Source: Frigoribacterium sp. CG_9.8
Lineage (GTDB): Bacteria > Actinomycetota > Actinomycetes > Actinomycetales > Microbacteriaceae
Assembly: GCF_015751965.1 (NCBI RefSeq)
Contig: NZ_JADOVH010000004.1
Span: forward strand, 186,001-250,000
DNA length: 64,000 nucleotides
Direction: 5' to 3'
Shown here: positions 1 through 64,000 of the stretch, piece after piece
How the letters are laid out: every line of letters begins with the position of its first letter
How positions within the stretch are numbered: the stretch's first letter is position 1
Made by a program: the position numbers and the translations under genes
The notes under the pieces: generated by a model
Told to the model about the DNA's origin: nothing
Database searches by the model: none
The model's input: the letters and a program-made list of their open reading frames with translations, nothing else

Positions 1-408
1 CCGCACCCGCAGGGTCCAGTTCATCTCGGCTGGGGTGCGGTCACCCTTCATGTTGTTGCACCGCAGACAACACGCCACGAGGTTTTCCCAGCTGTCGGCA
101 CCCCCACGTGAGCGCGGCAGAACATGGTCGATCGTGTTCGCCGCTCCCCCGCAATATCCGCAGCGCTGCCCGTCGCGTCTCAGCACGCCGCGACGCGATA
201 CCGGGATGAGTCGACTGTTCGGGATGCGCACATACCGAGTCAGCAGGATGACAGAGGGTCGGGCGTACGAGCCAGATGCGGACCAGACCGGATGCCCGGC
301 ATCCGCAGCAATAATCGTCGCCTTCTGGTTCATCACGAGCACGAGCGCTCGCTTGAACGACACCACGGCGAGGGGCTCGAAGCCCGCGTTGAGGACCAGC
401 GTGCGCAT
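1..408 (-). CDS. HNH endonuclease family protein (3' end outside window)
   Basis: The frame reads from an ATG at 408 and stays open to base 1, so 136 codons are visible and the C-terminus is cut off by the window edge. The start is MRTLVLNAGFEPLAVV, typical of the small actinobacterial HNH nucleases of about 160-180 residues. A good ribosome site (GAAAGGATGACA) precedes the ATG. A zinc-type CGYCG pair, then DHVLPRSRGG (the HNH His and metal region), then CLRCNNMKGDRTP are all seen in order, matching the HNH fold. The biological substrate of this family is not established. It is transcribed in the same direction as ideR but about 340 bases away behind a terminator, so it is probably a separate unit. 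The family call is firm; the role is unknown. Confidence 0.85.
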   Translation of the reverse strand, partial: MRTLVLNAGFEPLAVVSFKRALVLVMNQKATIIAADAGHPVWSASGSYARPSVILLTRYVRIPNSRLIPVSRRGVLRRDGQRCGYCGGAANTIDHVLPRSRGGADSWENLVACCLRCNNMKGDRTPAEMNWTLRVR

Positions 409-503
409 TGTCATCCTTTCGAAAATGCCTGGACGGCTTCCAGGTAGATCGATGCACCTTGGTTCTGCGAGACGGTTTTGAACGCGGTCACCAGTCGGTT
501 TCA

Positions 504-536
504 GACAAACAAAAAGACACTGTCAATTCGACAGTG
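504..536 (-). terminator. Rho-independent terminator downstream of ideR
   Basis: On the minus strand a 7-bp perfect stem (CACTGTC at 518-524 pairing with GACAGTG at 530-536, loop of 5) is followed by a T-rich run (TCTTTTTGTTTG). It lies about 210 bases beyond the ideR stop and before the HNH gene. The rest of the 409-747 gap shows no gene that I can support. Confidence 0.6.
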
Positions 537-747
537 CCTGATTCTTGCCCGCGTGGAAGTCCACCCGTTGTTGACAGCAGTGCCGTATGAAAAAGTACGC
601 GCGCGCATCCACGGATTGGATGACTCGTGACGGTGACATCAGGCTCTTTCCGAAATCGGCTCTCAGAATTGCAAGAATCTCAGCGTAACCCAGAAAATTC
701 TTACATTAGAGGGTGCGACGCGCACGAAATGAAGCGTTAACGCGTTG

Positions 748-2648
<1,901 letters not shown>

Positions 2649-2650
2649 TC

Positions 2651-2884
2651 GTGAGGCTGTTCCTGAGGGACTCCGAGCGTCGAGCAGACCCTGGTCCGGT
2701 GAAGACGGATGACCGCAGGCCCATGCTCATCGGTCTTGGCGCGTGGGTGATTGCCACAATCGTCGTGCTGCTGTTTCTTACGCCGCTGAGCCACCCGGCC
2801 AACAGTTGGCTGCTCTGGACATGCATGGTGGGAATTGTGCTCGGCCTCGTCGGCCTGGCCTACGCGGCCAAGCGGCACAAGTAG
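2651..2884 (+). CDS. DUF2530 family small membrane protein
   Basis: This is a 77-residue protein starting at GTG 2651, two bases after the serC stop, so it is probably translationally coupled to serC. It contains the conserved PVKTDDRRPM segment of DUF2530, followed by two membrane helices (about residues 26-45 and 53-72) and a short basic tail ending AAKRHK. The family is common in Actinobacteria, often beside serC, and its function is unknown. Confidence 0.8.
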   Translation: MRLFLRDSERRADPGPVKTDDRRPMLIGLGAWVIATIVVLLFLTPLSHPANSWLLWTCMVGIVLGLVGLAYAAKRHK

Positions 2885-2893
2885 CGCTACAGC

Positions 2894-2929
2894 AACCGAT
2901 TTTGCAACCGGTTTTGCGACCGGTTTTGC
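2894..2929. repeat. Three 12-bp tandem repeats between convergent genes
   Basis: Units at 2894-2905, 2906-2917 and 2918-2929 (AACCGGTTTTGC type) fill most of the 56-base gap between the DUF2530 stop and the DUF3027 stop. Each unit holds a self-complementary AACCGGTT core, and palindromic AGCGCT sequences flank the array. It may act as a two-way terminator; that is inference. Confidence 0.5.
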
Positions 2930-2940
2930 AACCGCAGCGC

Positions 2941-3669
2941 TCAGAGGGAGCGCTCGTGCTCATCCTTGTTGTCTTCGTCGTCGTCCGACTCGCCATACTC
3001 GCTGTCATCTGACCCGTCGTTGCCTGCATCGTCGATGTCAACACCGTCGAGATCACCGCCGTGCAGAACGTCACGGCCGAAGTTGTCGTCATCATCGTCG
3101 TCCGACTCGTCGCGGTCGTCATCATCGTCGCGGTCGTCGTCGTCATCGTCGCGGTCGTCGTCATCGTCGTCGCGGTCGTCGTCATCATCGCGGTCGTCAT
3201 CGTCATCGTCGTCGCGGTCGTCATCATCGTCGCGATCGTCATCGTCGTCGTGGCGGTCGTCGCCGTCGCGGCCGTTGATCTCGTTGAGACCGGTCGCCGC
3301 ATCCTGAGCCTCAGTGAGATCGGCGAGGCGATCCACCCAGGGCACCCAGGTTGGAGACAGCAGTGCTCCATCACCCGGGGTCAGTTCGGTTTCAAGCACG
3401 CTCGCCGGTGTGTTCTCGACATGGGCAATGCTCACTGTCCAGCGCCACCCGGGGTAGCCGGAGAGAAGCGTCTCAAAGTAGAGCGTCGTCACACCATCGC
3501 CGTTGTCGATCGATCCCGCCGGTGCACCGATCGACTCGGCAGAAGTGATCTCCCGAAGCGCGGTCCGCGCGAGGTCGAAGTCGGTCTCGGATGCTGCGGA
3601 GAGCTGTGTTATCTCGCCGAGCGCCCCGACAGCCGGCGCCATGGCGGCAGGAGCCATCGAATCAGGCAT
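2941..3669 (-). CDS. DUF3027-like protein with a long Asp/Arg C-terminal tail
   Basis: The chosen start is ATG 3669 (MPDSMAPAAM), overlapping the cold-shock gene stop by 8 bases, which suggests translational coupling. It gives 242 residues. The open frame runs further upstream, but there it lies antisense-offset inside the cold-shock gene. Residues about 25-120 form a folded part (FDLARTALREITSAESIG, GYPGWRWTVSIAHV, PTWVPWVDRL) typical of actinobacterial DUF3027 proteins, which recur beside cold-shock genes. Residues 134-200 are almost only Asp broken by single Arg, and the rest of the tail stays acidic. The function is unknown; an acidic tail could bind cations or basic proteins. The fold assignment is good and the tail is unusual. 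Confidence 0.72.
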   Translation of the reverse strand: MPDSMAPAAMAPAVGALGEITQLSAASETDFDLARTALREITSAESIGAPAGSIDNGDGVTTLYFETLLSGYPGWRWTVSIAHVENTPASVLETELTPGDGALLSPTWVPWVDRLADLTEAQDAATGLNEINGRDGDDRHDDDDDRDDDDDRDDDDDDDRDDDDDRDDDDDDRDDDDDDRDDDDDRDESDDDDDDNFGRDVLHGGDLDGVDIDDAGNDGSDDSEYGESDDDEDNKDEHERSL

Positions 3670-4042
3670 CGAGTTCATCCGCGACCTTGCGCAGCATCGC
3701 AGCGATCGTCGATCCGTGCTTGCTGTCGGGGTAACGTCCGCGCTTGAGGTTGGTACCGATCCCGTCGAGCAGTTTGACGAGATCCTCGATGATGATTGAC
3801 ATGTCATCTGCCGGCTTGCGGCTGAGCTTGGCGAGACTCGGGGGCGCTTCGAGCACGCGCACCGATAGTGCCTGGGCTCCACGCTTGCCGTCGGCGATTC
3901 CGAATTCGAGTTTGGCCCCGGCCTTGACCGTGGTGCCAGCAGGAAGCGCGGAGGCATGGAGGAAGACCTCTTGGCCATCATCGGAACTGATGAAGCCAAA
4001 GCCCTTCTCTTCGTCATAGAACTTAACCTTGCCGGTGGGCAT
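3662..4042 (-). CDS. Cold-shock domain protein with C-terminal extension
   Basis: This is a 126-residue protein. The first ~68 residues are a cold-shock/OB domain with both nucleic-acid-binding motifs: RNP1 (KGFGFI) and RNP2 (VFLHAS), after MPTGKVKFYDEEKG. It binds single-stranded RNA or DNA. The remaining ~58 residues (DDMSIIIEDLVKLLDGIG and following) form an extension typical of the longer actinobacterial Csp proteins. It overlaps the DUF3027 gene by 8 bases, and the pair form an operon. The divergent gap to the next gene is only 68 bases. Confidence 0.9.
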   Translation of the reverse strand: MPTGKVKFYDEEKGFGFISSDDGQEVFLHASALPAGTTVKAGAKLEFGIADGKRGAQALSVRVLEAPPSLAKLSRKPADDMSIIIEDLVKLLDGIGTNLKRGRYPDSKHGSTIAAMLRKVADELDA

Positions 4043-4110
4043 GGCGATACCTCTTTCGCTTGGCTGTGGCCGTAAGCCTACGGGGAGTCGGGGGCCGTAT
4101 CCTTAGCACT

Positions 4111-4449
4111 GTGACAAAAGATATCCCGGCGACTGCTCATCGTAGCGAACGTGTGCTGGCCTTCATGATCGCAGGAATCGTTGGTCTGTCAATCGTGACG
4201 ATTTTCGTCGTGCTCATCGGCACGGGCGCTGGCCTTTCACGAATTGCGCCTGCGTCCCTCTGGCAGGCTCTGACCCTCTTCCCATTCGTCGGGCTGTCGG
4301 TCGGATTTCTCATGATCATTACTCTCCTCGTCGTGAGCGCCCGACGTCGCAGCCGGGAGACACAGGCCGCAACAGCCCGCAGCACCCGAATTGCGCCCAC
4401 AACCCGCAAAAACCGCACGACTCGCACAACCCGCACGACCAGAAAATAG
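4111..4449 (+). CDS. Small membrane protein of unknown function
   Basis: The GTG at 4111 (VTKDIPATAHRSERVLAFM) is preferred over an upstream in-frame start at 4060, because the latter lies in the promoter gap shared with the cold-shock gene. It gives 112 residues with two hydrophobic helices (about 18-41 and 55-78) and a very basic tail made of repeated TTR units. I recognise no domain. It is transcribed with the helicase-associated gene 60 bases downstream. Confidence 0.6.
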   Translation: MTKDIPATAHRSERVLAFMIAGIVGLSIVTIFVVLIGTGAGLSRIAPASLWQALTLFPFVGLSVGFLMIITLLVVSARRRSRETQAATARSTRIAPTTRKNRTTRTTRTTRK

Positions 4450-4512
4450 GACGCAACGATTTGCCGGTGTTGCCGAACCGGCGCCGCCAGACACAGGGAC
4501 GGGTGAGCAGAC

Positions 4513-6384
4513 ATGAGTGACACTCTGTCCTTAGCGACGCGCCTGCGTGCGATGGATGACACGTGCCTGGCTGTGACAGTCCGAGCCAGGGACATCCATC
4601 CCGCCGGAATTAAGGATTTTTTTGATCTTGCAGAGGCCTTCCTCGACCGTGCTTCCGTGCAGCAGATTCTGACGCGGCTCGACCGGGAAACCCTCGCCGT
4701 GCTGTCAGTGATCGCGCAACTCACCGCCGAAACCGGGGCACCGACGGCGGCAGAGGTTGCCGCCCGACTCTCCGTGCTCTCGGCACGTGAGGTGTCCATG
4801 GCATCCATCTCCGATCGCATCTCTGCGGCCGCTGCCCTCACGCTGCTTGAGGCGGAGTCCAATCGGTTCACCGCCTACGGCAGTGTGCGTGACCAGTTGA
4901 ACTCCTGGCCCGTCTTCGGGCTTCCCTCGCTCGCCGATTTGACCGAGGCGAGCGCCCCAGCCGCCGTGGGAACCCTGCCAGATGTCGACCAGCGATTCAT
5001 CGACCGGGTGGGTGCCGAACGCGCTTTTGCCGCCATCACCGGCATCACGCAATTGCTGGTCGAGCTTGAACGCGACCCGGCACGCGAGCTTCAAAAGGGT
5101 GGCGTCGCCCTCCCCGACAGCAAGCGTCTTGCCCACGCGATGAGTGTCGACCTCGAATCGGTTGCCATATTTCTCGCAGTCGCTCACCGTGCCGGATTAG
5201 TGGCACGGGAAAGCGGATCGTGGATGATCACCGAGAGCGGCAGCGGATGGCTTTTGCGGTCTACGGGTGCGCGCTGGGCCACGCTCGGTGCGGCTTGGTT
5301 CGACCGGCTCCCGGTCGACATCCGCACGCTACTCGGGCAGCGTATCCATGCTCTCGGCGCGTCCGGCCTGCACGAATACATCAACTGGCTCTATCCGGCC
5401 GGCGGCGAATGGATGGATGAGCGCATCAGCGCCTACACCCGCGACGCCGAACTGCTCGGCATCACAGCCAACCAGGCACCGACTGGGCCAGGGGCACTGC
5501 TGCTTGCCGACGGCATCCCTGCGGCCGAAGGTGCGATGACCGCGCTGCTTCCCGCCGAAGTGGAGCAGGTCTACCTGCAGCACGATCTCTCCGTCGTCGC
5601 CCCCGGCCCGTTGACTCCCCGAGTGGATGCCCGGCTGCGGTCGCTTGCCGACGTCGAAAGCCGTGCGCTCGCGTCAAGCTATCGGGTGTCGACTTCGAGC
5701 GTCAATCGGGCGATGGCGGCGGGTGAGACAGCGGAGTCGATCCTCGAGTTTCTCGGCGGCATCTCGCTCACCGGCATCCCGCAGCCGCTCAACTACCTCA
5801 TCGGCGAGGCGTCAAGCCGCTACGGACAGGTGCGAGTGGGGAGCCTCGTCGACGCCCGTGCGGATGCTCGGAGCTACATTCGGTCAGACGATGAGTTGCT
5901 CATCGGCACCATTCTCGTCGACCAGAGCCTCTCGTCCCTCGGCTTCGAGCGTACCTCGGAGACCCACGCCGAAAGTCGCTTCCCGCTCGACGTTATCTTT
6001 TGGTCAGTGAGCGATGCGCGCTACCCGATTGCAGCGGAGGATGCCCGCGGCGAAATTGTGGCTCTCCGTCGGCAACGCCATGCCAAATTAGCATCTGCGA
6101 GCGGGGTCGATTCAGTGGACGCGCTTATCGAGCGACTGCGGCTGGGCGGTGAACCCCAGGAAGAAGAGGCGAGCCAAGCCTGGCTGGTGCGCCAGCTCGA
6201 TGCCGCGATCAAGGCGAAGATTCCGCTCACGGTGAGCGTGACCATGCCGAATGGCACTCTCGTGGATTACCAGCTCGAGCCGACCAGTGTGGCAGCGGGA
6301 CGCCTTCGCGGACGCGACAATCGCGCTGCGATCGAGCGCACTCTGCCGCTGTCGCGCATCGCGGGCATCTCGCCGCCAAAGTAG
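4513..6384 (+). CDS. Helicase-associated domain protein (partner of XPB helicase)
   Basis: This 623-residue protein belongs to the actinobacterial family annotated as helicase-associated or helicase C-terminal-domain protein, which is nearly always encoded just before an XPB-type helicase, as here. It contains several winged-helix-like segments in the N-terminal half and the ALASSYRVSTSSVNRAMAAGE stretch in the middle that is typical of the family. There is no Walker A motif, so it is not an ATPase. It probably acts with the helicase at 6440 in DNA repair; this comes from gene pairing, not from seen catalytic residues. Confidence 0.75.
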   Translation: MSDTLSLATRLRAMDDTCLAVTVRARDIHPAGIKDFFDLAEAFLDRASVQQILTRLDRETLAVLSVIAQLTAETGAPTAAEVAARLSVLSAREVSMASISDRISAAAALTLLEAESNRFTAYGSVRDQLNSWPVFGLPSLADLTEASAPAAVGTLPDVDQRFIDRVGAERAFAAITGITQLLVELERDPARELQKGGVALPDSKRLAHAMSVDLESVAIFLAVAHRAGLVARESGSWMITESGSGWLLRSTGARWATLGAAWFDRLPVDIRTLLGQRIHALGASGLHEYINWLYPAGGEWMDERISAYTRDAELLGITANQAPTGPGALLLADGIPAAEGAMTALLPAEVEQVYLQHDLSVVAPGPLTPRVDARLRSLADVESRALASSYRVSTSSVNRAMAAGETAESILEFLGGISLTGIPQPLNYLIGEASSRYGQVRVGSLVDARADARSYIRSDDELLIGTILVDQSLSSLGFERTSETHAESRFPLDVIFWSVSDARYPIAAEDARGEIVALRRQRHAKLASASGVDSVDALIERLRLGGEPQEEEASQAWLVRQLDAAIKAKIPLTVSVTMPNGTLVDYQLEPTSVAAGRLRGRDNRAAIERTLPLSRIAGISPPK

Positions 6385-6439
6385 CGCGCACACTCGACGC
6401 ACCGGAACACTACCCACTCACGTGACCTAAGATTACGAG

Positions 6440-8107
6440 GTGGATGCGTTGTCTGGACCCCTGATCGTGCAGAGCGACCGAACCGTGTTGCTGGAGGTCG
6501 CGCATCCCTCCGCGCAGGATGCCCGCCACGACCTCGCCGTGTTCGCCGAACTCGAGCGTGCGCCGGAGCACATCCACACCTACCGCATCACCCGACTCGG
6601 TCTGTGGAATGCCCGCGCGGCCGGCCACACCGCGGAAAATATGCTCGATACTCTCGAGAAGTATTCCAAGTTCACCATCCCGCAGAGTGTCTCCATCGAC
6701 ATAACCGAGACCGTCGGTCGCTACGGTCGGCTCGTGATCGAGCGTGACGCGAATGGCACCCTCATCCTGCGCTCCACGGATGCCGCGGTGCTCAACGAGA
6801 TCGTTCGGGCCAAGCGCATCGCTCCGTTACTCTTTCTCCCGGATGACCAGCGCGGCACGGGTCCGGCGATCGACCGCTATGAGATCAAGGCCTGGGCACG
6901 CGGACAGGTCAAGCAAGAGCTGGTCAAGCTGGGCTGGCCGGCGGAGGATCTCGCCGGGTACACGCCGGGCACGCCGCATCCGATCGCCCTCGACACCACC
7001 GCGTGGAACTTGCGGGAGTACCAGAACCACGCAGTATCGAGCTTTGTAGACGGCGGATCGGGAGTCATCGTCCTCCCCTGCGGCGCGGGTAAAACGCTCG
7101 TCGGCGCCGGTGCAATGGCCCGGGTCGAGACCACGACGCTGATCCTCGTCACCAATACCGTCTCCGCCAGGCAGTGGCGCGCGGAACTGCTCAAACGCAC
7201 GACCCTCACGGCGGATGAGATTGGCGAATACTCCGGCCAGGTCAAAGAAGTAAAGCCGGTCACCATCGCGACCTACCAGATTCTGACCGCTAAGCGGAAG
7301 GGCGAGTACGCCCACCTCGCACTGCTCGATGCTCTCGACTGGGGGCTCGTGATCTATGACGAGGTGCATCTGCTGCCGGCTCCCGTTTTCAAGCTCACGG
7401 CCGAGCTGCAGGCCCGTCGCCGTCTCGGCCTCACCGCAACTCTGGTGCGTGAGGACGGCCGCGAGGGGGATGTCTTCAGCCTCATCGGTCCCAAGCGGTT
7501 CGACGCACCCTGGAAAGAGATCGAAGCCCAGGGCTTCATCTCCCCCGCCTCGTGCTTCGAGGTTCGCATCGACTTGCCAGCCCAGGAGCGCCTCGAATAC
7601 GCCGCATCCGCCGATGACGAGCGGTATCGACTGGCCGCGACGGCCCCGGCCAAGCTGCAGGTCGTGCGGGACCTGGTCAAGAAGCACGAGGGCGAGCGGA
7701 TTTTGGTTATCGGCCAATACCTCGACCAGATCGACACTCTTGCCGAGACTCTCGACGCGCCCAAGCTCACCGGCTCGACACCGATCGAAGAGCGCGAGAG
7801 GCTCTACCAAGCATTCCGCGAGGGCGAGATCACCGTGCTGGTGGTTTCGAAGGTGGCCAACTTCTCTGTGGACCTGCCAGAGGCGACAGTGGCAATTCAG
7901 GTTTCCGGGAGTTTCGGATCGCGTCAAGAGGAGGCTCAACGCCTCGGACGGCTGCTGCGCCCCAAGGAGAGCGGCCTCCCCGCCAACTTCTACACTCTCG
8001 TCGCGCGCGACACGGTCGACCAGGACTTCGCCCAAAACCGCCAGCGCTTCCTCGCCGAACAGGGCTACAGCTACACGATCCTCGACGGCGACGCGATCGC
8101 CGCCTGA
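6440..8107 (+). CDS. XPB/Ssl2-type DNA repair helicase (superfamily 2)
   Basis: This is a 555-residue DNA helicase of the XPB family. The N-terminal ~190 residues match the bacterial XPB damage-recognition and helicase-associated region. Helicase motif I (Walker A, PCGAGKT) is at about residue 214, motif II is DEVH at about 307, LGLTATLVREDGREGD is at about 330 (the RED motif of XPB) and QRLGRLLRPK is motif VI. Use of DEVH rather than DEAH is normal for XPB. A GTG start at 6440 follows an AGG-rich site. It is 55 bases from the helicase-associated gene and probably forms one operon with it. Confidence 0.93.
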   Translation: MDALSGPLIVQSDRTVLLEVAHPSAQDARHDLAVFAELERAPEHIHTYRITRLGLWNARAAGHTAENMLDTLEKYSKFTIPQSVSIDITETVGRYGRLVIERDANGTLILRSTDAAVLNEIVRAKRIAPLLFLPDDQRGTGPAIDRYEIKAWARGQVKQELVKLGWPAEDLAGYTPGTPHPIALDTTAWNLREYQNHAVSSFVDGGSGVIVLPCGAGKTLVGAGAMARVETTTLILVTNTVSARQWRAELLKRTTLTADEIGEYSGQVKEVKPVTIATYQILTAKRKGEYAHLALLDALDWGLVIYDEVHLLPAPVFKLTAELQARRRLGLTATLVREDGREGDVFSLIGPKRFDAPWKEIEAQGFISPASCFEVRIDLPAQERLEYAASADDERYRLAATAPAKLQVVRDLVKKHEGERILVIGQYLDQIDTLAETLDAPKLTGSTPIEERERLYQAFREGEITVLVVSKVANFSVDLPEATVAIQVSGSFGSRQEEAQRLGRLLRPKESGLPANFYTLVARDTVDQDFAQNRQRFLAEQGYSYTILDGDAIAA

Positions 8108-8109
8108 GC

Positions 8110-8862
8110 TCAGCGGCGCAGTTCGTAGCGCAGCAGTAAGGTGTCGCCCGAAACAAGAACCTGACTGAGAGCCAGGTCGCGTGGGCTCGCGAGGGCACCC
8201 GCAGCAATCCGCTTCGCATCCCCAGCCACGAGCTGCGGACTCACCGTGAGGCAGAGTTCGTCCACGGCGCCAGCCGCGAGAAGGCTGCCAAAGAGCGACG
8301 GGCCACCCTCGCAGTGCTGCTGCGTGAGGCCGCGCTCGGCGAGAGCTGCGACAAGGATCGAAGGATCGAGCTGCTGCTGCCCGGCGATCAGAACGTCGGC
8401 CACCGCCGCGAGGGCGGTGCGCCGATCGTGCGGTGCAGCCTCCGTCGTCACAACAATCGGGCGTACCGGAGCCTCGGTGAAGATGGGCGAGGCAGGGTCG
8501 AGGGTGAGGCTGTTGGAGACGATCGCGAATACGGGATGCGCAGGCAACCCGCGCGCGACTCGTCGCGCAGCCGACGCTGGCGGCAACACCATCGCGCCGT
8601 ATCCCTCTGAGCGCACGGTGCCAGCGCCGACAATCACGACGTCGCACAGTTCGCGCAGAAGGTCGAATATCCGATGATCAGCGTCAGTACCGAGTCCGCC
8701 CGATACTCCGTCCACGGCCGCGGCTCCGTCGGCGCTCGAGACGAAGTTGACCCGCAGCCAGGGGACGGAGCGATCCGCCCGATCGTAGAGTGCCGAGATG
8801 GCATCGTCTGAGAGGTCGGAAGCCGGTAGCGGCAGCAGGCAGTCAATTCGCACTGCGCCCAT
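8110..8862 (-). CDS. RibD C-terminal-type pyrimidine reductase family protein
   Basis: This 250-residue protein is related to the reductase domain of RibD and to dihydrofolate reductase. The NADPH-binding fold is seen as WLRVNFVSSADGAAAVDG, VIVGAGTVRSEGYGAM and CEGGPSLFGSLLAAGAVDELCLTVSP, in that order. The ATG at 8862 was chosen; a GTG at 8898 in the same frame would add 12 residues, and neither has a strong ribosome site. It follows the dihydropteroate synthase-like gene by 39 bases and is convergent with XPB, whose stop is two bases away. Its substrate is not known: stand-alone actinobacterial members have been linked to flavin or folate metabolism only by similarity. Confidence 0.82.
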   Translation of the reverse strand: MGAVRIDCLLPLPASDLSDDAISALYDRADRSVPWLRVNFVSSADGAAAVDGVSGGLGTDADHRIFDLLRELCDVVIVGAGTVRSEGYGAMVLPPASAARRVARGLPAHPVFAIVSNSLTLDPASPIFTEAPVRPIVVTTEAAPHDRRTALAAVADVLIAGQQQLDPSILVAALAERGLTQQHCEGGPSLFGSLLAAGAVDELCLTVSPQLVAGDAKRIAAGALASPRDLALSQVLVSGDTLLLRYELRR

Positions 8863-8901
8863 CAGGCAGCACCCATCAGACAGCGCCCAGCGGAGCACAC
8901 A

Positions 8902-9759
8902 TCAGACATTGTGGCGCGCGTGCACGGGTTGGCGGAATCCGAGCACGACTTCGGTGAGCCGCACCGCGTCGACGGCGGCCGGCACATCGTGCATCCGTAC
9001 GATTCGTGCGCCGTTCATAATGCAGATCACCGCTGCGGCGATGGTGCCGGATTGGCGCTGCCCCTGCTCGCGGTCGATGCACTCGCCGATAAAGTCCTTA
9101 TTCGACACCGCTGCGAGGGTCGGCAGACCGATCGCAGCGATTTCCTGCAGGCGCCGAGTGATCTCCAGGGTGTGCACCGTGTTCTTATTCAGATCATGGC
9201 CCGGATCAATGATCAGGCGGTTCCGGGGGATACCGGCCGCCTCAGACTGCCGCACCCGATCGCGAAGGAAATCGACCACCTCCCGAATCACGTCGTCGTA
9301 GTGGGGGCTCTGCGGCTCGCTGCGCGGCACTCCGTTGCTGTGGGTGAGCACGAGGGTGGCGTTGCTCGCCGCTACGACACCCGCCATGCCGGGGTCAGAG
9401 CATCCGCTGGTGTCATTGATGACGGATGCCCCGGCCTCGATGCTGAGCCGGGCAACTTCCGCGTTCGTCGTGTCCACCGAGATCACCACGTCGCTGCGGG
9501 CATGGATGGCGGCAATCACCGGCACGACGCGGTCGAGTTCCTCGGCGAGGCTCACCGGATCTCCCCGGCCGAAGGGCACTCCCCCGATGTCGACCCAGTC
9601 GGCACCGGCAGCGTCCGCCGCGAGTGCGGCTTCCACCGCGCGGTCGAGCGCAAAGGTTGCCCCCTTGTCGAAGAAGGAGTCGGGGGTGCGGTTGATGATT
9701 GCCATGACCGCGACCTGCCGGTCGAAGTCGAACGTGCGACTTCCAATGATGCGGTCCAT
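8902..9759 (-). CDS. Dihydropteroate synthase-like protein (FolP2 type)
   Basis: This 285-residue protein has the DHPS TIM-barrel. The motifs are MAIINRTPDSFFDKGATF (usually NVTPDSFSDGG), WVDIGGVPFGRGDPVS, VISVDTTNAEV, GASVINDTSGC, LIIDPGHDLNKN and a final ARIVRMHDV (RVHDV, phosphate binding). The canonical D-I-G-G-E-S-T-R-P-G loop is replaced by DIGGVPFGRGD, losing Glu-Ser-Thr, as in the mycobacterial FolP2 group, where synthase activity has not been found. It lies beside a RibD-like reductase and not with folE, folB or folK, so another pterin-related task is possible. The fold is certain; the reaction is doubtful. Confidence 0.85.
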   Translation of the reverse strand: MDRIIGSRTFDFDRQVAVMAIINRTPDSFFDKGATFALDRAVEAALAADAAGADWVDIGGVPFGRGDPVSLAEELDRVVPVIAAIHARSDVVISVDTTNAEVARLSIEAGASVINDTSGCSDPGMAGVVAASNATLVLTHSNGVPRSEPQSPHYDDVIREVVDFLRDRVRQSEAAGIPRNRLIIDPGHDLNKNTVHTLEITRRLQEIAAIGLPTLAAVSNKDFIGECIDREQGQRQSGTIAAAVICIMNGARIVRMHDVPAAVDAVRLTEVVLGFRQPVHARHNV

Positions 9760-9867
9760 CTGACCACACTAGCCACGGAAAGCCCGATCCCCGCCGAGAA
9801 TGAAAAGCTCGAATCATCCGTCACCGATACCCAGGATATGCACAGCTAACGCGCAGATACTTGGGAC

Positions 9868-10560
9868 ATGAGCGATGGCCCGAAGATTCTGATTGTTGAC
9901 GACGAACCAAACATCCGCGACCTGCTGACGACGAGCCTCCGGTTTGCCGGTTTCGCGGTGCGTGCCGTGGGAAACGGAGCGCAGGCCATCTCGGCAGTGC
10001 TCGAGGAGGAACCGGACCTCATCATCCTCGACGTGATGCTGCCCGACATGAACGGCTTCGGCGTGACTAAGCGCCTCCGGTCAAGCGGATACACCTCTCC
10101 GATCCTCTTCCTCACCGCCAAGGATGACACCGAAGACAAAATAACCGGACTCACGGTCGGCGGCGACGACTACGTGACCAAGCCGTTCAGCCTGGATGAG
10201 ATCGTCGCGCGCATCAAGGCGATCCTGCGCCGAACTATGCAAGACGAGGAAGACGCCATCATCCGGGCCGGCGAATTGACCATGGACCAAGACACGCACG
10301 AAGTGACCGTCGGGTCTGAGCAGATCGAGTTGAGCCCGACAGAATTCAAGCTCTTGCGCTACCTGATGCTCAACCCCAATCGCGTGCTCTCAAAGGCCCA
10401 GATCCTCGATCACGTCTGGGAATACGACTTCAACGGAGACGCCGGCATCGTGGAGAGTTACATCTCCTATCTGCGTCGCAAGCTTGACCAGTATTCGCAG
10501 GAGCCAGTGATTCAGACCAAACGCGGCTTCGGCTACATGCTGAAAGCGGCCCGCGTCTAG
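9868..10560 (+). CDS. OmpR-family response regulator
   Basis: This 230-residue two-component regulator has a receiver domain (residues about 6-120) carrying the acid pair DD at 11-12, phospho-acceptor D55 (LIILDVMLPD) and the KPF lysine switch. A winged-helix DNA-binding domain (about 132-228) ends in TKRGFGYMLK. It is followed 115 bases later by its histidine kinase, so the pair forms one operon. The signal is not evident from sequence. It resembles the TrcR/CseB-like actinobacterial group, but I do not give a symbol. Confidence 0.9.
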   Translation: MSDGPKILIVDDEPNIRDLLTTSLRFAGFAVRAVGNGAQAISAVLEEEPDLIILDVMLPDMNGFGVTKRLRSSGYTSPILFLTAKDDTEDKITGLTVGGDDYVTKPFSLDEIVARIKAILRRTMQDEEDAIIRAGELTMDQDTHEVTVGSEQIELSPTEFKLLRYLMLNPNRVLSKAQILDHVWEYDFNGDAGIVESYISYLRRKLDQYSQEPVIQTKRGFGYMLKAARV

Positions 10561-10675
10561 CAACAGCGTGTGGTGAATGCCCGCTCTGTGCGAGAAACAG
10601 AGCGATCAGTGGCAGGATGTCGGCAGGGTCAGCGAGGTGCACCATCAGGCAACGCGACGTAATCTTGGAATCCTG

Positions 10676-12376
10676 ATGCGCAAAAAATTCTCGAGCCGGT
10701 GGGGCGGCGTCTCACTGCGCACCAAGATCACCGGCGTGACCGTGCTTTTGGTCACTCTCGGCCTGCTCGTCGCGGGCGTGGGCACTATGACGGTGCTGCG
10801 CAACTACCTCCTCACCGACGCCGACACGAAGATGACGAAATACGCGTTGGCTGTGCCCGGCTACACCAAGGTCGGCGCAACAACCTGCGATGTCCTGCCC
10901 GGAATCAATGACTATTACCTCGCGGTGCTCGACACCAACGGCGATGAACTTTGTAATAACGGCGCGCTCACAACCGCGGCGCCCAAACTGCCAGCAATGC
11001 CATTCACTTCGGTGATCACGGCGGGCGGGGTTCCCTTCACCGTCTGGGATAAAGAGCGCGGCGACCAGTGGCGGATCGTCGCCGTTCCCCGCAACATCGT
11101 CAACTCGCCAGACTTCGTCACCGTAGTTGTCGCCGTCGACCTGAAGAGCTCAGACGACCTGATCAACCAGTTCCTCGTGATCTTCCTCGGCTTCGGGCTT
11201 GCGGTGATTGTGCTCGGCGCCGCACTCACCCGCTTGCTCGTGACATCCACCTTCGCCCCGCTGCGCCGCGTCGAAGCCACTGCCGCCGCGATTGCTGAGG
11301 GCGACTTCAGCCAGCGACTGCAGGGCGATACCCCGAACACTGAGGTCGGCCGGCTCAACCGCTCACTGAACACCATGCTCAATCGCATCGATCGGGCCTT
11401 CTCCGACCGCGCCCGCACCATCGACCAGATGCGCCGTTTTGTCGGGGATGCCAGTCACGAGTTGCGCACTCCGCTCGTCTCGGTGCGCGGCTATGCCGAG
11501 CTCTACCGGATGGGTGCGCTGGATAAACCCGAGGATGTGGCCCAGGCGATGGGACGCATTGAGAAGGAAGCCATTCGCATGGGCGAGCTCGTCTCGGACC
11601 TTCTCGAACTCGCCCGCATCGACGAGGCGAAGCCTCTCCAGCTGCGCGCCGTTGACCTCGTTCCGATCGCCTACGATGCCGCGCTGGACACCATGGCATC
11701 CGCCCCGAAGCGCACGGTGACTGTGATCGTAACGGCGGCACAGCCCATGTCGACGGATGCCCGGGCCGCCAGGATCGGCACCGCCGATTCGGTCGATACG
11801 ATTACCCCCGCACGCACATCGGGCAGCACCGCGACCACCAGCCCCATCCGGTTTGCCGGAGCGCAGCTCGCCCGTCTGCGCCGTCGGCAGGTGCGCGGTG
11901 AGATCGCGACGATGCCGATCGCGATCGACGCGATCAGCACAGCCACTGCGCCGACTGCCGTCCCGCTTGCCGAGGAACCCGCGGTCGTGCTCGCCGAAGA
12001 GAATAAGATTCGGCAGGTCGTGACAAACCTGATCGGCAACGCGACGCGCTTCACTCCGGACGACTCACCGCTCGAGCTCATCGTCTCTGTCGATGCAGCC
12101 CGGGGTGTGGGCGTGCTCGAGGTAGTGGACCACGGGGAGGGAATTCCTCCCCAGATTCGAGAAAATATCTTCCAGCGTTTCTGGCGCGCGGACTCCTCTC
12201 GCACCCGCGAGACCGGTGGCAGTGGGCTCGGGCTCGCGATCGTCTCCGGCATCATCGCGTCGCACCGGGGCGAAGTGACCGTGCGAGAGACCCCCGGAGG
12301 CGGAGCCACCTTTCGGATCAGCCTGCCGCTCCTCCCAGAGGGTTACACGCCGCCCGTTGTCCCCAAGCGTGACTGA
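10676..12376 (+). CDS. Sensor histidine kinase with an inserted low-complexity segment
   Basis: The ATG at 10676 (MRKKFSSRWGGVSLRTK) gives 566 residues; a longer frame from 10577 has no typical N-terminus. The layout is: membrane helix 1 (about 18-42), extracytoplasmic sensor (about 43-160), helix 2 (about 163-188), HAMP, then the H box with H261 (ASHELRTPLVSVRGYAEL), N box (RQVVTNLIGNATRFTP), G1 (VVDHGEGIPPQI), F box (FQRFWRADSS) and G2 (GGSGLGLAIVSGI). Between the dimerisation helices and the ATPase domain, about residues 355-437 form an unusual Ala/Thr-rich insertion with a basic core (LARLRRRQVRGE). It partners with the response regulator upstream. Confidence 0.9.
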   Translation: MRKKFSSRWGGVSLRTKITGVTVLLVTLGLLVAGVGTMTVLRNYLLTDADTKMTKYALAVPGYTKVGATTCDVLPGINDYYLAVLDTNGDELCNNGALTTAAPKLPAMPFTSVITAGGVPFTVWDKERGDQWRIVAVPRNIVNSPDFVTVVVAVDLKSSDDLINQFLVIFLGFGLAVIVLGAALTRLLVTSTFAPLRRVEATAAAIAEGDFSQRLQGDTPNTEVGRLNRSLNTMLNRIDRAFSDRARTIDQMRRFVGDASHELRTPLVSVRGYAELYRMGALDKPEDVAQAMGRIEKEAIRMGELVSDLLELARIDEAKPLQLRAVDLVPIAYDAALDTMASAPKRTVTVIVTAAQPMSTDARAARIGTADSVDTITPARTSGSTATTSPIRFAGAQLARLRRRQVRGEIATMPIAIDAISTATAPTAVPLAEEPAVVLAEENKIRQVVTNLIGNATRFTPDDSPLELIVSVDAARGVGVLEVVDHGEGIPPQIRENIFQRFWRADSSRTRETGGSGLGLAIVSGIIASHRGEVTVRETPGGGATFRISLPLLPEGYTPPVVPKRD

Positions 12377-12464
12377 CACCGCACGACAGTTTGTGACCGA
12401 GAGTTAGCGTGAAGGACGCGATCCCACCCATCCGGTGTGCGGACACGAACTCACGGAGGCACAC

Positions 12465-12755
12465 ATGACGCGCTATCAGGTCGACAGCGAAGCGGTACTC
12501 GCGGCGACAACCGCAGCCACAGCCACCATCGGCCGTATCCAGGGTGAGGTTGGTGCATTGCATGGCCAGCTCACCAGCCTGCAGGGGTCCTGGTCAGGCC
12601 CGGCGGCAACGGCGTTCCAGGGTGTGGTGATCGAGTGGAAGAGCCTCGAACAGCGCGTTGAAGAGGTGCTTGCCGCACTGAGCACCGGGCTCGGCCACGC
12701 CGGGCAACAGTATGCCGAGATCGAGGCGGCGAACACGCGGCTGTTCGCGCACTGA
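12465..12755 (+). CDS. WXG100 family protein (ESAT-6-like)
   Basis: This is a 96-residue helical-hairpin protein with the WSG turn (LQGSWSGPAATAFQGVV, about residues 41-50), a textbook WXG100 motif. The ATG at 12465 follows a strong ribosome site (ACGGAGGCACAC). WXG100 proteins are usually substrates or partners of type VII secretion, but no eccC or other ESX gene is in this window, so it is an orphan here. It ends before a strong hairpin shared with groL. Confidence 0.85.
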   Translation: MTRYQVDSEAVLAATTAATATIGRIQGEVGALHGQLTSLQGSWSGPAATAFQGVVIEWKSLEQRVEEVLAALSTGLGHAGQQYAEIEAANTRLFAH

Positions 12756-12852
12756 GCTGTTTGCGCACTGAGCTGGTCGGGTGCTCATCTTTTGACGATG
12801 GGTCGCGTGTCGGCCCGCGAAGGCTGCCCGTCATTTCTCGCGGCTGAACAAC

Positions 12853-12890
12853 GAAAGCAGGGCACCTCCCGAGGGAGACGCCCTGCTTTC
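12853..12890. terminator. Bidirectional hairpin terminator between WXG100 and groL
   Basis: A perfect 11-bp stem (GAAAGCAGGGC at 12853-12863 with GCCCTGCTTTC at 12880-12890) encloses a further CTCCC/GGGAG helix. It lies between two convergent genes, 26 bases from the groL stop. T-tracts are short on both sides, so it may be a strong hairpin block rather than a classical T-tail terminator. Confidence 0.75.
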
Positions 12891-12915
12891 TAATGCTGCT
12901 CTGGCTAGTACTGAC

Positions 12916-14614
<1,699 letters not shown>

Positions 14615-14620
14615 ACGATT

Positions 14621-14647
14621 CTGGCACTCTCCCACTGAGAGTGCAAG
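14621..14647. promoter_or_regulatory. Second CIRCE operator
   Basis: CTGGCACTC, nine bases, then GAGTGCAAG. The inner halves are perfect and the outermost bases diverge. It starts 7 bases beyond the first CIRCE, so the two copies lie 33 bases apart, about three helical turns. Confidence 0.88.
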
Positions 14648-14669
14648 TGAGCTACCGGCTCGTGAAGGA

Positions 14670-15770
14670 CTAACCGGGAGCGACGACAGAGACGGATCCT
14701 GCCAGAGGAATCAGCTCGATCCAGGTGTTACCGACCGCAAGGCGCACTGCGGCACCCGCGCTGTCGACGAGATGGATCGGATCCGTCGCCGACGCTTTCG
14801 ACCAGGTCGCTTGAACAGTGCGTCCGCCGCTCGAGATCGAGGCCTCACCCGAACCGATCAGGTTGGTCTTCGGCACGCCGAGGTCGGTGGTGACGCTGAC
14901 GCGGATCACGACAACATTCGTCGCGGAGAGCTGAGCACCGGCACTGTCCAAGTCGGGGCCAGCACCCTGAGAGCGGAGGAACACCACTCTCGACGCATCC
15001 CAGGTCCAGCTGCCGCTTGTGACACCGGAAAATGCATAGTTGACCACTGCTGTCGGGGTGCCAGCCGTCATGGCGGTCGACAGCGACGGGTCAGCAGAAT
15101 ATTGAAACTGTTGGGCAGGGGCAGCGATGCTGGTGTGCTGGGCAAGCAGCTCCTTCGCTTTCACCAGCACATTGTGCGGCGCTGACTTGGTCGGCGTGCG
15201 GAAGAAGGTGCTCGCAGTATCTGACTGACCGTGGATGGCGTTGTACACGGGCGTGGCACGCATGAGATCGACGAAACGCTGCTGACCGCCGGAATAGCAG
15301 ATGATGCCGCCGTAGGGTGAGGCGATGTCGGGATCCATCGGGCGGATGGATCGCACTGGCCCGAGCAGGTCCGGAATGGTGGACTGCCAGACCGCAAGGT
15401 ATCGGGTGAGTCCGCCCTCGACCAGCTCCTGGTAGACGATGTCCGTGCTCTCGAGACCGATCTGCGGCCGTGCAGCAGGCAGATTGTCGATCTTTGCCGC
15501 GATCGACGCGTGGTCGAGAGATCCGGCTGGCACCGTCGTCCCGCGCAGCGGAGCGATCGACGTGGGTGGTGGGGTGTAGATGCTCGGCGAGGGAGTCGGG
15601 GTAGCAGACCGCGTGGTCGAGGAAGTCGGTGTGGCCTTGGCCGGCACGCACCCCGCGATGGCGAGGCTGAGTCCGATGGCGAGCGTGACCGAAAGCACCG
15701 CCCGAATGTGTGTCGGTAAACAATCTGGTGACCGTGCCGGGGACCCTGCCGAAGTGTGCTTCACCGCCAC
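14670..15770 (-). CDS. DUF3048 domain lipoprotein (YerB-like)
   Basis: This 366-residue protein has an N-terminal lipoprotein signal: a hydrophobic stretch ending in the lipobox LAIAGC (Cys about residue 41), then a Ser/Thr/Pro-rich linker, then the DUF3048 domain with its marks RPQIGLESTDIVYQELVEGG, RYLAVWQST and GPVRSIRPMD. It is secreted and anchored to the outer face of the membrane. The function of the family is unknown. The start (GTG 15770) is uncertain because no clear ribosome site is present; a start 15-20 residues later would still leave a signal peptide. Confidence 0.88.
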   Translation of the reverse strand: MAVKHTSAGSPARSPDCLPTHIRAVLSVTLAIGLSLAIAGCVPAKATPTSSTTRSATPTPSPSIYTPPPTSIAPLRGTTVPAGSLDHASIAAKIDNLPAARPQIGLESTDIVYQELVEGGLTRYLAVWQSTIPDLLGPVRSIRPMDPDIASPYGGIICYSGGQQRFVDLMRATPVYNAIHGQSDTASTFFRTPTKSAPHNVLVKAKELLAQHTSIAAPAQQFQYSADPSLSTAMTAGTPTAVVNYAFSGVTSGSWTWDASRVVFLRSQGAGPDLDSAGAQLSATNVVVIRVSVTTDLGVPKTNLIGSGEASISSGGRTVQATWSKASATDPIHLVDSAGAAVRLAVGNTWIELIPLAGSVSVVAPG

Positions 15771-15947
15771 AGACTAACGTCGCGCTACCGCCGAGAGGCA
15801 GTGACACGGGGTTATTCGCGCAGTCCCACCGATGTGGACTGTGGCGCAGTGGCGCCGGCGCCACTCTCGAGGACATTGCCTCGGCGGATCAGCCCAAAGA
15901 TCCGCACCCAGATCCGCACTCAGATCCGCTTGCTGGATCAACGCGGA

Positions 15948-16514
15948 TCAGCCTGCAGGAAGCACGTAGTCGCTGCCAAGCACCACTGTTATCGGTGATC
16001 CGGGATAGGCCGGCGAGAGGCGGATCTCACCGACCTTGAGCGACAGCACCATCGCGCGCGCCGCCGCTTCGTTGGCGGCAACACCGTAGTAGACCACTGT
16101 TGCGGTGATGTTTGTGGCGCCGGCGTTTGTGCGCGACCCCACCTGCTCTGAGGCCCCGGCCCATCCCTGTGTGACGAGATTATTGCCGACCGCGGTAGCG
16201 AGACCCGGCCGCGTCGTGCCATTCAGAACGGAGATCGGCAGTGCCGGATCGATCTTTGCCTCGATGGTGGTGGTGGTCGGGGTGGGTGATGGGGTGTCAC
16301 TCGCTGGTGCAGTCTGTGCGGCGAACGGAAGGTCGATGGTGCCGCGGATCACGGCGAGTCCGTATAGCCCGGCTGCGACCAGAACGCCAGTAGCAAGCGC
16401 AGCCCAGGCGAAGGCGATCCAGCCGTGGCTCCGCGTCGAAGCCGACCGGTGGGCACCGGTGCGCAACAGGTCGTCGGGAACGCTGTCGAAGCGGTCTGGG
16501 GGTGTGGTCGCCAT
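15948..16514 (-). CDS. LytR C-terminal domain membrane protein
   Basis: This 188-residue protein has an N-terminal cytoplasmic tail, one membrane helix (about 31-56), a Thr/Pro-rich linker and then the LytR_C domain (about 90-188) with VLNGTTRPGLATAVGNNL and a C-terminal VVLGSDYV. This stand-alone LytR_C architecture is common in actinobacteria. It presumably faces the cell wall; its exact role is unknown. It is the second gene after DUF3263 in a minus-strand run, with 21 bases between them. Confidence 0.88.
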   Translation of the reverse strand: MATTPPDRFDSVPDDLLRTGAHRSASTRSHGWIAFAWAALATGVLVAAGLYGLAVIRGTIDLPFAAQTAPASDTPSPTPTTTTIEAKIDPALPISVLNGTTRPGLATAVGNNLVTQGWAGASEQVGSRTNAGATNITATVVYYGVAANEAAARAMVLSLKVGEIRLSPAYPGSPITVVLGSDYVLPAG

Positions 16515-16535
16515 CAGTTCTTTTCGTCGCGTGGG

Positions 16536-16934
16536 TTACTGGTGTGTGGAGTCGGAGGTGCCGAGAACCCGGGCGGATCGCGCGTCGGTGCGGGCATCCC
16601 GCAGCCTCTGCAGCCGCCTCACCAGCAGTGGATCGAAAGCGATGGCTTCCGGCCGGTCGAGCGCCACGTTCAGCAGTTGATAATACCGGGCTACCGGAAG
16701 ATCGAACTCCGCGCGGATCGCCGCCTCTTTCGCACCGGCGTGCGCCCACAATTGCCGTTCGAACACGAGAATCTGCTGCTCACGTTCGGAAAGAGCAGTG
16801 GGCACAGCAGGTATCGACTTCGCCGACGGTCCTTCGGCTGGCACTGTTTCGGCTGGCACTGTTTCGGCTGGCACTGTTTCGGCTGGCACTGTTTCGGCTG
16901 GCACTGTTTCGGCTGGCACTGTTTCGGCTGGCAC
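16536..16934 (-). CDS. DUF3263 protein starting in a pentapeptide repeat
   Basis: The core (LSEREQQILVFERQLWAHAGAK followed by the RYYQLLN and DPLLVRRLQRLRD segments) is DUF3263, a small actinobacterial family predicted to bind DNA. The frame is open up to 17027, but the best start is the GTG at 16934: it has a GGAGG site seven bases away, and the sequence further upstream has none. With this start the protein has 132 residues and begins with seven copies of V-P-A-E-T. Each repeat unit carries a GTG, but only the first has a ribosome site. The repeat has no known role. Confidence 0.75.
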   Translation of the reverse strand: MPAETVPAETVPAETVPAETVPAETVPAETVPAEGPSAKSIPAVPTALSEREQQILVFERQLWAHAGAKEAAIRAEFDLPVARYYQLLNVALDRPEAIAFDPLLVRRLQRLRDARTDARSARVLGTSDSTHQ

Positions 16935-16937
16935 TGT
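16833..16937 (-). repeat. Seven perfect 15-bp tandem repeats
   Basis: The unit TTCGGCTGGCACTGT is repeated seven times without change at 16833-16937. It encodes the N-terminal (VPAET)n array of the DUF3263 protein on the minus strand. Such identity implies recent expansion. Confidence 0.97.
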
Positions 16938-17033
16938 TCTCCCTCCGCTCTGCCGCAATACTAGGGCTGGCTCGCTGTGGAAAGTCGGATGCCTCGCGCA
17001 CGCCGAGATTATGGAAGGGCGTGGCACGCGATG

Positions 17034-17996
17034 TCACCTGCCGGCGATCCAGTCGAGTGACTGGCCGTGCGGGCCGGTAAACGCGAGTGGCACCTCGTCG
17101 AGCGCGAGCACGAAGCGCCCGTCGGAGCCATGGTCATCGGGTAGCGCCGCTCGAACGGTCGGCAGGCCCCGTACCCCCTCGAGTGAGATCCAGCGGACAC
17201 CGAGGGCGCGCACGGATTCCACGAATCGCATGCGCTCCGCGAACGGCAGATAGACGAGCACCGCACTCGTGAGCACGACGAGAGTTGCATCAGATGGAGC
17301 CTCTGCGGCAAGGGAGGCCAGCTCCGAGGCATCCGCCCGAACAAGAAAAGGCGGATCTTCAGCGGCAATACGAATGGCGGCGCGCAGCCGTGCACGACGT
17401 TCGTGCTGTTCCGGCCAGACCAGCGTCTCGAGCCAGTGCGTATCGCCTGCGTTTCGCACATCGAGGGGGCGACGATCGAGACCCGCCCGCCAGACGACGT
17501 TCGGCAGCGAGACGGGCCCGGGCAGGTTCCCCGCCGTCGTGCACTGGAGCAGCACTTCACTCGGCCCAGTCGCGGGATCGATGTGTATCCCGTCGTCGTA
17601 GGAGTAGCTGTAGCGGTCGGGGAAGAGGCAGAGGCCAGCGCTGGCGCCGACTTCGAGTAGCGCAAGGGGACCGGGGATAAGCGCCAGCGCCGGAAGCAGG
17701 GTTGCACAGCGCCTCGCCTCATTGGTCTGGGTGCTGCGGGCATGAGCCTCCGGCACGACCGCAGACCAGTGCTGCACGAGCCAGCGCCGAAATCGCGGAT
17801 AGTCCCCCTCTGGAGCCCCGAGCAGTCGAGCGCAGGCGAAGACAAGATTGGGCTGCCGCTTCTGCAGCGGCAGCTCGTCAATGAGAGCGATCAGCTCCGG
17901 ATCATCAGCAACACCGAGTGCCCACTGCTCATAAATGGCTGATTGCCCACGCGCCTCCAGCTCACCGAAGTTGCGATACCACAGAGAGGTATCCAC
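17034..17996 (-). CDS. DUF2332 family protein
   Basis: This 320-residue actinobacterial protein of DUF2332 contains LALLEVGASAGLCLFPDRYSY, resembling a methyltransferase glycine-rich loop, then WRAGLDRRPLDVRN and VVLTSAVLVYLPFAERMRF. The glycine motif and strand order suggest a Rossmann fold that could bind S-adenosylmethionine, but activity has not been established as far as I know. GTG 17996 directly abuts the stop of the upstream GNAT gene, so the two are co-transcribed. Confidence 0.83.
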   Translation of the reverse strand: MDTSLWYRNFGELEARGQSAIYEQWALGVADDPELIALIDELPLQKRQPNLVFACARLLGAPEGDYPRFRRWLVQHWSAVVPEAHARSTQTNEARRCATLLPALALIPGPLALLEVGASAGLCLFPDRYSYSYDDGIHIDPATGPSEVLLQCTTAGNLPGPVSLPNVVWRAGLDRRPLDVRNAGDTHWLETLVWPEQHERRARLRAAIRIAAEDPPFLVRADASELASLAAEAPSDATLVVLTSAVLVYLPFAERMRFVESVRALGVRWISLEGVRGLPTVRAALPDDHGSDGRFVLALDEVPLAFTGPHGQSLDWIAGR

Positions 17997-18455
17997 TCAG
18001 CGGCCTGCGCGGTACATCGAGATGTGCGGGATGCTCGCCTCGATGTAACTCTCGCCGAAAGACTCGAATCCGAACTTTGCGTAGAGCGGAGCAATGTACT
18101 CCTGGGAGTGCAACAGCATCGACTCGTGACCGTGCTGCTGAATCACCCGGGTGACGAGCAGCTGTGCGAGGCCCTCGCCGCGACGATCCGCCCGCACGAC
18201 TACCCGGCCAAATGTATGGCGGGCGTCGAGATGTGAAGCCCTCGCGTCCACCAGCACGCGCAGGTAGGCTGCGGGGCCCGTGGAATCCGCAATCCACAGA
18301 TGTTCGGTGGTGGCTTCTTGATCGCGGTTGTCGAGTTCTTCCTCGTCGATCCGCTGCTCGACAAAGAACACATCGGTGCGCAGCTTGAGAAGCGAATAGA
18401 GCTCGAGGGTTGTGAGTTGACCCCATGATTTATGGACGAGGGAACATTCCGGCAT
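17997..18455 (-). CDS. GNAT acetyltransferase, ElaA type
   Basis: The ATG at 18455 (MPECSLVHKSWGQL) gives 152 residues; the frame is open further upstream but overlaps the divergent msrB promoter. ELYSLLKLRTDVFFVEQ and FGRVVVRADRRGEGLAQLL (acetyl-CoA-binding R/Q-x-x-G-x-G/A loop) mark the ElaA branch of GNAT acetyltransferases. The substrate is not known. Confidence 0.87.
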   Translation of the reverse strand: MPECSLVHKSWGQLTTLELYSLLKLRTDVFFVEQRIDEEELDNRDQEATTEHLWIADSTGPAAYLRVLVDARASHLDARHTFGRVVVRADRRGEGLAQLLVTRVIQQHGHESMLLHSQEYIAPLYAKFGFESFGESYIEASIPHISMYRAGR

Positions 18456-18510
18456 GGTGCCGAGTTTAATGAGAAGTAGCACCGCGAAAGATTGCGAAAG
18501 GACCAATCTC

Positions 18511-18933
18511 ATGAGTAAGAACACTGATCCGACCCAGTACCCGATCGCCAAGACCGACTCCGAGTGGCGGGCCGAACTCGACCCCACCCGATTCTCGATC
18601 CTGCGCGAGGCCGCCACAGAGCGTGCCTTCTCGGGTGCGTTGCTCGATGAGAAGCGTGCCGGGGTCTACACCTGTGGCGCCTGCCACGCCGATCTCTTTG
18701 CAAGCAATACGAAGTTCGAATCCGGATCGGGCTGGCCCAGCTTTTATGAGTCGGTCAACCCCGACGCCGTGATCCTGAAGACCGATAAGAGCCTGTTCAT
18801 GACCCGCACCGAGGTGCTCTGCGCGAATTGCGGTTCGCACCTCGGGCACCTTTTCGATGACGCCCACCAGACTCCGACCGGTGACCGGTATTGCATGAAC
18901 TCGCTTTCCTTGGACTTCACGCAGGAGGACTGA
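18511..18933 (+). CDS. msrB: Peptide-methionine (R)-S-oxide reductase
   Basis: This 140-residue enzyme repairs oxidised methionine (R-sulfoxide). Both zinc CxxC pairs (CGAC and CANC) and the catalytic cysteine in RYCMNSLSLDF are present, with the FESGSGWPSFY substrate loop. ATG 18511 follows a GAAAGGACC ribosome site. The next gene, a nitroreductase, starts eight bases after the stop, so both are in one transcript, consistent with a redox-stress role. Confidence 0.96.
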   Translation: MSKNTDPTQYPIAKTDSEWRAELDPTRFSILREAATERAFSGALLDEKRAGVYTCGACHADLFASNTKFESGSGWPSFYESVNPDAVILKTDKSLFMTRTEVLCANCGSHLGHLFDDAHQTPTGDRYCMNSLSLDFTQED

Positions 18934-18940
18934 GGCTCCG

Positions 18941-19486
18941 ATGTCACTACTGGATGCCGTCCGCCGCCGCCGCTCGCAACCCATTGTGACGGCCGAGGCG
19001 CCCAGTCACGACGAACTGCTGCCGCTGGTGACAGCCGCAGCCTGCGCGGCCGACCACGGGGCGCTCACGCCTTGGCGCCTGATCGAACTGCGGGGTGATG
19101 CCCGCGCCCGCCTCGGTACCGCTCTTGCAGAGGCGAGCCGGGCGGAGGCCGGAGATGCCACGAAAATCGCCGCCAAGCCGATGCGCGCACCCCTCCTCAT
19201 CGCCGTGGTCGTGACGGTGCAGCCAAATCCCAAGATTGCTGACTGGGAGCAGGAGGCCGGGGCGGCCGGTGTCGCCCACATGCTCAGCCTGTTACTGGAC
19301 GACGCAGGCTGGGGCGTGATGTGGCGTTCCGGTCAACTCACCCGGTCGCAGCCTGTCCGGGTGCTGCACGGACTCGCCGACAATGAGCAACTGCTCGGTT
19401 GGCTGTACGTCGGTGGACGGCCAGAACGCGAGAAGCCGGGAGAGCGCGCCGTATTTCCTGCGGAGCGCTACCTCAGCGTGCTCTGA
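18941..19486 (+). CDS. Nitroreductase family protein (YdjA-like)
   Basis: This 181-residue FMN-dependent oxidoreductase fold begins LLDAVRRRRSQP (the RRS FMN-phosphate motif), followed by the CAADHGALTPWRLIELRG region, GAAGVAHMLSLLLDDAGWGVMW and LLGWLYVGGRP. The short length and motif order match the YdjA/TM1586 branch. The natural substrate is unknown. It is coupled to msrB. Confidence 0.85.
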   Translation: MSLLDAVRRRRSQPIVTAEAPSHDELLPLVTAAACAADHGALTPWRLIELRGDARARLGTALAEASRAEAGDATKIAAKPMRAPLLIAVVVTVQPNPKIADWEQEAGAAGVAHMLSLLLDDAGWGVMWRSGQLTRSQPVRVLHGLADNEQLLGWLYVGGRPEREKPGERAVFPAERYLSVL

Positions 19487-19524
19487 GTCTTCAGCGTGCC
19501 CCGCCCCTCAGCGGGGTCCGGCCT

Positions 19525-20499
19525 TCAGCGCGGTCCGGCTCCGCGAGTCCTGAGTTTTCGCGAGGGGATCGCAGCGATCACGACGGCCACCAGCGTGAGC
19601 AGCGTGCCGACGACGGTGGAGGCCACGATCACCTGGCCGGCGACCGGCAGGACAACATCGAGCACGAGCGACATCACAAGCTGGCCGGCAACCGACCCGA
19701 GTCCAAGCAGCAGAACTCCTGTGACGCGAACGACGATCACCGCAGCGCCGATAAAAATTGCACCGATCAGGCCGCCAAGGTACAGCACGGGGTTGGTCGG
19801 CATACGGTCAGGAAGCCCGACAATTGCCGAGTGCACCAGGCTGGCCACGAGAAGCACGCTCGTGCCGACAAGGAAGTTCATGAAGGTCGCTGTGAGCGCC
19901 GACCCTGCGATCCGGCGCACCTGGCCGTTGACGGCCTGTTGGATGGCCACTGCAAGCCCTGCCGCAAAGGGCAGCAGAAGCATCCACGCCGGGATGTCAG
20001 CGCCGAACCCCGCTGACACGGCCACACCGACCGCCACGAGAGCCAGCGCTGAGCCGACCAGACGGGTGACGGTGATCGCAGCCGGCGGGGTGTTGCCGAT
20101 GCCGTTGCGATCGATCAGGAGTCCGCTGATGGTCTGGCCGCAGACCACGGCGACGGTGAACAGCGCGATGCCAAGCACCGCACCGGTGACCCCCTGAGCG
20201 AGCACGAACAGGCCCCCGCCCGCTCCCCCGCACAGGTACCACCACGGAGTCGTTCCCTCGCGCACAGAGGCGAGTGCCTTCGAGAGGCCGCGGCGACCCG
20301 GTGCCCACACGGCGACCGCAACGAGCAGGATGACAAGGCCAGAGCCAAAGGAGATGACCGCGGCGAGGTAGCCGTCACCGAGGGCCCGACCGAGCTCTCC
20401 GTTCACCCGCGACTGGGTCGCAGTGAACACTCCCACCAGCACAGCCCCCGCCACACCGATGGCGACAGCCGTGCGGGAGTGCGCGGCGTCGGTCGTCAT
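19525..20499 (-). CDS. DMT-superfamily transporter with two DUF606 (YdcZ) repeats
   Basis: This 324-residue integral membrane protein has ten predicted hydrophobic helices in two homologous halves. Each half has the DUF606/YdcZ signature (GVFTATQSRVNGELGRALG and GLAVAIQQAVNGQVRRIAG; compare the Q-x-x-x-N-G motif). It is probably an exporter of small metabolites. It is convergent with the nitroreductase gene and there is no evident partner. Confidence 0.85.
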   Translation of the reverse strand: MTTDAAHSRTAVAIGVAGAVLVGVFTATQSRVNGELGRALGDGYLAAVISFGSGLVILLVAVAVWAPGRRGLSKALASVREGTTPWWYLCGGAGGGLFVLAQGVTGAVLGIALFTVAVVCGQTISGLLIDRNGIGNTPPAAITVTRLVGSALALVAVGVAVSAGFGADIPAWMLLLPFAAGLAVAIQQAVNGQVRRIAGSALTATFMNFLVGTSVLLVASLVHSAIVGLPDRMPTNPVLYLGGLIGAIFIGAAVIVVRVTGVLLLGLGSVAGQLVMSLVLDVVLPVAGQVIVASTVVGTLLTLVAVVIAAIPSRKLRTRGAGPR

Positions 20500-20563
20500 T
20501 GGGCCAAGGTTATCGGCCGCGGCATCCCATCCGGTGCAAGCCCCGTAATATGGAGACCCGTTC

Positions 20564-20638
20564 GCCCCCTTAGCTCAGCCCGGCCAGAGCAGCTCACTTG
20601 TAATGAGCAGGTCAACGGTTCGAATCCGTTAGGGGGCT
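20564..20638 (+). tRNA. tRNA-Thr (TGT anticodon)
   Basis: A full 75-base cloverleaf: acceptor GCCCCCT/AGGGGGC, D arm GCTC/GAGC, anticodon stem GCTCA/TGAGC with loop CTTGTAA (anticodon TGT at 20599-20601, reading ACA), T arm AACGG-TTCGAAT-CCGTT and discriminator T. CCA is not encoded. Confidence 0.97.
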
Positions 20639-20652
20639 CCGTAATTCGCGAG

Positions 20653-20719
20653 ACCATCTCCCGTTCTTGCGGCCGTCTCGCGATCTCAACATGCGGGTGG
20701 TCGGAAAAACGGGAGGTGG
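20653..20719. repeat. Long-stem inverted repeat element, copy 1
   Basis: ACCATCTCCCGTTCTTGCGG on the left pairs with a GGTCGGAAAAACGGGAGGTG-type arm on the right (a few mismatches, central 20-base loop). It is related to the elements at 31718-31783 and 33389-33456. It lies between tRNA-Thr (+) and the convergent DsbA-like gene (-), so it may end transcripts from both sides. Confidence 0.75.
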
Positions 20720-20729
20720 GTGCTGCAGA

Positions 20730-21653
20730 CTAATTCCCGGTGCCGGCCGATGGGGACGGGCTCGGTGTCGCAGAAGACTTTTCGCTATAGCTGTCTCCAG
20801 CTGCCTTGGACACCGCGGTCGCGAAATCCAGAGCGTTGTCGATGGCACCGTCGTATTTCTTGCCGTTGATAATCACGGTGGGGGTGCTTGCCAGCTTCTT
20901 CACGTCGGTGCCGGCCAGTGGATCCATCGTCGCGCGAGCCGTCGCAGCATTCGTCCAGGACTTGAACCTCTGGTCGGTGATGCAGGTGCCGATCGAATCA
21001 GCTTTGCCCACCTTCGCCTTTTTCGTCAGCGCAATGATCTGGTCATCCGTCAGCCCCTCGGTGTTTTCCTTCGGCTGGTTGACGAACAGCAATGCGCTGA
21101 AGTCGAAGAATTGGTTCGGGGAGAAGTTCGCCACGCAGGCCGCCGCGTTCGCGGCCCGGGTGGAATATTTCTTGCCGAGGGACAACTGGTCAAGGATGGC
21201 CACGGGATGGATCTCGAGAGTCGCGGCACCGGTCGACACCCACTTTTTGATCTGCGCCGCGTTCGTAGCTTCGAAATCGCCGCAGTACGGGCACTGGTAG
21301 TCGATGTAGATGCGCAGGTCTATGACATTGGCAGCGTTGGCTTTCGAGGGCACTGGGGTGCCCTCCGGCTGCAGAGCTGCGGTCGGTACCCCGGCAAAGC
21401 CCTCGCCGATCTTGACGCCGTCACTCAGCATGTTCGCTGGACCAGGGGACGGGGGCCGCACGCTGTCCACAATCACGAGACCGACGACCACAACGATGGC
21501 GACCACTAGGGCGGCGAGGCTGCTCTGCAGGATTACGCGACCGCGACGATCCGTCTTCTTCTGCTGCTCACGGAGCACTCGAGCTTTGTCTCTCGCGGCC
21601 TCTCGTCTCTCGTTCGTGTTGAGACCGCGCTCACTCGAATCGTCGTCGCTCAT
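20730..21653 (-). CDS. Membrane-anchored DsbA-family thioredoxin-like protein
   Basis: This 307-residue protein has a cytoplasmic basic N-terminus with a short coiled coil (RREAARDKARVLREQQKK), a single membrane helix (about 42-63), then an extracytoplasmic thioredoxin/DsbA domain with the redox motif CPYC (in YIDYQCPYCGDFE, about residue 121-124) and the cis-Pro region STPTVIINGKKY. It is predicted to form or isomerise disulfides in exported proteins. It ends in a Ser/Pro-rich tail. An ATG start at 21653 leaves a 240-base divergent gap to the ABC ATPase gene. Confidence 0.9.
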   Translation of the reverse strand: MSDDDSSERGLNTNERREAARDKARVLREQQKKTDRRGRVILQSSLAALVVAIVVVVGLVIVDSVRPPSPGPANMLSDGVKIGEGFAGVPTAALQPEGTPVPSKANAANVIDLRIYIDYQCPYCGDFEATNAAQIKKWVSTGAATLEIHPVAILDQLSLGKKYSTRAANAAACVANFSPNQFFDFSALLFVNQPKENTEGLTDDQIIALTKKAKVGKADSIGTCITDQRFKSWTNAATARATMDPLAGTDVKKLASTPTVIINGKKYDGAIDNALDFATAVSKAAGDSYSEKSSATPSPSPSAGTGN

Positions 21654-21730
21654 CGAACCTCACTCGCTATCCACCTACGCCGTGGCTCCCGGCTGCTGCA
21701 GTCTGTTGTCAGACGAGCCCTAAGAACCCT

Positions 21731-21743
21731 AGACATTGTGTCT
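21731..21743. promoter_or_regulatory. Short inverted repeat in the divergent promoter gap
   Basis: AGACA-TTG-TGTCT is a perfect 5-bp dyad midway between the DsbA-like gene and the ABC ATPase gene. It could be an operator for either. No regulator can be assigned. Confidence 0.25.
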
Positions 21744-21838
21744 GGGAAAAAACTAAGACGCCCCCAGGTTTCAGCCCGCGAGATCGATTTCGCCACGGCA
21801 CTACCCGCACACCACTGACATACTAGAGGCGCATTACC

Positions 21839-21876
21839 ATCCATTCACTACGGATCGTCCGGCACGTACCTGCCGG
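21839..21876 (+). promoter_or_regulatory. Two-hairpin 5' leader, candidate msiK RNA motif
   Basis: Two small hairpins lie just before the ribosome site of the ABC ATPase gene: ATCC/GGAT (21839-21842 with 21852-21855) and CCGGCA/TGCCGG (21859-21864 with 21871-21876). A short leader structure of this kind, named msiK RNA, is known in front of actinobacterial msiK genes, and this gene is of that type. I rely on position and the two-hairpin layout; I could not compare with the covariance model. Confidence 0.45.
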
Positions 21877-21894
21877 TGAAGGAGTCTAATAACC

Positions 21895-22989
21895 ATGGCA
21901 TCAGTCACTTTTGATAAAGCCACCCGCCTCTACCCTGGCTCGACGAAACCGGCGGTCGACGCACTCGACCTGCACGTGGCCGACGGCGAGTTTCTCGTTC
22001 TGGTTGGACCATCGGGCTGCGGAAAGTCCACGTCGCTTCGCATGCTGGCCGGTCTCGAAGAGGTCAACGACGGAAATATTCTCATCGGGGATCGCGACGT
22101 CACGGATGTGCCGCCAAAAGATCGTGACATCGCGATGGTGTTTCAAAACTATGCCCTCTACCCGCATATGACCGTTGCCGAGAATATGGGCTTTGCACTC
22201 AAGATCGCCGGCGTCAACAAGGACGAGCGTGCCACCCGCGTACTCGAAGCCGCCAAGCTCCTCGACCTCGAGCCCTATCTCGGCCGCAAGCCGAAGGCTC
22301 TTTCCGGCGGTCAGCGCCAGCGCGTCGCCATGGGTCGTGCGATCGTGCGTCAGCCCCAGGTATTCCTCATGGACGAGCCGCTATCGAACCTCGATGCCAA
22401 GCTGCGCGTGCAGACTCGCACCCAGATCGCATCCCTCCAGCGTCGACTCGGCGTCACCACCGTCTACGTCACCCACGACCAGACCGAGGCGCTCACCATG
22501 GGCGACCGGATCGCCGTGCTGAAGGATGGCGTGCTCCAGCAGGTCGGAACGCCTCGCGACCTCTACGCCAACCCGAAGAACGTCTTCGTTGCAGGCTTCA
22601 TCGGCTCCCCCGCGATGAACCTCTTCACCGCGGACCTCGTCGACGGGGGTCTCAAGTTCGGTACGGCTGTGGCCGCACTCGACCGTTCAACCATGGGCAA
22701 GACCGACAACACGAAGGTCACCATCGGAGTTCGCCCGGAAGATGTGCGCGTCTCCACCTCTGGCGAAGGTCTGCAGGTGGCGGTCGACCTCGTCGAAGAA
22801 CTCGGCGCGGACGGCTACCTCTACGGCCACACCGACATCGACGGCTCGCGCGTTGACCTCGTCGCCCGCGTCGATGGACGTTCGCACCCGAATGCCGGCG
22901 ACACCGTGTACATCCTGCCGGAGCCGGCGCACGTTCACGCGTTCGACATCGAGTCCGGCCACCGCCTCAGCAAGGCCGTGGCCGACTAA
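21895..22989 (+). CDS. Multiple-sugar ABC transporter ATPase (MsiK/MsmK/UgpC type)
   Basis: This 364-residue ATPase energises carbohydrate ABC importers. Seen in order: Walker [11 protein letters not shown] loop [13 protein letters not shown], signature LSGGQRQR, Walker [13 protein letters not shown], switch His VTHDQ and a C-terminal OB/TOBE regulatory domain from about 240. No permeases or binding protein are adjacent. This fits MsiK, a shared ATPase that serves many sugar importers encoded elsewhere. ATG 21895 has a GAAGGAG site, and the gene ends at a strong terminator. Confidence 0.94.
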
Positions 22990-23005
22990 GCCGCCCGGGC
23001 CTTCG

Positions 23006-23043
23006 GTGCGGGCGGCGAGCATGATCGCCGCCCGCACTTTTTT
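23006..23043 (+). terminator. Rho-independent terminator of the ABC ATPase gene
   Basis: A perfect 12-bp stem (GTGCGGGCGGCG at 23006-23017 with its complement at 23026-23037), an 8-base loop and six Ts at 23038-23043. It lies 16 bases after the stop codon. It separates this gene from DUF4032. Confidence 0.95.
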
Positions 23044-23075
23044 CGTCTATTTCACCTCACCGTTAGGCAGTGCCC

Positions 23076-24353
23076 ATGAGCGGATCCCTCAACATCACGT
23101 CGGCGACGGTCGATCCCGCACTCCTCGACCTGCCATGGAATCTGCCCCTCGACACCTGGCCGGACAGCGTGATCGCCGCCCTCCCGAAGGGAATCTCCCG
23201 CCATCTCGTTCGTTTCGTGCATCTCAGTGGCTACGTGATCGCGATCAAGGAGACCTCCTCAGAACTCGCGCGACGCGAGTACGAGATGCTCCGCACCCTG
23301 CAGAAGCTGGACGTGCCGTGCGTCGAACCGGTCGCCGTGATCACCAACCGAACGGATGACGAGGGCAGCAAACTCGACTCCGTGCTCGTCACGCGCCATC
23401 TCAAGTTCTCGCTACCGTACCGGGCGCTGTATTCGCAGACCCTGCGCCCAGAAACCGCTACCCGCACGGTCGACGCACTGGCTGTCTTGCTCGTTCGGCT
23501 GCACATCATCGGCTTTTTCTGGGGCGATGTATCACTGTCGAACACACTCTTCCGCCGCGATGCCGGCTCATTCGCCGCCTACCTCGTGGATGCCGAGACC
23601 GGCCAGCTCTACGACGGACTGTCGAACGGCCAGCGCGAAAACGACCTCGAGATCGCCCGTGTCAACATCGCGGGCGAACTGCTCGATTTGGCCGCGGGCG
23701 GGCGACTGGAGGAGGGACTGGATCCCGTCGCGGTCTCAAACGGTATCGTTGCGGCCTATCGGACCCTGTGGAGTGAGCTCACCGGATCCGAATCCTTCTC
23801 CTCCTCCGAACGGTGGCGTATCAACGAGCGGGTTGAACGACTCAACGAGCTCGGATTCGACATCGAGGAGTTGGCGATCAGAACCGACGACACCGGCTCA
23901 CAGGTGCGCATCCAGCCGAAGGTCGTCGATGCCGGACATCACCAGCGCCGCCTGCTTCGCCTCACCGGGCTCGACGCCCAGGAGAACCAGGCCCGCCGTT
24001 TGCTCAACGATCTCGACAGCTACACAGCGACCTTCAACAAACAGGGTGATGACGAAGAGATGGTGGCCCACGAATGGCTCGCCACGGTGTTCGAACCGGT
24101 GATCCGTGCCATCCCCCGCGACCTCAAGGGGCGGCTCGAACCGGCGGAGGTGTTTCACCAACTGCTCGACCACCGGTGGTATCTGTCGCAGAACGAGAAC
24201 CGCGACGTGCCTCTCGCCGAGGCGGTCAGTTCCTACATCGACACGGTGCTGCGACAACGCCAGGACGAGGCGACGGTCATCGCACCGGCGACCGGGACGA
24301 TCACCGTTCCGGTTGACATCATCGCCGAAGACGACTGGCGCTCGAAGGTCTGA
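23076..24353 (+). CDS. DUF4032 protein with a kinase-like fold
   Basis: ATG 23076 (MSGSLNITSATVD) was preferred to GTG 23070 because of the TTAGGCAG site. It gives 425 residues. The N-terminal half shows lipopolysaccharide-kinase-like features: YVIAIKE (the ATP-lysine strand), LVRLHIIGFFWGDVSLSNTLF (catalytic loop with D and N) and AYLVDAETGQL (metal-binding D, usually DFG). The C-terminal part is DUF4032. A small-molecule or protein kinase activity is plausible, but no substrate is known. Confidence 0.82.
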   Translation: MSGSLNITSATVDPALLDLPWNLPLDTWPDSVIAALPKGISRHLVRFVHLSGYVIAIKETSSELARREYEMLRTLQKLDVPCVEPVAVITNRTDDEGSKLDSVLVTRHLKFSLPYRALYSQTLRPETATRTVDALAVLLVRLHIIGFFWGDVSLSNTLFRRDAGSFAAYLVDAETGQLYDGLSNGQRENDLEIARVNIAGELLDLAAGGRLEEGLDPVAVSNGIVAAYRTLWSELTGSESFSSSERWRINERVERLNELGFDIEELAIRTDDTGSQVRIQPKVVDAGHHQRRLLRLTGLDAQENQARRLLNDLDSYTATFNKQGDDEEMVAHEWLATVFEPVIRAIPRDLKGRLEPAEVFHQLLDHRWYLSQNENRDVPLAEAVSSYIDTVLRQRQDEATVIAPATGTITVPVDIIAEDDWRSKV

Positions 24354-24437
24354 CCCGGCTCGCGTGTCATGAATTCATACGCTCTGCACGCGAGCCAGCA
24401 TCGCTGTTCATGAACCCGAGTGGGGGAAGGAGCGAGG

Positions 24438-25478
24438 CTACTTCTTCTTCGCGCGTTGCTTCGAGATCTCGTAGAGGGTGACGCTGGCGGCAATCCCGGC
24501 GTTGAGCGACTCAGTCGAGGCACTGATCGGAATCGAGATCACCGCGTCACAGGTCTCGGTGACAAGGCGGGAAAGCCCTTTGCCCTCGCTGCCGACCACG
24601 ACGACGAGTGGTTCCTTCGCCCAGGTCAGCTCGGGCAGCGGGGTGTCCCCCTCGCCGTCAAGGCCCAGCACGAATACCCCGCGCTCCTTGAATGCCTTGA
24701 GCGTCTGAGTGAGGTTTGAGGCCATGGCGACCGGCGTACGAGCGGCGGCACCGGCCGACGTCTTCCAGGCAGCAGCGGTGAGGCCGACCGAGCGACGCTG
24801 AGGCACGATCACCCCGTGACCGCCGAATGCGGCAACCGAGCGGATGATCGCCCCGAGGTTACGCGGATCAGTAATGCCGTCAAGCGCAACCAGAAGCGGC
24901 ACGCGTCCGCTGGCCACGATTTTGTCGAGAAGGTCGGTGGGATGCGCGTACTCGTAGGGCGGCACTTTGAGAGCGAGTCCCTGATGCACAGAGTCGAAGC
25001 CGGCGAGGCGGTCGAGCTCCGGGCGCATCACTTCGAGGATCGGCAGGCCGCGCTTGGTCGCGATCTGCATGACCTCCTTGACGCGATCGTCGTATTCGAT
25101 GCGGGTCGCGATGTAGAGCGCGGTCACCGGGATCTTGGCGCGAAGAGCCTCGAGCACGGAGTTGCGACCGGTGACGACCTCGAACTCGTCGGTCTGCTTT
25201 GGCCGCTGCGTGCGCTGAGGTCCAGCGGCACGCTGCGGCGCACCTGAACGCTGCGGCGCACCGGTGCTCGACGGCTTCTTCGTACCGCCGGCGGCCGCGA
25301 AACGGTCATCCGCTGCCTTGCGCTTGCCTGCAGGATGATACGGACGGTCGACTGCCTTCGGAGTCGGTTTCTTGCCTTCGAGCGCCTGGCGGCCCTGGCC
25401 GCCAGAACCCACCTGTTTACCGGTGCTGCTCTTGCGCACGGCACCCGCTCGCGGCTTGTTCGCCCCACTGCTCTTCAT
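24438..25478 (-). CDS. rlmB: 23S rRNA (guanosine-2'-O-)-methyltransferase RlmB
   Basis: This 346-residue SpoU/TrmH-family RNA methyltransferase has a basic disordered N-terminus (residues 1-95, with duplicated APQR units), the substrate-binding domain ([13 protein letters not shown], about 100-170) and the SPOUT domain with the knotted SAM site: [31 protein letters not shown] and [20 protein letters not shown]. It methylates G2251 (E. coli numbering) of 23S rRNA. Its ATG overlaps the cysS stop as TAATG, so cysS and rlmB are translationally coupled, the usual actinobacterial order. Confidence 0.94.
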
Positions 25479-26923
25479 TAGTCAAGACTCCAATGCGACC
25501 CCGTCGGGGTGTCTTCGATCTGGATGCCGGCTGCGGCAAGTTCATCGCGAATGTGATCGGCGGCCAGGAAATCGCGCGCCCTGCGTGCCGCGTCCCTGTC
25601 CTCGAGTAATTTCTCAACGAGAATGGCGAGCGCTACGCTCGCCGGATCATCCGCAGCAGTCTGCCACTCTACGGCCATCGGGTTGATTCCGAGAACTTCC
25701 GTCATCGCCAGCACCTGGGCCTGCAGTGCGGCGGCGCTGCCGAGGTCCTCCGCATCGAGGGCAGCGTTGCCGGCCCGCACCTGTTCATGGAGCACGGCCA
25801 TCGCCTGCGGAATGGCGAGGTCATCATCCATCGCCTCAGCAAACTCGTCGGGGATGAGCTGTGCTCCCGAGCCAGCGAACTGGGTGCCAGCGAGCCGCCT
25901 GGCCGCACGATCGAGAAAGACCTCGATGCGGTCGAGTGCGGCCTCCGCTTCGACCAGCGCTCCGTCGTGATAGTCGATGGTCGAGCGGTAGTGCGCGGAT
26001 CCGAGGTAGTAACGCACCACCAGCGGGCGGGCCTGATCGAGAAACTCGGCGGCGTAGATCGAGTTGCCGAGCGACTTGGACATCTTCTGGCCGTTCACAT
26101 TCACCAGCCCGTTGTGCACCCAGGCCGTAGCAAAGCCGTGCCCGGCAGCGGACGACTGTGCCAACTCGTTTTCATGGTGGGGAAAACGCAGGTCGAGGCC
26201 TCCGCCGTGGATGTCGAACCGGGTGCCGAGATACTGCTGCGACATCGCAGAGCACTCGATATGCCAGCCGGGCCGACCGGGGCCCCAGGGCGACGGATAC
26301 GCGGCTGACGCCGGCTCATCCGGCTTGTGCCCCTTCCACAGGGCGAAGTCGCGGGCATCGCGCTTACCGCGGCTCGAATCCGCCGATGAGCGCTGGGCAT
26401 CCGCCGATGCCACCAAATCACCGGGTTTCTGGTTGGTGAGCTCGCCGTAGGCCGGCCAGGATGCCACGTCGAAGTAGACGTCGCACGATTCATCAGCGGC
26501 CACGTAGGCGTGTCCACGGTCGATCAGGTCAGAGATCAACTGCTGCATCTGCGGGATGCTCGCTGTCGCGCGTGGCTCGTATGTGGGGGCGAGGATGCCG
26601 AGGCGCTCGTAGCCGCGACTGAACTCGAGTTCGAAGCGGTAGGCCAGAGCCCACCACTCTTCAGTGCCGCCGCTCGCGGTCGCACTTGCGAGGATCTTGT
26701 CGTCGATATCGGTGACATTGCGCACGAGGGTGACGTCGTACCCCCGATAGGCGAGCCAGCGCCGCCACTGGTCGTACACCAGAGCCGACCTCAGGTGACC
26801 AATGTGCGGTGAAGACTGCACGGTGGGTCCGCACACATAGATGCCGACTTTGCCCTCGACAATCGGCACAAGGTCGAGAAGCCCCTGCGAGCGGGAATCG
26901 TAAAGGCGCACTGTCACGCGCAT
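25478..26923 (-). CDS. cysS: Cysteine--tRNA ligase
   Basis: This 481-residue class I aminoacyl-tRNA synthetase charges tRNA-Cys. It has the HIGH motif in [12 protein letters not shown], the zinc-binding CGPTVQ cysteine, GWHIECS, HHENE and the KMSKS loop in [11 protein letters not shown]. It is full length. It lies between ispDF (27 bases upstream) and rlmB (overlapping), probably one transcript from the ispDF promoter. Confidence 0.97.
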
Positions 26924-26949
26924 CAGCCTACCGAGTGCTCCCTTAGGGA

Positions 26950-28206
26950 TCAGCGACGCTGCTGGATGCGCTGGATCAAGCAGGTGGCGATGACGCTGAT
27001 GCCGTCGCCGCGCCCGGTGAATCCGAGTCCGTCAGAGGTCGTCGCCGCGACGCTCACCGGGGCGCCAACGAGCGCGCTCAGCCTCGCTTCGATCTCCTCA
27101 CGCCTGGCACCGATCTTCGGATGGTTCGCCACCACTTGCACGGAGACGTTGCCGATCGAGAACCCGGCGGCCGCCACGCGCTCGACCGTCGCGGCGAGAA
27201 AGACCTCACCATGGGCATCAGCGAAACGGGGGTCTGCGCTTCCGAAGTTCGAACCGAGATCGCCGAGGCCCCCTGCGGAGAGCAGCGCGTCGCAGATCGC
27301 ATGACTCACGGCATCCCCGTCGCTGTGGCCGGCCAGACCAACTTCGCCCGGCCAGTAGACCCCGCCGAGCCAGAGCGGGCTCTTCGCATCGAACGCGTGT
27401 ACATCGATACCGATGCCGGTGCGGGTTGTGGCTGTATCGATCGGTCGCAGGAGTGCCTCTGCGCGACGCAGATCCCACGGGGTCGTGATCTTGAAGGCGA
27501 GCGCATCACCCTCGATCACCCGCACCTCGTGACCGGCTGCGGTGAAGAGCGCGGCATCATCTGTGTGCTCCGCGGTCGTGTCGGCGTAGGCGGCAGCAAG
27601 TTGCTCCCGCGGGAAGCCCTGCGGTGTCTGCACCGCGACGAGTTCCGACCGATCGACCGTCGCGACGGCGAAGTCGCCATTCATCCGTTTGATCGTGTCG
27701 GTGACCGCAAGACCCGGGACGACGCCCGTTCCGGTCTGCCGCACAGCTGCGATCACGGCGTCGAACTGTGCGGACGGGGTGAACGACCGGGCCGCATCGT
27801 GCACGAGCACGATCCGGATGCCGGGAGCGAGCGCTGCAAGCCCGGCAGCAACTGAGCCCTGTCGCGACTGGGACCCGGCCACGACCGTCACCGATTCGTG
27901 TGCGGGTCCGGCGACCTCCACCGCCAGTTCACGTGCCTGATCGATGCGGTCCGCGGGGGCCACCACCACCACCTGAGCCGGCTCGGCGGTGCCGAATACT
28001 CCTTCAAGAGCGTGGGCAAGGATCGGGCGCCCGCCGACGGCGACGAATGCCTTGGGATCGGAATGCCCGAGGCGGGCACCACTACCGGCGGCTACGACGA
28101 CGATACCGACGTCGATGGCCATGGCCGGGTCTATGGTCGTGGGATTCTCATTGCCGACGTTGGTGCCGACGTTAGTGCCGATGTGTGTGCCGACCCCGAA
28201 ACGCAT
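26950..28206 (-). CDS. ispDF: Bifunctional IspD/IspF isoprenoid enzyme
   Basis: This is a fusion of 2-C-methyl-D-erythritol 4-phosphate cytidylyltransferase (IspD, residues about 28-245) and 2-C-methyl-D-erythritol 2,4-cyclodiphosphate synthase (IspF, about 258-418), two steps of the MEP pathway. IspD shows VVAAGSGARLG and VLVHDAARSFT; IspF shows GIGIDVHAFD, AGHSDGDAVSHAICDALLSA and TTSDGLGFTGRGDGI. ATG 28206 was chosen because GGAG lies eight bases upstream; the ATG at 28122 has no site but would remove a Thr/Gly/Asn-rich repeat extension not expected in IspD. Start uncertain, function certain. Confidence 0.93.
   Translation of the reverse strand: MRFGVGTHIGTNVGTNVGNENPTTIDPAMAIDVGIVVVAAGSGARLGHSDPKAFVAVGGRPILAHALEGVFGTAEPAQVVVVAPADRIDQARELAVEVAGPAHESVTVVAGSQSRQGSVAAGLAALAPGIRIVLVHDAARSFTPSAQFDAVIAAVRQTGTGVVPGLAVTDTIKRMNGDFAVATVDRSELVAVQTPQGFPREQLAAAYADTTAEHTDDAALFTAAGHEVRVIEGDALAFKITTPWDLRRAEALLRPIDTATTRTGIGIDVHAFDAKSPLWLGGVYWPGEVGLAGHSDGDAVSHAICDALLSAGGLGDLGSNFGSADPRFADAHGEVFLAATVERVAAAGFSIGNVSVQVVANHPKIGARREEIEARLSALVGAPVSVAATTSDGLGFTGRGDGISVIATCLIQRIQQRR
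28147..28194 (-). repeat. Four 12-bp tandem repeats at the ispDF 5' end
   Basis: Units of the type GTTGGTGCCGAC fill 28147-28194 with a few changes. On the minus strand they encode a (V/I)GTN-like tetrapeptide array before the IspD domain, or lie in the leader if translation begins at 28122. Confidence 0.75.
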
Positions 28207-28419
28207 TGCTGGTACTCCGTCTCCGTGGCGCACTATCTATCAGCATCGTTTTTCTGGACCGCAGGTTGGAGGCCCAGCACCGCGGGTTGGACGCGGGTTC
28301 GACGCCGGGCGGTGCGCCGCCGTGTGCCGCCGTGTGCCGCCGTACGCTAAAGTTTAAGTGGGTTTCACGCGTCACTCGCGCACCGCAAGCCCATTTTCTG
28401 GTCCACTCTGGAGGGTCCC

Positions 28420-28980
28420 GTGAGAGCTCGTATCGCCACAACGGTCATCGTGGCGGCCTCGTTGCTGCTCGCCACTACGGGTTGCAGCTTCTTTGCCCCG
28501 CAGTCGACCCTGAAACGCTACGACCCGAGCGATGGAGTGGGCGCCGCCGTCGGTCAAGTGAAGGTGCGTAACGCCCTTCTACTTACCAGTGACGGCCAGC
28601 TGGCAAGCTTTCTGGTCAGCTTCATCAACGATTCTCCGAAGCCGGTAGACGTGCTCGTTCAGTATGACGGCACCACCGCGGACGGTACCCGGGGCAAGGT
28701 CGACACTCGCATTCAGCTCACGGCTGGCGAGGTGAAGACCTTCGGATCCTCCACTACCCCCCAGCTGATCTTCACCGGCATCAATACGAATGCCGGATCG
28801 CTCCTCCCGGTCTTCGTGCAGTATGGAACGCTGACCGGCGAGCAACTCCTCGTTCCGGTGCTCGACGGATCGCTCGACGAATACTCGACGCTGCTACCCA
28901 CGCCGCTACCGACTACGACCCCGTCGGCAAACCCGTCGGTCGTGCCAGTTCCTAGCCCCACGGCGACCACCGCTCCGTAG
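28420..28980 (+). CDS. Secreted lipoprotein of unknown function
   Basis: This 186-residue protein starts at GTG 28420 behind a GGAGGG site. It has a signal peptide with lipobox LATTGC (Cys about residue 22), a compact domain (about 45-150, VRNALLLTSDGQLASFLVSF then NDSPKPVDVLVQYDG and VFVQYGTLTGEQLLVPVLDG) and a Ser/Thr/Pro tail. Its position before senX3-regX3 is convergent, not operonic. I recognise it as a conserved actinobacterial lipoprotein type but know no function. Confidence 0.75.
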   Translation: MRARIATTVIVAASLLLATTGCSFFAPQSTLKRYDPSDGVGAAVGQVKVRNALLLTSDGQLASFLVSFINDSPKPVDVLVQYDGTTADGTRGKVDTRIQLTAGEVKTFGSSTTPQLIFTGINTNAGSLLPVFVQYGTLTGEQLLVPVLDGSLDEYSTLLPTPLPTTTPSANPSVVPVPSPTATTAP

Positions 28981-29057
28981 TCTCTTCGAAGCTGCAGACC
29001 CGAACATCGCGGGAACCGGCGACGCAGCGTCAGGATCGCAGCGTCAGGGTCGCAGAG

Positions 29058-29735
29058 TCAGGGCTCGAAGCGGTAGCCCAGACCGCGCACGGTCAGCAGC
29101 ATCCGAGGTTCAGACGGCTCCTTCTCGATCTTCGAGCGAATGCGCTTGATATGCACGTCGAGCGTCTTCGTATCACCGAAGTAGTCGGATCCCCAGACCC
29201 GATCGATCAGCTGGCCGCGGGTAAGCACCCGCCCGGAGTTGCGCAGCAGCACCTCGAGCAGCTCATATTCCTTGAGCGGCATGGCCGTGTCGACGCCGCG
29301 CACGGCAACGGTGTGACGGTCGACATCCATGCGCACATCACCGGACTCGAGGATGGCAGTGTCATCGTCATCGGTCTCCACCCGGCGGCGCATCACCGCG
29401 CGGATTCGGGCGAGCAACTCGCGGGTGGAATACGGCTTGGTGACGTAGTCGTCGGCGCCGAGCTCGAGACCGACCACAACATCCACTTCGCTGTCTTTGG
29501 CAGTGAGCATGATGATCGGCACCTGCGAGCGGGTGCGGATCTCACGGCACACCTCGGTGCCGGCGATCCCGGGCAGCATAAGGTCGAGCAGCACCAGATC
29601 GGCGCCATTACGGTCGAATTCCGCCAGCGCGGAGATGCCGTCGGCGGCGATGGCGGTGTCGTAGCCCTCCCGGCCGAGGAGGAAGGCGAGGGGCTCGCTC
29701 AGGGAGGGTTCGTCTTCGACGATCAGGATGCGCAA
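29058..29735 (-). CDS. regX3: Response regulator RegX3 (phosphate)
   Basis: This 225-residue OmpR-type regulator has a receiver with phospho-acceptor D51 (LVLLDLMLPG), acid residues E7-D8 and KPY switch, and a winged helix from about 128 ending TVRGLGYRFEP. It starts with TTG at 29735, one base beyond the senX3 stop; an AGAGG site sits inside the end of senX3, and no in-frame ATG is available. With SenX3 it controls the response to low phosphate. The pho gene context and PHO-box-like repeats support this name. Confidence 0.93.
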   Translation of the reverse strand: MRILIVEDEPSLSEPLAFLLGREGYDTAIAADGISALAEFDRNGADLVLLDLMLPGIAGTEVCREIRTRSQVPIIMLTAKDSEVDVVVGLELGADDYVTKPYSTRELLARIRAVMRRRVETDDDDTAILESGDVRMDVDRHTVAVRGVDTAMPLKEYELLEVLLRNSGRVLTRGQLIDRVWGSDYFGDTKTLDVHIKRIRSKIEKEPSEPRMLLTVRGLGYRFEP

Positions 29736-29736
29736 T

Positions 29737-30888
29737 TCATGCCTCTTTCAGGGATGCCGCCGCGGCGTGGGACGCCTCGGGCAGACGGATGGTGAACGTC
29801 GAACCTTTGCCGGGCTGGGACCAGACACGGATGTCGCCGCCGTGGTTCTGCACGACGTGTTTGACGATGCTCAGGCCGAGCCCCGATCCACCGGTGTGAC
29901 GGGATCGGGCCGGATCGATGCGGAAGAAGCGTTCGAACACGCGGTCGAGTTCGTCATCCGGGATGCCGATTCCCTGGTCGGTGACGGCAATTTCGACGAT
30001 GCCGTCGGTGTTGTTCACTCCAACCCCGACCCGAGAACCTTTGGGCGAATACTGGATTGCGTTCGCAATGAGGTTGTGCAGTGCCACCGCGAGAAGCGGC
30101 TCATCGCCGTAGACCTCAGCACTGGCATCACCCCCGCTGACGATAGTGACCCGGCTGGACTCCGCCGCGACACGATTCTGGTCGACAGCCTTGGCGACCA
30201 CGTGGTCGATCTCCACGACGGTTGGGCTGGTGAGAGCATCCGCCGCCTGCAGCCGGGACAGCTCGATGATCTCCTGGGTGATGCGCGCGAGGCGATCCGC
30301 CTCCTTGGTGAGGCGTTTGGCGAAACGGCGCACCTGGTCCGGTTCATTGGATGCGGCCTGGAGCGCCTCGGCCAACAGCCCGACCGCGCCGATCGGGGTC
30401 TTGAGCTCGTGGCTGATGTTGGCCACAAAGTCCCGCCGAACATCATCGAGCCGATAGGACTCGGTGCGGTCCTCCGCAAGCAGCAGGATGTATCGCGCGC
30501 CGAGTCGAGCAGCCCGCACGAAGAGGTAGATATTCGCGTCACCGAATGGTCCACGGGCAAGTTCTAGCTCCTGCGTGATCGGCTCGCCGTAGCGGCGAAC
30601 GCGATCCACGATGGTCACCAACTCCGGATGCACGAGTGCCTGGTTCCAGACCAGCCCGAAGGCCAGCGCACCCGGGCTCGCCTTCACGACCGTATTGGAT
30701 GGATCGAGCACGACACCTGCGGACTCGAGGGCCTCGATCACTTGGTCTACGCCATCCGGCACTGCCGTGCTCACCACTGCCACCGCGCGCTGACCACGGT
30801 GTGCGGAGGCGACAAAGACCGCCGTGAGCGCGGCGCCGATGACGACGCCGAAAGCCAGCGCGAGCGGCACCAGCAGGGCGGAGTCCAT
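29737..30888 (-). CDS. senX3: Sensor histidine kinase SenX3 (phosphate)
   Basis: ATG 30888 (MDSALLVPLALAFGVVIG) gives 383 residues. It has one or two N-terminal membrane helices (about 5-27), a PAS-like domain (about 45-150, ALESAGVVLDPSNTVVKAS), the H box with H about 160 (ANISHELKTPIGAVGLL), N box (NLIANAIQYSP) and G boxes (DQGIGIP, GGSGLGLSIVKHV). Next to phoU and regX3 it fits the actinobacterial phosphate sensor. Divergent from phoU across a PHO-box-like array. Confidence 0.93.
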   Translation of the reverse strand: MDSALLVPLALAFGVVIGAALTAVFVASAHRGQRAVAVVSTAVPDGVDQVIEALESAGVVLDPSNTVVKASPGALAFGLVWNQALVHPELVTIVDRVRRYGEPITQELELARGPFGDANIYLFVRAARLGARYILLLAEDRTESYRLDDVRRDFVANISHELKTPIGAVGLLAEALQAASNEPDQVRRFAKRLTKEADRLARITQEIIELSRLQAADALTSPTVVEIDHVVAKAVDQNRVAAESSRVTIVSGGDASAEVYGDEPLLAVALHNLIANAIQYSPKGSRVGVGVNNTDGIVEIAVTDQGIGIPDDELDRVFERFFRIDPARSRHTGGSGLGLSIVKHVVQNHGGDIRVWSQPGKGSTFTIRLPEASHAAAASLKEA

Positions 30889-30961
30889 AGCGACTAGATT
30901 AGTAACATCCGGGGGCCAGACTTGCGCCTGCGCCGTAACCGGATCCGCCACTTGGCAATTT

Positions 30962-30994
30962 GTTCAGGTGCGGTTCCCCCGCCGTTCACCTCCG
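30962..30994. promoter_or_regulatory. PHO-box-like array, three 11-bp direct repeats (senX3/phoU)
   Basis: GTTCAGGTGCG, GTTCCCCCGCC and GTTCACCTCCG lie head to tail in exact 11-base steps. This matches the layout of actinobacterial PHO boxes (11-bp direct repeats starting GTTCA). The array lies in the 170-base gap between the divergent senX3 and phoU genes. Confidence 0.75.
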
Positions 30995-31058
30995 CGGGGC
31001 AGGCTGGTCAAAAGAACTGTGCGGGGAATGAAGACTCGCAGCGAAAGGGACGTGAGAA

Positions 31059-31712
31059 ATGCGCGAGGTATTCCAGCAGGAACTGGCTGAGGTGCAAGAG
31101 CGCCTCGTCGAAATCGCGGCCCTGGTCGAGACATCGATCGACAACGCCACTCGCGCGTTCAACGAATCGAATGTTGCCCTGGCGGAGACCGTCATCGCCA
31201 ACGATGACAAGATCGATGAAGCATCAATCGCCCTCGACGAGCTGGCCATCAACATCCTCGCCCGCCAACAGCCGGTGGCGCGCGACCTGCGCATCGTCGT
31301 GAGCGCACTGCGCATCAGCGCGTCCCTCGAGCGGATGGGCGACATGTCCGAGCACATCGCGCAGCTCGCCCGCTACCGTTTCCCCGACAAGGTGGTGCCG
31401 AAGTCACTTCGTGCGACCTTCGTGGAGCTCGGCCAACTCGATGTGCAGATCGCGCGAAAGCTCACGCAGCTGCTGCGCACCGAAGACGTGACTATCGCCG
31501 AAGAGATCCGCAACGACGACGACCGAATCGACGCACTGCACCTCAGCGTGTTCGATAAGGTGCTCGGCGAGAGCTGGAAGGGCGCGGCGGTCGACACAGT
31601 GGATGCCACTCTCGCGTCGCGCTACCACGAGCGATTCGCCGACCACGCGGTCTCCATCGCGAAAAAGGTGCAGTACCTGGCAACCGGCGACTGGATCGCT
31701 GCAAAACTCTGA
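31059..31712 (+). CDS. phoU: Phosphate uptake regulator PhoU
   Basis: This 217-residue all-helical protein has two PhoU repeats, with the metal-cluster motif in each half (ALRISASLERMGDMSEHIAQL and RYHERFADHAVSIAKK). PhoU links Pst transport to the SenX3/RegX3 system and keeps it silent when phosphate is plentiful. A ribosome site AAAGGGACG precedes the ATG. It is divergent from senX3, and both share the repeat array. Confidence 0.95.
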   Translation: MREVFQQELAEVQERLVEIAALVETSIDNATRAFNESNVALAETVIANDDKIDEASIALDELAINILARQQPVARDLRIVVSALRISASLERMGDMSEHIAQLARYRFPDKVVPKSLRATFVELGQLDVQIARKLTQLLRTEDVTIAEEIRNDDDRIDALHLSVFDKVLGESWKGAAVDTVDATLASRYHERFADHAVSIAKKVQYLATGDWIAAKL

Positions 31713-31717
31713 GCGTT

Positions 31718-31783
31718 CCGTCTCCCGTTTTTGCTACCACCACCCTGGTATCACAGGTGGGTGGTCGCATAAGTGCGAGACGG
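31718..31783. repeat. Long-stem inverted repeat element, copy 2
   Basis: The left arm begins CCGTCTCCCGTTTTTGC and the right arm ends GTGCGAGACGG; the inner arms CTACCACC and GGTGGTCG also pair. It starts six bases after the phoU stop and ends 12 bases before the gpmA stop, so it fills the convergent gap. Confidence 0.8.
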
Positions 31784-31795
31784 TCGGGGTGTGAG

Positions 31796-32539
31796 TTACT
31801 TTTTACCCTGCGCTGCGACCGCCGCCGCACCGGCCGCAGCGGCTTCGGGGTCGAGGTATCTGCCCGGCTCGATCGGCGCGAAGGTCTCGTCGAGGGTGTA
31901 GACCAGCGGGATGCCAGTGGGGATGTTGAGCTCCGCAATCGCATCATCCGCAATGTGGTCGAGGTGCTTGACCAGGGCGCGCAGCGAGTTGCCGTGTGCG
32001 GTGACGAGTACGGTCTTACCCGCGGCGAGGTCAACGGTGATTTCGGATTCCCAGTAGGGGAGCATTCGGTCGATCACCAGTTTCAGTGATTCGGTTCGCG
32101 GCAGATCGGCACCGAGCCCGGCATAGCGCGGATCATGGGCTTGCGAGAACTCGCTGTCGTCGTCGAGGGGTGGTGGGGGCACGTCGAAGGACCTGCGCCA
32201 GGTCATGAACTGCTCCTGCCCGTATTCGGCAAGTGTCTGCGCCTTATCCTTGCCCTGCAGCGCACCGTAGTGACGCTCGTTGAGCCGCCAGCTGCGTTTC
32301 ACGTCGATCCAATCGCGGTCGGCAACATCCAGGGCGATATCGGCGGTATGAATCGCGCGCTTGAGAACACTGGTGTACTGAATGTCCGGCAGGATGCCGG
32401 ATTGTGCGAGGAGCTCGCCCGCCCGCCTCGCTTCGGTACGTCCCTGCTCACTCAGGTCGACATCCACCCATCCGGTGAAGAGGTTCTTCTGATTCCAATC
32501 GGAGTTGCCGTGGCGCAGGAGAATAAGCGTAAAGGTCAT
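31796..32539 (-). CDS. gpmA: 2,3-bisphosphoglycerate-dependent phosphoglycerate mutase
   Basis: This 247-residue glycolytic enzyme interconverts 3- and 2-phosphoglycerate through a phosphohistidine. [20 protein letters not shown] (catalytic His), the substrate loop [11 protein letters not shown] and [14 protein letters not shown] (second catalytic His) are all present. It ends with an Ala-rich tail. The ATG is 32 bases from the divergent methyltransferase gene. Confidence 0.96.
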
Positions 32540-32571
32540 GGTTCAACTCTAGCGAGCGGGATAATCGACGC

Positions 32572-33357
32572 ATGCCCATTGGTTCGATCACCCGTGGGAC
32601 CACCGGCACCAACCGCTTGCGCCGCGTCGACCGGTGGATCGCAGAGCTTTCCGTCTTCCGCCGAACGGCCGATCCGCTGGTGGTCGACCTGGGTTACGGG
32701 GCATCCGCAACGACGACCCTCGAGCTGCACCAGCGGCTTTCTCGGGTTCATCCACGGGTGCTAGTGGTTGGCCTGGAGATCGATCCGGCCCGGGTGACAC
32801 TCGCCGCGCTCTCTGCGCGGGATGGTGTGCGCTTCGCCCACGGCGGCTTCGAGGTGCCACTGCCCGGTGGGCGCTCGGCCACGGTCATCCGCGCCCTCAA
32901 TGTACTTCGGCAATACGACGAATCCGAAGTGCTCGCCGCGTGGCACCTGATGGTATCTCGTCTGGACCCCGGTGGGGTACTGGTCGAAGGCACCTGCAAC
33001 GAGGTGGGGCGTGTAGCCAGTTGGGTGGATGTCACGGCCGAGGGCCCCCGCAGCCTCACCGTCAGTCTGCGCCTTGCCGACCTCGAGCGGCCATCAGTCG
33101 TGGCGGAGCGTCTGCCCAAGGTGCTGATCCATCGCAATGTGCCGGGCGAGCGAGTGCATACCTTCCTGGTGGATCTCGACCGGCACTGGCAGTTCAACGC
33201 CGCACTCTCGGTCTACGGACCGTCGCAGCGGTGGATCGCCACGGCGCAGGGGCTCGTGCACGACGGCTGGCCGGTTCAGGGTGGCCGGTCGCGCTGGAAG
33301 CTCGGCGAACTGACCGTGCATTGGGATGCGGTGGCACCGCAGGGTTTCCAGTGGTGA
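32572..33357 (+). CDS. Class I SAM-dependent methyltransferase-like protein
   Basis: This 261-residue protein has a degenerate SAM-binding motif I (VVDLGYGASATTTLELHQRL), then VVGLEIDPARV (acidic loop for the ribose) and VIRALNVLRQYDESEV. The C-terminal half is actinobacterial and has no known substrate. It is divergent from gpmA. Confidence 0.82.
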   Translation: MPIGSITRGTTGTNRLRRVDRWIAELSVFRRTADPLVVDLGYGASATTTLELHQRLSRVHPRVLVVGLEIDPARVTLAALSARDGVRFAHGGFEVPLPGGRSATVIRALNVLRQYDESEVLAAWHLMVSRLDPGGVLVEGTCNEVGRVASWVDVTAEGPRSLTVSLRLADLERPSVVAERLPKVLIHRNVPGERVHTFLVDLDRHWQFNAALSVYGPSQRWIATAQGLVHDGWPVQGGRSRWKLGELTVHWDAVAPQGFQW

Positions 33358-33388
33358 CGCCCGGCCCCCGCCGAACCGTCCCCGCCGG

Positions 33389-33456
33389 ACCATCTCCCGT
33401 TTTTGCGACCACCTCGCCGTGCCAACAGGGCGGTGGTCGCAAAAACGGGAGGTGGT
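33389..33456. repeat. Long-stem inverted repeat element, copy 3 (25-bp stem)
   Basis: The arms 33389-33413 and 33432-33456 pair over 25 positions with a single G-T wobble, around an 18-base loop. The core CTCCCGTTTTTGCGACCACC is shared with copy 2 and largely with copy 1. It lies between the convergent methyltransferase and FUSC genes. Confidence 0.92.
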
Positions 33457-33484
33457 GGTGTGGAGGTGGGGACACCGCTAAGCT

Positions 33485-34588
33485 TCACACCTCCGGCAGC
33501 AGCGCCCGCGCCTTCTCGGCCGGGAAATCGGCAGCCATCAGAAGATCGACCAGGAGCGGCCGCATCATGAGGATGACCACCGAGTCCGTCACCGGCGCGC
33601 CCTTGACAACGGTGTCGGGCCGAAGTCGCTCGGCGACCGCAACGAGTCCGACCCGCACGGTGTCTGCCAGCAGAGGATCATCGAGGCTCTGTCCAAGCAA
33701 CTCCACCGAGGTTGTCAGGCTCGCCATGATCGATCCGATCACAGGGCGTGGAACATCGTCGCGCACAAGGAAGTCGATGCGCCGCGCAATCACCCGCAGA
33801 TTTCGGGTGGCGAGGTCCATGCCGCGCAGCACCCGCGCCTGCGCCTGCAGATCCGGGCGCCGCCGATAGAGAAATGGCGAGATCCGAGCGATGGCTACGC
33901 CGGAGTCGACGGATGCCGCCCAGTTGTCGATGATCGGCTGGGTGCTGCGCAGGCGTTCGAGAGCGTGCTCAGCGGCCGGCTGGTCGGCTTTATCCAACGC
34001 GACGACAAGGGAGCCGAGTGCGTCAGTGAGCGACGCGAAGAGTGCGCGGGCATCCCGGCGCGTGAAGCGACGCGAATCCCTCGGCACGAGCGCAGTGACG
34101 AGCAGCGCAACGATGCCGCCGACGATGCCGTCGATGCTGCGAACGAATGGACCACCCGGAGGAGCGGGCAACAGCATGACGAGTATCGCCTGCACCCCGG
34201 CAGCCACAGCGAAGGCGTTGCTCGGCGACAGCGCACGCGCCACCACCAGGGTCACCAGGAGCACGAGGGCGAGTTGCCACACGCCCTGGCCCACCGTGAG
34301 AAGCAGAGCCTCACTGAGCGCGATGCCAATCACGATGCCGATCGCCGTCTCGAGCACCCGGATGGGGCGGGCATCCCGCGCAAAGCCGAGGGTCGAAATG
34401 GTCACCGTGACAGCGATCAGCGGAACCGGGTGGTCGAGCCCGTAGCGCGCGAAAGCGTAGGCAGCGGATGCCGCGATCACGATCTGCAGCGCGGGCACGA
34501 GTGATTCGATCACGCGCTGCCCCGGGGCACGGAGGTCGAACAGGTGCGGTACGACCGAGCGCAGCCTGCCCACGATCATCCTCAGCAC
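33485..34588 (-). CDS. FUSC-family membrane protein
   Basis: This 367-residue membrane protein (GTG 34588; ATG 34579 is an alternative) has about six hydrophobic helices in the first 160 residues with the FUSC/aromatic-acid-exporter pattern (VPALQIVIAASAAYAFARYG, VLETAIGIVIGIALSEA), followed by a soluble helical C-terminal domain. The family is linked to efflux of aromatic or fusaric acid-like compounds. It begins 8-17 bases beyond the ygfZ stop, so the nitrobindin, ygfZ and FUSC genes form one operon. Confidence 0.85.
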   Translation of the reverse strand: MLRMIVGRLRSVVPHLFDLRAPGQRVIESLVPALQIVIAASAAYAFARYGLDHPVPLIAVTVTISTLGFARDARPIRVLETAIGIVIGIALSEALLLTVGQGVWQLALVLLVTLVVARALSPSNAFAVAAGVQAILVMLLPAPPGGPFVRSIDGIVGGIVALLVTALVPRDSRRFTRRDARALFASLTDALGSLVVALDKADQPAAEHALERLRSTQPIIDNWAASVDSGVAIARISPFLYRRRPDLQAQARVLRGMDLATRNLRVIARRIDFLVRDDVPRPVIGSIMASLTTSVELLGQSLDDPLLADTVRVGLVAVAERLRPDTVVKGAPVTDSVVILMMRPLLVDLLMAADFPAEKARALLPEV

Positions 34589-34595
34589 TGAGTCC

Positions 34596-35711
34596 CTAAC
34601 GAGGGGCCGCGCCGAGGCGGGGCAGCCGGGGCACATTCGCGGCGGCACCGGCTTCCACCGGCACCACGATCTCCTGAGCTGCCGGCACGAGAATTCCCTC
34701 CGAGCGCACCGCGAGTTCAGCGAGCGGGTCGGTGGTGCGTTTGACAACCGCAAGCGCGATCGGTCCGAGCTCGAAATGGCGGGCGGCGGATGTCACCTGC
34801 CCGACCGTCTTCTCGCCGAGCAGCACGTCGTCCCCCGGGGAGGGCAGCACGGAATCCGAGCCATCCAGATGCAGCATCACGAGGCGGCGTGGCGGATGCC
34901 CGAGGTTGTGGACTTTGGCAACCGTCTCCTGCCCGCGATAACAGCCCTTCGTGAGATGTACAGCCGAGCGTAACCAGTCGAGCTCGTGAGGGAGCGTCTT
35001 CTCATCCCCCTCGGTCGCACACCGCGGGCGCCAGGCCGCGATGCGCAGCGCCTCCAGTGCAAGCAGTCCGGCGAGTGGAAGCTCGAGCCCAGCGAGTTGA
35101 GCCCGCTCAATGAGCACCTCGCTGTAGGTCCATTCCATCGCCGGGTGGTGCTCGACGATGGCGTACTGCCAGCCTCCGGCAGACACGACCGACCATGGAT
35201 CCACCCAGACCAGCGGCACCGCGTTGGGGGAGGCGACGAGGGAAGTATCCTGTGCGGAATTCGCAGAGGATTCGAGCAGTGCCGGGCTCCCCAGGGTGCC
35301 GATCGTGGCGAACTCCGCGGTGCGGTCCCGCACCTCGACCCGCAGCATGAACACCATCTTCGAGAGCCAGGCCAGAAGCCCGGGTGCCTCCTCGCGCTCG
35401 AGCAGCAGCCAGAGGTCCACTCCATCATCGAGCAGGCGCACAGCGAATTCGAGCCTGCCGGTCGCATCAAGCAGAAGGGTCTCGGTGGACTCCCCCGGTG
35501 TCAGCGCGGTGATCCGCTGGGAGGTGAGCGAGTTGATCCAGGTCAGGCGGTCCGCGCCGGAAATGGAGAGCACCGCCCGGTGTGACAGATCCACCACGGC
35601 CTCGCCGGCTGCCAGCGCGCGCTGCTCGGCAAGAGGGTTGCCGTAATGGGCCGCGACGCCGGCATCGATTCCGGCCCCGTCGACAGCGGTCGGTCGCCTG
35701 AGCTCACTCAA
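34596..35711 (-). CDS. ygfZ: Folate-binding YgfZ/GcvT-domain protein
   Basis: This 371-residue protein has the GcvT-like fold and the diagnostic motif KGCYRGQETVAKVHNLGHPPRR (its cysteine is essential in the family). YgfZ helps assemble or repair iron-sulfur proteins using folate. The ATG at 35711 overlaps the nitrobindin stop by eight bases, showing translational coupling. The pairing of nitrobindin-like and ygfZ genes recurs in actinobacteria. Confidence 0.92.
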   Translation of the reverse strand: MSELRRPTAVDGAGIDAGVAAHYGNPLAEQRALAAGEAVVDLSHRAVLSISGADRLTWINSLTSQRITALTPGESTETLLLDATGRLEFAVRLLDDGVDLWLLLEREEAPGLLAWLSKMVFMLRVEVRDRTAEFATIGTLGSPALLESSANSAQDTSLVASPNAVPLVWVDPWSVVSAGGWQYAIVEHHPAMEWTYSEVLIERAQLAGLELPLAGLLALEALRIAAWRPRCATEGDEKTLPHELDWLRSAVHLTKGCYRGQETVAKVHNLGHPPRRLVMLHLDGSDSVLPSPGDDVLLGEKTVGQVTSAARHFELGPIALAVVKRTTDPLAELAVRSEGILVPAAQEIVVPVEAGAAANVPRLPRLGAAPR

Positions 35712-36300
35712 GGCGAGCCAGCCGTCCGGATGCGTGGGTCGCGAGTTCCTGGCCGAGCGCGGCCAGATCCCAGGCCCAGAGCATGTGGTTGTCGACCAAT
35801 CCGTAGATGCGGGTGGATGCGGTGTGTTCCTTTGAGGTGACCGATCGCATCACGGCGTCCGTCACGAGGTCGATTCGCGGTCCCTTGACCTGTCCGATAT
35901 AGAGCTCACTCACGCCGCCCGGATGCAAGATCGACACCTCGATGTCGAAGCCGTCTGTCGCGTTGCGCAGTGTCTCGACCGCCGTCGCGGTGGCGAATGG
36001 CTGGAGCCCGACGCCCTGCAGCAGTCCGGGTCCCGGGTCGCCCTCGGTCGCCTGCCTGCTCAGCCGCCAGTATCCGGTCTCGGTGGCTAGCGGGGTGAGA
36101 TCGGCATCGAGCAGCCAGGTGTATGAGGTGTAGTTCAGGTGCGGCAGTGCGTCATGAGTGAAGCTCAGACGGTGGCCGAACTCGTAGTTGCGGTTCTCTT
36201 CGCCGACCTGAAAGTTGACGACCCCCGTGCCCTCCCAGACGCCGATCAGCCAGGACAGTGGCACCAGCTCTGCGGGCAGGTTGACCGGTAGATCAATCAC
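35704..36300 (-). CDS. Nitrobindin/FABP-like heme protein (DUF1794)
   Basis: This 198-residue beta-barrel protein has the nitrobindin motif G-x-W-x-G-x-G (GVWEGTG, about residue 20-26), NYEFGHRLSFTH, YWRLSR and a C-terminal YGLVDNHMLWAWDLAALG stretch that holds the presumed heme-ligand histidine. Known members bind ferric heme and nitric oxide and act on peroxynitrite. It heads the nitrobindin-ygfZ-FUSC operon; a small membrane peptide gene lies 27 bases upstream. Confidence 0.9.
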   Translation of the reverse strand: MIDLPVNLPAELVPLSWLIGVWEGTGVVNFQVGEENRNYEFGHRLSFTHDALPHLNYTSYTWLLDADLTPLATETGYWRLSRQATEGDPGPGLLQGVGLQPFATATAVETLRNATDGFDIEVSILHPGGVSELYIGQVKGPRIDLVTDAVMRSVTSKEHTASTRIYGLVDNHMLWAWDLAALGQELATHASGRLARLE

Positions 36301-36327
36301 GGTGGTTCCTAATTGCAGTGACCCGTT

Positions 36328-36438
36328 CTAGCGCTGGCCGCGGAAGAGGTTGAACAGCACTACCACGGAGACGTAGCCGATGGCCAGAGTGGCGAGGATC
36401 AGGAGGCCGATGAAGAACAGTTCAAGACCGAGGTACAT
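36328..36438 (-). CDS. 36-residue single-helix membrane peptide
   Basis: ATG 36438 to TAG 36328 encodes 36 residues: MYLGLELFFIGLLILATLAI then a short hydrophobic end and the basic tail FRGQR. The whole peptide is one membrane helix with positive C-terminus. It lies between the 96-residue membrane protein gene (9 bases upstream) and the nitrobindin gene (27 bases downstream), all on the same strand. There is no strong ribosome site. I consider it real because it fills an otherwise empty gap in the operon with perfect helix composition; no family is known to me. Confidence 0.55.
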   Translation of the reverse strand: MYLGLELFFIGLLILATLAIGYVSVVVLFNLFRGQR

Positions 36439-36447
36439 GGTTCGATT

Positions 36448-36738
36448 CTACGCGGCACGCAGCTGCAGTACGCCAAGCACCAGTGTGGCGACGCCGAGTA
36501 TCGCGACAGAGCCGCCAAGGCAGGCCATCACACGGTCGACGAGGCCCTCTTTCTGCACAATCGCGAGCTGGATGCAGAAGGTGAGCAGCACATCCGCTGC
36601 AAGCACGAGCGGCAACCAGGCGAGGTAGTGCTCGTGGGACGCGAGCAGACCGACCAGAACCGAGCCAATGACCGCAAGTGACCAGACGGGCACCACGCTC
36701 GTCAGCGCGAGACGAGTGGCGGGCTGATCGGTGGTCAC
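36448..36738 (-). CDS. Small multi-helix membrane protein
   Basis: This 96-residue protein has three hydrophobic segments (about 14-33, 38-60 and 70-92) separated by short loops ([12 protein letters not shown]). I recognise no domain. It is divergent from glnR (78-base gap) and is first in the strand run that continues with the 36-residue peptide, nitrobindin, ygfZ and FUSC genes. Confidence 0.65.
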
Positions 36739-36816
36739 GCCCCAATTGTGCCCTACCCGCGACTGACGGGGGGGGCCTTCGTACCTTTAGACTGTGGAGC
36801 GGCACTGGAGGACTCG

Positions 36817-37509
36817 TTGGCACAGCTGTTGATCCTGACTTCGGCCGTCAACAGTGATGTCCTCCCGGCTCTCGGACTGCTCAGTCACCGAACCAAGCAG
36901 ATCCCCGCCTCGCCAGCGTCGCTCATCACGGCTCCGAGTTGCGACCTGGTCCTCGTCGATGCACGGCAGGATCTGGCGAACGCGAAGGCTCTCTGCAAGA
37001 TCCTCACTACGACCGGGGTCAATGTACCCCTGATGCTCGTGCTCACCGAGGGCGGTCTCACCGCGGTCAGTGCGGACTGGGGCGTAGATGACGTGATCCT
37101 CGAAACGGCAGGCCCCGCCGAAGTGGATGCCCGCATCCGCCTCGTCGTCGGACGCCAGGCACTCGACCAGACCAGCAACAAGATTCACGCCTCCGGTGTC
37201 GTGATCGATGAAGCGAGCTATTCAGCAAAGGTTCACGGGCGGCCACTGGATCTCACCTTCAAGGAGTTCGAGCTCCTGCGGTTTCTGGCCACCCATCCGT
37301 CCCGCGTCTTCACCCGCGAGCAACTGCTCAGCGAGGTGTGGGGGTATGACTACTTCGGCGGAACTCGCACCGTCGACGTGCACGTGCGGCGACTTCGTGC
37401 CAAGCTCGGCGACCTTGAGTCACTGATCGGCACAGTGCGCAATGTCGGCTATCGATTCAATCTCTATGAAGATGAAGCGGAACGCCTTGCCCAGTCCGTC
37501 AATTCCTGA
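36817..37509 (+). CDS. glnR: Orphan response regulator GlnR (nitrogen)
   Basis: The TTG at 36817 has a GGAGG site five bases upstream and gives [20 protein letters not shown], matching the GlnR N-terminus. The protein has 230 residues. The [20 protein letters not shown] stretch and the winged helix [20 protein letters not shown], then [20 protein letters not shown], are nearly diagnostic of actinobacterial GlnR. The receiver keeps D48 but lacks the upstream acidic pair (Thr8-Ser9 instead), so it is probably not regulated by a classical kinase, in keeping with GlnR. GlnR controls ammonium assimilation genes. Its end overlaps mshD. Confidence 0.93.
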
Positions 37510-38356
37510 ATCGCTCGCCGCACTGATCGAGCGGTGCCGGGGTGCCGACGGCCAGCCACCATTCTCCGACGGCACGCTCGTGCAACTGCGTACCGGCGAA
37601 AAGACTCTGCTCGAGCTCGGATCCCCAGCCAGCGATGCAGCCGCAATCTACTCAGCGGCAATCTACTCGGCGGCAATTTACTCGGCGGCAATTTACTCAA
37701 TGACCGAGGCCGAATTCGTGGTGGATCCGGCCCAGCGTGGGCAGGGGATCGGCACCAGGCTGCTCGAGCAACTTCTTCAGCGCTGCGCCCCGGGAGTGAA
37801 AATATGGGCCCACGGGGATCATCCGGCTGCTCGCACCCTTGCGGCCAGTCACGGATTCGTGCCGGTGCGCCGGCTGCTTCAGCTACGCGCGCCAGTGACC
37901 GCATCCCCGGTTTCTGACGGCTCGACCACCGGATTCCGGCCGGGAGTCGACGACGACGACTGGTTGGCGCTCAACGCGCGCGCCTTCGCTTCGCACCCCG
38001 AGCAGGGGTCGGTTGGCCAGCCAGACCTCACCGAGCTGACGGTCGAGCCGTGGTTTGACCCAGACGACTTTCTCCTGCTGCGCGACGGGGGCGCCCTTAT
38101 CGGCTTTTGCTGGCTGAAGATAGAGGATTCGATCGGCGAGTTCTACGTCGTCGGCGTGGATCCACGGAGACAGGGCGAGGGTCTCGGCCGCCGCCTCATG
38201 GACGCTGGCCTCTCGCATCTCGCCGCCCGCGGTATCCGCACTGCTGCCCTCTATGTGGAATCCGACAACGTGCCGGCCGTCGGCCTGTACCGCTCCCTCG
38301 GATTCACCGACCACACAGTCGACATCCAGTACGCGCGCGCCTCAGACCGCGGATAA
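37466..38356 (+). CDS. mshD: Mycothiol synthase (N-acetyltransferase)
   Basis: MshD acetylates Cys-GlcN-Ins in the last step of mycothiol synthesis, the actinobacterial glutathione substitute. Two GNAT domains are visible: the first with [19 protein letters not shown], the second with [21 protein letters not shown] and [19 protein letters not shown] (acetyl-CoA loop plus C-terminal motif). ATG 37466 (or 37472) overlaps the glnR 3' end by 44 bases. The glnR-mshD order matches mycobacteria. Residues about 59-78 are a fourfold AAIYS repeat that precedes the first acetyl-CoA loop and appears to extend the preceding strand. Confidence 0.93.
37640..37699 (+). repeat. Four 15-bp tandem repeats inside mshD
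   Basis: Units at 37640, 37655, 37670 and 37685, each 15 bases and in frame, encode (AAIYS)4. They differ only at synonymous sites (ATC/ATT, TCA/TCG, GCC/GCG). Confidence 0.95.
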
Positions 38357-38386
38357 CGCGCACGCAGCAGAAGTCATGCTCTGCCT

Positions 38387-38408
38387 CTTCACGCGACGTT
38401 CACAGTGC
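38387..38408. promoter_or_regulatory. PHO-box-like pair of 11-bp repeats before ppk
   Basis: CTTCACGCGAC and GTTCACAGTGC lie in tandem with an 11-base step, 40 bases upstream of the ppk start, in the short gap after mshD. Confidence 0.55.
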
Positions 38409-38447
38409 TGCCGATGACCGCAACACGTGAAGTGCGATGATTTAGAT

Positions 38448-40625
38448 ATGAGCAATGAGACCTACCTTGGCGATGCCGGATTGGCCACCGACGGTCTCGA
38501 CGATGACGACGACGAGTCCAGCTGGGTCGACGACGGCACCCTGCCAGCACAGCGCTATCTCGACCGGGAGCTGAGCTGGCTTGCCTTCAACACCCGCGTG
38601 CTCGAGCTGGCGGAGGATCCCGAACTACCGCTTCTCGAGCGCGCGAATTTCCTCGCCATCTTCGCAAGTAACCTCGACGAGTTCTTCATGGTGCGCGTTG
38701 CGGGGCTCAAGCGTCGAATCCTTACCGGGCTCGCCGTTCCGACCAATATCGGCACAGCAGCCACCGACGTGCTCGCCCTGATTCAGGATCGAGCGCACGA
38801 GCTCCAGGTGCGCCATGCGCTCGCCTTCCGAGAGCTCGTGAAGCCCGATCTCGATGATGCCGGCATCCATATCGAGACCTGGGCCGACCTCGGACAGGCC
38901 GATCGCGACCTGCTCGACAAGATCTTCGCCACCCGCATCTTCCCGGTCTTAATGCCGCTTGCTGTCGACCCGGCGCATCCGTTCCCGTATATCTCCGGAC
39001 TCTCCCTCAATCTGTCGATCCGGGTGCGTAATCCGAAGATCGGTAAGGATGAGTTCGCGCGCCTCAAGGTGCCACCAATGCTGCCGCGCTTTGTGCAGCT
39101 TCCGGATGACGGCAGCGGGCTCCTGCGCTTCATCCCGCTGGAAGACCTCATCTCCAATCACCTCGGCGACCTCTTTCCGGGTATGGAGGTGCTCGATCAC
39201 CACGAGTTCCGTGTCACGCGTAACGAGGATGTCGTGATCGAGGAAGACGAGTCGGAAAACTTGATCCAGACCCTCGAGCGCGAGCTGCTTCGCCGGCGGT
39301 TCGGTCCGCCGATCCGCCTAGAGATCACCGACGACATGGATGATCTCACCCTCAGCCTGCTCGTGCGCGAGCTCGACATCACCGAGTCCGAGGTGTATCG
39401 GCTGCCCGCCCCGCTCGACCTCGGTGGGCTGTTCGAGCTGAACAAGATCGACCGCCCGACGCTGAAGTACCGCCGACATGTGCCGACGACCGCGTCCAAG
39501 CTCATGCCGCTCGAATCGAATGCGGCCCCGGATATCTTCGGTTCGATCGCGCGCCAAGATATCCTGCTCCATCATCCGTATGAGTCCTTCGCGACAAGCG
39601 TGCAGGCCTTCCTCGAGCAGGCCGCGGCAGATCCCAACGTGCTCGCCATCAAGCAGACCCTGTACCGCACCTCCGGCGACAGCCCGATCGTCGAGGCGCT
39701 CATCCAGGCCGCTGAGGCAGGCAAGCAAGTGCTCGCGCTGGTGGAGATCAAGGCCAGGTTCGACGAATCGGCCAATATCTCCTGGGCGCGCAAGCTCGAG
39801 AAAGCCGGAGTGCACGTGGTCTACGGGCTGGTTGGACTCAAGACCCACTGCAAGCTTGCGCTGGTGATCCGCCAGGAGAATGGCGTTCTCAAGCACTACA
39901 GCCACATCGGCACCGGCAACTACAACCCCAAGACCAGCCGCATTTACGAGGACTACGGCCTTCTCACGGCGAGCGGCACCGTCGGCAAGGATCTCACGCG
40001 CCTATTCAATGAGCTTTCCGGGTATGCGATCGAGAAGAAATTCAAGCGGCTGCTCGTGGCACCTCTCCACCTGCGGAAAGGCTTGATCAAACGTATCCGG
40101 ATCGAAGCCGACAATGCGCGGAGTGGCATGCCATCCGGTATCCGCATCAAACTCAACTCGATCGTCGACGAGGCCATCATCGATGCGCTGTACCGCGCGA
40201 GCGAGGCCGGGGTGCCGATCGAGTTGGTGGTACGCGGCATCTGCGGAGTCAAACCCGGGGTCGAGGGGCTGAGCGGCAATATCGAGGTGCGGGCGATTCT
40301 CGGTCGGTACCTCGAGCACTCCCGCATCTTCTCCTTCATCAACGGCGGCGACCCGCAGGTCTACATTGGAAGCGCCGACCTGATGCACCGCAACCTGGAT
40401 CGCCGGGTGGAGGCGTTGGTGAGGCTCACTAACCCCGAGCACCTGCATCAGATCGAGGATCTGTTCGACCTCGCAATGTCAGACGACATTGCCCACTGGA
40501 AGCTCGCCGCCGATGGCAACTGGACGCGCCACTACCGGGCGGATGACGGCTCTCTGCTCGAAGACATGCAAAATGTGCTGATGAAACAGGTGTCCCAGCG
40601 AAAGCGCACCGGAGTAGTGCGATGA
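38448..40625 (+). CDS. ppk: Polyphosphate kinase 1
   Basis: This 725-residue enzyme makes polyphosphate from ATP. ATG 38448 ([11 protein letters not shown]) follows the mshD gap; an in-frame ATG seven codons upstream is less likely. The N-terminal and head domains ([31 protein letters not shown]) and the two phospholipase-D-like C-terminal domains are present, with the phosphohistidine region [15 protein letters not shown] and the second His motif LEHSRIFSF. It is in one operon with the MutT1-like gene (4-base overlap) just before pstS, as in other actinobacteria. Confidence 0.96.
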
Positions 40626-41572
40626 CTCTCACCGGACCCTCCGTCGTGCAGGCTGCGGGAGCAGTCTGCTGGCGGGAGACTCCGAGCGGCATTGAGCTGC
40701 TCATTGTTCACCGGGGGGATCGCGCTGACGTCTCCATCCCCAAGGGAAAGGTCGATCCTGGCGAAACTCCCCCGCAGACCGCCGTGCGGGAGATCGCCGA
40801 GGAGACGGGACTCGTCGTCACACTCGGAGCCCCGCTCGGCACCACCGAATACACGATGCCCGGCGGGCGCGAGAAGATCGTGCATTACTGGTCAGCCGAA
40901 GTCTCGGATGCCGCAATCGCCGGTTTGACCTTCGTGGCCAACGCGGAGGTCACGGCCGTCCAGTGGCTGTCGGTCACAGCGGCGCGTGCGGTCCTCAGCT
41001 ACGACCTCGACCGCGACGTTGTCGACCGGTTCTCGGCGCGGGCGGCAGCGGGCACCATCCGCACCTTCCCGATCATCGTGCTTCGCCACGGTCGGGCAGT
41101 TCCCCCTGCAAGCTGGGACGGACCGGATGCCACGCGCCCGCTGATGCATCGCGGACTCGAGCAGTCCCGCAATGTTGCTGCCGCTATCGCCGCCTGGGGA
41201 CCGGCAAAACTCATCAGTAGCCCTGCGGCGCGCTGCCTTGCGACGATCGAACCGGTGGCGACCTTGACCGACCTGCCCGTGAAGCAGTCCGCCGGCATCA
41301 GCCAGGACGCCTTCGAAGACGGTGTCGCCCGCGTGCACAAGATGGTGCGCAAGCGCCTCGCTGCGGGCATCGCTGTCGTGCTCTGCAGCCACGGACCGGT
41401 GATCCGGGACATCATCGATGAGGCGGCGGCACTCACGAACACCCCCCTCGATGCTCCACTGCGCCGGGCCGGAATGCTGTCGACCTCGGAGTTCACGGTG
41501 CTGCACGTATCGTCCGAGCATCCGGATGCCCCGCTCGTCGCCGTCGAGACTCACGGCCCGGCATTCCTCTAA
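40622..41572 (+). CDS. MutT1-like Nudix hydrolase with histidine phosphatase domain
   Basis: This 316-residue protein has an N-terminal Nudix domain with a perfect Nudix box ([20 protein letters not shown] then TGLV, about residues 42-64) and a C-terminal histidine-phosphatase domain starting [10 protein letters not shown] with a second His in [12 protein letters not shown]. This architecture is that of mycobacterial MutT1, which removes oxidised nucleotides and diadenosine polyphosphates. The ATG overlaps the ppk stop (ATGA). Confidence 0.92.
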
Positions 41573-41594
41573 GGCCGGCACGGCCAGGTCGGAA

Positions 41595-41627
41595 ATTCGA
41601 AGCTCGTTAACCCTTTGTTAACCTTCT
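41595..41627. promoter_or_regulatory. PHO-box-like direct repeats before pstS
   Basis: GTTAACCCTTT at 41606-41616 and GTTAACCTTCT at 41617-41627 are two 11-base direct repeats; the preceding 11 bases (ATTCGAAGCTC) are a weaker third unit. They lie 119 bases before the pstS start. Confidence 0.75.
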
Positions 41628-41745
41628 AGGACGAGCGTGGACACCCGTCGCACATAGCGTCTCCTCTTAGACCAGCACCGGTCTTCCCGGCGGCCGTGCC
41701 CTGATCGGCATGCCAGCCGGAGTCACCACCCCAGAAGGGAACACA

Positions 41746-42843
41746 GTGAAGTTCACTCGTTTTGGCAGCGCCGCTGCCATTGCAGTCGCAGCCACCATCG
41801 TCCTATCCTCGTGCGCAGCAAACGAAGCAGCACCCGCGACGTCCGGTTCCGCAGCCCCGGTGAGCAAGCTCAGCGGCACGTTCAACGGTATCGGCTCATC
41901 CGCTCAAGGCGCCGCCGAGACCGCCTGGATCGCCGGCTTCCAGATCGCCAACCCCAAGGTCACGGTCAACTACGACCCCCAGGGCTCTGGCGCCGGCCGA
42001 AAGGGCTTCATTGCGGGAGCCGCAGCCTTCGCCGGCTCGGATGCTGCGCTGAAAGACACCGAACTCGCCACGCCTTCGCCGCTCTGCATGGCTGGCACCA
42101 AGGCAATCGACCTTCCCATCTACATCTCGCCGATTGCCATCGCGTACAACGTCGCCGGGCTCACAGATCTGAAGCTCGACGCCGCCACCATCGCCGGCAT
42201 CTTCAAGGGTGCCATCACCAAGTGGGACGACCCGGCCATCAAGTCGTTGAACTCCGGTGCGGCGCTCCCGTCTGCCGCGATCGTCGTTGTGCACCGCTCC
42301 GACGACTCTGGAACCACGCAGAACTTCACCGAGTACCTCGCCGCGAATGCGCCGACCGTCTGGGATAAGCCGGCCGCGCAGACCTACCCATACGCCGTCG
42401 GCGACGCGGCAAAGGGCACCTCGGGTGTCGCTGACGCCGTCAAGGGTGCTGCCAACAGCATCACCTACATTGACGAGTCCGGCGCAACCGGCCTCAGCAT
42501 CGCGCAGCTCAAGGTCGGCTCCGCTTTCGTGAAGATCAACGCCTCCGGTGCCGCCGATGTCGTGGCGAAGTCCCCGACTGTCACCGGCCGCGACGCTAAC
42601 GACCTCGCGATCGCGATCGACCGCAAGAACACAGACAAGAATGCCTGGCCGCTCGTGCTGGTGAGCTACATGATCGTCTGCAACACCTACGCCGACCCGG
42701 CCCAGGGCGAGCTCGTGAAGGCGTACGCACAGTACGTTGCTAGCTCTGAAGGACAGGCGGCCGCACAGAAGCAGGCTGGCTCGGCTCCGCTCTCCAAGGA
42801 TCTCGCCGCCAAGGTTGCGAAGGCAATCGCTACCATCAAGTAG
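41746..42843 (+). CDS. pstS: Phosphate ABC transporter binding lipoprotein PstS
   Basis: This 365-residue lipoprotein starts at GTG 41746 (VKFTRFGSAAAIAVAAT) behind an AGAAGGGA site. The lipobox is VLSSCAAN (Cys about residue 24). The phosphate-binding loops GIGSSAQGAAETAWIAGFQ, QGSGAGRKGFIAG, GSDAAL and HRSDDSGTTQNFTEYL are clear. It binds phosphate outside the cell for PstCAB. A stem-loop after the stop codon may stabilise the pstS part of the transcript. Confidence 0.97.
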   Translation: MKFTRFGSAAAIAVAATIVLSSCAANEAAPATSGSAAPVSKLSGTFNGIGSSAQGAAETAWIAGFQIANPKVTVNYDPQGSGAGRKGFIAGAAAFAGSDAALKDTELATPSPLCMAGTKAIDLPIYISPIAIAYNVAGLTDLKLDAATIAGIFKGAITKWDDPAIKSLNSGAALPSAAIVVVHRSDDSGTTQNFTEYLAANAPTVWDKPAAQTYPYAVGDAAKGTSGVADAVKGAANSITYIDESGATGLSIAQLKVGSAFVKINASGAADVVAKSPTVTGRDANDLAIAIDRKNTDKNAWPLVLVSYMIVCNTYADPAQGELVKAYAQYVASSEGQAAAQKQAGSAPLSKDLAAKVAKAIATIK

Positions 42844-42855
42844 TGAGCTCGTAAG

Positions 42856-42894
42856 CTCGGCCTGGGTTGCCTGCAGTTCGCAGCCCAGGCCGAG
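42856..42894 (+). promoter_or_regulatory. Stem-loop between pstS and pstC
   Basis: A 15-bp stem (42856-42870 with 42880-42894, one G-T wobble) and a 9-base loop lie 12 bases after the pstS stop. It has no T-tract, so it is probably a partial terminator or an mRNA-stabilising hairpin that lets pstS exceed pstCAB. Confidence 0.7.
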
Positions 42895-42945
42895 ATCGCG
42901 TTCCGGCCCGGACACGCGATCCGTCCCACGTCAGGAAGAGATGGA

Positions 42946-43887
42946 ATGGCACGTCAGTCAACGGGAGTGATCACAGCCCGAGTGCGACTCGGCGACCGAG
43001 TATTCTCCGGCAGTACTGTCATCGCGGGCTCGGTCATCCTCGGTGTGCTCGCTGCCGTTGCCCTCTTCCTTATCGTGCAGTCCATCCCGGCCATCACCGC
43101 CAAAGAAGGCACTCTTCCCAACTCCGCCCCCAACTTCTGGGCCTACGTCTGGCCCCTCGTCTTCGGTACGGTGTGGTCAGCGGCTCTCGCGCTGATCATC
43201 TCCATCCCGATCTCCATCGGCGTGGCCCTCTTCATCTCCCATTACGCCCCGCGCCGCCTCGCCCAGGGTCTCGGCTACGTGATCGACCTTCTGGCCGCCG
43301 TGCCCTCCGTCGTCTTCGGCCTGTGGGGTGTTCTCGTGCTCGCCCGGGAGATACAGCCGTTCTTCGTCTTCCTCAACACCAACTTCGGGTGGATCCCCCT
43401 GTTCGGTGGTGTTGTCTCCGGCACCGGCAAGACTGTTCTCACGGTCGCCATCGTGCTCGCCGTCATGGTGCTGCCGATTATGACCGCCGTCTGTCGGGAG
43501 ATCTTCCTGCAAACACCTCAGTTGCACGAGGAGGCCGCTCTCGCCCTCGGGGCCACCCGTTGGGAGATGATCCGAATGGCGGTGCTCCCCTTCGCCCGCC
43601 CCGGAATCATCTCTGCCTCCATGCTCGGCCTCGGCCGGGCGCTCGGCGAGACACTCGCGGTAGCCATGGTGCTCTCACCGGCCAGGGTGATCAACTTCTT
43701 CCTCCTCACCCCGCAGAATCCGAACACCATCGCGGCGAATATCGCACTGCAGTTTCCCGAAGCATCCGGGATCGGCATCAACACGCTCATCGCCTCCGGT
43801 CTCGTGCTGTTCGTGATCACCTTCATCGTGAACGCGATCGCCCGTGTCGCGGTGAATCGTCGCAAGGCATTCTCGGGAGCGAACTAA
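42946..43887 (+). CDS. pstC: Phosphate ABC transporter permease PstC
   Basis: This 313-residue permease has six membrane helices and the EAA-type loop EEAALALGATRWEMIRMAVLP followed by FARPGI. The start ATG 42946 has a GAAGAG site. It ends TAATG with pstA, a one-base overlap. Confidence 0.96.
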   Translation: MARQSTGVITARVRLGDRVFSGSTVIAGSVILGVLAAVALFLIVQSIPAITAKEGTLPNSAPNFWAYVWPLVFGTVWSAALALIISIPISIGVALFISHYAPRRLAQGLGYVIDLLAAVPSVVFGLWGVLVLAREIQPFFVFLNTNFGWIPLFGGVVSGTGKTVLTVAIVLAVMVLPIMTAVCREIFLQTPQLHEEAALALGATRWEMIRMAVLPFARPGIISASMLGLGRALGETLAVAMVLSPARVINFFLLTPQNPNTIAANIALQFPEASGIGINTLIASGLVLFVITFIVNAIARVAVNRRKAFSGAN

Positions 43888-44972
43888 TGGCCATCACGAC
43901 CACCGGCCCGATGCCGAACGCCCTCACCGCCGGCCGCCTGCCGCGGGGCGCGGTCTGGATGGTTCTGCTCGGCAGCTGGGCGCTGCTCGCCAGCGTCTTC
44001 GCCCTCGTGCAGATGGGTGGTGTGACCGAGAAGTACAACCTGATCGGCGCACTCTTCCTCGGCACGGTGCTGTTCAATATAGTGCTGTTCGTCATCACCT
44101 ACCTCGTTGAGGGCGCGCGCCAGGCGCGGGACCGCCTTGCCAGCTCGCTCGTCGTCACCGCATTTATCATCGCGCTGCTGCCGCTGGTATCGCTCGTCTA
44201 CACGGTGCTGATCAACGGGGCGGCGCGGATGGTGGCGCCCTCGTTCTTGACCCAGTCGATGCGAAATGTGCTCGGCGCCGATGGTGGCGCGGTTCACGCC
44301 GTCATCGGCACCCTCGAGGTCACGGCGGTCGCCGCGATCATCTCCGTGCCGATCGGCCTGCTCACCTCGATCTACCTGGTCGAGTACGGACGCGGCCTGC
44401 TTGCCCGTGTCATCACCTTCATGGTCGACGTGATGACGGGCATCCCATCGATCGTCGCCGGGCTGTTCGCTTACGCCCTCTTCGTACTTGTGACCGGCGA
44501 CGTCGGCTTCCGATCCGGCTTCGGAGGTTCCGTTGCGCTTTCGGTACTCATGATCCCGGTTGTCGTGCGCTCTTCCGAGGAGATGCTCAAGCTCGTGCCC
44601 AATGAGTTGCGCGAGGCGTCCTACGCTCTCGGGGTGCCGAAGTGGCTCACCGTGCTCAAGATCGTGCTTCCCACCTCGATTGCCGGGATCACGACCGGGG
44701 TCATGCTGTCAATCGCGAGGGTAATCGGCGAAACGGCGCCACTGCTGATCATCTCCGGTCTCACCGCGAGCGTGAACTACGACCTCTTCAAAGACCGCAT
44801 GATGACACTCCCGGTATTCGTCTACACGCAATACTCCAACCAGGGCGCCAACCAGTCCGACTTCGTGGATCGAGCCTGGGCCGGAGCGCTTACTCTGATA
44901 CTCATTGTCATGCTGCTGAACCTCGGCGCACGCATCATCGCACGAATCTTTGCCCCCAAGCTCGGCCGTTGA
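43887..44972 (+). CDS. pstA: Phosphate ABC transporter permease PstA
   Basis: The frame is open far upstream inside pstC, but the true start is ATG 43887, overlapping the pstC stop by one base (TAATG). The protein has 361 residues with an N-terminal extension of three helices, then the permease domain with [20 protein letters not shown] (EAA loop) and [20 protein letters not shown]. Confidence 0.95.
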
Positions 44973-44998
44973 GCACGGCGAACAACCAAAGGAACCCC

Positions 44999-45778
44999 GT
45001 GTCCAAGCGCATCGAAGTCAATGACCTGAACGTGTACTACGGAAAGTTCAAGGCCGTGGAAGACGTGACATTGACGATCGAACCCCGCACCGTCACCGCC
45101 TTCATCGGGCCAAGTGGATGCGGTAAATCCACTTTCCTCCGAACCCTCAACCGCATGCATGAGGTGATCCCCGGTGCCCGCGTCGAAGGGGAGGTGCTGA
45201 TTGACGGCAATGACCTCTACGGGCCAGGCGTCGACCCAGTGCTCGTGCGTCGCCAGGTCGGGATGGTCTTCCAACGTCCCAACCCGTTCCCCACGATGTC
45301 GATCCGCGACAATGTGCTCGCCGGGGTGAAGCTCAACAACCGCAAGATCACCAAAGGAGATGGCGACTCACTCGTTGAGAGGTCACTGCAGAGCGCCAAC
45401 CTGTGGAACGAGGTCAAGGATCGCCTCGCGCTCCCCGGCTCCAGCCTTTCCGGAGGCCAGCAGCAGCGCCTCTGCATCGCCAGGGCGATCGCGGTGCAAC
45501 CGGATGTCGTGCTGATGGACGAGCCGTGCTCGGCCCTCGATCCGATTTCGACCCTTGCCATCGAAGACCTTATCGAAGAGTTGAAGCTCGATTACACGAT
45601 TGTGATCGTGACCCACAACATGCAGCAGGCCTCACGCGTATCCGACCGCACCGCATTCTTCAACATCGCTGGCACCGGCAAGCCGGGCAGGCTGATCGAG
45701 TACAACGACACCAACACCATCTTCTCGAAGCCGAGCATTCAGGCCACAGAAGATTACGTGTCCGGCAAGTTCGGATAG
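44999..45778 (+). CDS. pstB: Phosphate ABC transporter ATPase PstB
   Basis: GTG 44999 follows an AAAGGA site; the protein has 259 residues ([20 protein letters not shown]). Walker [11 protein letters not shown] loop [13 protein letters not shown], signature [16 protein letters not shown], Walker [13 protein letters not shown] and switch His VTHNMQQA are present. It drives PstCA and closes the pst operon. Confidence 0.97.
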
Positions 45779-45862
45779 TTTGCGACCCGCTGGCAGACCG
45801 CCGTCTCGATACAGCCGCGGCCTAGATACTGCTGCTGCGCGAATTGAGACCGGTGACGTAGG

Positions 45863-46813
45863 TCAGGTGCTCGGCACTGCCACGATCGGCGCGGTTGTCG
45901 GTGCCTTTGAGCCGCCACTCGGCTCGATCGTGATGCCAATGGTGTCACCCGCACCCATCGAGCCTGCAAGCACACTCACCGTCGTGCCTGATGACGCGGC
46001 ATTGAAGATTCCGGCCGGGGTGGCCTTCGATTTCGAGTCGATGTACCAGAGCGCATAGGTCTTGCCTGCAGCGAGCTCCGGAAGTTTGTCGATCACCACA
46101 GCGGACTGCTTCAGCCCCATCGACCAGACGAAAGTGGCTGTGCCGCCGCCGGCGACATTCGCTTTGGCCTGCTGATAATCGCTCGCTGACACGATGGCCG
46201 AGATGGCGGATGCCTGCCGCTGAGATTCGTTTCCGGCGGACAGGCCGAGGATGTTTCCCCCGACGAAGAGTGCGACTGCGGCAGCCGCTGCTATCAGGAT
46301 CGAAGCCGGGCGGGTGTACCAGTGAGCACCAGCCCAGTGAGCACCAGCCCATCGAGCGGCGGCCTTTGTCGTGGCTGGTGAGGGCGTGCCGAGGCTCGCC
46401 GCGCGAACGGCTGCGGCCGAAGCATCCTGCTGCTCGGGTATCTGCTGCTCGGGTAGCGGGCGCTCGGTCTGCTGGTTCTCGGTCTGCTGGATCTCGGTCT
46501 GCTGGCGCGTTGCCTCGGGTGACACCGGAAGCACCGGTGGCACGGCGGTGAGCGTCGCACGTGACGCTGGCAACGGTGCGAGCTGGGGTGTCACGGCGAT
46601 CTGAGCCATGAGCCGACCCCTGAGGTCTGCCGGTGGGGTGACTGGCTCGGTAGAGAGTCCGATCAGCACCGCCGTATCGGAAAGCGAAGCCACTTCCGCA
46701 CGCGTCTCTTCGGAGGTGAGCAGATACGACTCGAACCGAGCCTTCTCATCAGCGTCAAGTGCGTTCAGAGCGTAGGCACCGCTCAGGAGGTGTAGTTCTT
46801 CGCGATCGGTCAC
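45863..46813 (-). CDS. rskA: Anti-sigma-K factor RskA
   Basis: This 316-residue membrane protein has an N-terminal anti-sigma domain (residues 1-75; LHLLSGAYALNALDADEKARF), a long cytoplasmic linker (about 80-165) that is Gln/Glu/Pro-rich, one membrane helix (about 172-193) and an extracytoplasmic RskA domain (GLKQSAVVIDKLPELAAGKTY, ALWYIDSKSKATPAG). It holds SigK inactive until regulated proteolysis. Three separate 15-bp tandem repeats shape the linker: QQTE(I/N/R) x3, QIPEQ x2 and WAGAH x2. Its ATG overlaps the sigK stop (ATGA). Confidence 0.92.
   Translation of the reverse strand: MTDREELHLLSGAYALNALDADEKARFESYLLTSEETRAEVASLSDTAVLIGLSTEPVTPPADLRGRLMAQIAVTPQLAPLPASRATLTAVPPVLPVSPEATRQQTEIQQTENQQTERPLPEQQIPEQQDASAAAVRAASLGTPSPATTKAAARWAGAHWAGAHWYTRPASILIAAAAAVALFVGGNILGLSAGNESQRQASAISAIVSASDYQQAKANVAGGGTATFVWSMGLKQSAVVIDKLPELAAGKTYALWYIDSKSKATPAGIFNAASSGTTVSVLAGSMGAGDTIGITIEPSGGSKAPTTAPIVAVPST
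46321..46507 (-). repeat. Three independent 15-bp tandem repeats in the rskA linker
   Basis: AGTGAGCACCAGCCC x2 at 46321-46350, CTGCTGCTCGGGTA(T/G) x2 at 46427-46456 and CTCGGTCTGCTGGNN x3 at 46463-46507. All have a 15-base period and keep the reading frame. Confidence 0.9.
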
Positions 46814-47415
46814 GATGCCACCCCCAATTCATCGCGCAGACGGATCATGCCGTCGCGCAGTCGTGTCTTTACTGTGCCGATGGGCACACTGAGCATTGTC
46901 GCCACTTCGCTGTGGCTAAATCCGCCGTAATACGCGAGAGTGACGGCTTGGCGCTGCAGTTCGGTCAATTGCGCCATGGCTTCCTTCACCCTTTCGTGTT
47001 CGATGGTCGTCTCTACCGTGTCCGCCACATTGTCGTAGCCGGAAACGTAATCCCTGATGCCGATCTTTACATCCCGATCACGACCGGCCTGCGATGACCT
47101 GATGCGGTCGACCGCTCGCCGGTGAGCCATGGTGAGGATCCAGGTGGATGCCCCGCCCTTGCTCGGTTCGTATCGTGATGCGTTCTGCCAAATCTCCAGA
47201 AAAACCTCCTGGGTTACTTCTTCTGACTGCGCGTGGTCGACCAACAGTCGGCGAATGAGCCCAAAAACTCTCGGGGCGATCTCGTCGTAGAGTGCCCCGA
47301 AAGCTGCCTGATCCCCGCCCGCGATTTGCGCGAGCATTGTTTCCTTCGTCGCAGGCTTGTGCAGGGATTCATAGTCCTGGCTGCGGTCGATTTCACGGGG
47401 CACGAGGATAAGCAT
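46810..47415 (-). CDS. sigK: ECF sigma factor SigK
   Basis: ATG 47415 (MLILVPREIDRSQDYESL) gives 201 residues; in-frame ATGs at 47424 and an upstream start at 47457 are alternatives. Region 2 (DEIAPRVFGLIRRLL, QSEEVTQEVFLEIW, the GGASTWILTMAHRRAVDRIR segment) and region 4 (LTELQRQAVTLAYYGGFSHS, VPIGTVKTRLRDGM) are clear. SigK with RskA controls an envelope or redox response in actinobacteria. Co-transcribed with rskA. Confidence 0.93.
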   Translation of the reverse strand: MLILVPREIDRSQDYESLHKPATKETMLAQIAGGDQAAFGALYDEIAPRVFGLIRRLLVDHAQSEEVTQEVFLEIWQNASRYEPSKGGASTWILTMAHRRAVDRIRSSQAGRDRDVKIGIRDYVSGYDNVADTVETTIEHERVKEAMAQLTELQRQAVTLAYYGGFSHSEVATMLSVPIGTVKTRLRDGMIRLRDELGVAS

Positions 47416-47457
47416 TGCAAACATTCCGTGCAATCGTGCGCGGCGCTGAAAAGACAC

Positions 47458-47925
47458 TCCCGGTGAGTGTCGAGTGCAGCACCCTGATCTTCAGTTGTGT
47501 GCGATCTGCGCGGGCGGTATGCCGTCGATTCGTAGCCTAGGCAATTACCGTCTCTGCGGGTCACAATAGGAGTTCGTGGCCGACAGCTGAAGGGATTGGT
47601 CCGAGTTGCAATCAGCCCTGACGCTCGGCTGATTCGCAGCATTATGCGGATGTCGGGCAGTCGACTGACATGGCGATGTGCAACATTGGGCAGCTTCGGA
47701 GCAGGCGGAGCCCAGGTGGACAGCAGGTGGGGAGGGGCCGGGGACCAAGTGACCGCCAGGTGGGAAGCAGCCAACCTCAGAATGGTGCCGGGCCGCAGAA
47801 ACGCCTCACGACGCTAGGCCGCTCGAAGCGGCAAATATTGGAGCCCGGGGTTACTGCGGTCCGGCGATGGCCCTTTTGGGCCGTTGTCAAGTGTAGCAAT
47901 CGACTCTGGATGGTTCCGCCGTGAC
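47458..47925. other. Gene-free stretch upstream of sigK
   Basis: No frame here resembles a protein. I see two small hairpins: GCCGCT-CGA-AGCGGC at 47818-47832 and GGCCC-TTTT-GGGCC near 47868-47882. The sigK promoter must lie at the left end. The right end runs into short tandem repeats. Confidence 0.5.
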
Positions 47926-47998
47926 GTCACGCTCGGCAGGTCATCTCCGCCGGGTCACGCTCGCCGGGTCACGCTCGCCGGGTCATCTCCGCCGAAGG
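47926..47998. repeat. Five tandem repeats of about 14 bp
   Basis: Units starting GTCACGCTCG or GTCATCTCCG at 47926, 47940, 47954, 47968 and 47982 (the last is 17 bases). Two forms of the unit are mixed, and the array runs directly into the element at 47999. Confidence 0.85.
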
Positions 47999-48043
47999 GT
48001 CATCTTCGCAGCTTTCGCAGCGCAGGGAAGATGCGAAGTTGGC
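47999..48043. repeat. Second intergenic element family, copy A
   Basis: GTCATCTTCGCAG...GATGCGAAGTTGGC, with CTTCGCA (48004-48010) pairing TGCGAAG (48032-48038). It resembles the element at 57148-57190 over its full 43-45 bases. Confidence 0.6.
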
Positions 48044-48089
48044 ACCTGGCGCGCATAGATGATGAAAATGACCGCGTGGGCACCTGAGG

Positions 48090-48719
48090 TCAGTCCAGGG
48101 TTCCGGCCCGCCAGAGCCTGGCGCATGAGACGAATTCCGTCGCCGTCTGCGACAGCCGCAGAGCCCGTGTGGTGAGTTCGGATGCGCGCTCCGGAGAGGT
48201 GAGGTCCGCGTCATCCGCGACGCTTACTGCCCCAAGCGCTGTGACGCGGCAGAACGCTGCCGCGCGATCGAGGGCAACCCCGAAGTCACCCTGAAAGAGT
48301 CCTCGCAAAATCTGATCGGCGAGGGCAATGATCTCAGCAGGACCGGTCGGTGCGGTCGCACCGGCTACGACCGGATCGATGGTGGTGGCGATCTCAGTGC
48401 CGCGCTGAAACAGATGGGCGGTGCCCTCGGCGTCTTGGCGCACGAGTGCTCGCATCAGGTAGATGCGCCAGAGTGCGCCAGGAAGGCTGCGCGGGCTTGC
48501 GCGAGCCCAGAGCTCTGCGACAGCGTCGATGCCGTGCTCATCGGTGAAGGCGACAAGTCGATCGACCACTGACTGATCGGCACTCTCCCGCACGCGAACG
48601 AGCAGTGCACCCGCGGTCTCGTGGGCAACGCGACTGATCTGGGCGGGATCTTCCCCACCCACGAAGCTGTCGAACTTGGCACCAGAGAACTGGGTCGGCT
48701 TATGAAACTCATCGGTCAT
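48090..48719 (-). CDS. Conserved actinobacterial protein of unknown function
   Basis: This 209-residue, mostly helical acidic protein starts at ATG 48719 (MTDEFHKPTQFSGAKFDSFV). No catalytic motif, membrane helix or signal peptide is visible. The SLPGALWRIYLMRALVRQD and EIIALADQILRGLFQGDFGV segments look like a conserved helical core. It appears real because codon use is normal and the frame is well placed. The function is unknown. Confidence 0.7.
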   Translation of the reverse strand: MTDEFHKPTQFSGAKFDSFVGGEDPAQISRVAHETAGALLVRVRESADQSVVDRLVAFTDEHGIDAVAELWARASPRSLPGALWRIYLMRALVRQDAEGTAHLFQRGTEIATTIDPVVAGATAPTGPAEIIALADQILRGLFQGDFGVALDRAAAFCRVTALGAVSVADDADLTSPERASELTTRALRLSQTATEFVSCARLWRAGTLD

Positions 48720-48760
48720 CCGCTCAGCCTAAGCGCTCGCACCGCAGGGAAACATGTAGC

Positions 48761-48936
48761 GCCGAGTTGCCCGCAATGGCCGCTTCGCCATCGCGGAAAG
48801 CCCGCATTTCGGGCAACCCGGCACGACATCGCGGGCAACCCGGCGAGACAGTGCGGGCAACCCGGCGGACATCGCGGGGAACTCGGCACGACATCGCGGG
48901 CAACCCGGCGAGACAGTGCGCGCAACTCGGCGAGTA
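48761..48936. repeat. Six 21-22-bp tandem repeats plus an inverted copy
   Basis: Units with the core GCGGGCAACCCGGC lie at 48806, 48828, 48850, 48871, 48893 and 48915. Units 1-3 and 4-6 form a duplicated block of about 65 bases, and units 2 and 5 are identical. GCCGAGTTGCCCGCA at 48761-48775 is the reverse complement of the core. It is between a minus-strand gene start and tRNA-Lys. Confidence 0.92.
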
Positions 48937-48986
48937 ACAGCCCGCTCGTTCGCCGGCCGCGCAATCCACGGTAGATTTAACGACAG

Positions 48987-49059
48987 GGGCCTCTAGCTCA
49001 GTTGGTAGAGCATCGGACTTTTAATCCGTGGGTCGTCGGTTCGAGCCCGACGGGGCCCA
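48987..49059 (+). tRNA. tRNA-Lys (TTT anticodon)
   Basis: A 73-base cloverleaf: acceptor GGGCCTC with GGGGCCC, D arm GCTC/GAGC, anticodon loop CTTTTAA (anticodon TTT at 49020-49022), T arm GTCGG-TTCGAGC-CCGAC and discriminator A. The next base is C and CCA is not fully encoded. Confidence 0.97.
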
Positions 49060-49343
49060 CTCGTGTGTCCTCGCCACCATCCCGGCCGCTCGTGCCGCTG
49101 CGGCCGCCTGGGAGGGGTGGAGCGCAAGGGATTGTCGTCCTTGCGAACCGTTGGCGTTTAGTGTGACCTGGCCGGTTCGCCCCATCCGCTCAAGCCCGCG
49201 GATGCACGTCACACGCGCAGACCTACTGCCTCTCGCCGGAGCTGTCGGTCTTGGCGGCATCCTCGATGCGGTCCTGCGGATGCTCGGCCTCTGAAGCATG
49301 CCGGCCATCGGCACGTCGTTAGCCCGGTGCGCAGCCTCCACGG

Positions 49344-50429
49344 TCACCCCGTCGACGTGCCGAAGAGAAGGCCGAGAAGGTAAGTGACGGCCGCAGCCCC
49401 GTAGCCGATGCCGAGCTGGCGAAGTGCACGACGCAGGGGCGACCCACCCGAGAGCAGCCCGACAACGGCACCCGTGCCAAGCAGCGCGAGCCCAACGAGC
49501 ACGGCTGCCACCAGGACAGCTGCGATTGACTGCAGCCCAAAAAGGTACGGCAACACCGGGATGACCGCGCCGGAGGCGAAGAAGCAAAAGCTCGAGATCG
49601 CGGCGCCGAATCCCGTACCGACCAATTCGTGCCCGTCGACCCGGGCATCCTTTTCGGCGAGACTGTGGTCGCGCAGGTTGTTCGTGTCGAGCATTGCGGC
49701 TGCCCGGGCCGCCGCCGCCTCTGGCGTCATGCCGCGCGCCCGATAGACGAGTGCAAGCTCATTGGCATCCACGTCGAGGTTCGGGAGCGCGCTATTGCTT
49801 GCGGGATCGGGGGTGGATGCCTCGAGCAGCTCTCTCTGGGAGCGCACCGACACGTACTCCCCCGCCCCCATCGACAGCGCCCCCGCGAGAAGGCCAGCGA
49901 GACCAGTGATGAGTACAACCTGGTTGGGCACCCCGCTCGCGCTGATGCCGATCACCAGCGCCAGATTCGATACCAGTCCGTCGTTGGCCCCGAAGACGGC
50001 CGCGCGGAAGGTACCGGAGAGGCGGTTGCGTCCGCGTTCGGCGAGGCCACGCACCACCTCGACGTGAATCCGTTCATCGGCGGCCATGGCTGCCGTGGCA
50101 TCCGAATCCGACTCGTAAGGGGAACGAACTTCGGCCCGTTGCGCGAGCGCGAGCACGAAGACCGATCCAAACCGGCGGGCGAGGAAACCAAGCAGCCGGG
50201 TGCGAAGGTCGCCGCGGCGAGCCTTGCCGACCTGGTCGCCGAGCAGCTCGAACCAATGCTGCTCATGTCGCCCCTCGGCGTCGGCGAGGGCGAGGAGTAT
50301 CTCCCTCTCCTCCCCGACACGACGGCCGGCGAGGTCGCGGTAGACGGCGGCTTCGGCCTTCTCGTCGGCGAGGTACTGCCGCCAGCGACGAAGGTCAGCG
50401 GCTGTGGGAGTGTTCGGCGTCGAACTCAC
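49344..50429 (-). CDS. MbfA-like ferritin-domain/VIT1 metal transporter
   Basis: This 361-residue protein fuses an N-terminal ferritin-like/rubrerythrin helix bundle (residues about 10-140, with carboxylate/His patterns YLADEKAEAAVYRDLAG, DAEGRHEQHWFELL and ADERIHVEVVRGL) to a VIT1/CCC1 membrane domain (GTFRAAVFGANDGLVSNLAL, SMGAGEYVSVRSQREL). MbfA proteins of this layout export iron and protect from oxidative stress; VIT1/CCC1 members move Fe2+ or Mn2+. A probable Mn2+-type riboswitch leads it, so manganese may be the main signal or cargo. Confidence 0.9.
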   Translation of the reverse strand: MSSTPNTPTAADLRRWRQYLADEKAEAAVYRDLAGRRVGEEREILLALADAEGRHEQHWFELLGDQVGKARRGDLRTRLLGFLARRFGSVFVLALAQRAEVRSPYESDSDATAAMAADERIHVEVVRGLAERGRNRLSGTFRAAVFGANDGLVSNLALVIGISASGVPNQVVLITGLAGLLAGALSMGAGEYVSVRSQRELLEASTPDPASNSALPNLDVDANELALVYRARGMTPEAAAARAAAMLDTNNLRDHSLAEKDARVDGHELVGTGFGAAISSFCFFASGAVIPVLPYLFGLQSIAAVLVAAVLVGLALLGTGAVVGLLSGGSPLRRALRQLGIGYGAAAVTYLLGLLFGTSTG

Positions 50430-50469
50430 GGGGATCCTTTCGGTCTCGTCGATCCCACGGGCGTCGCCG

Positions 50470-50622
50470 CAGGATCCTCTCGGACCGAAGGTCTCGTTCG
50501 CCGAACCGACGACCTGCGCCAGTTCGGTGGGGTACCGGGCCGGTCGTCGTGACCCGCCAGCATGTCGATACTCCCGACTACACCGGTCGTGACGACCCGG
50601 TGCGAGGGAACTACTCCCCTTC
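50470..50622 (-). promoter_or_regulatory. yybP-ykoY (manganese) riboswitch candidate
   Basis: On the minus strand the leader of the ferritin/VIT1 gene holds the core 5' motif GGGGAGTAG (50611-50619) and the 3' motif GAGACCTTCGGTCC (50482-50495), the two marks of yybP-ykoY RNAs. Between them a long helix is possible (CCGGGTCGTC with GACGACCGG). The 5' motif overlaps the last codons and stop of the galM-like gene (GGG-GAG-TAG). Known targets of this riboswitch are Mn2+ and other metal exporters, fitting the gene. The fold was judged by eye only. Confidence 0.72.
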
Positions 50623-51549
50623 GTTGCCTCCAGAGTAGCGGATGCCCCAGGAACCCGCCCAGCTCTCGCCCGGTTCCAGCCAGCGCAGCCCCTGTCCGCT
50701 GTTGAGGGCGTCGGGTGGCGCAGTCATCGGCTCGACCGCGATCGCCGTACCGAGACCGCCATCCTTCGGGAAGATCCGCGTGGTGAACACCTGCACGTAG
50801 CCGAAGTCGGACTCCTGCCACAGCTCGACGAAGCGGCCGTCCGGCGCAGTGAGCCCGTGGCGGCTCACGCCGTCAACCGAGGTGACTCCACCGAAGGCAT
50901 CATCGAGATCGAGGCCGGCCACCAGCCGTCCCGCGCGCAGGTCGTACTCTGTGCCGTCGACAGTTGTCTCGCGGATCGGGTTGAGCCTGGCATCCGTCTC
51001 AAAGCGGGTGCCCGCGGCTAACGTGAGGGTGAGCTCGGAGGTCGGCACGTCGCCGAGGCGCAGGAATGGATGCGCACCCACCGCGAATGGTGCCCGTTTC
51101 TCGCCGACATTGAGCACGTCGTGGGTCACCCGGATTCCGTCGTCGACAAGCTCGTAGCGCACTGTCGTGTCGAGGATGAAGGGGTAGCCGCGGGTGGGGT
51201 GCACGGTCGCGGCAAGCGTCACGGCATCCGCAGTGCGTTCGTGCACCGTGTACGGGCGGTCACGCAACAGCCCGTGCAGCGCGTTATGCCGTGCCGGCTC
51301 GGTGAGATCGAGTGACTGGGCTGCACCCTCGTGCATCCAGAGGCCGTCTCTCACCCGGTTCGGCCAGGGTACGAGCACGATTCCGTCGCAGAAAGATGGC
51401 AGCTCGTCATGGCCGTAGGGCTCGGTGAGGTCGATCCCGCCGAGTGAGAGCACCCGAAGCGATGCGGCCACCTCGGTGATCACGGCAATTGCCTTGCCGT
51501 TCGGGGTCGACTTGGAGAGTTCGAACTGGACTCCGGTTGGGGCGCGCAT
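50611..51549 (-). CDS. Aldose 1-epimerase family protein (galactose mutarotase-like)
   Basis: This 312-residue beta-sandwich protein has the catalytic-site motifs of the family: RHNALHGLLRD, PFAVGAHPFLRLGD (His) and GTAIAVEPMTAPPDA (Glu). It likely interconverts alpha- and beta-sugar anomers. It lies next to the DeoR regulator, galT and galK, so a role in galactose use is likely. The last codons carry the riboswitch motif for the next gene. Confidence 0.88.
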   Translation of the reverse strand: MRAPTGVQFELSKSTPNGKAIAVITEVAASLRVLSLGGIDLTEPYGHDELPSFCDGIVLVPWPNRVRDGLWMHEGAAQSLDLTEPARHNALHGLLRDRPYTVHERTADAVTLAATVHPTRGYPFILDTTVRYELVDDGIRVTHDVLNVGEKRAPFAVGAHPFLRLGDVPTSELTLTLAAGTRFETDARLNPIRETTVDGTEYDLRAGRLVAGLDLDDAFGGVTSVDGVSRHGLTAPDGRFVELWQESDFGYVQVFTTRIFPKDGGLGTAIAVEPMTAPPDALNSGQGLRWLEPGESWAGSWGIRYSGGNEGE

Positions 51550-51558
51550 TCGGTCAGC

Positions 51559-52371
51559 TTAGCCAGCTAGAAGCACACGGAGACCGGTGGCGGTGAGCCG
51601 TTTGAGCTCGTGCGTGTCGGCCTCTATCCCGGTGATGAGAGTGTCGATGCTGCCGATCGGAGCGACACGGCTCTGTTGGGTGACCCCGAGTTTCGAGCTG
51701 TCGGCCACCACGATGCAGCGAGCGGATGCTTCGAGCATCCGGCGTTTGAGGTCGGCTTCCGGCAGGTTGACGTTCGTGATGCCGGATGCCGCATCCACGC
51801 CGCTGCAGCCGATGAATGCGAGGTCAGCGCGGACGCGGTCGAACACCACCCCGGCGAGTGGATCGACGAGGGAGTGTTGAAGCGGCCGCACGGTTCCGCC
51901 GGTGACAACCACGGTGAACCGCGGAATCACCGGCTCGAGCAGCAGCGCGATGTTGAGCGCGTTGGTGATGACGACAACGCCCTGCAGGTCGTCACGCTCG
52001 AGGAGAGCGCGGGCGATTGCTGTCGTGGTGGTCCCCACATCCAGCACGATCGCCTGGTTGGGCTGCACCAGGGACGCGGCTTCACGTCCGATGCGCGCCT
52101 TCTCCTCTGAGCTCGCGAGCAGTGACTGTTCGAACGGGCGCTCGAGCCCGGGTGACCGGCCAGAGGCGGCCCCACCCGGCACCGCTCCGCCGTGCACTCG
52201 GAGCAGGGCGTTGACGTCGGCGAGCGCGTCGAGATCCGATCGGACGGTGACCGCGGAGATGCCGAAAAGTCGGCTCAGCTGCGCAACCGTTGCGAACCCG
52301 CGCTCGTCGACGATGCTCCGGATCTGCTCACGCCGGGCCGCTGCAGGCGGACGGAGGCTCGCTTCTGTCAT
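51559..52371 (-). CDS. DeoR/GlpR-family sugar-responsive repressor
   Basis: ATG 52371 (MTEASLRPPAAARREQIRSIV) gives 270 residues, the family norm. The N-terminal HTH (TVAQLSRLFGISAVTVRSDL then the LLRVHGGAV wing) and a sugar-phosphate-sensor domain (VLDVGTTTTAIARAL, VVVTGGTVRPLQHSLVDPL, FIGCSGVD) are seen. It is divergent from galTK across a 97-base gap, so it is the likely regulator of the galactose cluster. Confidence 0.9.
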   Translation of the reverse strand: MTEASLRPPAAARREQIRSIVDERGFATVAQLSRLFGISAVTVRSDLDALADVNALLRVHGGAVPGGAASGRSPGLERPFEQSLLASSEEKARIGREAASLVQPNQAIVLDVGTTTTAIARALLERDDLQGVVVITNALNIALLLEPVIPRFTVVVTGGTVRPLQHSLVDPLAGVVFDRVRADLAFIGCSGVDAASGITNVNLPEADLKRRMLEASARCIVVADSSKLGVTQQSRVAPIGSIDTLITGIEADTHELKRLTATGLRVLLAG

Positions 52372-52392
52372 GCGCTCATCTTCGATTACTTG

Positions 52393-52431
52393 TGTTTTCT
52401 TGTCAATCGCGGGTAACGTTCTGTTGTTTTC
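52393..52431. promoter_or_regulatory. Direct repeats in the galT/DeoR gap, possible operator
   Basis: TGTTTTC occurs at 52393-52399 and again at 52425-52431, 32 bases apart (about three helical turns), in an AT-rich part of a GC-rich gap between the regulator and galT. DeoR regulators often use such repeated sites. This is tentative. Confidence 0.4.
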
Positions 52432-52468
52432 GAAAGTCCGTCCGAGCCTCCCCCGCAGAGAGTCACCC

Positions 52469-53575
52469 ATGTCATCGATCATCAAACGCGAATACCGGCT
52501 TGCCGATGGCCGAGAACTCATCTATTTCGATGACGCAGACTCCACCCTTTCCCCGCACCGTGCTCCGGATGCGCGCCATCTCGATCCGCGACCAGCTACC
52601 GCCTCCATGCGCCAAGATCCGCTCACCGGCGAGTGGATCTCGATCGCTGCCGCCCGCCAGAACCGGGTATTCCTGCCTCCGGCCGACCAGGATCCGCTGG
52701 CCCCGGCGAGTGCCACGAACCCCTCCGAGATTCCGGATGTCTACGACGTCGCCGTCTTCGAGAACCGATCGCCAAGCTTCGGCCCCGAATTCGCGGCTCC
52801 GTTCGAGACCGCCGAGCTCACCCGCATCGGACTCGGCCGCAGTCTGCCCGCGATCGGGCGGTGCGAAGTGGTCTCCTTTTCTCCGAAGCACGAGGGTGCC
52901 TTCGGCAGTGTGAGCAAGTCGCGTGCCCGCACGGTCATCGAGGCGTTGGCCGACCGCACTGAAGTCCTGTCGGCGCTGCCAGGAATTCAGCAGGTCTTCC
53001 CGTTCGAGAATCGCGGCGAAGCGATCGGTGTCACCCTGCAGCATCCGCACGGCCAGGTCTATGCCTACCCATACATCACGCCGCGCACGACCCGACTGCT
53101 CGACTCGGTCGCTCGTTTCGGCCCCGGACTGTTCGCGTCGATCCTCGAGTTCGAGTCTGCGTCAGAGCGGGTCGTATTGCGCGGCGAACACTGGACCGCC
53201 TTCGTTCCGTTCGCAGCCCGCTGGCCGATCGAGTTACACATGCTTCCGCATCGTCAGGTGCCTGACATCGCAGCGACGTCGAACGAGGAGCGCGCGGAAC
53301 TCGCCAGTCTCTACCTCCGACTGCTGCGCAGCGTCGACGAGCTCTACGACACCCCGACTCCGTATATCGCGGCATGGCACCAGGCACCCGTGAATGCCGG
53401 GCGCGACGACATCCGTCTGATGCTGCAGATCACGTCTCCCCGCCGAGCGGAGCACAAACTTAAATACCTCGCCGGTTCCGAAGCAGCCATGGGCGCCTGG
53501 ATCGGCGATGTCACCCCCGAACAGACGGCCGGCTTCGTGCGGGACGTCCTCACCCGAGTAAAGGACCCCAAGTGA
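52469..53575 (+). CDS. galT: Galactose-1-phosphate uridylyltransferase
   Basis: ATG 52469 (MSSIIKREYRLADGRELIY) gives 368 residues; the frame is open upstream but there it overlaps the regulator. The active-site HPH motif is in GVTLQHPHGQVYAYPY, with RQDPLTGEWISIAAARQNRV and VVSFSPKHE upstream. It moves UMP from UDP-glucose to galactose-1-phosphate in the Leloir pathway. GalK follows with a 4-base overlap. Confidence 0.96.
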   Translation: MSSIIKREYRLADGRELIYFDDADSTLSPHRAPDARHLDPRPATASMRQDPLTGEWISIAAARQNRVFLPPADQDPLAPASATNPSEIPDVYDVAVFENRSPSFGPEFAAPFETAELTRIGLGRSLPAIGRCEVVSFSPKHEGAFGSVSKSRARTVIEALADRTEVLSALPGIQQVFPFENRGEAIGVTLQHPHGQVYAYPYITPRTTRLLDSVARFGPGLFASILEFESASERVVLRGEHWTAFVPFAARWPIELHMLPHRQVPDIAATSNEERAELASLYLRLLRSVDELYDTPTPYIAAWHQAPVNAGRDDIRLMLQITSPRRAEHKLKYLAGSEAAMGAWIGDVTPEQTAGFVRDVLTRVKDPK

Positions 53576-54738
53576 CTGCTGTGGATATTCGTGATGAGGT
53601 GCAGGCACAGTTCCTCGCGCTCTTCGGCTATGAACCAGCCGGCCAGTGGTCCGCACCCGGCCGGGTCAATCTCATCGGGGAGCACACCGACTACAACCTC
53701 GGCTACGTGTTGCCATTTGCGATCGACCGGCGCACATTCGTGTCACTCGGGCTGCGCGAAGACCGCATCATCCGGGTGGCGAGCTCATTCGCCGACGAGG
53801 TCGTGGAGATCCCACTCGCCGAGCTCTCCCCCGGCGCGCTATACGGCTGGAGTGCATATCCGCTCGGTGTCGCCTGGGCGCTCAGCGAGCATGGAGCCGA
53901 CCTCGATGCAGTTCCGGGGGTGGACATCTTCATCGAGTCCGACGTGCCGGTAGGGGCCGGACTCTCCTCCTCCGCCGCCATCGAGAGCGCCGTCGCCATT
54001 GCCCTGAACGATGTCTGGCGGCTCACCCTGCCGCGCCAGGTACTCGCCCAAGTCGGCCAGCGGGCCGAGAATGTGGCGGTCGGCGCTCCCACCGGCATCA
54101 TGGACCAGTCCGCCTCCCTGCTCGGCCAGAAAGATTGCGCCGTCTTCCTTGATTGCCGCAGCCTCGAGACCGAGATCGTCGATCTCGGTCTCGAGGCCGC
54201 AGGTCTCGTCCTGATGGTCATCGACACCGGGGTCAGCCACAACCACTCCACCGGTGGCTATGCCGAGCGCCGGGCATCCTGCGAGCTGGGAGCACGGATG
54301 CTCGGGGTCGAGTCCCTCCGGGATGTCACGGTGGCCGACCTCCCCCGCGCCCGCGGGGTTCTCGACGATGTCACCTTTCGTCGAGTTCGCCATGTGGTGA
54401 CCGAAAACCAGCGCGTGCTCGACACCGTGGATGTGCTTCGCGACCTCGGACCGGCCGGAATCGGAGACCTACTCGATGCGTCCCATCGCTCCATGCGGGA
54501 CGACTTCGAGATCTCCGTGCGCGAACTCGACCTCGCCGTGGAGACCGCACAGTCACACGGCGCGATCGGCGCCCGGATGACCGGCGGTGGCTTTGGCGGT
54601 GCGGCGATCGCTCTCATCCGCTCCGATGAACTTTCCCGCCTTCGGGTTGCGATCGATGGCGCATTCGCGGAACATGGTTTTGGTCAGCCTGATACTTTCG
54701 TTGTCACGGCCGCGCAGGGAGCATCGCGCGAGAGCTGA
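53572..54738 (+). CDS. galK: Galactokinase
   Basis: This 388-residue GHMP kinase starts at GTG 53572, overlapping the galT stop (GTGA). The signature GRVNLIGEHTDYNLGYVLPF, the ATP loop PVGAGLSSSAAIESAVA, the catalytic Asp region GIMDQSASLLG and the C-terminal GARMTGGGFGGAAIAL motif are intact. It phosphorylates galactose. Inside the gene, 54161-54197 form a perfect inverted repeat. Confidence 0.96.
   Translation: MTAVDIRDEVQAQFLALFGYEPAGQWSAPGRVNLIGEHTDYNLGYVLPFAIDRRTFVSLGLREDRIIRVASSFADEVVEIPLAELSPGALYGWSAYPLGVAWALSEHGADLDAVPGVDIFIESDVPVGAGLSSSAAIESAVAIALNDVWRLTLPRQVLAQVGQRAENVAVGAPTGIMDQSASLLGQKDCAVFLDCRSLETEIVDLGLEAAGLVLMVIDTGVSHNHSTGGYAERRASCELGARMLGVESLRDVTVADLPRARGVLDDVTFRRVRHVVTENQRVLDTVDVLRDLGPAGIGDLLDASHRSMRDDFEISVRELDLAVETAQSHGAIGARMTGGGFGGAAIALIRSDELSRLRVAIDGAFAEHGFGQPDTFVVTAAQGASRES
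54161..54197. repeat. Perfect 17-bp inverted repeat within galK
   Basis: GCCTCGAGACCGAGATC (54161-54177), loop GTC, then its exact complement (54181-54197). It encodes the SLETEIVDLGLEA part of GalK. Confidence 0.97.
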
Positions 54739-54770
54739 TTCCCTTCCCCACGAGCACGCAGGAGCCCGCA

Positions 54771-55523
54771 GTGAGAGCCAAGACGATCACCGGCGCGGTT
54801 ACCGCTAGCCTCATCATGACGGTGCTGGCCGGCTGCAGCAGCTCGCCTCCCGACGCCGATCCGAGCGCGGCGCCGTCAGCAACACCGACCCCCTCGGCCA
54901 GCTCGAGCGGTGCTCCGAACCTGAAGGATGTGCTCTTCACCATCTCGGCAAAGGTGCGCGACAAGACCGGCAACACCATCGCGATCGAATTGATAGCCCA
55001 CACTCCGTTGCCCTATAGCGACCGGGATGCCAAGCCCCTCGTCACCGAGTTCGTCAGTGCGTGCAGCACGGGTGCCGGTGCCGCACCGGTCACCGCGGAG
55101 ACGCTGGCAGCTCAGGGCAGCATCCTCTTGCCGATGGACCTCGCGTCCAGTACGACCGGCAAGCAGTTTGCCCACCCGATCACTGTCACCCTCGGAAATG
55201 TCTACTACGGCCAGTCCGTGACCGGTAAGGGAATCGCCGCGACTGACCCCGCGTACCCATGCTCGAGTGGGTTCGTCTGGACGACCTCGGGCAGCGGTCG
55301 CGCGATCGCCGATTTCCAGAGCGGCAACCCGGGCCCGGACCTCAGCCTGTGGAAAAACGCCCTCTACGGCTTCAGCGTGCCGACGGATTCGCAGACGACC
55401 ATCGAGGCCTGCAAGGTGACGCTATCCACTGCCGCGAAAACGACGGTCGCGGACATGCCGGGCTGGGATCCGAGCCAAGCGGCGATGGGCTACGCCTGCA
55501 CGATCGGATACATCGGCGAATAA
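54771..55523 (+). CDS. Secreted lipoprotein of unknown function
   Basis: This 250-residue lipoprotein starts at GTG 54771 after a CAGGAG site. The lipobox VLAGCSSS (Cys about residue 22) is followed by a Ser/Pro/Ala linker (25-48) and a domain with four cysteines (FVSACS, YPCSSGFVW, IEACKVTLS, YACTIGYIG) that could form two disulfides. I do not recognise a family. It lies 32 bases after galK but no functional link is evident. Confidence 0.75.
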   Translation: MRAKTITGAVTASLIMTVLAGCSSSPPDADPSAAPSATPTPSASSSGAPNLKDVLFTISAKVRDKTGNTIAIELIAHTPLPYSDRDAKPLVTEFVSACSTGAGAAPVTAETLAAQGSILLPMDLASSTTGKQFAHPITVTLGNVYYGQSVTGKGIAATDPAYPCSSGFVWTTSGSGRAIADFQSGNPGPDLSLWKNALYGFSVPTDSQTTIEACKVTLSTAAKTTVADMPGWDPSQAAMGYACTIGYIGE

Positions 55524-55550
55524 CCGCAGAAACCGGTGGCGAGCGGTATG

Positions 55551-56222
55551 TCACACAGTCCCGAGCAGCGTGCGCACGGAATGCGGTGGTGTGATGCCGG
55601 CGGCGAGGTCCGGGGCCGGGATCGCCCGCTCGTACCCGGTAGCGAGCGGCAGTATGCCAGCCCAGGCCGGGCCAGCGACATCCGCGGGTCCGTCTTCAGG
55701 CCAGCCCTCTGAAACCTTGAGGGTCCACTCGTCTATTGTCATGCGCAGCACGAGGGTCGCCGCGAGCTCCTTCGCCGTAGCTGGACGCAACTCGGCAACG
55801 CGGCCGGGAATGAGCCCCTCAGTCACCAGATCGAGCGCGATCACCTTATCCGGTCCGTTGTCGGCTGCCGGCGCGCAGCTGCCGAAGGCAATGGCGCTGC
55901 GATAGTTCATCGAGGATTCGAAAGCGGATCTCGCCACCACGAGGGCATCGATCGCGGTCACCGAAAGCGCGACCGGGATACCCGTCGCGAGCAATCGAAG
56001 CCAGTGCGAGCCGGTGGACCCGTGCAACAGGATGTGCGCGCCGTCTGCCACGATCGCAATCGGGAGCACGCGCGGCTCGCCGTCTTCCACAAAGGCGAAG
56101 TGCCCGACCCGCGCGTCTCGCACCAGCGCACCGAGGGCATCAAGGTCTGGAGTGACGAACTTCTCGGGCATTCGGGCGGGAACCGGCATCCGGGCGGCAT
56201 GCCCACGGCGAGTGTCGCTCAC
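55551..56222 (-). CDS. Pyridoxamine 5'-phosphate oxidase-like flavoprotein
   Basis: The GTG at 56222 ([20 protein letters not shown]) overlaps the folD stop by four bases and gives 223 residues. The split-barrel fold is seen as [36 protein letters not shown] (FMN or heme contact) and [12 protein letters not shown]. Similar actinobacterial proteins bind flavin or F420, with unknown substrate. Third gene of the glyA-folD operon. Confidence 0.83.
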
Positions 56223-57094
56223 AGCCGCTCGGCCGCCTGCACGAGGTTGACCATCAGCATGGCCCGCGTCATCGGTCCGACTCCGCCGGGCACCGGTGAC
56301 AGGAAGCCAGCCACCTCGGCGACACCGGGGTGGATGTCTCCGATGAGCTTCGCCTTGCCGGTATCGGGGGAGATCACTCGGGTGATGCCGACATCGAGCA
56401 CAGCGGCACCGGGTTTTACCCAGTCGGCGGTCACGAGGCCGGGCACACCGACCGCCGCGATCACGATGTCGGCGCGCCGCACCTCTGAGGCGAGGTCGAC
56501 AGTGCGCGAGTGGGTGAGGGTGACTGTGGCATCTACTCCCTTTGTAGTGAGCAGCAGCCCGAGCGGTCGACCGACAGTGAGGCCACGACCAATCACGACC
56601 ACGTGTTTGCCGGCGATCGGCACGTCGTAGCGGCGCAGCATCTCCACCAGGCCGGCGGGGGTGCACGGAAGGGGAGAGTGCAGGCCGCCGCCGACCCCGA
56701 GTACGAGCCGCCCGAGGTTGGTTGGATGCAGGCCATCGGCATCCTTGGCCGGATCCATCAGCTCGAGCATTGCATTTTCGTCAATACCGGCCGGCAACGG
56801 AAGCTGGATGATGTAGCCGGTTACCGCCGGGTTCTCATTGAGCTGCCGGATGGCAGAGCGCACCTCGTCTTCGGTTGCCTCCGCTGGCAGGTCGACCCGG
56901 ATCGACTCGATGCCGAGCTCGACACTGTCTCGGTGCTTGCCGGCGACGTAGGAGAGCGATCCGGGATCGCTGCCGACCAGCAGCGTGCCGAGACCCGGAC
57001 AAATACCACGGGCCGCAAGCGCCTCGATGCGGCCGACGAGTTCGTTCTTGACGGCGCTCGCAGTGGCGACCCCGTCCATGCGTACCGCGGTCAT
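56219..57094 (-). CDS. folD: Methylenetetrahydrofolate dehydrogenase/cyclohydrolase
   Basis: ATG 57094 ([19 protein letters not shown]) with a GGAAAGGAA site gives 291 residues. The catalytic [10 protein letters not shown] Lys, QLPLP segment, [13 protein letters not shown] and the NADP loop [14 protein letters not shown] are present, plus [14 protein letters not shown]. FolD makes 10-formyl-THF from methylene-THF. It follows glyA by 119 bases and overlaps the flavoprotein gene, so the ZTP riboswitch probably governs all three. Confidence 0.95.
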
Positions 57095-57132
57095 GCGTGA
57101 TTCCTTTCCCGCGTGATCTACTTCGCTCCGCT

Positions 57133-57213
57133 CCACCCACCCCGAGTGTCATCTTCACATGCTCGAAGCGAGCGGGAGGATGCGAAATCGACCCTTCGCG
57201 GGGTCGTGGGTGG
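57133..57213. repeat. Second intergenic element family, copy B, in a composite palindrome
   Basis: GTCATCTTCACATGC...GGATGCGAAATCG (57148-57190) resembles copy A at 47999-48043. It is framed by CCACCCAC (57133-57140) and its complement GTGGGTGG (57206-57213), with a CGACCC/GGGTCG hairpin beside it. It fills the glyA-folD gap. Confidence 0.65.
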
Positions 57214-58518
57214 TCAGGACCAGGTGGCTGGCGAGACGAGCCCCGGGTACAGCGGGTACCCATCGGTGAGCTTCAGCACGCGGGCGCGCAGAGCCGCAAC
57301 ATCCGGAGTCGGCTTGAGAGCTGACGCGATGATGTCAGCAACCTCGGTGAACTCCTCATCGCCGAATCCTCGGGTCGCCAGCGCCGACGTGCCAATGCGC
57401 ACGCCGCTCGGAGTCATCGGCGGGCGGTGATCGAACGGCACTGCGTTGCGGTTCACAGTAACCCCGACCGAGTGCAGGATGTCTTCCGCCTCCTGGCCGT
57501 GGATGGCGGCCTTGCGCAGGTCGACGAGCACGAGGTGCACGTCGGTGCCACCCGTGATCACGTCGATGCCGACGGCGGCGGTGTCAGCTGCCATCAGGCG
57601 CTCGGCGAGGATCTGTGCACCACGGATGGTGCGCTCCTGACGCTCCTTGAATTCGGGCTCGGCCGCGAGCTTGAAAGCCGTCGCCTTCGCCGCGATCACG
57701 TGCATGAGCGGACCACCCTGCTGGCCGGGGAAGACGTTGGAGTTGATCTTCTTCTGCAGGTCGAGGTCGTTGTTGAGAATGAAGCCAGAGCGCGGCCCGC
57801 CGATGGTCTTGTGCACCGTTGACGAGGTGACGTGGGCGTGCTGAACGGGACTCGGGTGCACCCCGGCGGCGACGAGACCGGCGAAGTGGGCCATGTCGAC
57901 CCACAGGGTCGCTCCGACCTCGTCGGCAATCGCGCGGAACGCGGCGAAGTCGAGGTGCCTCGGGTAGGCGCTCCAACCGGCGATGAGCACATGCGGACGC
58001 ACCTCGAGTGCCCTCTCGCGCACAGCATCCATGTCGATCAGGAAGGTCTGCGGGTCGACACCGTATGCATGAGCATCGTAGAGCTTGCCGGAGAAGTTGA
58101 GCTTCATCCCGTGGGTGAGGTGGCCGCCGTGGGCGAGCTCCAACCCGAGGGTTCGGTCGCCGGGGCTCGCAAGAGCAGCGAGCACAGCAGCGCTTGCGGA
58201 TGCTCCGGAGTGCGGCTGGACGTTTGCGTAGGCCGCGCCGAAGAGGCTTTTCGCGCGGGAGATGGCAAGGGTCTCGGCGACATCCACAAACTCGCAGCCG
58301 CCGTAGTATCGGCGGCCGGGGTAGCCCTCGGCGTATTTGTTGGTGAGAACCGATCCCTGGGCTTCGAGCACAGCGCGCGGCACAAAATTCTCGCTCGCGA
58401 TCATCTCGAGGGTGCCCCGCTGGCGGTCGAGCTCTTGGCTCAGCACGAGAGCGATCTCGGGGTCGACCTCACTGAGCGGCGCGGTCAGGGTATGGGACGC
58501 AATGACGGTATTTGACAT
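57214..58518 (-). CDS. glyA: Serine hydroxymethyltransferase
   Basis: This 434-residue PLP enzyme converts serine and THF to glycine and methylene-THF. The N-terminal [20 protein letters not shown] then [15 protein letters not shown], the PLP-lysine loop [16 protein letters not shown] (usually THKTLRGPR; Lys kept) and [20 protein letters not shown] are seen. A ZTP riboswitch precedes it and folD follows, joining two steps of one-carbon metabolism. Confidence 0.96.
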
Positions 58519-58567
58519 CTGGATGACTCCTCTTGGCGTGACCGGATCAGGACGAAGGGTTATCCGG

Positions 58568-58648
58568 TTCGGCCCAGGCGAACGGCCGAAACGTGGAGGT
58601 GATCACTCCCTGATGGGTACCCATCCGAACGCCAGTCGTGATGGACCA
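58568..58648 (-). promoter_or_regulatory. ZTP riboswitch (pfl motif) upstream of glyA
   Basis: On the minus strand the leader has the pfl hallmarks in order: a P1 strand, then CGACTGGCG (58630-58638), a hairpin with ATGGGTACCCAT, GGGAG, the P1 return GTGATCACC, and a final hairpin containing CGCCTGGGC with stem TTCGGCC/GGCCGAA. ZTP riboswitches sense the purine intermediate ZMP/ZTP that builds up when 10-formyl-THF is low, and switch on glyA, folD and similar genes. A later ACCGGAT/ATCCGGT hairpin before the ribosome site could be the expression platform. Confidence 0.87.
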
Positions 58649-58778
58649 AGTCTAAAGGGCATCACCGACCGCTCGGGTGGGATATCCGCGAATTTGACTG
58701 CCCACCCGCAACATCCAGATAGACCGTCCACTCCCTGTCCTATGCTCAAGCTTCGTCACACCCGAACCAAGGACAGCC

Positions 58779-60104
58779 ATGGAAGTATTCCTGCGGATAA
58801 ACATCATCGATGGGCCGCTCGTTCCTGTTATCTACACGCTCGCGCTCGGCGCCGCGGCCTTCCTCACCATTCGCCGGCCAACCCGACGCTGGATCGTCAC
58901 CGGCACCGGCGCGCTGATTGCCGGATCGCTATGCGCTTTCATCGTGCTGTCGATCGTGAAGTTGACCGATACCCTCGGCGTGGATCTCAGTGCCACCACC
59001 TCGTTCTGGGTTTACCTGACGTTCTCCGCCATCGTGCTCGCGATTGTCAACCTATGGAAATCGAAGTGGCCCCGAAAAGTGGTCGCCTCGGTGGCGATCG
59101 TGCTGTTCGCCGCCACCGGTACCGTGGGGATCAACGCCGACTTCGGTCTCGATCGCACCGTCGCGGACTTGGCTGGCATCTCCACCGAAACGCCGATCGC
59201 CCTGCCGAAGCTGCCACAGACCCCGGATCCGACCCCGACCCCGACTCGGACGCCCCTCTCCGGTGGAGCCCTGTGGGCGAATTGGATACCGCCGAAGGAT
59301 CAGCCGACAATCGGAACCATCGGTGCCGTGACGATCCCCAACACCCTGTCCGGTTTCCGGTCCCGCCCAGCCGGCCTCTATCTACCTCCCGCCGCCCTCG
59401 TGAAAGATGCGCCACCTCTGCCCCTCGTCATCATGCTCATGGGGCAGCCGGGCAATGCCGACCCGTCGTTTCAGAAGACGATCCTCGATGCCTTCGCGGC
59501 CAGGCACAACGGGCTCGCACCGATTGTGCTCGTGGCCGACCAACTCGGCGATCCGGGGATCGATCCGCTCTGCCTCGACACGGCCAAGTGGGGCAAGGCC
59601 GAGACCTTTCTCGTCGGTGATGTGGTCGCGTGGGCGCGGGCGAACCTCCATGTATTGTCTGACTCCGCACACTGGACGATCGCCGGATATTCGAACGGCG
59701 GCCAGTGCGCGCTGTCGCTCGGGGCCAAACACCCCGACATCTGGGGCAATGTGCTCGACATCTCCGGTGAGGAGTACCCGGGATCTGACCGGTCGAAGCG
59801 GACGCTCGCGGAGTCCTTCGCCGGCAACACAGCAGCGTATGGGGCCACCAAACCAGTGACCATTCTTGCGGGCAAGCACTACTCGGATATGGTCGGGATT
59901 TTCACCGTCGGCTCGAACGACGGCAGCTATGTGACCCAGGCGAAAAAGGTGGAAGCTGCGGCTCGGTCATCGGGATGGACGACGACCTATTTCGAAGTGC
60001 CCAACGGCGGCCACGTTCTCGGTGCACTCCTCGGCGGCCTCGATGAGGGCTACCGAGTGCTCTACCCCCGACTGGGACTCTCGAACCCCGCTGCAACTCC
60101 CTGA
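58779..60104 (+). CDS. Membrane-anchored alpha/beta-hydrolase (esterase family)
   Basis: This 441-residue protein has four N-terminal hydrophobic helices (about 10-30, 40-62, 70-90 and 98-118), a Pro/Thr-rich linker (about 150-165) and an extracytoplasmic alpha/beta-hydrolase domain with nucleophile GYSNGGQ (Ser), and a C-terminal His in VPNGGHVLGALLGG. This layout resembles actinobacterial esterases of the mycolyltransferase/Esterase D group. The substrate is unknown. Confidence 0.82.
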   Translation: MEVFLRINIIDGPLVPVIYTLALGAAAFLTIRRPTRRWIVTGTGALIAGSLCAFIVLSIVKLTDTLGVDLSATTSFWVYLTFSAIVLAIVNLWKSKWPRKVVASVAIVLFAATGTVGINADFGLDRTVADLAGISTETPIALPKLPQTPDPTPTPTRTPLSGGALWANWIPPKDQPTIGTIGAVTIPNTLSGFRSRPAGLYLPPAALVKDAPPLPLVIMLMGQPGNADPSFQKTILDAFAARHNGLAPIVLVADQLGDPGIDPLCLDTAKWGKAETFLVGDVVAWARANLHVLSDSAHWTIAGYSNGGQCALSLGAKHPDIWGNVLDISGEEYPGSDRSKRTLAESFAGNTAAYGATKPVTILAGKHYSDMVGIFTVGSNDGSYVTQAKKVEAAARSSGWTTTYFEVPNGGHVLGALLGGLDEGYRVLYPRLGLSNPAATP

Positions 60105-60120
60105 CAGGCTGGCCAAAAGG

Positions 60121-61446
60121 TCAGTGATCGACCACGCGACGGGGCAGTTGTCGGCGCAGATACAGGTCGGAGACGAGCACGAACGCGATCGACACGAGGA
60201 GGATACCGGCGAACACCACCGGCAGTGATGCCAGCCCGAGGGTGTCGAGCAGAACCGCCCCGAGAAGTGCACCACCGCCGATGCCAACATTGAATGCGGT
60301 GGCGTAAAAGGCACTCGCGGTGTCGCGGATGCGTGCGGGAGCCGCGTGCAGCATCCGCGTCTGCAACAGGGGCGGGATGATGCCGATGGCTAACCCCCAA
60401 AGGAAGAATGCCGGCAGCGCCACCGGAAGCACCCGGGGTGCGAAGGCGAGCAGCACCACGGAGCAGAGAAGCACCACGAGAGACACCATCAGTGAGAGGC
60501 GCGGCCGCGCTCCGAGCACCAGCGCCACGAGCACCAGCGAGAGTAATCCGGCGATGCCGAAGGCGAACAGGGCTGGACTCACCGCCGCCTCGGTGAGCCC
60601 GACCGCACGCACAAGAAACGGCGCGACGTAGGTGTAGAAGCTGTACTGACCGATCATGATGATGGCGGTGGTCACGCAGACGACGACCACCGCCACAACC
60701 GAGTGATCTCGGCGCGGTGCGTGGGATTGCTGCGACTCGCCGCCCGCAATGAGGATGCCGCCAGTCGACGTACTGACCACCGCAGCCTCAGCGAGATGGT
60801 CAACACGGGGCAGGAATCGGTAGACGAACCCGGCCCCGATCACCAGAAGCACACCGAGCAGGAAGAAACTCGCCCGCCAGCCGATCGCATGGCCGAGCGC
60901 CGTGCCGAGGGGCACCCCGAGCACGAAGGCGAGCGACCCTCCGCCGAGGCTGATGGAGACCGCACGACCGACCTGGTCGCGCGGAACGAGGTAGGCGGCG
61001 TAAGCGCCGACGACCGACCAGAACACCCCGTGCGCGAGGCCGCCGAGGATGCGTGCAGCAACGAGCGCGGCATAGTTCGGTGCGCCGGCGGCGAGCATGG
61101 TGCTCACCGCCAGAATAAGCAGCACCGACACGACGAGCGTATGGCGGGGGATGCGCCGGGTGAGAATCGTGAGGGCCGCAGTCGACACCACGACGGTGAA
61201 GGCGAACACCGACACCGTGATGCCGATCAGCGATTCGCTGACCCGCAGATCCGCACTCATCTCCGGCAGCAGCCCGGTCGGAAGCATCTCGGTTGTGACA
61301 CTCAGGAAGACCGCGACCGCGACGGTCACGAGGGCGAAATAGGGGAAGGGTGTTGTCGTGCGTGGCGCGGTCATGAGACCGGTAATCCGTTCGAGGAGGG
61401 GGTGGAGCGTAACGCCGTCCGCGGGAGGCCGCGGCTCATGCGACAT
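60121..61446 (-). CDS. MFS transporter, DHA1 (AraJ/YdhP-like) family
   Basis: ATG 61446 has a GGAGGGG site seven bases upstream, so the full 441-residue frame is used; a later ATG at 61374 lacks one. Twelve hydrophobic helices are present, with FLSVTTEMLPTGLLPEMS and the GGLAHGVFWSVVGAYAAYLV motif that mark the DHA1 drug:proton and sugar efflux branch. The cargo is unknown. A longer cytoplasmic N-terminus than usual follows from this start. Confidence 0.88.
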   Translation of the reverse strand: MSHEPRPPADGVTLHPLLERITGLMTAPRTTTPFPYFALVTVAVAVFLSVTTEMLPTGLLPEMSADLRVSESLIGITVSVFAFTVVVSTAALTILTRRIPRHTLVVSVLLILAVSTMLAAGAPNYAALVAARILGGLAHGVFWSVVGAYAAYLVPRDQVGRAVSISLGGGSLAFVLGVPLGTALGHAIGWRASFFLLGVLLVIGAGFVYRFLPRVDHLAEAAVVSTSTGGILIAGGESQQSHAPRRDHSVVAVVVVCVTTAIIMIGQYSFYTYVAPFLVRAVGLTEAAVSPALFAFGIAGLLSLVLVALVLGARPRLSLMVSLVVLLCSVVLLAFAPRVLPVALPAFFLWGLAIGIIPPLLQTRMLHAAPARIRDTASAFYATAFNVGIGGGALLGAVLLDTLGLASLPVVFAGILLVSIAFVLVSDLYLRRQLPRRVVDH

Positions 61447-61507
61447 CCCCTCCAGAGTAGGGCCTGTCCTGCCAGGGGTGCGCCACGGGAGGCAATAACC
61501 TGCATTC

Positions 61508-62368
61508 GTGACCTCTGTGCTTTCAACTCATTGGGTGCTGACCCTCGTCTGCGCCGACCGTCCCGGCATCGTGCACTCGATCAGCGGAGCCATCGTGACA
61601 GCCGGCGGCAACATCACCGAGTCACAGCAGTTCTCGAGCGCGGATACTGGCACCTTCTTCATGAGGCTGCAGGTGGAATCCGCTGTCAACCGGGAGGCCT
61701 TCGAAGCAGCAATCGCCCCGGTGACAGCGCACTATGACGCGACCTGGACGCTGGATGTCGTCGGCCGGCCGCTTCGCACGCTCGTGCTCGTCTCCACGGC
61801 CGCCCACTGTCTCAACGATCTGCTGTTCCGTGCGCGAGCGGGACACCTGCCGGTGGGACTCCCGCTCGTGTTGAGCAACCACCCCGCTCTCGCCGGGCTT
61901 GCGAAGTTCTACGGTGTGCCGTTCGAGTCGCACCCTGTGACGTCCGAGGGGCAGAAACTGGCGTTCGAGGACCGCATGCTCGATGCGGTCGAACAGTTCG
62001 ACATCGAGCTCGTAGTACTCGCGCGATACATGCAGATCCTGTCGCCGGCGATCTGCGAGAAGCTGTCGGGGCGCATCATCAACATTCACCATTCCTTTCT
62101 GCCGGGGTTTATGGGCGCTAATCCCTACCGCCAAGCCCATGCCCGCGGAGTGAAGCTCATCGGGGCGACCGCGCACTTCGTCACGAGTGATCTCGATGAG
62201 GGGCCGATCATCGAGCAAAACGTGGTGCGGGTGGACCATTCCCGAACCGCGTCTGAGTTGATGGCGATCGGACAGGACGAGGAATCGCGCACCCTCACGC
62301 AGGCGGTCAAGTGGTTCGCCGAGAGTCGTGTGCTGCGCGATGGGGCTCGCACAATCATCTTCCGCTAG
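61508..62368 (+). CDS. purU: Formyltetrahydrofolate deformylase
   Basis: This 286-residue enzyme hydrolyses 10-formyl-THF to THF and formate. An N-terminal ACT domain (about 8-85, VCADRPGIVHSISGAIVTAG) and the formyltransferase domain (about 90-286, with NIHHSFLPGFMGANPYRQAH and the GATAHFVTSDLDEGPII catalytic Asp loop) are visible. The start at 61508 is GTG. PurU balances the folate pool that glyA and folD, encoded nearby, feed. Confidence 0.95.
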   Translation: MTSVLSTHWVLTLVCADRPGIVHSISGAIVTAGGNITESQQFSSADTGTFFMRLQVESAVNREAFEAAIAPVTAHYDATWTLDVVGRPLRTLVLVSTAAHCLNDLLFRARAGHLPVGLPLVLSNHPALAGLAKFYGVPFESHPVTSEGQKLAFEDRMLDAVEQFDIELVVLARYMQILSPAICEKLSGRIINIHHSFLPGFMGANPYRQAHARGVKLIGATAHFVTSDLDEGPIIEQNVVRVDHSRTASELMAIGQDEESRTLTQAVKWFAESRVLRDGARTIIFR

Positions 62369-62405
62369 TGGGGGCGCTCGCAGCCGAGGTGCCTAGGATC
62401 GGCAC

Positions 62406-63044
62406 ATGAGCTCACTCGAACGGCACACAGACTACGGATCGACCGGCCTGACCGAGTCAGAGGTGCTGCGAGATCCGATGGCCCAGTTTGCCGTCTGGCT
62501 GTCCGCGGCCGAAGATGCCCAGATCTTCGAGCCCAACGCCATGGTCGTGAGCACCGTGGACGCGGACGGCACACCGAGCAGTCGCACGGTTCTGCTGAAG
62601 GGACTCGACGGTGAGGCTTTCGAATTCGTCACGAACTACCGGTCCCACAAAGGTCGGTCGCTGTCAGCGAATCCAGCAGTGTCGCTGCTCTTCCCTTGGT
62701 ACTCCCTCACCCGCCAGGTCATCGTGCGGGGTGTCGCACATCGCGCGGATGCCGCGATCTCCGACGCCTACTTCGCCACGCGCCCGCACGGGTCACGACT
62801 CGCGGCCCTTGCCAGTGAACAGTCCGAGCCGGTTGCCTCGCGAGAGGTGCTCGAAGAGCGGATGCACGAGCTCGAGTCGCTCTACCCGGAAGGCTCGACC
62901 GTGCCGCGGCCGGAACACTGGGGGGGAGTTCGGGTGGTGCCCAGCGCCATTGAGTTCTGGCAGGGACGCACCTCCCGCCTGCACGACCGGCTGGTCTTCA
63001 CTGCTGTCGACGGAGGATGGTCCATGGAGCGACTCCAGCCCTGA
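62406..63044 (+). CDS. pdxH: Pyridoxamine 5'-phosphate oxidase
   Basis: This 212-residue FMN enzyme makes PLP from PNP/PMP. It has PSSRTVLLKGLDGEAFEFVTNY, SHKGRSLSANPAVSLLFPWY, RPHGSRLAALASEQSEP and the C-terminal VRVVPSAIEFWQGRTSRLHDR then ERLQP, all diagnostic. PLP is the cofactor of GlyA and SerC elsewhere in this window. It follows purU by 37 bases on the same strand. Confidence 0.96.
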   Translation: MSSLERHTDYGSTGLTESEVLRDPMAQFAVWLSAAEDAQIFEPNAMVVSTVDADGTPSSRTVLLKGLDGEAFEFVTNYRSHKGRSLSANPAVSLLFPWYSLTRQVIVRGVAHRADAAISDAYFATRPHGSRLAALASEQSEPVASREVLEERMHELESLYPEGSTVPRPEHWGGVRVVPSAIEFWQGRTSRLHDRLVFTAVDGGWSMERLQP

Positions 63045-63058
63045 TTCGCGCCAGCACG

Positions 63059-63100
63059 ATCACTCCAGCGCCATCACTCCAGCGCCGTCATTCCAGTGCC
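63059..63100. repeat. Three 14-bp tandem repeats
   Basis: ATCACTCCAGCGCC twice (63059-63072, 63073-63086) and a variant GTCATTCCAGTGCC (63087-63100). The array spans the end of the GntR gene, so the last unit supplies its stop codon. Confidence 0.85.
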
Positions 63101-63819
63101 GCAAACTGGAAATGCAGACTGAAATGCGCCGGATCGAGCAGGCTCTCCACGTGCTCCACCAGCTCACCAACCGCGTTGCGCGTGATGCAGCGCGACCAGA
63201 GGAATGGAGCCCCGGGGATGCGCTCGAGCATGGTGGCGTCAGGATCATCGAGCATCCGCACCTCCACCCACTGCTCACCGGTCGACGCAACGAGGTCGGC
63301 CTCGAGCAGCATCCGGGTGAGCGATCCAGCGGCCTTCCCGGCCGCGACCGCGTCGATCGCCAGGGGGGTCGACCGCACCCGTGACCGTTCGTAGGAGATC
63401 ACCGGACCGTCCACAAGGCAACGAAGGCGGTCGATTGCGATGAACTCCGCGCTCGGTTCGCCAAGGGCTGCGGCGAGCGCGGCATCCTCCATCTGCTCGG
63501 CGCGAACTACCCGCACAGTCGTGGCCAGACCCCGCTCCTGGAGTGCCCGCGCCCACCCCAGCCGCACGTTGAGCGGCCGACCGTCGTAGGTGACGAAAGA
63601 GCCCTTGCCCGACCGAGTGCTGATGAGACCGGCCCTGCCGAGTTCGGCGAGGGCAGCGCGCACGGTGGTGCGGCTCACCGCGAACCTCTCGGCCAAGGCC
63701 ATCTCACCAGCCAGTTGAGCACCGTGTGCGACCTTGCCCGCTCGAATCTCCCCGGTGAGAATGCGGTTGATCTCCTCGTGCTTGAGCCCGGTGACCCGCG
63801 CACCGCCCGACGCTCTCAT
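63088..63819 (-). CDS. GntR-family transcriptional regulator (HutC/UTRA type)
   Basis: This 243-residue protein has an N-terminal winged helix (residues about 12-80; LAERFAVSRTTVRAALAELG and RSGKGSFVTYDG) and a C-terminal UTRA ligand domain (about 90-243). It is encoded 18 bases after the isochorismatase-type gene on the same strand, so it probably regulates that gene or its operon, which continues beyond the window. The effector is not known. Confidence 0.88.
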   Translation of the reverse strand: MRASGGARVTGLKHEEINRILTGEIRAGKVAHGAQLAGEMALAERFAVSRTTVRAALAELGRAGLISTRSGKGSFVTYDGRPLNVRLGWARALQERGLATTVRVVRAEQMEDAALAAALGEPSAEFIAIDRLRCLVDGPVISYERSRVRSTPLAIDAVAAGKAAGSLTRMLLEADLVASTGEQWVEVRMLDDPDATMLERIPGAPFLWSRCITRNAVGELVEHVESLLDPAHFSLHFQFAALE

Positions 63820-63837
63820 CGTGCCCTCACGGCTCCC

Positions 63838-64000
63838 TCATCGAGCGAGCACCACGTCGGCCGTCATGATCTCGATCAGCGGCCCATAGAGCGCCATTGC
63901 ATCGATTGCGCGCTGATGTTCAGTGACACTTTGCCCGGCGCAGGCGTCCTCTGCCACGATCACCCGCACCCCGGCATCCGCTGCCGCGAGGGCGGTTGAG
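63838..64000 (-). CDS. Cysteine hydrolase (isochorismatase family), 3' end only
   Basis: The last 53 codons are visible: STALAAADAGVRVIVAEDAC, then AGQSVTEHQRAIDAMALYGP and LIEIMTADVVLAR, then TGA. This is the C-terminal part of an isochorismatase-like cysteine hydrolase, including the VxVxEDAC strand. The start and active site lie outside the window. It is upstream of, and in line with, the GntR regulator. Confidence 0.8.
   Translation of the reverse strand, partial: STALAAADAGVRVIVAEDACAGQSVTEHQRAIDAMALYGPLIEIMTADVVLAR

Follow-up and report, generated by a model that had tools for sequence, protein, structure and literature searches.

The analyzed window is a stretch of 64,000 nucleotides from Frigoribacterium sp. 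CG_9.8, whose genome of 2.85 Mb is designated G000; other G numbers denote its relatives, and L numbers denote the sequence stretches that were read. Genes were called with our own codon-usage caller, and tRNAs were added. Three hairpins of the window belong to a palindrome family named here family A; they have no strand, and each lies between facing transcription units. Copy 1 (20653–20720) was found between a tRNA-Thr(TGT) gene (plus strand, 20564–20640) and a thioredoxin/DsbA-like gene (minus strand, ending at 20730). Copy 2 (31717–31784) separates phoU (plus strand, 31059–31712) from a gene of a gpmA-like histidine phosphatase (minus strand, 31796–32539), and the same site was occupied in the relatives G003 and G007. 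Copy 3 (33389–33456), with a near-perfect stem, is located between a plus-strand gene (32572–33357), which was called a methyltransferase in the original prediction and had no Pfam match, and a FUSC-domain gene (minus strand, 33485–34573). No counterpart of copy 3 was found after the same gene in the 10 relatives read, 7 of which still had the FUSC gene nearby. Two Rfam matches were also found in the window: an msiK RNA (plus strand, 21832–21890) just before an ORF at 21895 and a ZMP/ZTP riboswitch (minus strand, 58565–58649).

The original prediction of three related elements sharing arms was correct at all three places. The arm sequence CTCCCGTTTTTGC, allowing up to 2 mismatches, had 5 matches in the window, every one within the three elements, against a mean of 0.91 per shuffle of the window, and 0 of 100 shuffles reached 5. 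Plus-strand folding of copies 1, 2, and 3 was better than that of 200 shuffles each, with z values of −5.1, −3.9, and −8.8, respectively. The 25-bp stem with one wobble predicted for copy 3 was as described; this copy is unusually perfect because a three-base step within the stem is frequently mismatched in the other copies.

Genome-wide, the 13-mer CTCCCGTTTTTGC with up to 1 mismatch had 23 matches versus 2 for a reversed control. A covariance model built from 15 copies and then run on the own genome yielded 21 elements, distributed over contigs C1 (7), C2 (2), C3 (1), C4 (5, including all three of the window), C5 (5), and C6 (1); thus, the genome-wide count proposed earlier gives more than three copies. 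The unit is a quasi-palindrome of about 69 bp with the structure TCCACC-TCCCGTTTTT-NNN-ACCACC-18 nt-GGTGGT-NNN-AAAAACGGGA-GGTGGA, in which the ACCACC boxes of the arms stand at a fixed spacing. In total, 77 copies were read from four genomes: 21 from G000, 19 from G003, 14 from G007, and 23 of about 30 from G009. After exclusion of the indel-shifted copies in L124 and L141, the remaining 75 of 77 gave a gap-free alignment of 74 columns, the length being fixed, with a consensus beginning with CATCCACC and ending with GGTGGATG. The two arms covary: 178 compensated cells were counted versus 102.7 ± 7.0 in shuffles, 0 of 500 of which reached 178, and double changes occurred in 26 of 34 stem pairs, these counts being inflated by the relatedness of the copies. 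With 15 own copies alone, the covariation was weak, as 14 of 500 shuffles reached the score and 153 of 500 the count of stem pairs with double changes. Short tandem repeats of the element ends adjoin several copies (L190, L141, and L102:4640–4705), as if the hairpin provoked replication slippage. MAG contigs end at or beside the repeats (L118:1–36, L125:4880–4908, and the contig ends of L149 and L160); therefore, draft genomes give minimum copy numbers only.

The claim that such elements occur only between convergent genes did not hold: among the 21 copies of G000, 14 were convergent (including tRNA-Thr/DsbA-like and tRNA-Leu/PntB), 7 codirectional, and none divergent. The suggested bias to convergent 3′ ends was borne out, since the window background comprised 13 convergent pairs in 60 gene pairs (P = 1.2e-5); backgrounds from element-centred stretches gave smaller P values, but these leave out element-bearing pairs. 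Convergent copies made up 13 of 19 in G003, 10 of 14 in G007, and 13 of 22 in G009, the last genome also having 4 divergent copies, plus another located at the edge of a contig. Over all four genomes, 76 typed copies were divided into 50 convergent, 22 codirectional, and 4 divergent. At convergent sites, the median distance from a copy to the stop codon was 27 nt (tRNAs not counted). No copy was located wholly within a called gene; one (L098:8095) extends over the final 54 nt of a gene, and another (L092:4625) over the initial 8–9 nt of a different gene. None of 15 terminator-like sites at 18–36 kb of the window coincided with the three elements, which lack a U-tail, and U and A runs were located inside the element arms. 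The best hairpin in convergent gaps had a median z of −5.2 with an element (n = 14) versus −0.55 without one (n = 18). A terminator role of the family A hairpins is plausible. Polarity of the loop along the contig was considered and dropped because of a leave-one-out orientation test (14/21, 11/18, 7/13, and 12/23).

Family A was carried by 4 of 13 genus genomes (G000, G003, G007, and G009), some genus genomes being drafts of 64–82% completeness, and by 0 of 47 other genomes of the same search. The same four were the carriers among 398 family genomes (85 genera), and G000 was the sole carrier among 396 genomes of the order-level search; both searches scored 12 candidates per genome under strict filters. 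Through neighboring proteins, 13 copies of G000 were paired by hand with copies of G003 or G007. At these sites, the elements were 77% identical and their 60-nt flanks 53.5%, versus 52% for unrelated flanks, so that the flanks are saturated; in 11 pairs between G003 and G007, the elements were 91% and the flanks 67% identical. Thus, either selection or repeated conversion keeps family A elements in place. In a search for arms in four genomes, element pairs, adjacent partial copies, and a few single matches with 3 mismatches were found. At the element-free sites of relatives, the flanks were too diverged to define a target-site duplication.

In an eight-gene tree with partial outgroups, G005 grouped with G000 (0.988; UFBoot 90), a placement left unresolved by an earlier three-protein tree (support 0.036). 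G005 is near-complete (two contigs), and no family A copy was found in it in the genus or family search; searching 40 kb of this genome without filters gave nothing convincing (best E 0.11). As a near-complete sister of G000 without copies, G005 has therefore probably lost family A. At its phoU/gpmA site, G005 had only a modest hairpin, and at the 3′ end of its DsbA-like gene, in a rearranged neighborhood, a different terminator-like hairpin (GGCCGGACCC..GGGTCCGGCCTTTCT) was found. A convergent lyase/ADH site carried family A in G000, G003, and G007; a GGTCGAGTAGC-armed repeat in G005, G004, and G011; and, in G001, the repeat family of that genome's own nuclease homologue (L192, E 8e-9). Exact matches to GGTCGAGTAGCG, which was noticed in L195, L196, and L191 and counted genus-wide, numbered 66 in G012, 61 in G004, 50 in G011, 10 in G000, and 2–4 in G003, G007, and G009. 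An exact 20-mer in Caulobacterales was a lone arm with 52.7% GC and no blastn match to the other loci compared, and it was taken as chance. Carriage by viruses, plasmids, or phages was rejected, the element and the arm having no match there. Loss of SbcD as a cause was rejected as well: no SbcD match was obtained in G000, G003, G005, G007, and four others, and no clean pattern results because the carrier G009 has SbcD.

Outside the window, two family A copies bracket a gene encoding a protein of 318 aa (G000:C1:305748–306704), a putative nuclease of the AbiEi-like/DUF559 type, one copy lying upstream of the gene and the other just past its stop codon. Its neighbors are genes of a pyridine-nucleotide-disulphide oxidoreductase and a biotin carboxylase, and no AbiEii toxin gene adjoins it. 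In G003, the same gene was likewise bracketed, and in both G000 and G003 the two copies were read whole. The gene of G007 was bracketed as well; there, the second copy is cut short by a contig end. G009 has two gene pieces that stop at contig edges next to copies and that we take to be halves of a single gene; the neighbor visible in that genome differs. Orthologues with at least 72% identity were found in the four carriers only, and other genus genomes gave homologues of at most 53% or none. The nearest non-carrier homologues (52–53%; G001, G002, and G012) occupy the same locus, after an lpd-like and before an accC-like gene, the flanks being judged by eye. No relative of the nuclease-like protein was found in viral contigs, and no phage match was obtained. 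Between G003 and G007, the gene had dN of 0.036 and dS of 0.325, and it looks to be under purifying selection.

The N-terminal region of the G000 protein is AbiEi-like (PADLOC, E 4.8e-12), AbiEi being matched in 14 of 14 members. In the C-terminal half, D244, E255, D257, G258, and K261 were invariant among 14 homologues, and a catalytic role of these residues is predicted; with 26 members aligned, D244 and G258 remained invariant and E255 nearly so. Pfam matches (E ≤ 1) in 26 diverse members were AbiEi_4 (10), REase_MTES_1575 (7, best 5.2e-5), and DUF559 (6, best 3.2e-6). The family A protein itself matched AbiEi_4 only, weakly (0.005), and is tied to DUF559 and REase_MTES_1575 solely by alignment. 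We take its C-terminal motif to resemble Vsr/DUF559 cores, which the Pfam matches partly bear out. A PDB profile search gave an endonuclease-like protein at E 0.34, below unrelated dehydrogenases at 0.17–0.2; this match being weak, the nuclease fold is inferred, and the C-terminal domain is a putative PD-(D/E)XK nuclease.

Homologues of this gene have repeats of their own. Most are flanked on both sides by repeats, often palindromic, which are alike within a gene and differ between gene groups. Each gene was scored by its best local alignment, direct or inverted, between up to 330 bases upstream and 230 bases downstream. The 45 rows of the homologue set were counted as 43 genes, all of which were read; L203, L246, and L248 lacked one flank, leaving 40 testable. 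A match of at least 31 was found in 36 of the 40 testable genus homologues, which are not independent of each other because orthologue groups are among them. The exceptions were L205 (28), L239 (30), L245 (28), and L242 (19), and weak scores of 31–38 were shown by L213, L226, L243, L234, L210, L224, L230, L238, L209, and L223. The cut of 31 was set on the first 13 homologues (12 of which pass), and 24 of 27 later ones pass. Among 446 control genes, taken only from stretches of G000, G003, G005, G007, and G009, 5 reached 31, the rest scoring at most 30; L090 and L130 were the family A enzyme gene itself, and L089, L128, and L134 were genes between family A copies. The last are a sugar-transporter MFS gene (L089:4874–6675; also L128) and an epimerase gene (L134:3875–5025), each bracketed by two family A copies, perhaps as cargo or by chance; therefore, bracketing alone does not prove partnership. 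Matches in both the direct and inverted senses (at least 26) were found in 23 of the first 31 homologues versus 6 of 446 controls, five of these 6 being the same five that reached 31. The other 8 of the first 31 fell below 26 in one sense; therefore, the brackets cannot all be called palindromic.

Outside the genus, in homologues from a plasmid-collection search, matching repeats on both sides were found in three of the four Tsukamurella and Collinsella homologues (Tsukamurella L214, 111, and L215, 87; Collinsella L217, 91), the exception being Tsukamurella L216 (22). The Tsukamurella 'plasmids' NZ_LR134451.1, NZ_LR134465.1, and NZ_LR134463.1 carry the housekeeping genes tatB and pdxS and look like mislabelled chromosome pieces. 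A motif scan in Collinsella yielded 13 palindromes, each 59 bp long, within 50 kb around the nuclease homologue, 12 of them in arrays with a period of about 80 bp (L218:16235–16454, 22005–22144, 23248–23547, and 31073–31291); the reversed motif gave 5 matches versus 27. Two other 50-kb Collinsella stretches contained no such palindromes. One array and one single copy in L218 are located between divergent genes. Five other families had further copies elsewhere in their genomes. Such copies were found for the families of L213/L225 (two in L124, one in L132, two in L135), L221 (L102:2452), L233 (L187:11562), and L224 (L137 and L134, weak); the family of L240 by eye resembles L142:8241. The L226 family had one further match, within a gene. 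In the small samples searched for 11 homologues (L204, L206, L207, L209, L210, L211, L212, L223, L231, L232, and L238), no further copy was found. The window itself contains an imperfect palindrome with GAGTTGC arms upstream of a tRNA-Lys gene (48755–48828), by eye like the GAGTTGC repeats that bracket the nuclease homologues of G005, G001, and G012.

As a whole, these data are best explained, in our judgment with somewhat better than even probability, if the window hairpins are non-autonomous copies of family A that belong with one gene of an AbiEi-like plus DUF559/REase-type enzyme, in the manner of the REP/RAYT 'REPtrons'. The N-terminal AbiEi-like winged-helix domain would recognize its cognate palindrome, and the nuclease would cut or nick the palindrome, probably in its hairpin or cruciform form, or else a related target. 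The palindrome would then be spread or restored by repair or copying. Copies would persist where neither a promoter nor a gene is broken, mostly between the 3′ ends of facing genes, and the transcript hairpin may serve both genes as a terminator without a U-tail or as a 3′-end cap, which hosts tolerate or use. Different homologues would own different palindrome families. What the sequences themselves show is association, dispersal, 3′-end placement, conservation in place, and covarying stems; recognition, cutting, copying, and termination are predicted steps.

REPtrons combine RAYTs with REP/BIME elements, which are short dispersed palindromes found mostly between convergent and codirectional genes; as in family A, the enzyme gene is flanked by its own repeat, and a genome may have several families and enzymes (PMC3733652). 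The word Actinobacteria is absent from the main text of that paper (PMC3733652). The enzymes are unrelated: the Y1 (IS200/IS605-like) transposase of REP elements stands against the AbiEi+DUF559/REase-type protein of family A. No Y1 transposase (PF01797) was found in the 13 genus genomes, the control search giving matches in 5 of 14 known genomes. Neither a GTAG nor a CGTC tag is present in the family A consensus, and its length of 69 bp differs from the 20–40 reported for REPs (PMC3733652). Thus, the REP type proposed originally stands as regards dispersal, intergenic position, gene 3′ ends, and presence or absence among relatives, but not as regards the transposase, the tag, and the length; likewise, the proposed look for a linked transposase gave no Y1/RAYT protein in the 13 genomes, and the linked gene, outside the window, is that of the AbiEi/DUF559-type putative nuclease.

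It is unlikely that the palindromes are host bidirectional terminators, i.e., selected hairpins of RNA 3′ ends without a U-tail, with the enzyme gene merely among or inserted into them. The placement close to stop codons, the conservation in place at 13 paired sites, the strong hairpins of element-bearing gaps, and the different hairpin at the DsbA-like 3′ end of G005 agree with such terminators. U-lacking (I-shaped, HS-U-lack) terminators of GC-rich bacteria, reported in Streptomyces, are likewise strong GC-rich hairpins just past stop codons (PMC8269248). Family A differs from them as a sequence-specific repeat family of uniform length that is linked to an enzyme gene. Termination accounts neither for sequence-specific families, nor for a length kept constant in 75 of 77 copies, nor for enzyme genes bracketed by matching families. 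The U-tail is absent, and selection on the RNA strand was given no support by sense-strand G-U and A-C mismatches at codirectional sites, which were equal (43 versus 47).

There is likewise little probability that the AbiEi-like domain is an autoregulator and the palindromes its operators, dispersed copies acting without mobility as decoys, roadblocks, or in a nucleoid role. AbiEi of the AbiE type IV toxin–antitoxin system, which the N-terminal part resembles, is reported to bind inverted repeats of its own promoter (PMC7319586), and palindromes upstream of the gene and ACCACC boxes at fixed spacing would suit an operator. However, palindromes also stand just past the stop codon, divergent promoters are free of dispersed family A copies in three of the four genomes, and the nuclease-type domain, fused in the place of an adjoining toxin gene, has no part in this explanation.

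MITEs (Correia, RUP, NEMIS) are small non-autonomous elements with inverted repeats. That family A is the MITE of an ordinary, since-lost transposase, with the enzyme gene as a passenger, is very improbable. Its short, non-autonomous inverted-repeat form, site differences among relatives, and patchy distribution are MITE-like, but it is nearly fully palindromic and has neither a parent insertion sequence found nor a defined target duplication. Besides the bracketed genes, no longer element with family A ends was found in the four genomes searched for arms. Of 40 flanking genes, 33 had a Pfam match, none of them being a transposase, and several distinct repeat families bracket members of one enzyme family. 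Equally remote is a DNA-level host site (gyrase, nucleoid protein, or replication) with no dedicated enzyme: the lack of strand preference and the rigid box spacing agree with it, but family A was found in only 4 of 398 family genomes and not in the near-complete G005, a likely sister species.

Returning to the enzyme-linked repeat family, we see about an even chance that it represents a widespread class in Actinomycetota, selfish or domesticated, in which each AbiEi-REase-type protein recognizes a long-palindrome family of its own and, through cleavage, either propagates or maintains it. Such palindromes would colonize the ends of convergent genes, and wholesale replacement upon a change of enzyme would make relatives differ at the same site. 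The open-access literature searched contained no description of the sequence, as the original prediction had supposed, and no link between such palindromes and such an enzyme. The matching repeats around most relatives of the gene in the genus suggest a repeat-plus-enzyme system in actinobacteria that is undescribed. To our knowledge, no engine is known for dispersed palindromes in actinobacteria. Genes that now carry only the annotation 'AbiEi antitoxin' or 'hypothetical' would become known as partners of repeat families, and the use of a REase-type enzyme instead of a Y1 enzyme would mean that the task of REP/RAYT has been solved a second time, independently. The system would offer a direct test of repeat-family turnover at gene ends, with many natural enzyme/target pairs supplied by the homologues.
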